A program made the translations under genes and the position numbers. From Actinomycetes bacterium (lineage in GTDB: Bacteria; Actinomycetota; Acidimicrobiia; Acidimicrobiales; RAAP-2), in the NCBI GenBank assembly GCA_021844425.1, contig JAKBTL010000081.1:1-45207 (forward strand): a DNA stretch of 45,207 nt, read 5' to 3'. The notes under the pieces were generated by a model. The model did not search any database, was not told where the DNA came from, and saw nothing but the letters and a program-made list of their open reading frames with translations. This document shows positions 1 to 45,207 of this stretch, piece after piece (the first letter of the stretch is position 1; each line of letters starts with the position of its first letter).

Positions 1-70
1 AGCCTTGGGGACCGGATCGGCGTCGCCAGGGCGCGATCGGCGGTAAGTTCGCTCTGGCCGGCTCCTGTTG

Positions 71-130
71 GGCTGCTCTGGGCTGCTCTGGGCTGCTCTG
101 GGCTGCTCTGGGCTGCTCGGGGCTGCTCGG
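71..130. repeat. 10-bp tandem repeat array
   Basis: The unit ggctgctctg is repeated six times; the last two copies read ctcgg instead of ctctg. It lies in the 302-bp stretch before the MFS gene. I see no gene or convincing promoter elsewhere in that stretch. Confidence 0.9.
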
Positions 131-302
131 GCGGTTGCGGGCTCGGCCGTCGCCAGCGTGCGCGCCCTTGCACGAGCGCTCTCTGGCGAGGTGGGCGCTC
201 GGCTTGCCGGGGGAAGGCTGACATCATGTGGACATGGAAGCCAGTGTCGGCGCGTCGGCGCCGTGACCACGAGGTCCTGGGGTACCCGGTGGCTGCAGCC
301 CG

Positions 303-2150
303 ATGAGACGTAGCACCGGCTCCTCGTCCGCCTCCGGCACCTCCTCGGATGCTTCCGTCGTCGCCGCCGGCCGGGTCCGCGGCGACGCTCCTACAGCCCC
401 TCCGAGCCCCGGTGCAGACGGCCGGCGCCCCGCTGCGAGCACTGGCAACGACCGTTACAAGTGGGTCGCCCTCTCGAACACGACCCTCGGTTCCTTGATG
501 GCGATGATCGACATCTCGATCATGCTCATTGCCCTGCCTGACATCTTCCGGGGCATCCACATCGACCCGCTCCTGCCGTCGAACAGCTTCTTCCTGCTGT
601 GGATGATCCTGAGCTTCATGGTCGTCACGAGCGTGCTGGTCGTGAGCCTCGGCCGCCTCGGGGACATGTACGGGCGCGTGCGCATCTACAACCTCGGCTT
701 TGCCGTCTACACGTTCTTCTCGCTGCTCCTCACGATCACCTGGATGTCGGGAATCGCCGCCGCCATGTGGCTCGTCGTCATGCGGATCTTCCAGGGAGTC
801 GGCGCCGCGATGCTCATCGCCAACTCGTCGGCGATCCTGACCGACGCCTTCCCCGAAGACCAGCGGGGGATGGCCCTCGGGATCAACCAGGTAGCCGGGC
901 TCAGCGGCATGTTCATCGGGCTCATCCTCGGCGGTGTGCTCGCCCCGATCGAGTGGCGGCTCATCTTCTTGGTGTCGGTGCCCATCGGGCTCTTCGGCAC
1001 GGTATGGGCCTATCGCAAGCTCCGAGAGACTCCGCGCCAGGGGCGGGCGCGACTCGACTGGCCGGGCAACGTCGCCTTCGCGCTCGGCCTCGTCGGGATC
1101 ATGATCGGCATCACCTACGGGATCCAGCCCTACGGCGGGCAGACCATGGGCTGGACCAGTCCGTTCGTCCTCGGCTGCCTCGCCGGCGGCGTGGCGCTCC
1201 TGGGCGTGTTCGCCTTCGTCGAGCGCCGAGCACCAGACCCGATGTTCCGCCTTCGGCTCTTTCGCATCCGCGCGTTCACGGCGGGAAGCCTCTCCTCGCT
1301 GCTCGCGAGCATGGGACGCGGCGGCCTCATGTTCATCCTCATCATCTGGCTCCAGGGGATTTGGCTGCCCCGTCACGGCTACGACTTCGCCCAGACGCCC
1401 CTGTGGGCCGGCCTCTACATGCTGCCGCTCACCGGGGGTTTCCTGATCGCCGGGCCGCTCTCGGGATTCCTCTCCGACCGCTTCGGGTCCCGCCCGTTCG
1501 CAACCGGAGGAATGATCGCTGCTGCCGGCTCCTTCCTCCTCCTCGAGCTGCTTCCGATCAATTTCTCCTACGTCGACTTCGCGCCGATCCTGTTGTTGAA
1601 CGGGCTGGCGATGGGTGCCTTCGCCTCCCCCAATCGAGCCGGGGTGATGAACAGCCTGCCGCCCCAGCACCGAGGTGTCGGCGCGGGCATGACCTCGACG
1701 TTCCAGAATTCCGCCCAGGTGCTCTCGGTCGGCGTCTTCTTCACCCTCATCATCGTCGGGCTGTCTGCCAGGCTTCCCTCGACGCTCTACCACGGGCTCG
1801 TGACGCACGGGGTGCCGTCGCGCGCTGCGTCCGCAGCCGCCCACCTGCCACCGGTCTCGACGCTCTTCGCGGCGTTCCTCGGCTACAACCCCGTGGAGCA
1901 TCTCATCGGCTCGTCGGTCTTGGCGCACGTGCCCGTTCGCCAGGCAGCCATACTGACCGGCCGGGACTTCTTTCCGGCGCTCATCTCGGGTCCCTTCGGC
2001 GACGGCCTCCACGCCGCGTTCGACTTCTCGATCGGCGCGTGCCTCCTCGCAGCCGGGATGTCGTGGCTGCGAGGAGGCAAGTACCACTACTCGGAGGACC
2101 ACGCCGATCTGCCCGAGGAGGCTGAGGCAGGCACCAGCCCGGGGAGCTGA
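303..2150 (+). CDS. MFS drug/metabolite exporter, 14-TM DHA2 type
   Basis: This 615-residue protein has about 14 hydrophobic segments and resembles the EmrB/QacA (DHA2) family of proton-driven exporters. After a low-complexity N-terminus rich in Ser, Ala and Pro (residues 1-50) comes the first helix (about 55-80, with MAMIDISIMLIALP). An MFS loop with GRLGDMYGR follows at about residue 115. The mid-protein LDWPGN and the long C-terminal half fit the 14-helix topology. The substrate cannot be told. The start is uncertain: no ribosome site precedes 303, and the Ser/Ala-rich leader could be untranslated. It converges on the M16 pair. Confidence 0.85.
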   Translation: MRRSTGSSSASGTSSDASVVAAGRVRGDAPTAPPSPGADGRRPAASTGNDRYKWVALSNTTLGSLMAMIDISIMLIALPDIFRGIHIDPLLPSNSFFLLWMILSFMVVTSVLVVSLGRLGDMYGRVRIYNLGFAVYTFFSLLLTITWMSGIAAAMWLVVMRIFQGVGAAMLIANSSAILTDAFPEDQRGMALGINQVAGLSGMFIGLILGGVLAPIEWRLIFLVSVPIGLFGTVWAYRKLRETPRQGRARLDWPGNVAFALGLVGIMIGITYGIQPYGGQTMGWTSPFVLGCLAGGVALLGVFAFVERRAPDPMFRLRLFRIRAFTAGSLSSLLASMGRGGLMFILIIWLQGIWLPRHGYDFAQTPLWAGLYMLPLTGGFLIAGPLSGFLSDRFGSRPFATGGMIAAAGSFLLLELLPINFSYVDFAPILLLNGLAMGAFASPNRAGVMNSLPPQHRGVGAGMTSTFQNSAQVLSVGVFFTLIIVGLSARLPSTLYHGLVTHGVPSRAASAAAHLPPVSTLFAAFLGYNPVEHLIGSSVLAHVPVRQAAILTGRDFFPALISGPFGDGLHAAFDFSIGACLLAAGMSWLRGGKYHYSEDHADLPEEAEAGTSPGS

Positions 2151-2224
2151 GCAGTGTTCGAGGCTACGACCGCGTCCTTGGTGCCGTGTCTCGGGCGTCC
2201 CTCACGAACCGCCGGGCGTGGACC

Positions 2225-3574
2225 TCACCGACCGACGACCTCGACAAGGTCGAGCGGCGAGAGCGCGTCGGCCACGACGTCGGCGTCGCCCACGACGACG
2301 GTGGTCATGGCTGCCGGCGCGAGCGCGCGGGCAGACGCCTCCGACACCGCCTCGGCGTCGACCCGGGCGAGCGCGTCGACGAAGGCCTCCAGGTATGGCG
2401 GGTCCAAATCGTTGCCCACCAGGCCCGCGAGGACGCCCGCGAGCCCGCCCTGAGTGGCCGAGGACATCGCGACGACTCCCGTCACGTAGCGACGGGAGGA
2501 CTCCAGCTCCTCGGCGGTGACCGGTGCGGTGGCCATCCGGGCGAGTTCGTAGCGCACTTCGGCGAGCGCCCTCGACGTCACCTCGGTGGCGACTTCGGCG
2601 CGGATGCTGACCGCGGCCGCACGCCTGTGCTCGTCGATGCCGGCCCGTGGCGAGTACGTGTAGCCATTACGCTCTCGCAGGTTCGTGACGAGCCGGCTCG
2701 TGAAGCTGCCCCCGAAGACGGTCATGGCCAGCATGAGCGCCGGGAACGCTGGGTCGTGACGACCTTGGCAACGCGTGCCGACCCGCAGGTTCGACTGGAC
2801 CGCCCCGGGGCGATGGACGACGAGGATGCCGCGCGCAGACGCGGGTGCACGGGGCTCTTCGACCGCGTCGGCAGGAGCCGGGCCTGTTCCTGCCGACCAC
2901 TCGCCGAGCGTGTTGCGGGCAGCCTCTGCGACCTCGTCCGGGTCGACGTCGCCGACGACGACGAGGCTGCTGCCGCGAGGGTGTACGCGGGCGTCGTGGA
3001 ATGCGCGCAACGCTCCTCGGCTGGCCCTGCGCACCGAGGCGACGCTGGGCAGCGGATCGGCGTAGGGGTGGCCGGGGAAGAGCGCTGCCTCGAGGGCTCG
3101 TGTCGCGACAGCGAGTGGGTCGGCAGCTTCCTGCAGGACCTCTTGTGCGACCCGCTCGCGCTCGCCAGCGACCTCGGCAACCGGGAACGACGGGTGCGCG
3201 ACGATGTCGGTGAGGAGCTCGAGGATCTGTGCCATACGTCCGCGGGGGGCGCTCGCGGCAAGGGAGAGGTGGTCGGGGTCCGCCCACGTGTCGACCGACG
3301 CGCCGATGCGCTGGATTGCTGCTGCCATCTCGCTGCCGCTGCGTGCGCCAGAGCCGGCGAGCAGCATCTTGGGCAGCAGGCGCAGCGCCGTGGCGTCGCG
3401 CGTCCGCACATCCCCGAGGGCGACCTGCAGGCGCAGTTGCACGAGCGGCACCTGCGACCGCCGCACGGCGACGACCCTCATGCCGTTGGGCATGCGCACG
3501 TCGGAGAGGTCTCCGAGAGCGACCGACGGGTACGGCCCGGGACCGGGGACCTGGAGAGGGGGTTCCACCGTCAT
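2225..3574 (-). CDS. M16 family peptidase-like protein (non-catalytic partner)
   Basis: This protein of about 449 residues has the two-lobed M16 (pitrilysin/processing peptidase) layout: N-terminal lobe with PNGMRVVAV and KMLLAGSGARS, C-terminal lobe with RNGYTYSPRAGID. The zinc motif HxxEH is absent where it should follow KMLLAG, so this is probably the structural partner of the active peptidase upstream. The start is set at the ATG whose last bases form an ATGA overlap with the stop of that gene. The pair would form a heterodimer degrading peptides or signal sequences; the substrate is unknown. Confidence 0.85.
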   Translation of the reverse strand: MTVEPPLQVPGPGPYPSVALGDLSDVRMPNGMRVVAVRRSQVPLVQLRLQVALGDVRTRDATALRLLPKMLLAGSGARSGSEMAAAIQRIGASVDTWADPDHLSLAASAPRGRMAQILELLTDIVAHPSFPVAEVAGERERVAQEVLQEAADPLAVATRALEAALFPGHPYADPLPSVASVRRASRGALRAFHDARVHPRGSSLVVVGDVDPDEVAEAARNTLGEWSAGTGPAPADAVEEPRAPASARGILVVHRPGAVQSNLRVGTRCQGRHDPAFPALMLAMTVFGGSFTSRLVTNLRERNGYTYSPRAGIDEHRRAAAVSIRAEVATEVTSRALAEVRYELARMATAPVTAEELESSRRYVTGVVAMSSATQGGLAGVLAGLVGNDLDPPYLEAFVDALARVDAEAVSEASARALAPAAMTTVVVGDADVVADALSPLDLVEVVGR

Positions 3575-4851
3575 GACGCGCCACCGGGCACGAGGATGCA
3601 GACCCCCCTGTTGCGCGGCGCGAACCATTCGGCGGCGACATCGCTCACGCGCGATGCCGCCGCGGCCAACCGGTCTGCCAGCTCGAATGCGAGGCGGGCG
3701 CGCCCGCGCTGCTGCTCGAAGAACCCCGCCTGGACGGCGAGCTCGTACTTGCGGTCCACATGCATCCAGTGTTCGGAGGTCAGCTGGGCCAGGACTGGCT
3801 CGAGAGCGGACGCTGGCACACCGGCGGCGACGGCGTCGATCTCGTCGTCGATGCTCGAGATGATGCGCTCCGCGAGACCCGTGTCCGGGTAGTGGACGAC
3901 GAACGCGAGGTACGTCGGGTCACGGCTGGTCCAAGCGGAGTCCAGGCCTCCCCACATGGCGCCGACGTCCGAGGCGAGCTTTTCCCTGCGCACGAGTCGA
4001 TCGAAAAGCCTGGACGCGCTCCCATGGGTGAGCAAGCTCGCCATCAGGACGGTCGCGTCGTAGCGCTCCTCGTCTCCGATGGGATCTGGGACGCGGTAGC
4101 CGATCGCGAGAGCGGGGAGCGGCGCATGGCTGTCGACGCGCTCCGAACGACGCTCGCCGCTGAGGAGCGGCTCGGAGAAGCTCGGTCGCGGCGCAACGTC
4201 GCGTTCGGGAATGTCGCCGAAGTACCGCTCGACCATGGTGTGCGCGCTGGCCGCGTCCACTGCCCCCGCGATCGTCACGACCGCGTTGGCGGGGCAGTAG
4301 TACCTGTCGAAGAAGCCGCGCACGTCCTCGAGCGAGGCGGCGTCCAGGTCGTCGAAGCTGCCATAGCCGTTGTGTGCATTCGCGAACGTCTCGAAGAGCA
4401 GCGGCGGAAGGTCCACGAGCCAGGGGAAGCCCCCATACGGCTGGTTCAGCACGTTCACCCGGATCTCCTCTTTCACGACGGCGATCTGGTTCGAGAGGTT
4501 CTCCTCGGTGATCTTCGGCGCGCGCATGCGGTCGGCCTCGCAGTAGAGCGCCAGCTCGAGCGCGCCGGCGGGCAGCTGCTCGAAGTAGACGGTGGCGTCG
4601 GGACGCGTGAAGCCGTTGAAGATGCCGCCACTACCCTGGATGAGGCGGGGAAGCTCACCTTTGTCGAGGTGCTCGGACCCTTGGAACATCAGATGCTCGA
4701 AGAGATGAGCGAAGCCGGTGGAGCCCGGGGGCTCTGAGCGAAAGCCGACGTCGTAGTGGACGGCGAGCGCAACGACTGACGTCGACGGGTCAGGCAGCAC
4801 GACCACCTTCAGACCGTTCGCGAGCGTCGTGGTGTCGACGACTGCTTCCAT
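3571..4851 (-). CDS. M16 zinc metallopeptidase (active subunit)
   Basis: This 426-residue M16 peptidase has the inverted zinc motif HLFEH at residues 49-53 and a downstream Glu near residue 129 (VVKEE), the usual HxxEH-x76-E spacing. The reading frame runs upstream to 5151, but the start is placed at 4851 because GGGAGGAG lies 3-4 bases before that ATG. The upstream extension is rich in Arg and unlike the family. It is translationally coupled to the inactive partner by an ATGA overlap. Such bacterial pairs cleave peptides in the cytoplasm or periplasm; no signal peptide is obvious here. Confidence 0.88.
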   Translation of the reverse strand: MEAVVDTTTLANGLKVVVLPDPSTSVVALAVHYDVGFRSEPPGSTGFAHLFEHLMFQGSEHLDKGELPRLIQGSGGIFNGFTRPDATVYFEQLPAGALELALYCEADRMRAPKITEENLSNQIAVVKEEIRVNVLNQPYGGFPWLVDLPPLLFETFANAHNGYGSFDDLDAASLEDVRGFFDRYYCPANAVVTIAGAVDAASAHTMVERYFGDIPERDVAPRPSFSEPLLSGERRSERVDSHAPLPALAIGYRVPDPIGDEERYDATVLMASLLTHGSASRLFDRLVRREKLASDVGAMWGGLDSAWTSRDPTYLAFVVHYPDTGLAERIISSIDDEIDAVAAGVPASALEPVLAQLTSEHWMHVDRKYELAVQAGFFEQQRGRARLAFELADRLAAAASRVSDVAAEWFAPRNRGVCILVPGGAS

Positions 4852-4980
4852 GCGCTCCTCCCGTGGCACGACGCGTGGACGGTACCTCACCGGCGCGGTT
4901 GGCGCCATGTGCGTCCGACGACACAGGTGGTACGAGAGGGGCTCCCGGTGGTGCATCTGTCGGCACATGGCACCGAGCAC

Positions 4981-5127
4981 ATGGTGAGCGCCGCTCTCTC
5001 GGCTCGGATCGCTCAGCAAGGTTCGCAGCTGGTCGGCCCGGCGATCGGGACGGCGATCCTGACGACTGTCGGACCGGTATGGAGGTTCGTTGCATGCACG
5101 TTCTTCTGCGCTTTGGGCGCCCTGATG
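4981..5127 (+). pseudogene. Possible MFS transporter remnant
   Basis: The 509-bp gap between the M16 start and the next gene carries an open stretch that would encode SQLVGPAIGTAI...VGPVW.F...F..GAL. This resembles the helix-loop-helix of MFS_3-type exporters, where SQ.VGPA.GG is followed by a GP.W.F segment. There is no proper start, the flanking translation is not transporter-like, and the frame ends at 5256. I read it as a decayed fragment. It may be coincidence in a GC-rich frame. Confidence 0.25.
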
Positions 5128-5348
5128 CCTCACGATGGCCACCATGGGCAATCCGCCACGCCAACGGGATCAGGGCGCCGGTACCTGCAGGCGACGTGCC
5201 CTCGATCAGCCGAGAGAAGTACGCGCTCCAATACAGGCGGTGCACGACAACCATGAGGCAGCAACGCGAACGCGGGGCCGTCCAATAACGCCGTCGAGCC
5301 CGGCGGGATGTCGTTGCCGAAGAAACACATGTTCCGGCTGAAATTGTG

Positions 5349-5354
5349 TATGCT
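5349..5354 (+). promoter_or_regulatory. -10 box of a leaderless promoter
   Basis: TATGCT lies 6 bp before the ATG at 5361 in a locally AT-richer patch. Transcription would begin at or next to the start codon. No clear -35 hexamer is visible at 16-18 bp. Confidence 0.5.
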
Positions 5355-5360
5355 GGTCAT

Positions 5361-5906
5361 ATGTCACCGCGCCAAAAGGCACTATCAGCACAGAAGTCAG
5401 CTACGAAGGAGAAGGCTGCAGCCCAACCTGTTGCTGCACGGAAGACGAGCAAGACGGTCAAAGCTGTCTCGGGGCGTCGAGGTCCGCGCGGTTTGAGCGC
5501 TGAGCACAAGGCGCAGATGGCACGTGGCCGTGACGAAGCTCGGATCGTCCGCGCGTACCTCGACGCTATCGACAACGGAGCGAAGCGCCCGGGACGCCGA
5601 CGGTCGCCTGAGACGATCAACAAGCAGATCGCTCAAGTCGACGCGTTGCTGCGTGATGCCCATGGCATCGACAGGCTCAACCTCGTGAAGCAGCGCCGAG
5701 ACCTTGAAGCGGCACGCGCCAAGGCTGTACCCGTCGCAGACCACGGGGGTCTCGAGCGTGATTTCGTTCGAGTGGCGCGCAGCTACGGCGAGCGTCGTGG
5801 CATCGATTACGCCATGTGGCGTGAGGTGGGCGTACCCGCGTCTGTGCTGACGAAGGCCAAAGTTCAGCGGACGAGGCTTTCCACGGCCAAAGGGTCGAAA
5901 CGCTAG
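5361..5906 (+). CDS. Conserved hypothetical basic protein
   Basis: This protein of about 181 residues is rich in Lys, Arg and Ala. A disordered N-terminus (about 1-45) is followed by a helical region with AEHKAQMARGRDEARIVRAY, then a GRRRSPETINKQIAQVDALL segment and a C-terminal block ending in YGERRGIDYAMWREVGVPA. I recognise this arrangement from uncharacterised actinobacterial proteins but know no function. Basic charge and helices would suit nucleic-acid binding, which is inference. The start is taken at 5361 rather than 5346 because of the -10 box 6 bp upstream. Base composition is less GC-rich than the neighbours, possibly a sign of transfer. Confidence 0.75.
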   Translation: MSPRQKALSAQKSATKEKAAAQPVAARKTSKTVKAVSGRRGPRGLSAEHKAQMARGRDEARIVRAYLDAIDNGAKRPGRRRSPETINKQIAQVDALLRDAHGIDRLNLVKQRRDLEAARAKAVPVADHGGLERDFVRVARSYGERRGIDYAMWREVGVPASVLTKAKVQRTRLSTAKGSKR

Positions 5907-5982
5907 AGGGTACATGCGCTAGACGGGCGGGCGGCGTGTTCCGTGCGGCCGGTCTCAGCGCCGCGCGGTCGGTGATTGCGTC

Positions 5983-6345
5983 GTGGCCAGTAGCGTGGGT
6001 CACGTGACAAGCATCATTGCGGCCGCGCACTCGATGTCGTCCGGCTCCGTGGTGATCCTCGTGGTCGTCGTCGTCCTCGCGATGGTCCTGATGCGCCGGC
6101 GTGCCGGTGGCAGGCGCGGGCCTTCCGGGAGTGCAGGCGGCGCCCCCTTCGGCGGCGGATTGTTCGGTGGCGGACTGTTCGGCGGTGGCGCCCCTGGCGG
6201 CGGCTCGTGGCGCCGTGGGGGAGGTCCCCCGGACGGTTCCGGCTCGCACGGGGTGGGCGACAGGCCGCACGACGCAGGGGGCGGGGCTGACGGCAGCTCC
6301 GAGGGTGATCTGGGCGACGATCCTGGCCGGGCGAGCGGCAGCTGA
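5983..6345 (+). CDS. Small single-pass membrane protein with Gly-rich tail
   Basis: The predicted protein of about 120 residues has one strongly hydrophobic helix (VVILVVVVVLAMVLM, about 23-37) followed by RRR, which suggests an N-out, C-in orientation. A Gly-rich tail with repeated FGGGLFGGG follows and the C-terminus is acidic. There is no recognised domain. The start is GTG at 5983 or GTG at 6004. The tail resembles Gly-rich regions of small actinobacterial membrane proteins. The opposite strand is also open, so a coding role is likely but not certain. Confidence 0.5.
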   Translation: MASSVGHVTSIIAAAHSMSSGSVVILVVVVVLAMVLMRRRAGGRRGPSGSAGGAPFGGGLFGGGLFGGGAPGGGSWRRGGGPPDGSGSHGVGDRPHDAGGGADGSSEGDLGDDPGRASGS

Positions 6346-6483
6346 CCGATCGCCGGGGAGCAGGCCGGCGGAGGTCGCGTCCGACCCGATCGCGCGGGAC
6401 CCCCGGCGCGTCGAGACACGGCCCGTTGGCTGAGACGGCCGGGAGCGCAACGGAAGCGCACGTCGGTAGTCGGTGAGGCGGGC

Positions 6484-7155
6484 TCAGGCTCGGTACATCG
6501 TGTGGGGATGCTCGAAGTGCACGGTGCGGTAGTACTCGATAAGCCGATCGACGAGGTGGCCGGGATCGGCGTCGAAGAGCACCTCGGCGCCGGTGTCCTT
6601 GGCGAGCTTTCCGACGAGCTCGCCGACGAAGTCCGCTACACCGTCGGTGCCGGTCAGCACCCCGATGAGACGGCCCTCGTCGTACGCGATGGCGAATTCC
6701 CCCAGAGTGCCCGAGTGCCCCCCGACGATGATCACGATGTCCGACGAGCGGATGTTGACCACCTCTCTTCCCATCAGGCCCGATCCGGTGTAGATCAGCG
6801 CGGCGAAGCCCTCGGTGGGTGAGGCGTAGCGATCGACGTGCTCCTGCTCCGACAGCGCAGGAGAGATCCCCAGTACGAGACCGCCGTGCGCCGACGCCCC
6901 GATGACGGCTTCTTGGGGCAGGCCAGGACAGGCGCCGGTGACGAGCGTGCAGCCGGCCTCGGCGATAGCCCGCCCCAGTGCACGCGCCCGCGCTGCGACG
7001 GAGGGTTCGATGTAGCCGCTGGCCGACCCCATCACGCCGACGACCAGAGGTCGCCCGGATCCGCCGGCGCGCTGCGCGGTCTCACCATGCCGGACTTCTG
7101 GTTGAGAGTTGAACCGCCCAGTAGGGAGGTCGTCGTGGGACAGGTTCCCGCGCAC
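6484..7155 (-). CDS. SLOG/LOG-like nucleotide-binding protein (TIGR00725-like)
   Basis: This 223-residue Rossmann-like protein resembles the LOG/lysine-decarboxylase-like group. It has VVGVMGSAS near the N-terminus, LVTGACPGLPQEA, and GGHSGTLGEFAIAYDEG, which corresponds to the PGGxGTxxE nucleotide-binding signature. The family binds nucleotides or related ligands; the TIGR00725 branch has no firm function. The frame is open to 7404, but the start is set at GTG 7155 because GAGGAGGAG precedes it and the upstream part would translate the 19-bp repeat array. It is read in the same direction as the STAS gene upstream. Confidence 0.8.
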   Translation of the reverse strand: MRGNLSHDDLPTGRFNSQPEVRHGETAQRAGGSGRPLVVGVMGSASGYIEPSVAARARALGRAIAEAGCTLVTGACPGLPQEAVIGASAHGGLVLGISPALSEQEHVDRYASPTEGFAALIYTGSGLMGREVVNIRSSDIVIIVGGHSGTLGEFAIAYDEGRLIGVLTGTDGVADFVGELVGKLAKDTGAEVLFDADPGHLVDRLIEYYRTVHFEHPHTMYRA

Positions 7156-7262
7156 CGCTCCTCCTCGTAGGCGTTCTTCGACGTCGGCCGGCCGGATCGC
7201 CCGACCGGACCGCCGACCGCGCCGACAGCTTCGCATACGCGCCACCAGGAGGCGACCTGTGC

Positions 7263-7331
7263 GTGCGCAGCGGGCGACGGCGTGCGCAGCGGGCGACGGC
7301 GTGCGCAGCGGGCGACGGCGTGCGCAGCGGG
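7263..7331. repeat. 19-bp tandem repeat array
   Basis: There are three full copies and one partial copy of gtgcgcagcgggcgacggc at exactly 19-bp spacing. The array lies between the STAS gene and the start of the SLOG gene. The unit length is not a multiple of three, consistent with non-coding DNA. Confidence 0.92.
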
Positions 7332-7342
7332 GGAGAAGCGCT

Positions 7343-7678
7343 CTATGCGGCCGTGAGGCTGCCCCGGTAGCCGAGATCGGGAGCTTGCCGCAGGTGATCT
7401 GCACCGACGCCGTGCCAATGGATCGTCGTCCCAGCTTGCTTCGCTCGGCGCTGCACCTCGCTCAGGGGAGCGGCAGCGTCGCTGTCGGCCAGGCGCAACT
7501 TCTCGATGTCGATCGAGATGGTGGGGGGCCGCGCCTCGAGCAACTCGTCGACCGCGTCGACGAGATGGTGCCCGATCACCCCGTCGAGCGTCCCGACGCA
7601 TCGAATCGAGCTCGGGGGATCCACTGTCAGGACCAGGACGGGGTCCGTCGAGACAATGTCTGGTGCACTTGCGCGCAT
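7343..7678 (-). CDS. STAS-domain protein (anti-sigma factor antagonist-like)
   Basis: The 111-residue protein is essentially one STAS domain: LVLTVDPPSSIRCVGTLDG, then an amphipathic helix (LVDAVDELLEA), the strand TISIDIEKLRLADSDAA and a helix with EVQRRAKQAGTTIHW. In SpoIIAA/RsbV proteins a Ser at the start of the helix after the Asp-x-x strand is phosphorylated by an anti-sigma kinase. Here LADSDAAA places Ser at that site. GGGAGGAG sits 6 bases before the ATG, which fixes the start. No anti-sigma kinase is nearby, so the partner is unknown. Confidence 0.8.
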   Translation of the reverse strand: MRASAPDIVSTDPVLVLTVDPPSSIRCVGTLDGVIGHHLVDAVDELLEARPPTISIDIEKLRLADSDAAAPLSEVQRRAKQAGTTIHWHGVGADHLRQAPDLGYRGSLTAA

Positions 7679-7787
7679 GGCAACTCCTCCCTACAGCTCG
7701 TCACGCGGGCGAGCCGCTCCTCACCTCCTCCTCGCGGGCGAGCCTCGCGAGAGCCTCGCCGGCCAATATGTGGAGAGATCGCGACCC

Positions 7788-8786
7788 GTGTGGGAATTCG
7801 GTGACGATCGATCGGCTGATCGCGCTGACGGGTCGTGGGGGCACCCGGCTGTCGCCGCGCGTGTCCGTCGCTCTATCGTTGCGAGACAGATTGCCGCGGC
7901 AGCGACGCCCGAAGTTGACACGTTTCGCCTGCTCGACGAGGCTCTGAGCCGGTACCTCCGACCCGAGACCTTTCCCCTTGGCATCCGGATGCTGTCCCCA
8001 GGCGAGCCCGTCCCCGAGGGCGTGCGTATCCCGAGCAGAGACGACGGCGAACGATGGATCGTCTGCCAGTCGATCGGGATCGCCCGCCGCTACGGCTGGT
8101 CCGTCGCGGTCGGCAAGGAGGAGGTCATCTGCCCGCTTGCTGCGGTCTCCTTCGGCTTTCGCCCCTCGAGCGCCCGCGACGACGCGGGTGAGGCCGCCCT
8201 CGGCATGTACTGCAGCGACGCGGACGCTGCAGCGGCGCTCGAGGCAGCGACGTGGCGCTTCGAGACGGGCCGCTTCGAACGGCTCTGCGTGGCGCCGCTC
8301 GCGAAGCTGACGTTCGAGACCCATGTCGTCGCCGTCTACGGCAACAGCGCACAAGCCATGCGCCTGGTGAACGCCGCATTGCACGCTCGCGGCGGCCGCA
8401 TTGCACGCTCGCGGCGGCCGCATTGCACGCTCGCGGCGGCCGCATCGAGAGCTCGTCGGGCGGCCGCATTGCACGCTCGCGGCGGCCGCATCGAGAGCTC
8501 GTCGGGCGGCCGTCTCGACTGCGCCGAGCTCGTCATCCAGACGATGCAGACGGGCGAGCCGAAGGTGGTCCTGCCCTGCAACGGAGACCGGATCTTCGGG
8601 ATGGCGCAGGATTCCGAGATGGCGTTCGCGTTCCCTGCCGATCGTGCCGGCGAGATCGTTTCGGGGCTCGAGGCGACGCACAGAGGAGGCGTGCGCTTCC
8701 CCATCCCCGTCGCCATGCGTTTCACGGTGACGATGCCGCCAAAGTACCAGGAGCTCCTCGCATCGCTCGACGACGCCGGCTCCTGA
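7788..8786 (+). CDS. DUF169 family protein with an in-frame minisatellite insertion
   Basis: This protein of about 332 residues has the DUF169 pattern: FPLGIRMLSPGEPVP, VCQSIGIARRYG, EEVICPLAAVSFGF, YGNSAQAMRLVNAAL, RLDCAELVIQ and FPIPVAMRF. Conserved Cys residues suggest a metal or Fe-S site; the role is unproven. GTG 7788 is the only plausible start before the conserved part. Between VNAALHARGGRI and SSGGRLDCAE a run of six repeat copies (8373-8508) adds 30 residues relative to the minimal form. The reading frame is kept through the expansion. Whether the protein still folds is open. Confidence 0.75.
   Translation: MWEFGDDRSADRADGSWGHPAVAARVRRSIVARQIAAAATPEVDTFRLLDEALSRYLRPETFPLGIRMLSPGEPVPEGVRIPSRDDGERWIVCQSIGIARRYGWSVAVGKEEVICPLAAVSFGFRPSSARDDAGEAALGMYCSDADAAAALEAATWRFETGRFERLCVAPLAKLTFETHVVAVYGNSAQAMRLVNAALHARGGRIARSRRPHCTLAAAASRARRAAALHARGGRIESSSGGRLDCAELVIQTMQTGEPKVVLPCNGDRIFGMAQDSEMAFAFPADRAGEIVSGLEATHRGGVRFPIPVAMRFTVTMPPKYQELLASLDDAGS
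8373..8508. repeat. Compound 22/24-bp repeat array inside the DUF169 gene
   Basis: Two related units are present: A (22 bp, beginning gccgcattgcacgctcgc) and B (24 bp, beginning gccgcatcgagagctcg). Their order is A-A-A-B-A-B. A minimal A-B pair is 46 bp, so 90 bp are extra and the frame is preserved. Confidence 0.95.
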
Positions 8787-8792
8787 GAGGGC

Positions 8793-8866
8793 GGGACGGG
8801 GGTCAGGCGGGGACGGGGGTCAGGCGGGGACGGGGGTCAGGCGGGGACGGGGGTCAGGCGGGGACG
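8793..8866. repeat. 17-bp tandem repeat array
   Basis: The unit ggacgggggtcaggcgg recurs more than four times between the DUF169 stop and the dienelactone hydrolase start. The first copy is slightly degenerate. It is non-coding, and the unit is not a multiple of three. Confidence 0.92.
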
Positions 8867-8926
8867 GGGGGCTGGTAGAAGACGGTAGAACAAGGATGAC
8901 GGAGCTCGTACGAGAGGGGACCGGGA

Positions 8927-9712
8927 ATGTGGAACAGCTTCAAGACCGATGACCGCCTGGGCATCTCCGCACAGATCACGACGTACAAGGCGGGCAATGA
9001 CGACGAGATCCACGCCTACGTGGTTCGGCCGACCGGCGGCGGCCAGGTGACCGGCGACGGCCAGGTGCCAGGCGTCGTGCTCGTGCACCACATGCCGGGG
9101 TGGGACGAGTTCACCCAGGAGTTCGCCGAGAGACTCGGGCGGCACGGCTATCTCGTCATCTGCCCGGACCTCTACTGCCGCTTCGGACACGGCACGCCCG
9201 ACGACGTCGCGGCGAAGGTCCGCAGCGAAGGCGGCGTCCACGACGACAGCGTGGTCGCCGATTGCGGGGCCGCAGCGCAGTGGCTGCGCCGAGACGGACT
9301 CTTGAGCGGCAAGGTCGGCATCATCGGCCCGTGCTCTGGCGGTCGCCATGCGCTGCTCACCGCATCCCGTGTGCGCGGGTTCGACGCGGTGGTCGACCTG
9401 TGGGGAGGGGGCGTCATCATGTCGGACGACCAGCTCACGCCTGCTCGCCCGGTAGCCCCGATCGACTACACCGCAGACCTCGACGCTCCGCTGCTGGGCC
9501 TCTTCGGCAACGACGACCAGTCGCCGACGCCTGCCCAGGTCGACCAGCACGAGGCTGAGCTACAGAGGCACGGCAAGACGTTCGAGTTCCACCGCTACGA
9601 CGGCGCGGGGCACGGGTTCTTCTACTACCACACGCCCATGTACCGTCAAGAGCAGGCGATGGACGGCTGGGAGAAGGTTTTCGCGTTCTTCGAGGACCAC
9701 CTGGAGAGCTGA
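8927..9712 (+). CDS. Dienelactone hydrolase family protein
   Basis: This 261-residue alpha/beta hydrolase is of the dienelactone hydrolase (carboxymethylenebutenolidase-like) family. The nucleophile motif GPCSGG puts Cys at about residue 136, as in true DLH. The acid is in FGNDDQ (Asp 196/197) and the His in GAGHGF (about 229). These form the Cys-Asp-His triad that opens lactone rings in catechol breakdown or acts on related esters. No other aromatic pathway gene is near, so the substrate is unknown. GAGAGGGG upstream of ATG 8927 supports the start. Confidence 0.88.
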   Translation: MWNSFKTDDRLGISAQITTYKAGNDDEIHAYVVRPTGGGQVTGDGQVPGVVLVHHMPGWDEFTQEFAERLGRHGYLVICPDLYCRFGHGTPDDVAAKVRSEGGVHDDSVVADCGAAAQWLRRDGLLSGKVGIIGPCSGGRHALLTASRVRGFDAVVDLWGGGVIMSDDQLTPARPVAPIDYTADLDAPLLGLFGNDDQSPTPAQVDQHEAELQRHGKTFEFHRYDGAGHGFFYYHTPMYRQEQAMDGWEKVFAFFEDHLES

Positions 9713-9760
9713 CGAGACCAGGCGGCGCCGGGCGAACGCCACCGGCGCGCGGGTGGGCGG

Positions 9761-9822
9761 CCACCCAGGCCACCCAGGCCACCCAGGCGACCGAGGCCAC
9801 TCAGGCGGCCCAGGTGACGCAG
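9761..9822. repeat. 9-bp tandem repeat, degenerating
   Basis: ccacccagg is repeated, first perfectly and then with drift to forms such as cgaccgagg and ccactcagg. It sits in the intergenic gap before the DUF6295-like gene. Confidence 0.8.
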
Positions 9823-9841
9823 GACGGAAAGGCAGGAGACG

Positions 9842-10111
9842 ATGTGCACGATGATCGCCATGACCGCAGCCGTCACGGGGACGGGGAAGGGGGCGAACGG
9901 CTGGTTCCCGATCACGCGGGCCACGGTCGGCTACGACCACGCGACGCACTCGGGGACAGAGCACGCACTTTTGCTGGACTTCACGAACTACGACCTCGGC
10001 ATCGAAGCACGCGTTGCACTCGAGCTCGACCTCGAGTCGGGCCGCGCGCTACTCGCTCAGCTGCAGTCCGCCATCGAGGCTGCAGAGGCGAGCGGCGTCG
10101 CGCTGGCTTGA
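9842..10111 (+). CDS. Small conserved protein, DUF6295-like
   Basis: The 89-residue protein begins MCTMIAMTAAVTG and continues with KGANGWFPITRATVGYDH, EHALLLDFTN and a C-terminal helix. I recall this as the signature of a small actinobacterial family (DUF6295 by memory) of unknown function. Three His and a Cys near the N-terminus could bind a metal, which is speculation. AGGAG about 5 bases before ATG 9842 supports the start. It ends 7 bp before the convergent carbamoylase gene. Confidence 0.7.
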   Translation: MCTMIAMTAAVTGTGKGANGWFPITRATVGYDHATHSGTEHALLLDFTNYDLGIEARVALELDLESGRALLAQLQSAIEAAEASGVALA

Positions 10112-10118
10112 GGAACGG

Positions 10119-11069
10119 TCAGACCGCCCTCCCCGTGACCTCCTGGGTCTCGGCCTTCGGGCTCCCGGTCTCGCAGATGGCGCCGTAGACCTCTGGGCGT
10201 CGGTAGCGGGCGAAGTCGAACAGCGTCTTCTTGTAGCGGTCGCACCACTCGAGGTCGCAGTCCGCCACGACGACCTCGTCGCCGGTCGTGAGTGCTTGGG
10301 CGACGACCTGGCCCGACGGCGCGATAATCGCGCTCTGGGCGAGGGAGTCGACCCCCTCTTCGATGCCGCCCTTGGCCGCTGCGACGACCCAGGTGCCGTT
10401 CTGGTAGGCGCCGGCCTGCATGACGAGGTGGTTGTGGAAGCCCGCGAGCGCGTCCTGGGAAGGGTCGGGCGCGTAGTGGATCGGCGTGTTGTAGCCGCAG
10501 AGGATCATCTCGACGCCCTTCAACCCCATTACGCGGTAGGTCTCGGGCCATCGGCGGTCGTTGCAGAGCATCATCCCGATCCGCCCCCCGAAGGCGTCCC
10601 ACACGCCGAAGCCGTCTGGCCCAGGCTCGAAGTAGTAGCGCTCGAGGTGCTGGAACGGTCGCCAGGGCTCGTCTCGCTCGTGGCCGGGGATGTGGACCTT
10701 GCGGAAGGTGGCGGTGGTGGCGCCGTCGCGCCCGACGAGCACTGCGCTGTTGTAGCGGTGGCCGTCGGGGGTGTGCTCTGCGTAGCCGAGGAAGAACCCC
10801 ACGCCGAGCGAGGCGGCCTCGTCGAAGAGGGGCTTGGTGGCAGGCCCGGGCATCTCCGTCTCGTACCAGTGGTCCGCGTCGGAGAGCGGCTCCGTCCACC
10901 AGCGTGGGAAGAAGGTCGTGAGCGCGAGCTCAGGGTAGACCACCAGCTCCGCGCCCTTTCGCCTGGCGTCGTGGAGCAGGTCGAGCAGGCGCTGGACGAC
11001 CGCTTCCCGCGGCTCTGTGCGGCCGATGGGACCGAGCTGCGCGGCGGCGACCATGACGCGGCGGCTCAC
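10119..11069 (-). CDS. N-carbamoyl-D-amino acid hydrolase (nitrilase superfamily)
   Basis: This 316-residue carbon-nitrogen hydrolase has the nitrilase-superfamily Glu-Lys-Cys triad: Glu 47 in VYPELALTTFFPRW, Lys 124 in FRKVHIPG and Cys 169 in MLCNDRRWPETYRVMGL. The last block and HNHLVMQAGAYQNGTWVV match N-carbamoyl-D-amino acid amidohydrolase, which releases ammonia and CO2 from N-carbamoyl-D-amino acids. Related ureidopropionases are the main alternative. The GTG start at 11069 overlaps the stop of the M20 gene (GTGA), so the two are translationally coupled and probably act on hydantoin or pyrimidine breakdown products. Confidence 0.85.
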   Translation of the reverse strand: MSRRVMVAAAQLGPIGRTEPREAVVQRLLDLLHDARRKGAELVVYPELALTTFFPRWWTEPLSDADHWYETEMPGPATKPLFDEAASLGVGFFLGYAEHTPDGHRYNSAVLVGRDGATTATFRKVHIPGHERDEPWRPFQHLERYYFEPGPDGFGVWDAFGGRIGMMLCNDRRWPETYRVMGLKGVEMILCGYNTPIHYAPDPSQDALAGFHNHLVMQAGAYQNGTWVVAAAKGGIEEGVDSLAQSAIIAPSGQVVAQALTTGDEVVVADCDLEWCDRYKKTLFDFARYRRPEVYGAICETGSPKAETQEVTGRAV

Positions 11070-12304
11070 GGGAGGAGGTCCTCCTCTGCGAGCGTGAGCA
11101 GCACGTCGAGGAGCACGTTGGCACCGGCTTCGATGTGCTCGGGCGACGTGTGCTCCGCCGGGTTGTGGCTGATGCCCCCGGCGCTCGGCACGAAGACCAT
11201 TCCTGACGGGCACAGGCGCGCCAGCATCTGCGCGTCGTGCCCGGCGCCCGACGGGAGCCGCCGCACCGGATGGCCGTGCGCATGCGCGGTCTTCTCCACC
11301 AGGCCGACGATCCGGTCGTCGAAGCGGACAGGGTCGAATCGCGCGAGCCGGCGGCGCTCGACGGTCACCTGCTCTTCGGACGCAATCCGGTCGATCTCCT
11401 CAGACATGCGACGCTCGGCCTCAGCCAGCACGTCGCCGTCGGTGTTGCGCAGGTCGACGGTGAGGGTCGCCTGGCCTGCGACGACGTTGACGAGATCCGG
11501 GTGCAGGTCGAGCTTGCCGACGGTGGCCACCTGGTGGCCGCCCAGCTCGCGGGCGATCGAGCGGGCGGCGACCGCTACCGAGGCCGCCGCGAGCCCGGCG
11601 TCGCGGCGGTAGGCCATCGGGGTCGTGCCCGCGTGGTTGAACTGCCCGCCGAAGCGCACCTCCTGCCAGGAGATCCCCTGCACGCCCGTGACGGCGCCGA
11701 TCACCTCGGCGTGACGTTCGAGTACCGGACCTTGCTCGATGTGGAGCTCGACGTACGCGTGAGGGACGAGGCCCGGGCATGGGAGGCTGCCGAGGTAGCC
11801 GATGCGCGCGAGCTCGTCGCCGAGCCGCGCGCCGTCGATGCTGACGAGATCGTAGGCCTCTTCGACGGCCATGCCACCGGCGTAGACCAGGCTGCCGAGC
11901 ATGTCGGGCGCGAAGCGCGCCCCTTCCTCGTCGGTGAAGAACGCGACCGCCATGGCGCGGCGCGGCACGACGTCGTGCGTGGCGAGCGTCTCGAGCACCT
12001 CCAGGCCGGCCAGCACGCCGAGGTTGCCGTCGTAGCGGCCGCCGGTCGCGACGGTGTCGATGTGCGACCCGCACATGACGGGGGGTCCGGGCTCCCTGCC
12101 CTCGCGGCGCGCGACGACGTTGCCGATCGCGTCAACCTGCACGTCGAGCCCGAGGTCGCGCATCCAGGTGACCACGAGGTCCCGGCCTTCGCGGTCCTCG
12201 TCGCTCAGCGCGAGGCGCGCACAGCCCCCGTCCCCGGTCGAGCCGATACGGCCGAGCTCCTCGATCCGGGAGAGGAGCCTCGCGGCGTCGATCCGGAGGT
12301 TCAC
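11066..12304 (-). CDS. N-carbamoyl-L-amino acid hydrolase / allantoate amidohydrolase (M20)
   Basis: This 412-residue M20-family amidohydrolase of the hydantoinase/carbamoylase branch has metal ligands in GSHIDTVATGGRYDG (His 81, Asp 92) and FFTDEEGARF (Glu 126/127). LHIEQGPVLE is also present, and the C-terminal SGAGHDAQ carries another ligand His. Substrates of the branch are N-carbamoyl-L-amino acids, beta-ureidopropionate or allantoate; sequence alone does not choose. GTG 12304 is the start. The gene is transcribed away from the 8-oxoguanine deaminase-like gene and coupled to the D-carbamoylase downstream. Confidence 0.88.
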   Translation of the reverse strand: MNLRIDAARLLSRIEELGRIGSTGDGGCARLALSDEDREGRDLVVTWMRDLGLDVQVDAIGNVVARREGREPGPPVMCGSHIDTVATGGRYDGNLGVLAGLEVLETLATHDVVPRRAMAVAFFTDEEGARFAPDMLGSLVYAGGMAVEEAYDLVSIDGARLGDELARIGYLGSLPCPGLVPHAYVELHIEQGPVLERHAEVIGAVTGVQGISWQEVRFGGQFNHAGTTPMAYRRDAGLAAASVAVAARSIARELGGHQVATVGKLDLHPDLVNVVAGQATLTVDLRNTDGDVLAEAERRMSEEIDRIASEEQVTVERRRLARFDPVRFDDRIVGLVEKTAHAHGHPVRRLPSGAGHDAQMLARLCPSGMVFVPSAGGISHNPAEHTSPEHIEAGANVLLDVLLTLAEEDLLP

Positions 12305-12324
12305 GGCACCAACTTGCCCCCACT

Positions 12325-12367
12325 TTGACGATCTGTCAAGCTGCCATTGGATGAGTTGTCAAGCTGC
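12325..12367. promoter_or_regulatory. Candidate operator between divergent nitrogen-salvage genes
   Basis: The 46-bp divergent gap holds a perfect inverted repeat TTGAC-gatct-GTCAA (12325-12339). It also holds a direct repeat tgtcaagctgc at 12334 and again at 12357, 23 bp apart, close to two helical turns. On the minus strand two TTGACA hexamers are separated by 17 bp. Dual control of both genes by one regulator is inferred. Confidence 0.4.
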
Positions 12368-13763
12368 GGCGGACGGCCCCGACGCGGCCACGCGGGACTG
12401 GGTGATCGACGGCGCAGCCGTCGCGACGGTCGACGCTTCTGGCACCGAGCACGTGCGCGGCCACCTCGTCGTCTCCGACGGCCGCATCTCGGCCGTGGGC
12501 GGAGGTTCCGCACTGGAGCGGGCGGTGCCCGAAGGGGCTCGTCGCGTCGACGGCAGCGGATGCCTGCTCACGCCAGGCTTCGTGAACACCCATCATCACC
12601 TGTCCCAGTGGCTCACGAGGGGCATGGCGGCGGACTCTGAGCTCTTCGGCTGGCTCACTGAGCTCTACCCGTGGTGGGCGGGGATCACAGCGGAGCTCGA
12701 GCATGCAGCGGCGCTCGGCGCGCTCAGCGCCCTGGCTGCCAGCGGGTGCACGACCACGATGGACCACCAGTATGTGTTCCGCGCGGGGACCGGCGACCTG
12801 CTCGCCGCGGAGATCGAGGCGGCGGCTCGCGTAGGCGTTCGGTTCCATCCCTCACGCGGCTCGATGGACCTCGGCAGGTCGGCGGGGGGACTGCCGCCCG
12901 ACGAGGTGGTCGAGGACACCGACGCGGCCCTCGCGGCGACCGAAGAGGCGATCTCGCGTTTCCACGACGAATCGCCGGGCGCGATGGTGCGCGTGGCGGT
13001 CGCCCCGTGCTCTCCGTTCTCGGTCACCCGAGAGCTCATGGTCGGCGCTGCCGAGCTCGCCCGCCGCCGGGGCGTCCGTCTCCACACGCACCTCGCAGAG
13101 ACCGCCGACGAGGACGCCTACTGCAAGGAGCGCTACGGCTGCACGCCGGCCGAGTACGCGGAGTCGCTCGGCTGGCTCGGCGACGACGTCTGGGTGGCGC
13201 ACGGCGTGCACCTCACACCGGCCGCGCGCGTGAAGCTGGGCGCGACCCGCACGGGGGTCGCGCACTGCCCGAGCTCGAACGGCCGTCTCGGCTCGGGAAT
13301 TGCGCCGGTGCCCGAGCTCCTCGCTGCGGGTGTGCCGGTCGGCCTCGGCGTGGACGGGTCCGCGTCCAACGAGTCGGGGGAGCTGTGGTCGGAGGTGCGC
13401 GGCGCGCTCCTTGCCGCACGAGCGCGCGCGGGCGCTGCTGCGCTCGGTACCCGCGACGTCCTCAGGATGGCGACGATGACAGGCGCTCGCTGCCTCGGAG
13501 TGGAGGCCGAGCTCGGCTCGCTCGAACCCGGGAAGCTCGCTGACGTCGCGCTCTGGCGCCTCGACACCGCCGCGCATGCGGGCATCGCCGACCCGGTGGC
13601 CGCCCTCACCCTCGGCGCGCGTCCGCCCCTCGCGCTCCTCCTCGTGGGCGGCCGCGCCGTGGTGGAGGACGGGGAGCTCGTGCGCGTGGGCTCGGACGTT
13701 GTCGCCAGGGAGGTCGTCACGGCCGTGCGCAGGCTCGGAGATCGCCGGGCCCTCGCAGGCTGA
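12351..13763 (+). CDS. 8-oxoguanine deaminase-like amidohydrolase
   Basis: This 470-residue metal-dependent amidohydrolase (AtzA/TrzN/8-oxoguanine deaminase group) has HxH in NTHHHL (His 81, 83), His 245/247 in LHTHLAET, His 284 in VAHGVH and Asp 335 in GVDGSASNE. SMDLGRSAGGLPPD together with CKERYGCTPAEY matches 8-oxoguanine deaminase, which converts 8-oxoguanine to urate. The start is ATG 12351; there is no ribosome site, and the extended upstream frame overlaps the divergent M20 gene. The setting beside two carbamoyl-amidohydrolases fits purine or pyrimidine salvage for nitrogen. Confidence 0.82.
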   Translation: MSCQAAADGPDAATRDWVIDGAAVATVDASGTEHVRGHLVVSDGRISAVGGGSALERAVPEGARRVDGSGCLLTPGFVNTHHHLSQWLTRGMAADSELFGWLTELYPWWAGITAELEHAAALGALSALAASGCTTTMDHQYVFRAGTGDLLAAEIEAAARVGVRFHPSRGSMDLGRSAGGLPPDEVVEDTDAALAATEEAISRFHDESPGAMVRVAVAPCSPFSVTRELMVGAAELARRRGVRLHTHLAETADEDAYCKERYGCTPAEYAESLGWLGDDVWVAHGVHLTPAARVKLGATRTGVAHCPSSNGRLGSGIAPVPELLAAGVPVGLGVDGSASNESGELWSEVRGALLAARARAGAAALGTRDVLRMATMTGARCLGVEAELGSLEPGKLADVALWRLDTAAHAGIADPVAALTLGARPPLALLLVGGRAVVEDGELVRVGSDVVAREVVTAVRRLGDRRALAG

Positions 13764-13781
13764 CCTTCGACGACTCAGGCG

Positions 13782-13845
13782 GCTCAGGCGCCCGGCTGGC
13801 ACGCTGCTCAGGCGCCCGGACGGCTCACGCTGCTCAGGCGCCCGG
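13782..13845. repeat. Interspersed 14-bp repeat at the deaminase/methyltransferase junction
   Basis: gctcaggcgcccgg occurs three times (13782, 13806, 13832) at 24- and 26-bp spacing. The last copy overlaps the stop end of the methyltransferase gene. Confidence 0.8.
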
Positions 13846-14439
13846 CTGGAGCGCGCGCACCAAGGCGTCCAGCGCGTCGGCCTCTCCCTCACCCGTCGCG
13901 ACCGGACGGCGCACCTGCTGTGCGCGCTCGACGAGCAGGCCGGAGCCCTCGATGTCCTCGACGACGTCTGCTGCGCTGAAGAGGACGTCGGGGTCCTGCG
14001 GGCCGCCGATCCCCGAGGTGAGGTTCTCGCTGTCGTGGCCGACGACGAGGAGGTGGCCGCCGGGGGCGACTGCACCGGCGAAGGTTCGGTAGACGGATCG
14101 CCGTTCGGCCGCGGGGAGTTGGACGTACATGAGCACGACGAGGTCGAAGGAGCCAGCGGGGACCCAGGTGCGGACGTCCGCTTCGATCCACTCCACGTCG
14201 ACGCCGCGTGCGGCCGCAAGGCGGCGCGCCTTTCCGAGCGCGACCCCCGAGAAGTCCACGCCGGTCGCCGTCCAACCGCGCTCGGCGAGCCACACCGCGT
14301 TGCGACCCTCGCCGCATGCGACGTCGATCACCGTGCCCGGATCGAGGTCGGCGGTCTCCTTGACGAGGAAGATGTTCGGCTCAGCACGCCAGAGAAGCTC
14401 GTCGCCGGCGTACTTGCGGTCCCAATCTTCGCGCTCCAT
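13834..14439 (-). CDS. Class I SAM-dependent methyltransferase
   Basis: The 201-residue protein starts MEREDWDRKYAGDELLW. Motif I, VIDVACGEGRNAVWLAERGW, binds SAM, followed by ATGVDFSGVALGKA and FDLVVLMYVQLP. This resembles the short Tam/TehB/thiopurine-type methyltransferases. The substrate is unknown. The frame is open upstream to 14718, but the start is placed at 14439, where the conserved protein begins; a GGAGG lies 11 bases upstream. It follows lgt on the same strand with a gap of about 100 bp. Confidence 0.82.
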   Translation of the reverse strand: MEREDWDRKYAGDELLWRAEPNIFLVKETADLDPGTVIDVACGEGRNAVWLAERGWTATGVDFSGVALGKARRLAAARGVDVEWIEADVRTWVPAGSFDLVVLMYVQLPAAERRSVYRTFAGAVAPGGHLLVVGHDSENLTSGIGGPQDPDVLFSAADVVEDIEGSGLLVERAQQVRRPVATGEGEADALDALVRALQPGA

Positions 14440-14542
14440 CGTCTGTGACGACCTCCTCGCGTCGCTCGCCGACGTCGGCGTCATGCCCGACTTCGGCTTC
14501 CTCGCCGTCACGCTACCGGTGAGCTGTGTGAGGGCGTTCGCC

Positions 14543-15529
14543 CTATGGCACTTGCGACGGCACGTCGGTCGGCGCCTCGGACGCGGCATCCGAGGGCAGC
14601 GCCGACAGCGGCTCGGGCAGCGGCCCGGGCAGCGGCCCGGTGGGCGTCGTGGAGGCGGCTTCCGGCGGCATGCCGGGTGGCGCGCCCACGGAGGTGGCTG
14701 CAGCGTCGAAGGGGACACCCGAGACGGCGAGCCACGTTCTCCAACGTCGCCGCGTCACGACGAGGAGGACGACGCCGCCGATCGCCAGCGCCGCACCAGC
14801 GAGCTCGACGAGCACGGCGCCGAGGTGGCCTGGGTAGGCCAACCAGAGGCTCTCGTCGACCGTCCTTTCGATCCCCCACAGGACCATGCCGGTCCCGACG
14901 ACCGCACCCGCGGGCGGTGCTCCGCGGGCGAGCGCCTGCCCCCGGCTCGACGCAAGGCGCCGCATCCGGCGCTCGACGTAGATGAGGACGCAGAAGATGG
15001 CGAAGTCCTCGAGCGCTTGGAAGATGGGTACTGGCAGGCGCTTTCCGACCTGCCCGGCGTAGTACATGCCGAACCATTGCTGCGTCGGATGGCCGCCGCC
15101 TGCGTACATGAGCTGGGGCCCGAGAAGTCGACCCATCGACCACGCCGCGGCGAGGACTGGCGCCACGATGTCCGTCGCGGCGCCGAAGCCGAGCTGCGGG
15201 CACCGCCGGCGTACGACCAGCACGCCCGTTGGCACCGCGAGCAGGAGGCCTCCCCACGAGGAGAGGCCACCGTGCCAGATTGCGAGCACCTGCGCGGGGT
15301 CGGCGGCGTAGTAGGAGACGTTCGCCAGGACGTGCATGGCGCGGGCGCCCACGATCGCGGCGACGGTGACCCAGATGAAGAGGCCGAGCACCCAGCCCGT
15401 GGGGTACCCGCGGGCACGGAGACGCCGTTCGAGGTAGCGGTACGCGAACCAGAACGTGACGGCAAGGCCGACCCCGTAGGTGTGGACGACGAGGGGACCG
15501 AGGTGGAAGGCGACAGGGATCGGTCGCAC
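14543..15529 (-). CDS. lgt: Prolipoprotein diacylglyceryl transferase, divergent
   Basis: Lgt transfers diacylglycerol to the Cys of lipoprotein precursors at the membrane. The 328-residue protein has about seven membrane helices, IWHGGLSSWGG (Trp instead of the proteobacterial loop His, as in other actinobacteria), GRLLGPQLMYAGGG where the usual GRxGNxxN signature lies, and IERTVDESLW, which keeps Arg and Glu four residues apart as in the catalytic loop. The signature is therefore degenerate, with the Asn replaced. The C-terminal 60 residues are a Pro-rich tail with repeated LPGPLPEP. GTG 15529 is the start. It lies downstream of the NlpC/P60 gene. Confidence 0.82.
   Translation of the reverse strand: MRPIPVAFHLGPLVVHTYGVGLAVTFWFAYRYLERRLRARGYPTGWVLGLFIWVTVAAIVGARAMHVLANVSYYAADPAQVLAIWHGGLSSWGGLLLAVPTGVLVVRRRCPQLGFGAATDIVAPVLAAAWSMGRLLGPQLMYAGGGHPTQQWFGMYYAGQVGKRLPVPIFQALEDFAIFCVLIYVERRMRRLASSRGQALARGAPPAGAVVGTGMVLWGIERTVDESLWLAYPGHLGAVLVELAGAALAIGGVVLLVVTRRRWRTWLAVSGVPFDAAATSVGAPPGMPPEAASTTPTGPLPGPLPEPLSALPSDAASEAPTDVPSQVP
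14608..14641. repeat. Short 12-bp repeat encoding the Lgt Pro-rich tail
   Basis: cagcggcccggg-like units are repeated in frame, giving PLPGPLPEPL near the Lgt C-terminus. The unit is a multiple of three. Confidence 0.6.
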
Positions 15530-15606
15530 TGGTCAAGTATTCCGCGCCGCGCTGGCGCGAGAGACGGCACCCCAGGGTGCCGGCGGTGCTCCGGTGGGAG
15601 CCGGGA

Positions 15607-16734
15607 TCAGGGTCGTCCGGCTCCGGCGAATGTCGAGCCGAACCTGACGGGATCGATCCGGACCACTGTGCCCGGGAAGGTGGCTTCGATCATCATGCCG
15701 CCGCCGACGTACATCGCGACATGGGTGTCGCCGCCTGGGCCATAGAAGAGCAGGTCGCCAGGCTGAAGGTCGGAAGTGGGCACCGGGGTGCTGTCTGCCA
15801 TCTGGGCGCCGGAGTAGTGAGGGAGGTAGACGCCCGCCTGGCCCCACGCCCACGCGGTGAGCCCCGAGCAGTCGAAGCCGACCCCGGGGTTTTCGCCCCC
15901 CCACACGTAGGGGACCCCCAGCTGGGACTCGGCCGCATGCACGGCGATCGCGCCGGCGCCACCGGCAGCGGGTGGGGGAGCGGGCACCGAGGACTGTGCC
16001 GCCGACGAGAGCACGGCTTGCGCGGCGGCTTGCGCGGCGGCGTTCTCGGCAGCTCGCTGGCGGGCGACGAGTGTCGCGATCTGCCCCTTCACCTGCGCGA
16101 GGGCGCTCCGCAGCTGTGTCTCGAGCGCCTGGCCCTGCTGGTAGGCGAGGTGGGCTGTCGCGACAGCCTGCGCCGCTTGCGCGTCCTCGGTGCTGAGGGT
16201 CTGGCGCTCTGCATCCAGCTGGGCGACGGCCGTGTGGAGGTTGGCCATCGAGGTGTTCAGGTCGCCGGTGACCACCTGGCTGTAGACGGAGGAGTCCAGC
16301 GCCGATGTCTGGCTGCCCGAGAACAGCGCGTCGGTCGCGACCGAGGCTCCCCCCGTGACGTACGCCTCGATGGCTGCAGAGTGGAGCGTCGCCTTGTCCT
16401 TGGCGATCGTGCGGAGCGAGCGGTCGATCCGAGCGGTGGTGGCGCTGATCTGCGCGTCGAGCCCTGCCTTCTTGGCGAGTGCCGCTTGGTAGCGCTGGTC
16501 GAGGGCATCCACCTGCTGGCCCGTCTGCTGGATCTGCGCCTCGATCTGCGTGGCCTTCGCCTGCTCGGCCGGCAACGTTCCGGCTGCCCCTGCGGGCGTC
16601 GGAAAGACGATGGGCACGACGGTCGCCAGCATGCCTGAGACCGTCAGCACTCCTGCGACCGCCACCCAGTGCGCGCGATGCACAAGCTTCGGGTCGCGCG
16701 CTGGACGGCGCGGACTCCCCCCGAGGTCGGCCAC
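15607..16734 (-). CDS. NlpC/P60 peptidoglycan endopeptidase with coiled-coil (RipA-like)
   Basis: This secreted cell-wall hydrolase of about 375 residues has a hydrophobic signal segment (about 23-50, ending PTPAGAAG), then a long coiled coil (about 55-245) typical of PcsB/RipA proteins. A Pro linker and an NlpC/P60 domain follow (about 262-370). Catalytic Cys 289 is in GFDCSGL, His 338 in GDTHVAMYVG, and Glu 350 occupies the third position, as in mycobacterial RipA. It cleaves peptide stems, likely at septation. I prefer GTG 16734; a longer TTG start at 16812 is possible but would translate the AT-rich leader. Confidence 0.85.
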   Translation of the reverse strand: MADLGGSPRRPARDPKLVHRAHWVAVAGVLTVSGMLATVVPIVFPTPAGAAGTLPAEQAKATQIEAQIQQTGQQVDALDQRYQAALAKKAGLDAQISATTARIDRSLRTIAKDKATLHSAAIEAYVTGGASVATDALFSGSQTSALDSSVYSQVVTGDLNTSMANLHTAVAQLDAERQTLSTEDAQAAQAVATAHLAYQQGQALETQLRSALAQVKGQIATLVARQRAAENAAAQAAAQAVLSSAAQSSVPAPPPAAGGAGAIAVHAAESQLGVPYVWGGENPGVGFDCSGLTAWAWGQAGVYLPHYSGAQMADSTPVPTSDLQPGDLLFYGPGGDTHVAMYVGGGMMIEATFPGTVVRIDPVRFGSTFAGAGRP

Positions 16735-16925
16735 AATACCGCTGATTCTTACCCAAACGAGGGCTGGAGGCAACGCAATTTGGGCAAATCTTTTCCACAA
16801 GTTCCCACCCAAGGTAGGAAAACTCGCACATCATCCCTGGTCAGAGCGGTATTTAGATTACCGAAATATCCGGAAAGATTGCGACTCGCGCGCATTGCCG
16901 CGCTGTAAACGTTACGTTCCGCCAC
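16735..16925 (-). promoter_or_regulatory. AT-rich leader/promoter region of the NlpC/P60 gene
   Basis: This is a local drop in GC within a GC-rich window. Read on the minus strand, TTGCCCAAA pairs with TTTGGGTAA just before the start codon. Further upstream an imperfect inverted repeat of about 27 bp (16847-16873, arms CGGTATTT and AAATATCCG) flanks TAATCT, a possible -10. I do not recognise a c-di-AMP riboswitch consensus. No gene is seen here. Confidence 0.35.
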
Positions 16926-16938
16926 CGTTCTTGGGACA

Positions 16939-17044
16939 GTTCCCAGCTCACGCCGGGTTCCCAGCTCACGGCGGGTTCCCAGCTCACGCCGGGTTCCCAG
17001 CTCACGCCGGGTTCCCAGCTCACGCCGGGTTCCCAGCTCACGCA
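16939..17044. repeat. 18-bp tandem repeat array
   Basis: There are about six copies of gttcccagctcacgccgg with one c/g substitution. The array lies in the divergent region between the NlpC/P60 and malyl-CoA lyase-like genes. The rest of this gap (17045-17152) shows nothing recognisable. Confidence 0.93.
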
Positions 17045-17152
17045 CGATGCCTGGTCGAGCGTTCGGATCGGCGACCAGGGACCGTGGGCAGGTGTGCAGG
17101 TGAGCCCGGTCAGGATTTCCGCGCCGGGACGTTCTCGAGCCAAGCTGTGGAC

Positions 17153-18118
17153 GTGTCTGAACGATCCCGCGGTCTTCCCCGTAGGTCGTGCCTCTCCACC
17201 CCGGGCGCGGCCGACAAGTTCCTTGCCAAGGCACCGACGGTGACCGCCGACATGACGTTCCTCGATCTCGAGGACTCCGTCGCGCCGGCAGAGAAGGTGC
17301 CGGCGCGACGGAAGGTCGTCGACGCCATCAAGAACCTCCGATGGGACGATCGCGTGCTGTGCGTGCGGGTGAACGGCTGGGACACCGAGTGGACCTACGG
17401 AGACGTGATCGAGGTGGTCGGCAGCGCCGGGGAGCGCCTCGACGAGGTCATGCTGCCGAAGGTCCAGTCTGCGGCCGAGGTGGTCGCGCTCGACCTGCTG
17501 CTCACGCAGGTCGAGAAGAATTGCGGGCTTCCAGTCGGCCATGTCGGCATCGAGGCGCAGATCGAGACCACCCGCGGTCTCATCAACGTCGAGGAGATCT
17601 GCGCCGCCTCGCGCCGCCTCGAGACCATCATCTTCGGCCCTGCCGATTTCGCTGCGTCGATGGAGATGCCGGTCCTCACCGGCGGGGTCGCGATCCCCGA
17701 GTACCCAGGGGACCACTTCCACTATGTCTTCTCGAAGATCCTGATGGCCGGCCGCGCGAACGGTCTGCAGGTGATCGACGGCCCGTACCTCTACGTGCGC
17801 GATCTCGACGGGCTCCGGGAGTTCTCGCAGCGCACGCGGGTCCTCGGTTTCGACGGCAAGTGGGCGCTCACGCCCGACCAGGCCGCGGTGCTGAACGAGG
17901 TGTACTCGCCGACCCAGGAGCAGTTCGACCACGCCTGGGACATTCTCGAGGCCTACCGAAAGGCCACTGAGCAGGAGCGAAGGGGCGCGGTGATGTTCGG
18001 CGACGAGATGATCGACGAAGCGAGCCGGAAGATCGCGCACAAGTTCGTCGCCCGCGGCGAGCGTGCCGGTCTGCGCCGCTCGGGGGCCGGCTCCGACGAG
18101 CTAGCCGGAGGATCCTGA
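17153..18118 (+). CDS. CitE-like CoA-ester lyase, malyl-CoA/beta-methylmalyl-CoA lyase type
   Basis: This HpcH/HpaI-aldolase-fold protein of about 321 residues has RRSCLSTPG, FLDLEDSVAP, RVNGWDTEWTYGDV, IMLPKV-type EVMLPKVQSA, GIEAQIETTRGL (metal Glu), FGPADFAAS, GLQVIDGPY and GDEMIDEASRK. These match the CitE-like lyase encoded with mcd and the MaoC hydratase in actinobacterial ethylmalonyl-CoA clusters. It would split beta-methylmalyl-CoA into glyoxylate and propionyl-CoA and/or handle malyl-CoA. GTG 17153 is the likeliest start; no ribosome site is seen. Its last 18 bp overlap the 3' end of the convergent mcd. Confidence 0.82.
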   Translation: MSERSRGLPRRSCLSTPGAADKFLAKAPTVTADMTFLDLEDSVAPAEKVPARRKVVDAIKNLRWDDRVLCVRVNGWDTEWTYGDVIEVVGSAGERLDEVMLPKVQSAAEVVALDLLLTQVEKNCGLPVGHVGIEAQIETTRGLINVEEICAASRRLETIIFGPADFAASMEMPVLTGGVAIPEYPGDHFHYVFSKILMAGRANGLQVIDGPYLYVRDLDGLREFSQRTRVLGFDGKWALTPDQAAVLNEVYSPTQEQFDHAWDILEAYRKATEQERRGAVMFGDEMIDEASRKIAHKFVARGERAGLRRSGAGSDELAGGS

Positions 18119-19690
18119 CCGCGCGACGAGGCCCCGTGCGATCACCTTCAGGGCCAGCGTCTCGTCGGCCCCTTCGAAGATCGACAATACGCGTGCGTCC
18201 ACGAAGTACCGGCTCACGGGGTACTCCTCGGCGTACCCCATGCCGCCGTGGATCTGCATCGCCTCGCGCGTGACCCACTCCGCCGCCCGGCACACGTAGG
18301 CCTTCGCCATCGAAGCCTCGAGCGCGCCTTCGCCCTTGGCCATCAGCCGCGCGACTTCGTAGGAGAACTGCCGCGAAGCCTGGATGAGCACCGCCATGCG
18401 CGCGAGCTTCACTCTCGTGAGCTGGTAGTCGAGGATCGACTTGCCGAACACCCTGCGCTCGCGTGCGTACGCGATCGCAGCCTCGTACGCAGCTTGCATG
18501 ACCCCCACGGCTCGAGCCACCGTCTGGAGGCGCCCGTTCTCGAAGCCTTGCATTTGCAGGTAGAAGCCCCGTCCGAGCCCGTCGTCTCCTCCGACGAGGT
18601 TCTCCTGTGGGACGAGCCAGTTCTCGAACGCGAGCTCGTACGAGTGCATGCCGCGGTACCCGAGAGTGTCGATCGGTCGGCCCTCGAGCTTCCCGCCGAG
18701 CCCGCCGGTCTGGCGCAGTGCGAATCCCCTGCCTGTCGCCTGCTCCTTGTCGACGACGAAGAGCGAGAGCCCGCGGTGGCCCTTCGAGCGGTCGGGGTCG
18801 CTGCGCGCGAGCAGCATGAGCACGTCGGCTCGTGCTGCGAACGTGCACCACGTCTTCACGCCGTTCACCGCCCAGCCGGAGGCCGTCGGGGAAGCAGAGG
18901 TCATGATGCCTGCAACGTCGGACCCGTAGTCCGGCTCGGTGACGGCAACCGCGGCGAGGAGCTCTCCGCTCGCGATCTTGGGGAGCCAGCGGCGCTTCTG
19001 CTCCTCGGTTCCTCCGCGCACCAACGCTCGGGTGAGGATCTCGGGCCTGGTGATGAGCGAGCCGCCGATGCCGAGCGATCCCCACGACAGCTCCTCGGTG
19101 GCCACGACCATCCCCATGTAGTCGCTCTCGCCGCCCGACGCGAAGCCCCCGTACTCCTCGGGCACCGACAGCCCGAACGCGCCGAGGTCGGCCAGGCCGC
19201 TCACGATCGATTCGGGGATGTCGGAGTTGGTGCGATGCACGCGCTCGGCGTGCGGCCGGATCTCGTTCTCCGCGAACCGGTGGAACGTCTCTCGGGCGAG
19301 CTCGAGCTCCTCGGAGAGGTGGCGCGGGCCCTCCACGCCGCAGAGCGCGGCGAGCGTCTCGGGATCCCGGTGGGCGGCGACGAGGTCGTCCGCTGGGTCG
19401 AGGAGGTCTTCGCCGGAGCGCCACGCTGCCGACCGCCCGGCGATCTTGGCCCTGAGATCGGCCAGGACGTCTGCGACGAACGCGGATGCAAGACGTGCCT
19501 CGACCTCGCCGTGGCGGCCGTAGTCGAGGGCTGCCCGGGCCGTCGCGACCGCGGCCGCTGCGTGCGCGACGTCGTAGGCGACGACCTGGGCATCGTCGAC
19601 GCCGATCTCCGCGAGTGCGCCGACTGCGCGCGCGACCACCTGCTCGGCGCACTGCAGGGCGTCAGCAGCCCGGTCGAGCCCCATGCTCAC
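18101..19690 (-). CDS. mcd: (2S)-methylsuccinyl-CoA dehydrogenase
   Basis: This 529-residue FAD-dependent acyl-CoA dehydrogenase carries the extra N-terminal helical domain (about 1-130) that marks methylsuccinyl-CoA dehydrogenase. GRPIDTLGYRGMHSYELAFENWLVP, QMQGFENGRLQTVARAVGVMQAAYE and IHGGMGYAEEYPVSRYFVDARVLSIFEGADE are characteristic of the group; EGADE supplies the catalytic Glu region. It oxidises (2S)-methylsuccinyl-CoA to mesaconyl-CoA in acetyl-CoA assimilation. GTG 19690 overlaps the stop of the upstream methyltransferase (GTGA); ATG 19684 is an alternative start. It is convergent with, and overlaps, the lyase gene. Confidence 0.87.
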   Translation of the reverse strand: MSMGLDRAADALQCAEQVVARAVGALAEIGVDDAQVVAYDVAHAAAAVATARAALDYGRHGEVEARLASAFVADVLADLRAKIAGRSAAWRSGEDLLDPADDLVAAHRDPETLAALCGVEGPRHLSEELELARETFHRFAENEIRPHAERVHRTNSDIPESIVSGLADLGAFGLSVPEEYGGFASGGESDYMGMVVATEELSWGSLGIGGSLITRPEILTRALVRGGTEEQKRRWLPKIASGELLAAVAVTEPDYGSDVAGIMTSASPTASGWAVNGVKTWCTFAARADVLMLLARSDPDRSKGHRGLSLFVVDKEQATGRGFALRQTGGLGGKLEGRPIDTLGYRGMHSYELAFENWLVPQENLVGGDDGLGRGFYLQMQGFENGRLQTVARAVGVMQAAYEAAIAYARERRVFGKSILDYQLTRVKLARMAVLIQASRQFSYEVARLMAKGEGALEASMAKAYVCRAAEWVTREAMQIHGGMGYAEEYPVSRYFVDARVLSIFEGADETLALKVIARGLVARSGSSG

Positions 19691-20328
19691 GGCACGCTAG
19701 CCTCCCGGCGCGCGAGCACGGTCACGAGGGGCGGCAGCACGATCGCGTCGTCCCCGGGGTCGACTTCCGTGAGCTCCTCGAGGTATGCGGCCACGGGTCC
19801 CGGGCCTGCGCCGGCCGGGGCCTCCGCCCACGCGTCGTCGAGCACGAGACCTGCCTCGCGGACGAGCGCGGGCAGCAGGGCGCCGACGTCAGGGTTGGGC
19901 ACGTCTGGCATCGACAGCGGCCGCCCGCCCACTCGGCCCGCCGACGTGATCGGCTCCTGTGCGACCACCCAGCCGCCAGGCCGGACCGCGGCGCGCATGC
20001 GTGCGAGCACTTTGACCGGATCGACCACGTGCAGCAGGAGGAACCTGCAGAAGGCAAGGTCGACAGGCTCGGGCAGCTGGAGGTCCTCTGCACGCTGGGT
20101 GATCGCGAGGACCTGCGTGTGCGCCGCCGCGGCGCGGGCGGTCTCGTCCCGAGCAGCGGGGTCGCTGTCGACCGCATACACGCGGCCGCTCCTGCCGACG
20201 ATCTCGGCGAGCGCCACGGCAACGTCGCCCGCTCCCGCACCGACGTCGACGACCCGCCATCCAGCCGCGACCCCGAGGCGGTCGATCGCGGTCGCGAGGG
20301 GACGGCGATAGACGTCGTTGCGAAGCAT
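19687..20328 (-). CDS. Class I SAM-dependent methyltransferase
   Basis: The 213-residue protein has motif I VVDVGAGAGDVAVALAE, then VYAVDSDPAA, the acidic loop AEDLQLPEPVDLAFCRFLLLHV and PGGWVVAQEP. This is the layout of small ubiquinone/menaquinone-type methyltransferases. The substrate is unknown. Its stop overlaps the mcd start (GTGA), so it is probably co-transcribed with mcd, although no methylation step is known in that pathway. Confidence 0.8.
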   Translation of the reverse strand: MLRNDVYRRPLATAIDRLGVAAGWRVVDVGAGAGDVAVALAEIVGRSGRVYAVDSDPAARDETARAAAAHTQVLAITQRAEDLQLPEPVDLAFCRFLLLHVVDPVKVLARMRAAVRPGGWVVAQEPITSAGRVGGRPLSMPDVPNPDVGALLPALVREAGLVLDDAWAEAPAGAGPGPVAAYLEELTEVDPGDDAIVLPPLVTVLARREASVP

Positions 20329-20352
20329 CTGCGCATCCTCGCGCAGCGCCGG

Positions 20353-20358
20353 TAGCCT
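20353..20358 (+). promoter_or_regulatory. -10 box of a leaderless promoter
   Basis: TAGCCT lies 8 bp before GTG 20367. No Shine-Dalgarno sequence is present. Confidence 0.4.
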
Positions 20359-20366
20359 GCAACGCC

Positions 20367-20801
20367 GTGAAGGTCACCATGCTGCTGTGCGACGCTGCGC
20401 AAGTCGCGGACGGGAAGCTCTACATCCTGGGAGGCGGGTGGTCGATGACCGGTCCCGACCCGGTGCCCTCCGCCGTCGCGCTCAAGATCGAGGTCGACTG
20501 GAACGAGGCGGACAGGACCCACCACTGGGAGCTCTTCCTCGAGGACGCCGACGGGCGCCCCGTGCTGGTGCAGACTCCCGAGGGCTCGCAGCCAGTGGAG
20601 GTCCGCGGCGAGTTCACGGTGACCCACCCGCCGACGGTGCCGGAAGGGTCCCCCATCGACGTCGCGCTGGCCGTCAACATGGGCCCGATCCCGCTTCCGC
20701 CGGGGGCCCGCTACACCTGGCGGCTCACCATCGACGGCGAGGCGCTTCCCGGCGCCGACCTCGGGTTCACGACCCGCCCTCGCCCTCCAGCCGCGCAGTA
20801 G
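20367..20801 (+). CDS. Conserved hypothetical protein (DUF6941-like)
   Basis: The 144-residue protein opens KVTMLLCDAAQVADGKLYILGGGWS. Beta-rich sequence follows, with ALKIEVDWNEADR, WELFLEDADG and a final YTWRLTIDGE strand. I recognise DAAQVADGKLYILGGGWS from a widespread actinobacterial family of unknown function. The predicted fold is a small beta-sandwich. The GTG start has a -10 box 8 bp upstream. It opens a run of same-strand genes leading to the MaoC hydratase. Confidence 0.75.
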   Translation: MKVTMLLCDAAQVADGKLYILGGGWSMTGPDPVPSAVALKIEVDWNEADRTHHWELFLEDADGRPVLVQTPEGSQPVEVRGEFTVTHPPTVPEGSPIDVALAVNMGPIPLPPGARYTWRLTIDGEALPGADLGFTTRPRPPAAQ

Positions 20802-20873
20802 GCGCAGCGATCCGTCGACGCGGCCGCGGCACGCGGGCTGGACGCGCCGTGACCGGCGTACTACACCCTCGGC

Positions 20874-21386
20874 ATGACCATCCATGAGCGGCCGTTCGGC
20901 CGGTGCTTCGAGGATTTCGTCGTCGGCGACGTCTACCGGCACTGGCCGGGCAAGACGATCACCGAGTACGACGACCATCTCTTCTGCATGATCACGATGA
21001 ACCACCACCCGCTGCACACGGACGCGTGGTTCGCCGAGCACGACGCCGTGCAGGGGCGCAACGTCGTCGTCGGGAACCTCGTCTACTCGCTCGCGCTTGG
21101 CATGAGCGTCCCCGACGTGAGCGGATCGGCGATCGCGAACCTCGAGGTGGAGTCACTCGTGCATCGCCATCCGACCTTCCATGGGGACACGATCTACGCG
21201 GAGACCGAGGTGGTCGACGCGGTGGAGTCGAAGTCGAAGGACGACCGCGGTGTGGTGACCGTGGAGACGAAGGCGTTCAACCAGCACGGTGACGAGGTGT
21301 GCTCCTTCCGCCGCAAGGTGATGGTCTGGAAACGAGCGGCGTTGCCTGAACGACGGCGTCCCTACGAACGTGATGTCTCCGCCTGA
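20874..21386 (+). CDS. MaoC-like dehydratase, probable mesaconyl-CoA hydratase
   Basis: This 170-residue single hot-dog hydratase has FEDFVVGDVYRHWPGKTITEYD, FCMITMNHHPLHTDAWFAE (catalytic His/Asp region), LALGMSVPDVS, HPTFHGDTIYAETEVVD and VTVETKAFNQHGDEVCSFRRKV. The last two blocks and NHHPLHTD match the MaoC partner of actinobacterial mcd clusters, which hydrates mesaconyl-CoA to beta-methylmalyl-CoA. With the dehydrogenase and lyase nearby it gives three consecutive ethylmalonyl-CoA pathway steps. TACACC lies 6 bp before the ATG, a possible leaderless promoter. Confidence 0.8.
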   Translation: MTIHERPFGRCFEDFVVGDVYRHWPGKTITEYDDHLFCMITMNHHPLHTDAWFAEHDAVQGRNVVVGNLVYSLALGMSVPDVSGSAIANLEVESLVHRHPTFHGDTIYAETEVVDAVESKSKDDRGVVTVETKAFNQHGDEVCSFRRKVMVWKRAALPERRRPYERDVSA

Positions 21387-22320
21387 GGGGGCTTGTCTCG
21401 GCGATCCCGCTCGTCGTGCGCCACGTGGCGAGCCGCCTTCACGAAGCGAGATCGGACGGCTCCGTCGAGGCGTCCTCCGCGGGTCCAGCGAGCTGTGGAG
21501 GGAATTCCCGTGGCGGGCGACCCGAGACCCGTGGCTCGTCCTGGTGAGCGAGGTGATGCTGCAACAGACCCAGGCTCGTCGGGTCGTCGACCCCTTCACT
21601 CGATTCGTCTCGCGGTTCCCGACGCCGGCTGCGTGCGCTGGCGCGGGCCCTGCAGAGGTGGTGAGGGCATGGGCAGGTCTGGGCTACAACCGCCGAGCGC
21701 TGAACCTCCACCGCACGGCCGCCGTCCTCGTCGAGCGCCACGCCGGACGAGTGCCTGACGACCTGGACGCATTGGTCGACCTCCCCGGCGTCGGCCCGTA
21801 CACGGCACGGGCGGTCCTCGCCTTCGCCTACGGACGCCCGGTCGGCGTCGTGGACAGCAACGTCATGAGGGTGCTCTCGCGCGCTGCGGCCGGCCGGGCG
21901 CTCGCCCCCAGGGAAGCCCAGCGGCTTGCCGACCGCTTGGTGCCGTCCTCCGACGCATGGAGGTTCAACCAGGCGCTCCTCGATCTGGGCGCGGGCCGCT
22001 GTACTGCGCGTGCACCTGGTTGCGGGAGCTGTCACCTGCTGGAGCAGTGCCGCTGGGCCCGGGCGCTGTCCGAGGCCGGTGCAGGCACCGACGTGGCGGA
22101 TCCCGCCGCGCTCCGGCGGCGACAGGGGCGGTTCGCCGGGTCGGACCGCCAGGGCCGTGGCCGGCTCGTCGGGGTACTTCGCGTCGCGCCGGTTCCGGTC
22201 GGGATGGTGGCGTCGGCGGCGGGGTGGCCCGACGACGAGCCACGTGCGCTGCGCGTCGCCGAAGCGCTCGTGGCCGAGGGCCTCGCGTCCTGGCGACAAG
22301 GCGCGCTTGCGCTGGCGTGA
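21370..22320 (+). CDS. mutY: A/G-specific adenine glycosylase
   Basis: This DNA glycosylase removes adenine paired with 8-oxoguanine. The 316-residue protein has SEVMLQQTQ (Glu 61), helix-hairpin-helix LPGVGPYTA (138-146), the catalytic Asp in VVDSNVMRVLSR (162) and a 4Fe-4S loop with C211-x6-C218-x2-C221-x5-C227. The C-terminal NUDIX-like 8-oxoG recognition domain is absent, as is common in actinobacteria. A short winged tail remains. GTG 21370 or ATG 21373 overlaps the end of the MaoC gene, so the two are probably co-transcribed. Confidence 0.9.
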   Translation: MMSPPEGACLGDPARRAPRGEPPSRSEIGRLRRGVLRGSSELWREFPWRATRDPWLVLVSEVMLQQTQARRVVDPFTRFVSRFPTPAACAGAGPAEVVRAWAGLGYNRRALNLHRTAAVLVERHAGRVPDDLDALVDLPGVGPYTARAVLAFAYGRPVGVVDSNVMRVLSRAAAGRALAPREAQRLADRLVPSSDAWRFNQALLDLGAGRCTARAPGCGSCHLLEQCRWARALSEAGAGTDVADPAALRRRQGRFAGSDRQGRGRLVGVLRVAPVPVGMVASAAGWPDDEPRALRVAEALVAEGLASWRQGALALA

Positions 22321-22393
22321 GCCCGGCGGGCGCCTCCATCGGGCGGATCTCTTCGACCGGAGCAGGGGCGGCCGCATCTGCAGGTGACCCGGC

Positions 22394-22399
22394 TACTGT
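22394..22399 (+). promoter_or_regulatory. -10 box of a leaderless promoter
   Basis: TACTGT lies exactly 6 bp before GTG 22406 and there is no Shine-Dalgarno sequence. Confidence 0.45.
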
Positions 22400-22405
22400 G
22401 CGGCG

Positions 22406-22954
22406 GTGCCGACCTTTCTCTCGACCGACATCGACGACGTCCTCATCGTCACCCCCGACGTCCACGGCGACGAGCGCGGCCGCTTCGTCGAGACCTACCG
22501 GCGTCAGTGGCTTCCGCTGGGGCGCGAGATGGTGCAGGCCAACCGCTCCGAGAAGCAGGCGGGGACGGTCGTCGGCCTCCACTACCACCTCCATCAGGCC
22601 GACTACTGGTACGTGCTTCGGGGCCGAGCCCGCGTCGTGCTGCACGACCTTCGCGAGGGTTCACCGACCGACGGCGTGACCGAGACGATCGTGCTCGACG
22701 GCGACGAGGACCGCGGGCTCTTCATCCCCCCGGGAGTGGCACACGGGTTCGCCGCGTTGAGCGACCTGCTCCTCTGGTACCTCGTGGACGGCTACTACAA
22801 CCCCGCCGACGAGCTCGGCTTGGCGTGGGACGACCCCGACGTCGGAGCTGACTGGGGTGTCGTGGACCCGGTGCTGTCGGCTCGAGATCGTGTAAATCCC
22901 CGCCGAGCGGGCATCGCCCCTGCACTCCGGCCCCGCTCCGGCTTACGTACCTGA
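22406..22954 (+). CDS. dTDP-4-dehydrorhamnose 3,5-epimerase-like cupin protein
   Basis: This 182-residue RmlC-type cupin has DVLIVTPDVHGDERGRFVETYRR, VVGLHYHLHQADYW (site of the catalytic His), RGRARVVLHDLREGS, IPPGVAHGFAALSD and YLVDGYYNPADELGLAWDDP. RmlC epimerises the 4-keto sugar on the way to dTDP-L-rhamnose. GLHYHLHQADYW departs from the usual GLHxQ motif, so a related sugar-nucleotide epimerase or isomerase is possible. No other rhamnose genes are in the window. The GTG start follows a -10 box by 6 bp. Confidence 0.8.
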   Translation: MPTFLSTDIDDVLIVTPDVHGDERGRFVETYRRQWLPLGREMVQANRSEKQAGTVVGLHYHLHQADYWYVLRGRARVVLHDLREGSPTDGVTETIVLDGDEDRGLFIPPGVAHGFAALSDLLLWYLVDGYYNPADELGLAWDDPDVGADWGVVDPVLSARDRVNPRRAGIAPALRPRSGLRT

Positions 22955-23043
22955 CCTGCGCGCCCGGCCTGCGCGCCCGGCTTGCGTACCTGACCTGCGC
23001 GCCCGGCCTGCGCGTCCGGCCTGCGCGTCCGGCCTGCGCGTCC
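22944..23043. repeat. Compound 13-bp repeat array
   Basis: There are many copies of ctgcgcgcccggc and ctgcgcgtccggc. A longer duplication containing cgtacctgacctgcgcgc is nested inside. It begins at the RmlC-like stop and ends just before the TetR stop, so it fills the whole convergent gap. Confidence 0.88.
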
Positions 23044-23058
23044 CACGTGTCGCGGCGG

Positions 23059-23658
23059 TCACCCCGCGCCGAGAAGGGCGAGGATCCCCGAGCGGAGGAC
23101 CTGACGAGCGGCACGCGCCGAAAGCCCGTGGCGTCGCAAACGATCCCAGGACTCCGCGCTGGTGAGCACGTCGATCCCAGCAAGGGCCGCAGAGCGCAGG
23201 CCGGTGGCCTTCGCCCGCAGCTCGGGTGCGAAGACTTTCGCGACGCGGTCCTTCTCCCACGCCTCAATCGCCATCCGCGCGTCGCGGATGCGATCGGAGT
23301 CGGGCTCCATGAGCCGCACCGCGCGCTGGAACGGCAGCAGCGCCTCGAGCGTGGTCGTCCGGCTTTCCACGAACAAGTCGACTCGCTTTGCCAGAGGGAG
23401 GGCGACGTCGACGTCCCTCGACGTTTCCCGTACCCACTCGTAGGTTCGCTCGGCTGCGTCGGCGTAGAGGCCCTCGATGTCGGCGAAGTGCTGGTAGACG
23501 GATCGAACCGAGACGCCCGCCCGGTCGGCGATCCGCTGCGCAGTCGGCGCGACGTCGCCCGCGGCGACGAGGTCGAGCAAGGCGCTGATGATCGCGTCCC
23601 GCGTCCTGAGGCCTCTCGCCCGCCTCCCGTCGATCTTGTCGATCTCGATGGCCACCAC
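23059..23658 (-). CDS. TetR/AcrR family transcriptional regulator
   Basis: The 199-residue protein has an N-terminal helix-turn-helix: GLRTRDAIISALLDLVAAGD, PTAQRIADRAGVSVRSVYQHFADIEGLYADAAE. The C-terminal ligand domain is unlike any effector class I know. The frame opens at 23709, but GTG 23658 is preferred because GGAGGA lies about 9 bases before it. TetR proteins often repress a divergent neighbour; the RodZ-like gene is divergent, 170 bp away. TAGCAT at 23709-23714 (minus strand) could be its -10. Confidence 0.85.
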   Translation of the reverse strand: MVAIEIDKIDGRRARGLRTRDAIISALLDLVAAGDVAPTAQRIADRAGVSVRSVYQHFADIEGLYADAAERTYEWVRETSRDVDVALPLAKRVDLFVESRTTTLEALLPFQRAVRLMEPDSDRIRDARMAIEAWEKDRVAKVFAPELRAKATGLRSAALAGIDVLTSAESWDRLRRHGLSARAARQVLRSGILALLGAG

Positions 23659-23814
23659 CGCGTTCTTTCCTCCGTTCCGGGAATGCCTGTGCAGAGTGAT
23701 TGAAAGCAAATGCTACAGGCAGCCGAGTGCGACCGGTGCCGCGCCGCAAGGCGGTCCGATCGGCGACGTGCCTGGGCGACTGGAGTCCTTCGGGCACCCG
23801 TTTCGCCGATCCTG

Positions 23815-23820
23815 TTATAT
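23815..23820 (+). promoter_or_regulatory. -10 box before the RodZ-like gene
   Basis: TTATAT lies 7 bp before ATG 23828. The intervening ggaggag could also act as a Shine-Dalgarno if transcription starts upstream. Confidence 0.4.
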
Positions 23821-23827
23821 GGAGGAG

Positions 23828-24550
23828 ATGAGAAGGGGTCGCTGGGAAGCCCGATCGGTCGCCGGGTACCGCCGGACCCTGGACGTGCTCGCGCGCCTCG
23901 GTGAGGACGAACGCGGCGCCGGGCGCTCTCGTGCACCGAAAGTCGGGGCCTCGCCTGGCACAGGCGCCGGCTCAGGCGCCGGCTCAGGCGCCGGCTCGGG
24001 CGCCGGTTCGGGCGCCGGCTCGGGCGCCGGGCACAGGAGGTCCGCAGTCCCCTCGCTCGTCGCGATGGAGCACCCGGCTCGGCGCGGCAGGTCCGTCGCC
24101 CTGCTCGCCGTGGTGCTCGTGCTGGTGGTGGCGGGGGTCGGCGCCTTCCTGGTCGTTCGCCTGCATCACGGAACCCGTCCGACGAAGCAGGCCGCGCGCT
24201 CGCTGTCGCACCCCACGGCGCCGACGACGCCGGCGACGACGCTCCCGTCCAGGTACGCCGCTGTGAGCGCCACCAGCTCGTCGGCCACGTACGCTCCCGG
24301 CACCGCGGCCTACTCCCTCCTCGTAGGAGCGACGACGTCGGATTGCTGGATGAGCGTGACGTCGTCGACGGGCACGACCGTGCTAGCGCAGACCTTCACG
24401 CCCGGCGCGACGGCGTCCGTCTCGCTCACCGGCCGTGCGACGATCGTGATCGGAGCCCCGGCGGCCGCCGAGCTGGAGATCGGGGGCATCCCACTGGTGC
24501 TCCCGAGCGGAGCCATCAGCCCGTTCACCATCACCCTCCTGCCGTCGTAG
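23828..24550 (+). CDS. RodZ-C-terminal-like membrane protein
   Basis: The protein of about 240 residues has a basic cytoplasmic N-terminus, a GAGS-repeat linker (about residues 45-68), a membrane helix (VALLAVVLVLVVAGVGAFLVV) and an extracytoplasmic domain. That domain, with SLLVGATTSDCWMSVTSSTG, VLAQTFTPGATASVSLTG, IVIGAPAAAELEIGGIPLVLP and FTITL, resembles the DUF4115 domain of RodZ. The N-terminal helix-turn-helix of true RodZ is missing, so this is a truncated relative. A role in cell shape is possible but unproven. The upstream frame continues to 23588 but would enter the TetR gene. Confidence 0.68.
   Translation: MRRGRWEARSVAGYRRTLDVLARLGEDERGAGRSRAPKVGASPGTGAGSGAGSGAGSGAGSGAGSGAGHRRSAVPSLVAMEHPARRGRSVALLAVVLVLVVAGVGAFLVVRLHHGTRPTKQAARSLSHPTAPTTPATTLPSRYAAVSATSSSATYAPGTAAYSLLVGATTSDCWMSVTSSTGTTVLAQTFTPGATASVSLTGRATIVIGAPAAAELEIGGIPLVLPSGAISPFTITLLPS
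23961..24030. repeat. 12-bp tandem repeat in the RodZ-like gene
   Basis: Six copies of caggcgccggct-type units encode a GAGS linker. The unit is a multiple of three and stays in frame. Confidence 0.9.
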
Positions 24551-24610
24551 CGGCGCATCCATGGACCCCTCGGAACCGGCTGGTGCACGCGGGACGAGGC
24601 CCCCTGCGGG

Positions 24611-26797
24611 TCAGCACGCCCCGGGCGCGCCTGTCGGCCCCTTCGTCGTGGCTCCTGGGTAGTTCGCCGTGCTCGCTGTGGATGTGCTGCCGGTCGGGTA
24701 CGGCTTGGGCCATGCCGGGCAGCTTGTGGACATCACCACCGAAGAGGAGACGAGGAGCCACGACGGCGTCGACGGCGTGAGGTAGTGCGGGATCGTCACG
24801 TACTGGAGCCGGCTGTCCCAGACGTAGTACTTCGAGTAGCCCGAGAGCAGCCCGCCGTAGCCGAACTGGCCCACCGCCCCCCGCCAGTCCTGGGCGATCG
24901 AGCCGTAGACGTACAGGCGTCCTGTCTGCGGCGTGATCGTGTAGTTGTTCACCGTGAACGAGTGCTTGAGGGCGAGCACGGCCGCGTCCACGACCACTGT
25001 GGGCCCTGGGTTGCAGAGCACCGCTGTGAGCGCGGGCACTGTCGCGGCGCAGTGTGTGAGGAGCGTCCCGCTCCCCGAGCATTTGATCCCTCCCGACTTC
25101 GTGGTGGAGCAGCTCGGCTTTTCCGGACGGTTGACCTCGACGAAGTTTGTCGCGATCAGCCCGAGGGAGTCGTTCACCCCCCCGGGGTTGAAGGTGCATG
25201 TCCGCGTGTGACCCTTGGCGGCGAAGGTGCTGCCGCAGTCGGTGTACTCGAGGTTTCCGGTGATGATCACGTTGTTCTGGGCGGCGATGGTGAGGTTGCC
25301 CGCGATGCCTGGGGTGTCGCCCGAAGGCGTGTGGGCGTGGCTCGCGTCCTTCACGAAGACGTCGCCGGCGCAGTCGTCGGCCATGGGCGTCTCTCCGAAG
25401 ACGAAGTCGTACCCCGAAGATGTCCCCTTGAACTGGCCCGGGTAGACGATCTGCGCCTTGATTGTGGTGGGCTTTTCGGGTGTGGCCTTTCCTTGTCGGA
25501 TGCCGTCGAGCGGATTGACGCCATTGCCCGAACAACTGCTGGTCGCATTCGCGACGAAGATGACGCCGTTCCCTGAGTGCGCGCTGGTCGGCGCGGGGAT
25601 GTGTGTGCCCACGCAGCGGTGCGTGTTCGTGCTGAGGTTGTCCTCGTCGTGCCCGGTCGACGTTGTGAGGGGCGTCTCGGGACTGTTCACGTTCATGTAC
25701 TCGGACGTGGTGGACGCTGTTGCGTAGAGGGAGATCGTGGTCGGCCCGGAGTACACGCAGCCGTTCAGCGCGGCGACCTGCTGGAGCTGCGCGTCGCTCG
25801 TGGGGACCGGCTCGACCGGCAAGCCATGCTGCGAGGTCGCTGCTGTGTAGCGCCCGACGTCTTGGGTGGCGGCCGCGGCGCAGGTCGACGGCGTGCCATG
25901 TCCGTCGAGAGGGTCGACGAAGAGGCAGTGGGGGTCGGCCGTGCTCACCGACGAGCTCGCCTGGGAATTTGTGGGTGTGCCGAAGACCGGGCCTGTCGTC
26001 GCGTAGACCGAGTCGTTCGTGAAGACCGGGCCGTCGACGACGTCGCCGGGGCCGAAGTAGACGGGGCCGCATGTGCCGTCCGTCCCCGAGTACGTTGTCG
26101 AGCTCCAGTCGTAGTGGCAGCTGTTCGGTGTCACGTGGGTGAGGGAAGGGTCCTGGGCCTCGTAGTTGCTCCACCAGACCCTCGTGAGGAATCCCTGCCC
26201 TGCGGAGAAGCTCGCGACCGAGCTCTGGTACTGGTAGTGCCCAGGGAAGCCTGCGGCGCCGATGATCTTCACCTGGAGGAGCTCGAAGTTGCCGGAGGCG
26301 GGTGTCGGCGTGCACTTGGTGAACGCGGTCTTTGTCTGGCTGAAGCACAGCTGGGGGTTCGTCCACAGGTAGTACTCGGGGACGTTCCCGCTCGACTCTG
26401 TGGTCCCCGGGACCTGCGTCCATTGGTCGTAGGCGATCGCTGCGCATGTCGTGGTCGTGGAAGCCGAGCTGCAGTTGACCAGGTCCGGTTGTGCGTTGAT
26501 CGTGTTCAGGTAGCTGTTCGTCCCGGCCTCGAGCGCACGGTACGCGTAGTGCGCCAGCGCGTCGACCTGGACGAGGGGGTCGTGCTGGATGACGTTGTCC
26601 ATCAAGATGGCGCCGCTGGTCACGAGGATCAGCGCGATGCCGATCACGAGCGCGAGCACCGCCTGGCCCTGGTCGCCGGCATGCTCGAGACGCCCGCGCA
26701 GGTGCCGCCGAGCGTGTCGGAAGAGCCGTGGGAAGAGGAGTCGGGAGAGGGGTCGGGAGAGGGGTCGGGAGAGGGGTCGGGAGAGCTCTGCGGGCAT
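24611..26797 (-). CDS. PilX-like pilus-associated protein
   Basis: This exported-type protein of 728 residues has a basic N-terminus with four LSRP copies (about 5-20), one membrane helix (about 50-72: QAVLALVIGIALILVTSGAIL) and a large Cys- and Ser/Thr-rich ectodomain. DGPVFTNDSVYATTGPVFG and NVIITGNLEYTDC recall the beta-helical bodies of PilX-type and related proteins. A prepilin cleavage motif is not seen. It follows the PilW-like gene by 5 bp, so it belongs to the same operon. ATG 26797 is the start. I infer a minor pilin-like or tip-associated role; the exact family is unknown. Confidence 0.7.
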   Translation of the reverse strand: MPAELSRPLSRPLSRPLSRLLFPRLFRHARRHLRGRLEHAGDQGQAVLALVIGIALILVTSGAILMDNVIQHDPLVQVDALAHYAYRALEAGTNSYLNTINAQPDLVNCSSASTTTTCAAIAYDQWTQVPGTTESSGNVPEYYLWTNPQLCFSQTKTAFTKCTPTPASGNFELLQVKIIGAAGFPGHYQYQSSVASFSAGQGFLTRVWWSNYEAQDPSLTHVTPNSCHYDWSSTTYSGTDGTCGPVYFGPGDVVDGPVFTNDSVYATTGPVFGTPTNSQASSSVSTADPHCLFVDPLDGHGTPSTCAAAATQDVGRYTAATSQHGLPVEPVPTSDAQLQQVAALNGCVYSGPTTISLYATASTTSEYMNVNSPETPLTTSTGHDEDNLSTNTHRCVGTHIPAPTSAHSGNGVIFVANATSSCSGNGVNPLDGIRQGKATPEKPTTIKAQIVYPGQFKGTSSGYDFVFGETPMADDCAGDVFVKDASHAHTPSGDTPGIAGNLTIAAQNNVIITGNLEYTDCGSTFAAKGHTRTCTFNPGGVNDSLGLIATNFVEVNRPEKPSCSTTKSGGIKCSGSGTLLTHCAATVPALTAVLCNPGPTVVVDAAVLALKHSFTVNNYTITPQTGRLYVYGSIAQDWRGAVGQFGYGGLLSGYSKYYVWDSRLQYVTIPHYLTPSTPSWLLVSSSVVMSTSCPAWPKPYPTGSTSTASTANYPGATTKGPTGAPGAC
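26740..26786. repeat. 12-bp tandem repeat in the PilX-like gene
   Basis: Four copies of gtcgggagaggg at exact 12-bp spacing encode LSRP repeats ahead of the membrane helix. Confidence 0.9.
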
Positions 26798-26802
26798 CGG
26801 CC

Positions 26803-27717
26803 TCACCCGACCGTCGCGTCGTAGAGCATCGAGGTCGGCGAGAGCACGAAGATCCCCGTGGCGTCCTGGGCCTGTAGGCCTCCGTAGACCGGGCTGGTGT
26901 TCGCGTTGATCTCGAGGTCGTAGGAGATCTCGTCGATCTCGCCGACCGGGCACTGCGCGAAGGGATGCGCAGGTGTCTGGCTCGCGTGGCAATTGCTCGC
27001 GCTGAACGTCGTCGAATCCGTCCCGCTGCACCCAGAGGGGAACGTCGCCGCCGCTGTGGCGCACACGGTGGTGGTGGTGAGCGGCGCACCGAGGGTCGGG
27101 GCGGTGCCGAAGGCGAACACGAAGAGCGGCAGCGGCGCCGAGCCGCTCGCCTTTTGGGCACCGTTGCGGACGTGGGGGAGAGCGAGGAGGGTCTTGGCCG
27201 CGCTCGCCGGCCATGTGCAGTGGTCTGCCAGTGTGCCCGTCTTGAATGGGCACGACCCCGGCGTCGGCGAGGTCATGGTCACGGTGAACGTCGATGTTGT
27301 CGCCGCGCACAGTGTGGGGTTCCCCGCTGTGGCCGTGCACGCGGCAGTCACCTTGGCCGGCCCGTTGGGTGTGCCGGTGTTCGTGTAGAAGGTCATCGAC
27401 GTCGGGCTGACGGATCCCGCGACGAACGGCGTGACCGGGGGTTGGGTGGCGGTCGAGCCGCTGTAGCTCGGGGCGGGCGCGACCGCTGCGCGGAGGAGCC
27501 GCTGGAGGTTCGTCGACAGCCACAGCTGCTCGTCGACGTTCGCATAGGTGTTGTCCACGCGGCTCGACGACTGGACCACCGTCGAGACGATCGGCACCAA
27601 GATGGCGAGGAGGATCCCCATGATGAGGAGGACGACCATCGCCTCTACGAGCGTGAACCCCGAGTCGCCGGGGCGGGTCCGGTCGCGCGCTCGGCGTTGC
27701 AGTCGAGCGCGAGTCAT
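26803..27717 (-). CDS. Type IV prepilin-like protein (PilW/GspJ type)
   Basis: The 304-residue protein has a canonical prepilin leader: basic residues, then GDSG|FTLVEAMVVLLIMGILLAILVP. Prepilin peptidase would cut after Gly, and Glu is at mature position 5. After the helix comes a beta-rich domain with several Cys and GEIDEISYDLEINANTSPVYGG near the C-terminus, as in GspJ/PilW minor pilins. ATG 27717 overlaps the stop of the upstream gene (ATGA), so translation is coupled. It probably primes or caps a pilus-like fibre. Confidence 0.8.
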   Translation of the reverse strand: MTRARLQRRARDRTRPGDSGFTLVEAMVVLLIMGILLAILVPIVSTVVQSSSRVDNTYANVDEQLWLSTNLQRLLRAAVAPAPSYSGSTATQPPVTPFVAGSVSPTSMTFYTNTGTPNGPAKVTAACTATAGNPTLCAATTSTFTVTMTSPTPGSCPFKTGTLADHCTWPASAAKTLLALPHVRNGAQKASGSAPLPLFVFAFGTAPTLGAPLTTTTVCATAAATFPSGCSGTDSTTFSASNCHASQTPAHPFAQCPVGEIDEISYDLEINANTSPVYGGLQAQDATGIFVLSPTSMLYDATVG

Positions 27718-30398
27718 GTCTCGACGACCAGGATCGGTGTGGTGACCGGACGCGGCACCCCTGTCACCACGAGCGCGGTGGGTGTGACCCCGACGGTCCC
27801 GCTCCAAGATTGCCCTGTGTGCGCCACCGTCACCTTGTAGGTGCCGTAAGGAAGGGCGATCTGGCTGAGCCCGAGCGGCCCCGTGGAAAGGAGGGAGTAG
27901 GACGCCGGGTTGGTCTTGCCTGCCGGCGGCGACAAGGATTTGGCGCAGGACGGCGACGCCGTCACCGTGGCTGATGTGTCGGGGACCCCTCGGCTGTTCG
28001 TCACGCGCAGCGAGAGGACGCCCATCGGCACCGTCGCCGCTGCGGTGGCACCCGGCACCGAGGTGGTGAGGACGGCCGGGGTCAGCGGCCCGCAGGTCGT
28101 GGCCGCGACCGTGTAGCCGCTCTCGAATGGGAAGAGCGGCCCGATCCGCGTGACCGTTGCTGTAGGCGCCGGTACCGCGACCTCGAGGGGGCGCACTGTC
28201 TGCAGCCCGGAACTTGTGACGGCGACAGGGACGCCCGTTGCGACGAGCCCCTCCTCCCCCGGTGGGGACGCCGCGGTCCAAGCCGTCCCTGTCGGCGTCC
28301 CGTCGAGGAAGACGGCGCCGCTCTCGGAGGCCCCCGGCGCCTCGCAGACCGAGCCGCCGCACGCCACCTTGGTGATGGCGACCGGGCTGCCGGTGAGCGT
28401 GTCGAGGGACCATGTCCCCGCCTCGCCGGAGATGAGCGCCGCGGCGGCCCCCGTCGTCGTCGAGGCGCTTGCGGTCACGAAGCAACGCGACACGTCGGGG
28501 CAGGTGAGCGCACCGAGCATCGCGGTGCCCGAGGGGAGCGGCTCTGTGGTGAACGTCGAGGCGCCCGTCTTCCACAGCAGCAGTGGTGCGCCGCTCGTGG
28601 CCGTGCCGATCGCCGCGCACACGCTCGCGCTCGGGCATGTGACCGCGTCGATCGATGCTGCAGTGGTCGGGGTGTCGAGCTGCCACGTGGTAGGGGAGGA
28701 CAGGGAGGCGATGGCGGCGTATGGGGTCGACCCTGTGGCTCGCAAGCCCGTGGCCTCGCACGAGACGCCGGATGAGTTCGCTTCGCACACGAGCTGGGTG
28801 AGGGAGGTGAGTGTGGCCGGTCCCGCATCCTTGACCCAGTTCGTCTGAGAGCCGGTCGCCAGCGAGAGCTCCGCCGCGAGCGACGACGACTTGCGAGTGC
28901 CGACGGCGTAGCAGCTGGTCGTGGATGCACAGGAGATCGCGTCCAGCGAGCTCGGGGCGTATGTGGCTGTCGTGGGGAGCGAGTCCGCGCTCCACGTGGT
29001 GCCCGAGAGCGAGAGGATGCCTCCCCTCGAGGTGGTCGCGTAGCAGGTCGTCGCCGCCGGGCAGGAGAGGCCGGTGATCCGTGTCACGCCCGAAGGCAGC
29101 GCGTCGAGCGTCCACGCGACGCCGGATGTGCCGACCGTCCCCGACAGGATGACGGCCCCGCCTGAGCCGGATCCCGTCGCGTAGCACTTCGTCGACGACG
29201 GGCACGTGACCGTCGCGAGGGCGGTCACTCCCGTCGGGACCGCGTCGGAGCTGAAGGCGACCGATGTCGTGGGGGTGGAGACCGACGCACCCGTGTACGC
29301 GCTGCCGGACCGTCCGTCACCGACGGCGACGCAGCGCGTGGATCCCGCGCACGCGGCGGCGGCGGCCTGCGCCATGCCAGCCGGCTCGAGGACCGTCCAT
29401 CCGGTCGTCGTCCAGACGGAGAGCTCAGCGACAGGTGTCGCACTCGGGTCGGGCGCGTGGGCGGGAGCCTGCCCGAGCACGAGGCAGCGGATGACCCCCA
29501 CCGCTGGGCAGACGACGCCCCCGTCGGCCGCGGTGCTGGTCGGGTACGACAAGGTGATGAGCGAGCCCTCGTCGTACTGGAAGGTCGCGAGGGTCACGAG
29601 CCCAACGTTCACCACGAGCGACGACTGGCTCGGGGAAGTGGTCTCGTCGGCGTTCGCGGTCCACGAGGGTGTGTCGGGCACGCCGCCCGACGACGGGTCG
29701 GCGAGGGACACCGTGTAGGAGCCTGGCGGCACCTCCTGGAACACGCAGCCGTAGCTGTTCGGGTGGAGGGTGGCGGTGAACGTCGTGGAGCTTACGGTGA
29801 CCGGGACGCCTTGGACGCGAGTCGACCAGGCCACGCCGCTCGCGTCTGCGGGCGGTGCACCCGGCGGGTCACCGTTCACCTGGACGGCGAGGAAACCGTC
29901 GGTCGGGAGCCCCGGTGGCGGGAAGTCGATGATCGTCGAGTCGTTCACCTGATGTGTGTGCCGCCACGTGACCCACACGTGCACGGCGAGCACGCTCGGC
30001 ACGGACCCCGACGTGCACAAGTCCGGGTGGCTGCCCTCGGACGTGGTCCATGTGAACTTCGCGTGCAGCGTGTAGGCGACTGTCGACTCGACGACCGGTG
30101 TCGAGCCGATGCAGTTGGTGTCCTCCTGGATGGGGACGCCCGTCTCCGGCGCGCCGTGTGTGAAGGGCGGTCCTGTGTTGCCGAGCTTCTCGACACACTG
30201 CTCGGCGAGCGACAGAGCGGTCAGCCGGAGGCGGGCTGTCGAGGCCTGACCGGCAGCGTTGTCCAGGATGAGCGCGGTCGGGACGAGCACCGCCAGGAGA
30301 ACGGCGAACGCGACGACCACCTCGATGAGGCCGAACCCCTCGTCGAGGGCGCGTAGACCGCTCCGTCTTCCCAGGAAGCGGCGAGATCTCCGACCCAC
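27714..30398 (-). CDS. Prepilin fused to a nine-repeat, Cys-paired propeller-like ectodomain
   Basis: This 894-residue protein has the prepilin leader DEG|FGLIEVVVAFAVLLAVLVP (residues 19-40, Glu at mature position 5). A pilin-like domain runs to about 165, and a beta-sandwich-like region about 168-285 contains EVPPGSYTVSLAD. Nine repeats of 44-53 residues follow (about 295-722), each opening with two Cys, usually five residues apart (C350/356, C399/405, C446/452, C490/496, C588/594, C633/639). Each carries CYAxG-like and W..D.LP motifs. A final sandwich region (about 735-880) has LPYGTYKVTVAHTGQ. The repeats look like propeller blades. GTG 30398 follows GGGAGGAAAC. I infer a pilus-tip adhesin; the architecture is unfamiliar to me. 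Confidence 0.78.
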   Translation of the reverse strand: MGRRSRRFLGRRSGLRALDEGFGLIEVVVAFAVLLAVLVPTALILDNAAGQASTARLRLTALSLAEQCVEKLGNTGPPFTHGAPETGVPIQEDTNCIGSTPVVESTVAYTLHAKFTWTTSEGSHPDLCTSGSVPSVLAVHVWVTWRHTHQVNDSTIIDFPPPGLPTDGFLAVQVNGDPPGAPPADASGVAWSTRVQGVPVTVSSTTFTATLHPNSYGCVFQEVPPGSYTVSLADPSSGGVPDTPSWTANADETTSPSQSSLVVNVGLVTLATFQYDEGSLITLSYPTSTAADGGVVCPAVGVIRCLVLGQAPAHAPDPSATPVAELSVWTTTGWTVLEPAGMAQAAAAACAGSTRCVAVGDGRSGSAYTGASVSTPTTSVAFSSDAVPTGVTALATVTCPSSTKCYATGSGSGGAVILSGTVGTSGVAWTLDALPSGVTRITGLSCPAATTCYATTSRGGILSLSGTTWSADSLPTTATYAPSSLDAISCASTTSCYAVGTRKSSSLAAELSLATGSQTNWVKDAGPATLTSLTQLVCEANSSGVSCEATGLRATGSTPYAAIASLSSPTTWQLDTPTTAASIDAVTCPSASVCAAIGTATSGAPLLLWKTGASTFTTEPLPSGTAMLGALTCPDVSRCFVTASASTTTGAAAALISGEAGTWSLDTLTGSPVAITKVACGGSVCEAPGASESGAVFLDGTPTGTAWTAASPPGEEGLVATGVPVAVTSSGLQTVRPLEVAVPAPTATVTRIGPLFPFESGYTVAATTCGPLTPAVLTTSVPGATAAATVPMGVLSLRVTNSRGVPDTSATVTASPSCAKSLSPPAGKTNPASYSLLSTGPLGLSQIALPYGTYKVTVAHTGQSWSGTVGVTPTALVVTGVPRPVTTPILVVET

Positions 30399-30422
30399 CC
30401 GTTTCCTCCCATCCCCAGGGGC

Positions 30423-30428
30423 AGCATA
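30423..30428 (-). promoter_or_regulatory. -10 box of the pilin operon
   Basis: On the minus strand TATGCT is followed by about 25 bp containing the ribosome site GGGAGGAAAC and then GTG 30398. A -35 is not convincing. Confidence 0.35.
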
Positions 30429-30495
30429 GCTCTCGGGCAGGCGGGCGTTCCCGTGCGGGCAGCCTGGGAGCGCCGGATGGACGCGGTGGTCGGCC

Positions 30496-30567
30496 GGGCT
30501 CAGTGGTTCGGCTGGGCTCAGCGGTTCGGCCGGGCTCAGTGGTTCGGCCGGGCTCAGTGGTTCGGCT
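30496..30567. repeat. 18-bp tandem repeat array
   Basis: Four copies of gggctcagtggttcggcc with single-base variants. The last copy contains the stop codon of the B12-binding subunit gene, so the array begins inside the coding end and runs downstream of it. Confidence 0.93.
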
Positions 30568-30973
30568 GCGCGGCGTTGCGCACCGCAGCGACCACCTCGT
30601 CGTTGGAGGCACCCGGTCCGAGCACAGCCACGATCCCCGCCGATTCGAGCTGCGCGATGTCCACGTCCGGCACGATGCCCCCGACGACCACCGGCGTCTC
30701 GAGCCCTGCGTCCCGCAGTGCGCGCACCACTGCGGGGGCGAGCGTGAGATGCGCGCCGTTGTGCATCGACACACCGACGACGTCCACGTCCTCTTGGACG
30801 ACGGCGGCCGCGATCGACTCGGGGGTCTGGCGGAGGCCGGCGAACACCACCTCGAAGCCGTGGTCGCGCAGCACGCGCGCGACGACTCGCAGGCCCCGGT
30901 CGTGGCCGTCGAGGCCGACCTTGGCGAGCAGGACGCGCACGGGGGGGTTGCCGGAGCGCTGGGTACCGATCAC
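30554..30973 (-). CDS. B12-binding small subunit of an acyl-CoA mutase
   Basis: The 139-residue cobalamin-binding domain has VGLDGHDRG, which provides the DxHxxG motif (Asp 22, His 24, Gly 27) whose His becomes the lower cobalt ligand. VVGVSMHNGAHLTLAP and GGIVPDVDIAQLESAGIVAVLGPGAS follow as in MCM/ICM small subunits. It pairs with the large subunit encoded upstream on the same strand. GTG 30973 is chosen because the upstream extension only translates a 15-bp repeat array. The length is typical for IcmB-type subunits. Confidence 0.87.
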   Translation of the reverse strand: MIGTQRSGNPPVRVLLAKVGLDGHDRGLRVVARVLRDHGFEVVFAGLRQTPESIAAAVVQEDVDVVGVSMHNGAHLTLAPAVVRALRDAGLETPVVVGGIVPDVDIAQLESAGIVAVLGPGASNDEVVAAVRNAAQPNH

Positions 30974-30999
30974 GACGCGGGCCGCTTGGTCACACGGAC

Positions 31000-31090
31000 G
31001 CCGGGCGAGCACACGCAGGGCGAGCACACGCCGGGCGAGCGGGCGCCGGGCGAGCACACGCCGGGCGAGCACACGCCGGGCGAGCGGGCG
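31000..31090. repeat. 15-bp tandem repeat array
   Basis: About six copies of gccgggcgagcacac, alternating with a gcgggc variant, separate the two mutase subunit genes. Confidence 0.9.
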
Positions 31091-31094
31091 CCAG

Positions 31095-32723
31095 TCACAC
31101 GAAGGACGGCTCGAGCCACGTCCCGAACACCGACTCGAGCGCGTGCATTGCCTCGCCGACCGTGACGAACGCCTTGGCTGCGTCGATGAGCGCCGGCATC
31201 AGGTTCACAGTCGGGTCAGCGGCCTCGTTGGCGAGGCGGCCGAGGCACCGGCGGACCGCGTCGTCGTCCCGCGACCGCTTCACCTCGGCGAGCCGCTCGA
31301 GCTGGCGGTCCTCGACCGCCGGGTCGATGTAGAGGATCGGGGTCTTGCCGTCGTCACCCTCGGTGTAGCCGTTCACGCCCACCTGCACCCACTGGCGGGA
31401 CGCGATCTTCGACTGGAACCGGTAGGCGGCGTCTGCGATCTCCGAGCAGAACCAGCCGTCCTCGATGCAGGCGAGCACGCCCTCGAGCATCGAGCCCGCG
31501 CCCGACTCGAGCACGTGCACGAAGACCTGCTCCGCCTGCCGCTCGAGCTCGTCGGTAAGCGCCTCGACGAACCACGATCCGCCGAGGGGATCGGCGACGT
31601 GGGCTGCCCCGGTCTCCTCGGCGATCACCTGCTGGGTGCGGAGCGCGAGGCGTGCAGCCTTCTCGGTGGGGAGCGCGAGCGCCTCGTCGTAGGAGTCCGT
31701 GTGGAGGCTCTGGGTCCCCCCGAGCACGCCGGCGAGCGCTTCGATGGCCACCCGCGCGAGGTTCACCTCAGGCTGTTGTGCGGTAAGGGAAGCCCCAGCG
31801 GTCTGAGTATGGAACCGCAGTTGCATGGAGCGGGGGTCGGCAGCTCCGTAGTGATCGCGCATCCAGCGGGCGTAGATGCGCCGAGCTGCCCGGTACTTCG
31901 CGATCTCTTCGAAGAAGTCGATGTGCGCGTTGAAGAAGAAGCTGAGACGAGGCGAGAACTCGTCCACCCCGAGACCCGCCGCGGTTGCCGCCTCGACGTA
32001 CGCGAAACCGTTCGCCAACGTGAAGGCGAGCTCCTGGGCCGCGGTGGAGCCGGCCTCACGAATGTGGTATCCGGACACCGAGACGGGGTGCCAGCGTGGC
32101 AGCTCTACCGACGCGAATCGGATGAGGTCGGTGACGAGGCGCACGGACGGGCGCGGGGGGAAGACGTACTCCTTCTGCGCCTGGTACTCCTTCAAGATGT
32201 CGTTCTGAATGGTGCCGCCGAGCGTCGTCCTGGCCACCGCCGTCCGGTCGGCCACTGCGATGTACATGGCCATCACGACTGCTGCAGACGAGTTGATCGT
32301 CATCGACGTGGTCACGGAGCCGAGGTCGATCCCGTCGAACAGCGTCTCCATGTCGGCAAGCGTGTCGACGGCCACGCCGGCTCTCCCGACTTCGCCCTTC
32401 GCTAGCGGGTCGTCGGAGTCGCGTCCGAGGAGCGTTGGCATGTCGAAGGCGGTGGAGAGCCCGTTGCCGCCGGAACGGAGCAGTTCCTTGAACCGGCGGT
32501 TCGTGTCCTGTGCCGTGCCGAAGCCTGCGAACTGGCGCATCGTCCAGAGCTTGGACCGGTACATGGAGGCGTAGGGACCCCGGGTGTAGGGGAACTGGCC
32601 CGGGAGCTCGGCGTCGTCGGGTCCGTACACCGGCTCCAACGGGATGCCGGACATCGTCTCGAACGGGACACCGCGGGAGGGCGTTCGCTCGAATTGCTCC
32701 TGCCACCTGCGTCGGTCCGCCAC
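31095..32723 (-). CDS. B12-dependent acyl-CoA mutase large subunit, isobutyryl-CoA mutase type
   Basis: The 542-residue TIM-barrel subunit of the MCM family contains YASMYRSKLWTMRQFAGFGTA, GLSTAFDMPTLLGRDSDDP, TSMTINSSAA, GTIQNDILKEYQAQKEYVFPP, SGYHIREAGST and FHTQTAGASLTAQQPEVN. Phe 65 stands where methylmalonyl-CoA mutase has Tyr 89, and Gln 183 where it has Arg 207; that pair is typical of isobutyryl-CoA mutase. It would interconvert isobutyryl-CoA and n-butyryl-CoA. The frame reaches 32978, but that part translates the 25-bp repeat array. GTG 32723 has TATCAT 6 bp upstream. Confidence 0.83.
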   Translation of the reverse strand: MADRRRWQEQFERTPSRGVPFETMSGIPLEPVYGPDDAELPGQFPYTRGPYASMYRSKLWTMRQFAGFGTAQDTNRRFKELLRSGGNGLSTAFDMPTLLGRDSDDPLAKGEVGRAGVAVDTLADMETLFDGIDLGSVTTSMTINSSAAVVMAMYIAVADRTAVARTTLGGTIQNDILKEYQAQKEYVFPPRPSVRLVTDLIRFASVELPRWHPVSVSGYHIREAGSTAAQELAFTLANGFAYVEAATAAGLGVDEFSPRLSFFFNAHIDFFEEIAKYRAARRIYARWMRDHYGAADPRSMQLRFHTQTAGASLTAQQPEVNLARVAIEALAGVLGGTQSLHTDSYDEALALPTEKAARLALRTQQVIAEETGAAHVADPLGGSWFVEALTDELERQAEQVFVHVLESGAGSMLEGVLACIEDGWFCSEIADAAYRFQSKIASRQWVQVGVNGYTEGDDGKTPILYIDPAVEDRQLERLAEVKRSRDDDAVRRCLGRLANEAADPTVNLMPALIDAAKAFVTVGEAMHALESVFGTWLEPSFV

Positions 32724-32729
32724 GAACCC

Positions 32730-32735
32730 ATGATA
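32730..32735 (-). promoter_or_regulatory. -10 box of a leaderless promoter for the mutase
   Basis: On the minus strand TATCAT is separated from GTG 32723 by 6 bp (gggttc). No ribosome-binding site is present. Confidence 0.5.
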
Positions 32736-32772
32736 CTTCGTCGTCAAAGTAGTTCGGCCGGTTGTCCCGGAT

Positions 32773-32945
32773 GTGCCCCCCACCCGGCGCCGCCCAGGTG
32801 CCCCCCACCCGGCGCCGCCCAGGTGCCCCCCACCCGGCGCCGCCCAGGTGCCCCCCACCCGGCGCCGCCCAGGTGCCCCCCCACCCGGCGCCGCCCAGGT
32901 GCCCCCCCACCCGGCGCCGCCCAGGTGCCCCCCCACCCGGCGCCC
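32773..32945. repeat. 25/26-bp tandem repeat array between divergent genes
   Basis: There are seven near-identical units containing cacccggcgccgcccaggtg. Spacing is 25 bp four times, then 26 bp twice because a C run gains one base. It fills much of the divergent gap between the mutase and sufB. Confidence 0.95.
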
Positions 32946-32992
32946 AGAACCGCCCCGTGGCCCGGCCTGCACGAGCATGCCTCGGTAGTTGT

Positions 32993-32998
32993 TACTAT
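32993..32998 (+). promoter_or_regulatory. Candidate -10 box of the sufB promoter
   Basis: TACTAT lies in a short AT-rich patch. Transcription would start near 33005, inside the cgtagggaaaat motif that recurs at the other suf promoter, leaving a leader of about 150 nt. Confidence 0.4.
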
Positions 32999-33001
32999 CG
33001 A

Positions 33002-33013
33002 CGTAGGGAAAAT
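33002..33013. promoter_or_regulatory. Shared suf motif, copy 1
   Basis: cgtagggaaaat lies just after the candidate sufB -10. An identical 12-mer lies before the oppositely oriented sufC2. Possible binding site of a suf regulator, inferred from recurrence. Confidence 0.35.
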
Positions 33014-33062
33014 CCAGGCTCAGGACAGGGGGTCATCCAGGCTCAGGACCATCCAGGCTCAG
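33012..33062. repeat. Three copies of a 12-bp direct repeat in the sufB leader
   Basis: atccaggctcag occurs at 33012, 33035 and 33051. The uneven spacing (23 and 16 bp) differs from the perfect arrays elsewhere. Confidence 0.8.
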
Positions 33063-33158
33063 CACTGAGGACGCCCCGTGGGCAATGTCCCGGCGTCGGC
33101 GATGGGTGGCGCGGGCAAGCGCAAGAGCAAGAGCAAGAGCGCAAGGAGATTCGATCGC

Positions 33159-34559
33159 ATGGCAACCGTGGACCTCGACCTCGGCCGCTACCAGCTCGGC
33201 TGGAGCGACGAGGAGGACTATGTCTTCAAGCCGAAGAAGGGGCTGAACGAGGAGATCGTCCGTGAGATGTCGGCGATGAAGCACGAGCCCGACTGGATGC
33301 GCGCCTTCCGCCTGAGGGCGCTCGAGCGCTTCGAGAAGAAGCCCATGGCGCAGTGGTTCGCCGTCAACATGCCTGACCTGGACTTCGACGACATCTACTA
33401 CTACATCAAGCCGACCGGTGGGCAGGTGAAGGACTGGGAGGAGCTGCCTGACGCCATCAAGCGCACCTACGAGCGGCTGGGCATCCCCGAGGCGGAGCGC
33501 AAGTACCTCGCAGGTGTCACGGCCCAGTACGAGAGCGAGGTCGTCTTCCACCGCAACCGCGACGACCTCGAGGCCCAGGGCGTGCTCTTCTGCGACATGG
33601 ACACGGCGGTGCGAGAGTACCCAGACATCGTGCGCAAGTGGTTCGGCACGGTCATCCCGCCCAACGACAACAAGTTCGCCGCGCTGAACTCCGCCGTGTG
33701 GTCAGGCGGCTCGTTCATCTACGTGCCCCCGGGTGTGAAGGTGGAGATGCCGCTGCAAGCCTATTTCCGCATCAACGCGGAGAACATGGGCCAGTTCGAG
33801 CGGACGCTGATCATCGCCGACGAGGGTTCCCAGGTGCACTACGTGGAGGGCTGCTCGGCGCCCGTCTACACGTCGGACTCGTTGCACTCCGCAGTCGTGG
33901 AGCTGATCGCGCTTCCCGGGAGCCGGATCACGTACACGACGATCCAGAATTGGTCCAACAACGTGTACAACCTCGTCACCAAGCGCGCCCGGGCCGAGGC
34001 AGAGGCGCACGTCGAGTGGATCGACGGCAACATCGGCTCCCGATTGACCATGAAGTACCCCTCGGTCTACCTCGTCGGACCGAAGGCGTCGGGCGAGGTG
34101 CTCTCGGTCGCGTACGCTGGGTCCGGCCAGCACCAGGATGCAGGCGCGAAGATGATCCACGCGGCGCCCGAGACGACGTCGACCATCGTGTCGAAGTCGA
34201 TCTCGAAGGACGGCGGCGTCACCACCTACCGCGGTCTCGTCCACGTCGACCCGGACGCGAAGAAGGCGAAGTCGTTCGTTCGTTGCGACGCGCTCTTGCT
34301 CGACGACGACTCGGTGTCCGAGACCAAGCCCTACATGGAGGTGGGGGAGCAGGACGCGCAGATCGGCCACGAGGCGACGGTGTCCAAGGTCGGCGACGAC
34401 CAGCTCTTCTACCTCATGAGCCGCGGGCTCACCGAGAGCCAGGCGATGGGGATGATCGTGAACGGCTTCATCGAGCCCGTCACGAGGACCCTCCCGATGG
34501 AGTACGCAGTCGAATGGAGCCGGCTCATCGAACTGCAGATGGAAGGATCGGTCGGTTGA
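33159..34559 (+). CDS. sufB: Fe-S cluster assembly scaffold SufB
   Basis: SufB, the core of the SufBCD scaffold, builds Fe-S clusters. The 466-residue protein has [84 protein letters not shown] and [19 protein letters not shown], all SufB hallmarks. ATG 33159 has AAGGAG upstream. The frame continues to GTG 33078, but that extension is Lys/Ser-rich from a hexamer repeat. It heads the forward suf transcription unit. Confidence 0.95.
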
Positions 34560-34589
34560 CGTGTCCTTCGCCGCGCCGCAGGCGTCGGC

Positions 34590-34637
34590 TCGGCCGCGCC
34601 TGCCGGGTCGGCCGCGCCCGTCGGGTCGGCCGCGCCC
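34590..34637. repeat. 18-bp tandem repeat array
   Basis: tcggccgcgcc recurs at 34590, 34608 and 34626 with exact 18-bp spacing, just after the sufB stop. Confidence 0.88.
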
Positions 34638-34671
34638 GCTCGCGGTGACGCAACCGGCAGGATGGTGCGCC

Positions 34672-35019
34672 GTGCCCATGCGCGAGGAGTGCAAGCATTT
34701 CCAGAGTCGAACCTACGCGTCCGGAGAGGTCGCGCGCTTCTGCGCTCTCGACCTCGCGCCCGAGGCCCCCTGGCGGTGCCCGCCGGACTGCAAGGCCTAC
34801 GAACGCCGGCTCGCCGACGCCGGCTGGGAGCACGGGAGCCTTGTGGAGCCTCCGATCGAGGAGGAGCCCGCCGTTCCGGCCGGTGACATGGCGTCGATCC
34901 TCGAAGACGCCGAGAGCATCGTGAGCGCGATCGCCCCTGAAGCGCTGCGCGAGGCCAGGGCGGAGGACGCGAGACGTGAAGCGCGAGCGGAGCGCCGGTG
35001 GTGGCGACGCAAGCGGTAG
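34672..35019 (+). CDS. Small Cys-containing protein of the suf locus
   Basis: The protein of about 115 residues starts VPMREECKHFQSRTYASGEVARFCALDLAPEAPWRCPPDCKAYERR. It has four Cys within its first 45 residues (spaced roughly 15, 10 and 3 apart) followed by an acidic middle and a basic, helical C-terminus. I know no name for it. The Cys pattern beside sufB could bind a metal or cluster, which is inference. GTG 34672 is favoured; the longer frame from 34561 would translate the repeat array. Confidence 0.7.
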   Translation: MPMREECKHFQSRTYASGEVARFCALDLAPEAPWRCPPDCKAYERRLADAGWEHGSLVEPPIEEEPAVPAGDMASILEDAESIVSAIAPEALREARAEDARREARAERRWWRRKR

Positions 35020-35089
35020 ACCCGGCGGGCGAAGCGTCCGAGGGTCCGGCGGCGCGCGGCGAGGAGTCGAGAAGCGGCAGGCCTGGGCG

Positions 35090-35965
35090 TCAGGTGCCGG
35101 TGAACCGGGGCGGGCGCTTCTCGAGGAAGGCGCGGACTGCTTCGGCGAGGTCCTCGGATGCCAGCATGCCTGCGTTCCACGTCGCGACGTACTCCAGCGC
35201 CTGGGCGAGCGTCCGACCGTCGTTGGCTGCGAGGACCGACTTGGTGCCCTGCACGGCGAGCGGCGATAGCAGGGCGATCTCTTGGGCCAGGGAGGCCGCG
35301 GCGTGAAGCAAGGTGTCGCGGTCCGGGTACACCTCGTTCACGAGGCCGATCTCCTTCGCTCGCCGGGCGTCGACGTCCTTCCCGGTGAACGCGAGCTCCG
35401 CGACGTGCCCGGCGCCCACGATGCGCGGGAGGCGCTGGAGGACCCCGAGATCTGCGACGATCGCCATACGCGTCTCTCGGACGCTGAAGATGGCGTCGGC
35501 CGATGCGAGGCGGATGTCGCAGGCGGTCGCCAGGTCCATCCCGCCCCCGATGCAATGGCCATGGACGGCCGCGACGACTGGCTTCGGGCAATCGGCAACC
35601 GCGGTGATGGCCGCCTGGAGGCGGAGGACCGAGCGACGCGTGGCCGCCACGCGCGCGGCGGGCGACAGGTGCTCGTCGGCATTGGTTGTGCGCTCAGCGC
35701 CGTCCCCCTCGCTGCCGACCCGGCGGTCGCCCGCGGCGAGGACGGTGCCAAGCTCCTTCACGTCGAGGCCGACGCTGAAGCTCTGGCCCTTCGCAGCGAC
35801 GACGACGGCGCGCACGGTCGAGTCGGCGGACAGCTCCGCCATGACTGCGGGCAGCTCGTCGAAGAAGGCGGGGCCAAGAGAATTGCGGGTGTCCGGTCGA
35901 TCCAGCCACAGCGTCGCGATGCCTGCGCCAGAGCTTCCTCGATCGACACCGAGCGCGCGCGACAC
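35090..35965 (-). CDS. Crotonase family protein, dienoyl-CoA isomerase type
   Basis: This 291-residue enoyl-CoA hydratase/isomerase has FSVGLDVKEL (oxyanion hole), HCIGGGMDLATACDIR, SVRETRMAIVADLGVLQRLP and AKEIGLVNEVY. Asp 144, Glu 164 and Asp 172 have the same 20- and 28-residue spacing as the Asp-Glu-Asp catalytic set of mammalian Delta3,5-Delta2,4-dienoyl-CoA isomerase. It is therefore probably an isomerase of unsaturated acyl-CoA rather than a hydratase. It lies on the opposite strand inside the suf run. GTG 35965 has TAACGT 7 bp upstream. Confidence 0.85.
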   Translation of the reverse strand: MSRALGVDRGSSGAGIATLWLDRPDTRNSLGPAFFDELPAVMAELSADSTVRAVVVAAKGQSFSVGLDVKELGTVLAAGDRRVGSEGDGAERTTNADEHLSPAARVAATRRSVLRLQAAITAVADCPKPVVAAVHGHCIGGGMDLATACDIRLASADAIFSVRETRMAIVADLGVLQRLPRIVGAGHVAELAFTGKDVDARRAKEIGLVNEVYPDRDTLLHAAASLAQEIALLSPLAVQGTKSVLAANDGRTLAQALEYVATWNAGMLASEDLAEAVRAFLEKRPPRFTGT

Positions 35966-35972
35966 CGAGTGG

Positions 35973-35978
35973 ACGTTA
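35973..35978 (-). promoter_or_regulatory. -10 box of a leaderless promoter
   Basis: On the minus strand TAACGT lies 7 bp before GTG 35965. On the plus strand TACACT at 35996-36001 could serve sufD. Confidence 0.4.
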
Positions 35979-36018
35979 GCAACGGACCCCGCCGGTACAC
36001 TCCAGCGCCGATGTTCGA

Positions 36019-37356
36019 GTGCTGCCCGTGCGCATGTTGACGGCCGCCCGGGCGGCGACGCTGGGTGGTCCCGAGTGGCTGCGGGAGCGCCGGGCCAAGG
36101 CTGCAGAAGAGCTCGCCGTCATGCCGAGGCCTTCGGAGAAGGAAGAGGTCTGGCGCTACACGCCCATCGACGAGCTCGAGCTCGACGCCTACGAGCCACT
36201 CCGAGGCGGTAGTCGAGAAGACCTCGGCACGCTCGGGTCCGAGCTCGTGAAGGGGGTCGTCTCGGACCTCCCGGCGTACGCGGCGCTCGCGACGGTGCTC
36301 GACGGGTCGCTGGTCTCCGTCGACCGAGCCGCGCTTCCTCCGACGGTGCGGGTCGGCGGGCTCGAGGGAGATGCGATCCTCGGCCAGGTGCTCGACGGGG
36401 GTGACGCGCTCGTGCGCGCGAACGACGCGTTCCTTCCCGACGCCGTCGTCGTCGACGTCCCCGCGGGCGTCGCTTTCGACGCCCCGGTCGTGATCGTCCA
36501 CTGGTGCACCGCCGGGGGCACGCCATCGACGGCGAGCTTCCCTCGCACGGTCGTACGGCTCGGCCGGGGATCGAGCGCACAGGTGGTGGAGGTGGTGGCC
36601 GGCCCTGCCGGAGCTGGGCGGGGGCTCGTCGTCCCGGTCACGGAGCTCTCCGCAGGCGACGGTTCGCAGCTTTCCTATGCGGCGGTCCAGGTGCTCGGGA
36701 CGGAGGTCTGGCACATCGCCCGCGTGGCGGCGGTGGCCGGGCGCGATGCGACGCTGCGGACCTTCTCGATGGGCCTCGGCGCTGCCTACGATCGATCGAG
36801 GACCGACGCGCTCGCCGAGGGCTCGGGCTCGACCACGGAGCTGCGTTCGGCGTACCTCGGCACGGGTTCCCAGGTCCACGACATCCGCACGCTGCAGGAC
36901 CACGCTGCGGCGCACACGACGAGCGACTTGTTGTGCAAGGGCGCGGTCGCGGGCACCTCGCGCTCGGTGTACAGCGGGCTCATCCGGGTTCGGCGGGGCG
37001 CAGTCCGCACGAACGCCTTCCAGACGAATCACAACCTCGTGCTCGCAGACGGCGCGCATGCCGACTCCGTGCCGAACCTCGACATCGAGGAGAACGACGT
37101 GCGATGCAGCCATGCCTCGACCGTCGGGCCCGTAGACGAAGACCAGCGCTACTACCTCGAGTCGCGAGGGATCCCTCCGGCTCGCGCGGAGCGGCTGATC
37201 GTCCTCGGCTTCTTCGACGACATCGTCCAGCGCTGCCCCGTCCCGGTACTGGTTCCACGGCTCCGCCGCGAGGTTGAGCTGAGGCTCGTGCGCGCCCTCG
37301 AGCTCCGCTCGGGTGCCCACGGCGACGCCGGCCAGGAGGCCGATGACGATGGGTGA
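36019..37356 (+). CDS. sufD: Fe-S cluster assembly protein SufD
   Basis: The 445-residue SufD homologue has PEWLRERRAKAAEELAVMPRPSEKEEVWRYTPIDEL (N-terminal helices), a central beta-helix and the C-terminal DNLLCKGAV-like SDLLCKGAVAGTSRSVYSGLIRV, QTNHNLVL, PNLDIEENDVRCSHASTVGPVDEDQRYYLESRGI. It forms a heterodimer with SufB. The start is uncertain: GTG 36019, GTG 36028 and ATG 36034 are all in frame and none has a ribosome site. It overlaps the Rieske gene by 8 bp. Confidence 0.93.
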   Translation: MLPVRMLTAARAATLGGPEWLRERRAKAAEELAVMPRPSEKEEVWRYTPIDELELDAYEPLRGGSREDLGTLGSELVKGVVSDLPAYAALATVLDGSLVSVDRAALPPTVRVGGLEGDAILGQVLDGGDALVRANDAFLPDAVVVDVPAGVAFDAPVVIVHWCTAGGTPSTASFPRTVVRLGRGSSAQVVEVVAGPAGAGRGLVVPVTELSAGDGSQLSYAAVQVLGTEVWHIARVAAVAGRDATLRTFSMGLGAAYDRSRTDALAEGSGSTTELRSAYLGTGSQVHDIRTLQDHAAAHTTSDLLCKGAVAGTSRSVYSGLIRVRRGAVRTNAFQTNHNLVLADGAHADSVPNLDIEENDVRCSHASTVGPVDEDQRYYLESRGIPPARAERLIVLGFFDDIVQRCPVPVLVPRLRREVELRLVRALELRSGAHGDAGQEADDDG

Positions 37357-37666
37357 GCGTGTCGTCCTGCTGCGTCGCGACGAGATCGCGAGCGGTGAGG
37401 CCCGACGGTTCGACCTCGGTGCGCACCGCGTCACCCTGGTCAGGATCGAAGACGATTTCTACGTCATCGGCGACCGGTGCAGCCACGAGGACTACTCCCT
37501 GTCCGAAGGGGAGGTCTGGACCGAGGAGCGAGAGATCGAGTGCCCCCGCCACGGGAGCACGTTCGACCTCGTGACGGGCGAGCCGTGCTCTCTGCCTGCG
37601 ACGAAGCCGGTGCCCGTATACCAGGTCGAGATCGATGGCGACGACGTCGCGGTGGTTCTGCCATGA
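37349..37666 (+). CDS. Rieske-type [2Fe-2S] ferredoxin of the suf operon
   Basis: The 105-residue non-haem Rieske protein has cluster ligands in DRCSHEDYSL (Cys 44, His 46) and ECPRHGSTFDL (Cys 65, His 68). Its place between sufD and sufC is typical of actinobacterial suf operons. It may deliver electrons during cluster assembly. AGGAGG lies 9 bases before ATG 37349, which decides the start over ATG 37343. Its stop overlaps the sufC start (ATGA). Confidence 0.93.
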   Translation: MGERVVLLRRDEIASGEARRFDLGAHRVTLVRIEDDFYVIGDRCSHEDYSLSEGEVWTEEREIECPRHGSTFDLVTGEPCSLPATKPVPVYQVEIDGDDVAVVLP

Positions 37667-38520
37667 GCCGCCTCGAGGTGCAGGGGCTTCACGCGTCTGT
37701 GGGAACCCGTGAGGTCGTTCGCGGCGTCGATCTCGACGTGGCGAGCGGGGAGGTGCACGTCGTCATGGGGCCGAACGGCTCGGGCAAGAGCACCCTCGCC
37801 CACGCGCTCATGGGCAGGCCGGGCACGACCGTCACGGCGGGCAGCATCCGGATCGACGGGACCGAGCTCGTCGGCTTGCCGAGCTGGCGGCGCGCCCGTG
37901 CGGGGCTGTTCCTCGCGCTCCAACAGCCGATCGAGGTTCCAGGCGTGCTCCTCGGGGCCACGATGGAAGAGGCGCTCGCCGGCACGGGAGGTGCCGGCAG
38001 GGGCGACCCCGGTGGTCCCGACGGGACCGGCACGGACGGCCCCGGCACGGATGGCCCCGGCACGGACGGCACCGGCACGGATGGCGTCGGCAGGGGCGGC
38101 GTCGCTGAGCGCCTCGCGGAGGAGGCCGCGGCCATCGGTTTCGACGAACGGTTCCTTCGAAGGCCGTTGAATGTCGACCTCTCGGGCGGCGAGCGCAAGC
38201 GCAACGAAGTCGTCCAACTCTGCGTCATCCGGCCGAAGTTCGCCGTCCTCGACGAGATCGACTCGGGGCTCGACGTGGACGCCGTGCGCGCGGTGTCGCG
38301 ACGTATCGAGCGTGCGACCTCGGAGTGGGGGCTCGGCGTCGTCGCGGTCACCCACTTCTACCGCCTGCTGCGCGAGCTACGCGCCGACAAGGTGCATGTG
38401 CTCGTCGACGGCAGGATCGTCTCGAGCGGGGGTCCCGAGCTTGCAGAGGAGCTCGAGCGGACCGGCTACGGGCTCTACGGCGCCGCCGACGCTGCCGGCA
38501 TCGGTGCCGACAGCACCTGA
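37663..38520 (+). CDS. sufC: Suf ATPase SufC, copy 1, with low-complexity insertion
   Basis: This 285-residue ABC-type ATPase drives the SufBCD scaffold. Walker A GPNGSGKST (36-44), Q-loop LALQQP (87-88), signature LSGGERKRNE (173-182), Walker B FAVLDEIDSGLD and switch His 231 are all intact. Residues about 106-147, between Q-loop and signature, are a Gly/Asp/Thr-rich insertion (GTDGP repeats) absent from ordinary SufC and encoded by a 15-bp array. The start overlaps the Rieske stop. It ends 3 bp before the convergent sufU. A second sufC lies at 40313-41167. Confidence 0.92.
   Translation: MSRLEVQGLHASVGTREVVRGVDLDVASGEVHVVMGPNGSGKSTLAHALMGRPGTTVTAGSIRIDGTELVGLPSWRRARAGLFLALQQPIEVPGVLLGATMEEALAGTGGAGRGDPGGPDGTGTDGPGTDGPGTDGTGTDGVGRGGVAERLAEEAAAIGFDERFLRRPLNVDLSGGERKRNEVVQLCVIRPKFAVLDEIDSGLDVDAVRAVSRRIERATSEWGLGVVAVTHFYRLLRELRADKVHVLVDGRIVSSGGPELAEELERTGYGLYGAADAAGIGADST
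38026..38097. repeat. 15-bp tandem repeat in sufC copy 1
   Basis: ggcacgg recurs at 38029, 38044, 38059 and 38074, encoding GTDGP/GTDGT units in frame. Confidence 0.9.
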
Positions 38521-38523
38521 GCT

Positions 38524-39078
38524 TCAGGCTTCGATCTCGTCCAGCGCCTGCGCGAGGGCGTTCCAGCCGAGCGTCGCGCACTTGATCCGCACCGGGAACT
38601 TCACGACGCCCTGCAGCGCGGCGAGCTCCCCGAGCCGGCGCACGTCGGCGAGCCCGTCTTCGGGCTCGGCCGATCCCCCGGCCGATCCCCCGGCCGAGCC
38701 ATCGTGGTCATCGTGCGAGCCATCGGGCGTGCTTTCCTCTCCTCCCCCGGAGCCGGCGGGGTCAAGCGACGCTTCATGGATGGACATCATCGACTTGAAC
38801 GTGCGGATGAGCCCGCGGACCTCGGCGAGCGTCTTGCCCTTCACCGCGGAGGACATGAGCGACGCCGACGACTGGCTGATGGAGCAGCCGCTCCCGGCGA
38901 ACTTGATGTCCGCGACCCGGTCATCGTCGACGAGCAGCGTGAGGACGATCTCGTCTCCGCACAGGGGATTGAAGCCCTCGACTCGGAGCGCGGGGGGAGA
39001 CTCGAGCTCGCCACGGTTTCGAGGCGAGCGGTAGTGGTCCAGGATGATCTCCCGGTAGAGGTCCTCTAGGTCCGTCAC
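38524..39078 (-). CDS. sufU: SufU, zinc-dependent sulfur acceptor
   Basis: SufU (184 residues) takes persulfide sulfur from SufS. Zinc ligands are Cys 40 and Asp 42 in NPLCGD, Cys 65 in SGCSIS and Cys 167 in RIKCATLGWNAL. Residues about 106-142 hold an acidic, Gly/Ser/Asp-rich stretch with GGSA repeats in the region where ordinary SufU has only a short loop. Its start overlaps the stop of sufS (ATGA), so translation is coupled. Confidence 0.93.
   Translation of the reverse strand: MTDLEDLYREIILDHYRSPRNRGELESPPALRVEGFNPLCGDEIVLTLLVDDDRVADIKFAGSGCSISQSSASLMSSAVKGKTLAEVRGLIRTFKSMMSIHEASLDPAGSGGGEESTPDGSHDDHDGSAGGSAGGSAEPEDGLADVRRLGELAALQGVVKFPVRIKCATLGWNALAQALDEIEA
38668..38698. repeat. 12-bp repeat in sufU
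   Basis: Two full copies and one partial copy of ggccgatccccc encode GGSA units in frame. Confidence 0.75.
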
Positions 39079-40312
39079 GAGAACAGCCTCCCGGCCTCCG
39101 TGAGGCCCTCGATGAGCGTGTCGATGTCCTGCTCGTCGTTGTACGTGCCGATCGACGCCCGCGCCGTGGCGGTGACGCCGAGGACGCGCATGAGCGGCTT
39201 CGCGCAGTGGTGGCCGGGCCGTACGCAGACGCCGTGCTGGTCGAGCACCTGTGCGAGGTCGTGCGGGTGGATGTCGCGGAAGCCGAGGGAGAGGACGCCA
39301 CCGCGATCCGGTCCCGCAGGAGGGCCGAAGACCCGGCAGTCGCTGCCAAGTCGATCGGCGATCGCGCTGATCGCGTACTCGGTGAGCTGCTCCTCGTGGG
39401 CGCGGACGCGAGCCATTCCGAGGTTCCCGAGGTAGTCGACTGCGGCAGCGAAACCCACTGCCTCGGCGATCGGCGGGGTGCCCGCCTCGAAGCGGTGGGG
39501 AGGGTCGGCGGGCACGAACCGGTCGAGGCGCACGTCGAGGATCATGCCGCCCCCGCCGAGGAACGGGGGCATCGAGTCGAGGAGCTCGGCGCGAGCCCAG
39601 AGTGCCCCGATCCCCGTCGGTCCGTGCATCTTGTGCGCCGAGAACGCAAGGAAGTCGACGCCCAGCGCCTGAACGTCCACCGGTACGTGCGGCACGACCT
39701 GGGCGCCGTCCGCGACGACGAGCGCCCCGGCCGCGTGTGCGGCGTCGGTGATCTCCCGTAGAGGAGGGATGGTGCCGAGGACGTTGGACATGGCCGAGAT
39801 CGCGACCACCTTGACCCCGTCGAGCTTGCGGTCGAGGTCGCTCAGGTCGAGCCGGCCGTCGGGGTCGACAGCGAGGTAGCGAAGCTCGATGCCGAGCTGC
39901 TCGGAGAGCATCAGCCAGGGCACGAGGTTCGCGTGGTGCTCGAGCTCGGTGAGAAGGACCTTGTCACCCCTCCGGAGGTTCGCCGTACCGAAGGAGCGGG
40001 CCACGAGGTTGAGCGCCTCGGTCGCGTTCTTCACGAACACGATCTCCCGTTCCGGGTCAGGTGCTCCGATGAAGCGGCCGACCGACACCCGGGCACCTTC
40101 GTAGAGGGCCGTAGCCTCCTCGGCGGTCGTGTACACACCTCGATGCACGTTGGCGTGGCAGGTCTCGTAGTAGTGCTCCATGGCGACGAGGACCTGCCGC
40201 GGTTGGAGGGAGCTCGAGGCCGAGTCGAGGTAGACGAGCGGCCTGCCGTGCACCGTGCGCGCGAGCAGCGGGAAGTCCTTGCGCAAGGACTCGACGTCGA
40301 AAGAAGCGGGGG

Positions 40313-40325
<13 letters not shown>
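39075..40325 (-). CDS. sufS: Cysteine desulfurase SufS
   Basis: This PLP enzyme releases sulfur from cysteine. The 416-residue protein has YLDSASSSLQP, TEALNLVARSFG, ELEHHANLVPW (His 130/131), VADGAQ (Asp 206), the PLP-binding Lys 232 in SAHKMHGPTGIGALW and the active-site Cys 374 in RPGHHCAKPLM. These fit the class II (SufS) group. GTG 40325 is the start; it overlaps the end of sufC2 by 13 bp. It is coupled to sufU downstream. Confidence 0.95.
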
Positions 40326-41167
<842 letters not shown>

Positions 41168-41175
41168 CGGCTCGA

Positions 41176-41181
41176 AGTCTA
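41176..41181 (-). promoter_or_regulatory. -10 box of the sufC2-sufS-sufU promoter
   Basis: On the minus strand TAGACT lies 8 bp before ATG 41167 without a ribosome site, suggesting a leaderless or near-leaderless message. Confidence 0.42.
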
Positions 41182-41193
41182 TCGGCGAGGCAG

Positions 41194-41221
41194 GATTTTC
41201 TACCACGAGCGTAGGGAAAAT
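41194..41221. promoter_or_regulatory. Shared suf motif, copy 2, within an inverted repeat
   Basis: cgtagggaaaat (41210-41221) is identical to the 12-mer before sufB. Here its partner ATTTTCTAC lies 16 bp earlier, making an imperfect palindrome just upstream of the sufC2 -10 box, where a repressor or activator could sit. Confidence 0.38.
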
Positions 41222-41246
41222 TCTCGAGAATCGGGGTCTGCGCCGG

Positions 41247-41867
41247 TCACCAGCCTCGGTCGATCCATTCCTCGAGGTGAGGGGACTCCGCACCGATCGT
41301 GGTGGAGGCGCCGTGGCCGGGAAGCACGAGCGTGGCGGCGTCGAACCGGGAGAAGAGCCGGCGTTCGATCGAGCGGATGATCGTCGGGAAGTCGCCACCT
41401 GGAAACGAGGTGTTGCCCGGACCCCCGGGGAACAGCGTGTCCCCGGTGAGGAGGAGCGGCGTCCCCTCTACGTGGAAACAGATGGAGCCGGGGGTGTGGC
41501 CGGGCGTTGCGATCGTACGGACGCGGAGCCGCCCGACCTCGAGCACCGTGTCGTCTTCGAGGAGCTGGTCGTAGGCGGGGAGCATGCCGGCGTCCTCTGC
41601 GGTGATCGCGACCGAGTAGCCGGCGTCGCGGATCGCGGGAACCGCCTGGATGTGGTCCCAGTGACCATGGGTCTCGACCACCATGCGGACGCCGAAGCGC
41701 TGGCAGAGGTCCAGCAGGTGCTCATGCTCGTTGGCGGCGTCCACGAGGAGCGACTCACCGGTTCGGCGGCAACGCAGGACGTAGACGTCGTTGTCCATCG
41801 GGCCCACGACGGTGCGGTGCAGCTCGCACGCCGCGTCCTCCCAGATGCGTTCCACGTCAGCCACCAT
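41247..41867 (-). CDS. Metallo-beta-lactamase-fold hydrolase (glyoxalase II-like)
   Basis: This 206-residue MBL-fold protein has the zinc motif ETHGHWDHIQ (His 67, His 69, Asp 71, His 72), then ATPGHTPGSICF (third His), LLTGDTLFPG (bridging Asp) and LVLPGHG (last His). This is a complete two-metal site as in hydroxyacylglutathione-hydrolase-like enzymes. The substrate is not evident. ATG 41867 is chosen; the longer frame runs into the divergent acyl-CoA dehydrogenase, whose start is 33 bp away. Confidence 0.87.
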   Translation of the reverse strand: MVADVERIWEDAACELHRTVVGPMDNDVYVLRCRRTGESLLVDAANEHEHLLDLCQRFGVRMVVETHGHWDHIQAVPAIRDAGYSVAITAEDAGMLPAYDQLLEDDTVLEVGRLRVRTIATPGHTPGSICFHVEGTPLLLTGDTLFPGGPGNTSFPGGDFPTIIRSIERRLFSRFDAATLVLPGHGASTTIGAESPHLEEWIDRGW

Positions 41868-41900
41868 CCCAGGCTTGCACACATGGTAGACCACCACCCA

Positions 41901-43052
41901 ATGAACTTCGCCTTCAGCGAGGAGCAGGACGAGCTCCGTGAGGCGGTGCGCCGTTTCCTCGCCGACAAGTCGCCGAGCTCCGAGGTGCGGCGACTCATGG
42001 CGACGACCGAGGGCTACGACCCGGCGGTCTGGCGGCAGATGGCCGACGAGCTCGGTCTGCAGTCGCTTGCGATTCCTGAGGAGCATGGCGGCGCCGGGTT
42101 CAGTTTCGTAGAGCTGGTGATCGTGCTCGAAGAGATGGGAGCGGCGCTCCTCTGCGCGCCGTTTCTGTCTTCTGTCGTGCTCGCTGCGAACGCATTGCTC
42201 ACCTCGGGTGACGCGGAGGCGAAAGCTCGCTGGCTGCCGGGCATCGCGTCGGGTGAGACCATCGCGACGCTGGCGCTCACGGAGGATGCAGGCCGTTGGG
42301 ATCCCGACGCGGTGCAGCTCGTTGCGTCGCCGGCACGTCGCGGCGGTCGCAGGAGCGGTGACCGTCGCGAACCCGACGGCTGGACGCTCCACGGTCACAA
42401 GAGCTACGTACTCGACGGCCATGTCGCGGCACTCCTCCTGGTCGTGGCTCGCATGGAGGAGGGCCTCGGCCTATTCGCGGTCAGAGGTGACGCGTCGGGG
42501 CTCGTTCGCATGCCGCTCTCGACGATGGACCAGACGCGCAAGCAGGCCCGTGTGGAGCTCGCGGATACTCCGGCGCAGCTTGTCGGGTCCGCAGGGCAGG
42601 CGGGCCCAGGGATCACGAAGACGCTCCAGCTCGCCGCTGTGGCGCTCGCGGCCGAGCAGGTCGGCGGTGCCCAGCACTGCCTCGACAGCTCGGTCGAGTA
42701 CGCCAAGGCGCGTATCCAGTTCGGCAGGCCGATCGGCAGCTTTCAGGCGATCAAGCACAAGTGTGCCGACCTGCTCCTCGAGGTGGAGTCCGCTCGCTCC
42801 GCTGCGTACTACGCGGGATGGGCGGCTGCCCAGGACTCAGACGAACTGCCGCTTGCCGCGAGTGTGGCCAAGTCGTACTGCTCGGAGACCTACTTCCACG
42901 CCGCCGCCGAGAACATTCAGATCCACGGGGGGATCGGCTTCACCTGGGAGCACGACGCGCACCTCTACTTGAAGCGAGCCAAGTCCTCCGAGCTTCTCTT
43001 CGGCGATCCCGTGTGCCACCGCGAGCTGCTCGCTCGGCGCATCGGCATCTGA
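41901..43052 (+). CDS. Acyl-CoA dehydrogenase
   Basis: This 383-residue flavoprotein of the acyl-CoA dehydrogenase family has FSEEQDELREAVRRFL at the N-terminus, LQSLAIPEEHGGAGFS, LALTEDAGRWDPD (a weak form of the FAD-binding TEP.. strand) and IHGGIGFTWEHDAHLYLKRAKSSELLFGDP. The usual catalytic Glu in an EGT motif is replaced by LLFGDP, as in partner-type subunits of heteromeric actinobacterial dehydrogenases. The real active site may need another protein. TAGACC lies 8 bp before the ATG. Only 3 bp separate it from the hydrolase that follows. Confidence 0.87.
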   Translation: MNFAFSEEQDELREAVRRFLADKSPSSEVRRLMATTEGYDPAVWRQMADELGLQSLAIPEEHGGAGFSFVELVIVLEEMGAALLCAPFLSSVVLAANALLTSGDAEAKARWLPGIASGETIATLALTEDAGRWDPDAVQLVASPARRGGRRSGDRREPDGWTLHGHKSYVLDGHVAALLLVVARMEEGLGLFAVRGDASGLVRMPLSTMDQTRKQARVELADTPAQLVGSAGQAGPGITKTLQLAAVALAAEQVGGAQHCLDSSVEYAKARIQFGRPIGSFQAIKHKCADLLLEVESARSAAYYAGWAAAQDSDELPLAASVAKSYCSETYFHAAAENIQIHGGIGFTWEHDAHLYLKRAKSSELLFGDPVCHRELLARRIGI

Positions 43053-43055
43053 GCG

Positions 43056-43808
43056 GTGCAGGGGTTTTGGCGGGTCGTCGACGGGAAGGCGGGACCGCTT
43101 CGTATCTACGAGACCCCGGCGTTCACATCGGCAGCTTCCAGTGCCCTCGTCGTTCTCTGCCACGAGCTGCCGCGTGAACCTGACCGCGCGACCGACGCCG
43201 GCAGCGGCTACCCAGCGCTCGCTGAGCGGCTCTCGGAGGAGTGTGCCTCCCGGGTCATCGTTCCGATGCTTCGAGGGACGAGCGGCTCCGCAGGCGACTT
43301 CTCCGCCGGAGGCTGGCTCGAGGACCTCGTCACCGTGGCGGACGCCGAGGTCGGCCCCGACGGCACCCTGTGGCTGATCGGCTTCGGCTTCGGCGGCGCG
43401 ATCGCCTTGCGAACCGCAGCACGGGACCAGCGGGTGCGCGGGGTGGCGTCGATCGCCGGCCCAGCCGACCTGACGGCGTGGGTCGCACACCATGAAAGGA
43501 TCCTCGACCGCTGTCGGCGGAGCGGCGTCATCTCGACGGAAGGGTTTCCTCCTGACGTCGACGACTGGGTTGCTCAGATCGTCGCCCTCGCGCCGCTGGA
43601 TGCGGTGTCCCGGCTCGGGAACCGGACGTTGCTCGTCGTCCACGGCTCGGACGACGCCGAGGTGCCGGTGGCCGCAGCACGAGCGCTGGCGGACGCGGCG
43701 ACCGACGGCCCCGTGGACCTGAGGATCGTGCCGGGCGCGGGCCATTGGCTCCGGGCGGATCCACGCGTCGTTGCGACGCTTGTGGGGTGGATCGAACGCC
43801 ATCGCTGA
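43056..43808 (+). CDS. Alpha/beta hydrolase-fold protein lacking the nucleophile Ser
   Basis: The 250-residue protein has the core fold: LVVLCHELPRE after strand 3, VIVPMLRGTSGSAGDFS, the nucleophile-elbow position LWLIGFGFGGAIAL, then LLVVHGSDDAEVP (Asp) and VPGAGHWLRADP (His). The elbow reads G-F-G-F-G, with Gly where the catalytic Ser, Cys or Asp should be, so ordinary hydrolase chemistry is unlikely. It starts 3 bp after the acyl-CoA dehydrogenase (GTG 43056) and is probably co-expressed, perhaps acting as a binding partner. Confidence 0.78.
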   Translation: MQGFWRVVDGKAGPLRIYETPAFTSAASSALVVLCHELPREPDRATDAGSGYPALAERLSEECASRVIVPMLRGTSGSAGDFSAGGWLEDLVTVADAEVGPDGTLWLIGFGFGGAIALRTAARDQRVRGVASIAGPADLTAWVAHHERILDRCRRSGVISTEGFPPDVDDWVAQIVALAPLDAVSRLGNRTLLVVHGSDDAEVPVAAARALADAATDGPVDLRIVPGAGHWLRADPRVVATLVGWIERHR

Positions 43809-43884
43809 CATTGGCGACGGAGCATGCGAAGCCGCAGCCTTTCGGATTCTCTGGCACCGTGCGTCGCCGGCCCCTCACCCGGCC

Positions 43885-44014
43885 CCCTCACCCCGGCCCT
43901 CTGGCTCGGCGCGGCGCCGGGCGCCCCGGGAGCGCCGGAACCCTCACCCCCTCACCCCCTCACCCCGGCCCTCTGGCTCGGCGCGGCGCCGGGCGCCCCG
44001 GGAGCGCCGGAACC
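43885..44014. repeat. Direct repeat of about 58 bp at 72-bp period, very GC-rich
   Basis: Two near-identical copies begin ccctcaccccggccctctgg (43885 and 43957). Each contains self-complementary runs such as ggcgccgggcgccc. Together with shorter CTCACCCC runs they fill most of the 298-bp convergent gap. Hairpins here could act as a bidirectional terminator. I see no gene. Confidence 0.85.
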
Positions 44015-44106
44015 CCCGCCCCAGCAGCCCCGGCCGCGCCGGAACCCCCGGCCCGGCCCCCTCACCCGGCCCCCGGCCGCCGACCGGCCCCCGCCCTCCG
44101 ATGCCC

Positions 44107-45207
44107 TCACCCGGGCGCGGCGGAACCCCGATCGGCCCCTGGGACCGGGCCCTGGCGTGGTGGTCCCGGGCCCCGGGCCTTCGCCCTTTTCCCCAAGAGC
44201 CCGGCTCGTCGGTCGCGCTCGGTCTTGTCCGCGTGGCACGGGTAGCAGCGGTCCGCGAGGTTCGAGATGGACGTCGTGCCTGTGTGGGCGACGGGGTCCA
44301 CGTGGTCGCGCTCGAGCCCGAAGGTGCGCTTGCAGTCGACGCACGCCCTGCCGGTGAACCTCGGCACGGGGCCGAGGTCGAGGGCGGTGCGCAGGTGCGC
44401 TGTGTACCTGCGCCCGAGGTGGTGGACCCGTTGGATGTCGACGCCGTCGTGGAGGACTGCCTTGACGAAGGCGTCGGCTGCGAGCTCTCGTGCGAGCTCG
44501 ACGGGGATGGGGCCCCCGCCGACGAGGTGGCAGGGCTCGCCTTCGTGGGCGTGGCCCCTCCTCCAGGCGTAGAGGTCGCAGACGATGACGAGGTCGGTGC
44601 CCGAGGCCCGCTTCGTGCCCGAGGCCCGCTTCGTGCCCGAGGTCCGCGCTCTGTGGGTGCCCGTGTCCCCTTCCCCTGGGCCTTGGCCGCCGTCTTCGTC
44701 GGCCATCGAGGCGACGAGGGCGTCTGCGGCGTGGGCCTCGAAGCGCTCGGGGACGCCTCGGCGCCGAGCTGTCCTGTGCCTGCGTGCCGCGTCGCGCTCG
44801 ATGCGTGCGACCATGGGGATCCCGGTCTCTGGGGGAAGGGCCCCTTCGAAGCAGACCATCCCGAGGCCGTCTCGCCAGTGCCGAAAGCGCCTGGCGGCCA
44901 CCTGGCGGCGGTGGAGCTCACGTGGCTCCATGGCCTGGATCCGGCGGTCTCGAAGCTCGTCTCTAAGGGCGCTGAGGTCGACCGAGCGGGCGAGCTCGAC
45001 GAGCTCGGCCTCGCTGCAGGCGAGCTCTGGAGCTGCCTTCGTGATCTCTTGTGCCTGGAGGATCGAGACCTCGCCTGCGAGCAGGGCATCTTTGGTCGCG
45101 GGGTGCGAGGTGAGCGAGGCCGCGGTCGAAAGGGCGTCTTTGGCCTGGCGCTTCGTCGTGCCTGCCTGGCGGGCCACCCAAGAGGCCGGGTCCAAGACCC
45201 CGGCGTC
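44107..45207 (-). CDS. DUF222/HNH endonuclease (13E12-type), 5' part outside the window
   Basis: The visible part (about 366 codons) has an N-terminal helical DUF222-like region (VARQAGTTKRQAKDAL, LLAGEVSILQAQEI) and a low-complexity insert with GTKRAS repeats. The C-terminal HNH domain reads RACVDCKRTFGLERDHVDPVAH, then NLADRCYPCHADKTERDR, giving two Cys pairs and the His-containing core. The reading frame stays open to the window edge, so the start is beyond 45207. Such proteins are abundant, often multi-copy, in actinobacteria; their role is unclear. The tail is Pro/Gly-rich. Confidence 0.85.
   Translation of the reverse strand, partial: DAGVLDPASWVARQAGTTKRQAKDALSTAASLTSHPATKDALLAGEVSILQAQEITKAAPELACSEAELVELARSVDLSALRDELRDRRIQAMEPRELHRRQVAARRFRHWRDGLGMVCFEGALPPETGIPMVARIERDAARRHRTARRRGVPERFEAHAADALVASMADEDGGQGPGEGDTGTHRARTSGTKRASGTKRASGTDLVIVCDLYAWRRGHAHEGEPCHLVGGGPIPVELARELAADAFVKAVLHDGVDIQRVHHLGRRYTAHLRTALDLGPVPRFTGRACVDCKRTFGLERDHVDPVAHTGTTSISNLADRCYPCHADKTERDRRAGLLGKRAKARGPGPPRQGPVPGADRGSAAPG
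44597..44650. repeat. 18-bp tandem repeat in the HNH gene
   Basis: Three copies of gtgcccgaggcccgcttc (the last diverged) encode GTKRAS repeats in frame on the minus strand. Confidence 0.9.

Follow-up and report, generated by a model that had tools for sequence, protein, structure and literature searches.

The DUF169 gene in the 45,207-nucleotide stretch of Acidimicrobiales DNA analysed here (hereafter, the window) carries a tandem array whose partial forms all break the reading frame but whose full length leaves it open. How did such an array arise, and was its open frame selected or a matter of chance?

Structure and ancestral state of the array

The gene (Table 1) matches Pfam family PF02596 (COG2043) with an E value of 2.6e-46 and 158.6 bits, passing the gathering cut-off of 27; no other DUF169 gene was found in the source genome, which is 92% complete. 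The match is split into two stretches, one on either side of an insert that lies inside the Pfam domain. Read letter by letter at positions 8369-8504, the array has the unit order A-A-A-B-A-B given in the preliminary description, with A (GGCGGCCGCATTGCACGCTCGC) of 22 bp and B (GGCGGCCGCATCGAGAGCTCGTCG) of 24 bp. Across its 136 bp there are no mismatches among units A2, A3 and A4 or between B1 and B2, while A1 matches unit A at 18 of 22 bases because its first four bases, GAAC, are unique flank. The array is far beyond chance expectation: the longest exact close repeat in the coding sequence is 54 bp, compared with at most 14 bp in 200 codon shuffles of the same sequence, and unit A is matched 4 times across the window (0 expected). 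It was found once in the genome.

Table 1. Coordinates of the DUF169 gene, its array units and its start-codon sites
Feature	Position	Strand	Remarks
DUF169 (PF02596, COG2043) coding sequence	7890-8786	+	Runs from the position of the start ATG in relatives (ATT in the window) to stop TGA; Pfam and homologue alignment
Unit A1	8369-8390	+	First copy; first 4 bases GAAC are flank
Unit A2	8391-8412	+	22 bp
Unit A3	8413-8434	+	22 bp
Unit B1	8435-8458	+	24 bp
Unit A4	8459-8480	+	22 bp
Unit B2	8481-8504	+	24 bp, in the ancestral frame; GGCGGCCG comes next (8505-8512)
ATT where six homologues (L017-L022) have the ATG start	7890-7892	+	DNA alignment of upstream regions
ACG replacing the second in-frame ATG of G001 and G012	7905-7907	+	DNA alignment of upstream regions
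In-frame GTG that could act as the start	7788-7790	+	GGAGAG upstream at 7773-7778; candidate

We compared the gene with nine close homologues (G001, also listed as L017; G012, also listed as L018; L019-L024; and G032), which are 62-82% identical to the window copy over tblastn or genome-search segments and whose named sources are metagenome bins of Acidimicrobiaceae or unclassified Actinomycetes. All nine carry A-B alone, for example MRLVNAALHARGGRIESSSGGRLDC, and all encode the pattern MRLVNAAL..GGR...GRLDC without the insert. Thus, A-B is ancestral, and the window copy has gained 90 bp, or 30 codons. The alignment bears out both this net insertion and the in-frame return of the conserved DUF169 sequence downstream, as first described. 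The inserted residues derive from three reading frames of one repeat. A search for solved structures related to the DUF169 protein returned none (best E 0.53), and the AlphaFold models were poor (pLDDT 37 for the window protein and 36 for that of G012), so that the insert could not be placed. The function of DUF169 is not treated in the titles and abstracts of the papers found to mention it.

Probable stepwise growth by slippage between short direct repeats

In silico, the frame is shifted by additions of 22, 44, 46 and 68 bp alike and preserved by +90 alone; as in a compensated frameshift, the net change is in frame while each step is out of frame. The preliminary description saw two duplications that cancel. 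The net closure stands, but the simplest history comprises three duplications, of 22, 22 and 46 bp. Each is +1 modulo 3, so the steps sum to zero as like-signed shifts and not as an opposite pair.

We consider the array to be a recent, lineage-specific tract of short tandem duplications that arose as replication slipped between short direct repeats in an accessory DUF169 gene (probability about 0.75). Identical head-to-tail copies absent from the orthologues are what such slippage leaves behind, and short direct repeats at unit spacing are present in the sequence expected before each insertion. Once the duplications are removed, the window sequence contains two copies of GCCGCAT at a 22-bp spacing. 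This arrangement was found in none of the seven relatives tested, since it depends on the synonymous codons GCC GCA TTG of the window copy. The 8-bp GGCGGCCG is spaced at 24 bp in the de-duplicated sequence, and a spacing of 46 bp arises only after one A has been added.

Under this scheme, slippage at the 7-bp GCCGCAT repeat would first have produced A-A-B (+22), which would also have placed copies of GGCGGCCG at the 46-bp spacing; another A (+22) and one A-B (+46) would then have yielded A-A-A-B-A-B. As the 46-bp spacing exists only after the first A, the best-primed order would be +22 first and +46 later, with the third A gained at any time. Identical copies cannot prove the order of events, and a direct duplication of A-B on a 4-bp match (GCCG) is a possible alternative to the primed order. 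Slippage, the youth of the array and the order of its steps are what we infer, as opposed to direct observations.

Tandem arrays elsewhere in the genome

Per 100 kb, tandem arrays number 62 in the window and 32 over 259 kb of the genome it belongs to, compared with 20 in G001, 41 in G012, 45 in a genome of the same order with 75% GC and 0 in a family member with 61% GC. Being common both in the source genome and in the high-GC genome of the same order, such duplications appear to be routine background. We classed 327 arrays in 883 kb of the source genome by the coding frame of their flanks, using a crude classifier that put the majority in an 'edge or non-coding' class. Where both flanks shared a frame, the periods were mostly divisible by 3, and the DUF169 array is the only one of the 327 confirmed to have frame-breaking units within a coding sequence and to keep the frame (L044:7187 is a weaker candidate). 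Two other candidates were rejected: L098:13253 sits after a stop codon and is intergenic, and L094:4229 combines a weak coding signal with a TGA inside its repeat unit, and its relatives are about 60 bp shorter there.

MutL (PF01119) and NucS (PF01939) had no match in the five genomes of the family searched. Loss of mismatch repair was nonetheless discarded as the cause, given that arrays are just as numerous in a genome of the same order that has NucS and that loops of 22 bp exceed the size range of classical mismatch repair. Two separate adjacent pairs of MutS_V-domain matches were found at G000:C116:42263-44202 and G000:C133:8160-10087.

Several other features of the window were recorded alongside. 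The top-scoring tandem array, at 32773-32944, consists of 6.8 copies of a 25-bp unit with 99% identity. A perfect array of 4.6 copies of a 17-bp unit (8793-8870) begins 6 bp past the DUF169 stop; at this site G001 has no array and G012 has a different short repeat. Another perfect array, of 3.7 copies of a 19-bp unit (7261-7331), lies within ORF 6484-7404 (-), in the 5' extension that precedes the SLOG cluster4 domain; the true start of this ORF is probably downstream of the array. ORF 7346-7678 (-) falls slightly short of the Pfam threshold for STAS_2 (29.0 versus 29.2 bits) and overlaps, on the opposite strand, the 5' extension of the DUF169 ORF.

Selected rescue or tolerated decay

The closure of the frame was either selected or the one-in-three outcome expected by luck. 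That a second event compensated the first, as initially proposed, agrees with the exact closure of the frame, but a selected rescue is no better supported than coincidence. The open frame itself is weak evidence, because stops are rare at 70% GC; in relatives, open frames of 500-650 codons run through non-coding flanks.

It is conceivable, at somewhat less than even odds, that the gene was needed, in which case the frame would have been broken by an initial duplication and restored by later ones favoured by selection for that reason, and the protein would still function with 30 additional residues. Between the window copy and G001 or G012, dS is 0.34-0.37, dN 0.04 and dN/dS 0.11-0.12, close to the values for G001 versus G012 (0.10) and for the neighbouring DLH gene (0.11-0.16). 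Parsimony assigned 10 nonsynonymous and 17 synonymous changes to the window branch (binomial p about 3e-5 against 3:1). This purifying selection, the exact closure and the position of the array as the sole confirmed case in the survey all favour a needed gene. However, assuming neutral change and no homogenisation between copies, the array would probably be younger than about 9% of the window branch (branch dS about 0.25), although homogenisation could make it look younger than it is. With identical copies in a young array, the selection signal mostly predates the array. Thus, the earlier claim that the gene is under selection is clearly right for the window branch as a whole, but most of the signal is older than the duplications. 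A needed gene also sits uneasily with the insertion inside the Pfam domain, with the one-in-three chance of closure, with the presence of a DUF169 gene in only 3 of the 13 genomes of the genus (several of them incomplete) and with the loss of the ATG start.

The last two observations could instead reflect early decay of a dispensable gene, in which start-codon loss and insertion were both tolerated and the frame stayed open by luck, aided by the scarcity of stops; this, too, we regard as a tentative reading. Both ATG codons used in relatives are replaced (ATT and ACG; Table 1), ATT being a very rare start codon, and P123T, V135A and S257F (branch-comparison numbering) are changes confined to the window copy at sites conserved in relatives. 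The long open frames across the relatives' non-coding flanks count in the same direction. On the other hand, the gene body contains neither a stop nor a net frameshift, the ratio of nonsynonymous to synonymous changes on the window branch is no higher than on the sister branches (4:4 and 4:9), and the upstream in-frame GTG, with its purine-rich stretch, could replace the ATG, although the region around it is not conserved as coding in relatives.

Possible single event, assembly error or phase variation

The array might also have been built whole by one complex replication event, with several slips in a single round and no frameshifted intermediate. The identity of all copies and the clustering of 7-8 bp direct repeats within 60 bp are compatible with such an event, and nothing specific counts against it, but simple steps suffice and we consider it unlikely.

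Misassembly of a short-read metagenome bin of low depth is a very unlikely source of the copy number. Several contigs of the relatives are of metagenomic origin and have a coverage near 1-6, the source genome is likewise in 138 contigs, and the longest exact repeat (54 bp) falls just below 55, a common final assembly k. However, because of that 54-bp limit all 55-mers of the array are unique; moreover, the 136-bp array fits one 150-bp read, the assembly contains other window arrays whose exact repeats are longer (61-84 bp or more), and an assembler would have no reason to add exactly 90 bp.

We further regard as highly improbable the full scenario of a working DUF169 protein, reached via frameshifted intermediates, with a 30-residue Arg/Ala-rich insert drawn from three frames of one repeat and an array still switching length in the population. 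A phase-variation switch, in which expression of the downstream third of the gene would be toggled by the copy number of 22/46-bp units, is extremely unlikely: the units are not multiples of 3, so that single-unit gain or loss shifts the frame, and long perfect repeats are unstable, but the array is in no homologue, DUF169 is not a known surface or restriction gene, and no polymorphism was seen in the one genome available.

Relation to known systems

The array resembles bacterial minisatellites or VNTRs, which arise by slippage between direct repeats, in its identical head-to-tail units, junction microhomology, lineage specificity and youth, but differs in having two interleaved frame-breaking unit types within a coding sequence and a net length that is a multiple of three. 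It shares with frameshift reversion by a second nearby indel, as in Escherichia coli hisF revertants (PMC9032791), a net multiple of 3 near the first lesion and a local altered stretch; in contrast, the DUF169 steps span tens of bases each, and selection for their net closure is hypothetical. As in phase-variable coding repeats, the unit length is not divisible by 3, whereas the units are long and mixed and the single genome shows neither copy-number variation nor switching.

In our view the array is genuine: a young compound duplication, produced by slippage, with the reading frame left open. It is a neat example of an ordinary mechanism and points to no new system. As a natural case, it would show cleanly how synonymous changes may seed microhomology, slippage build a compound array and three +1 steps close the frame.
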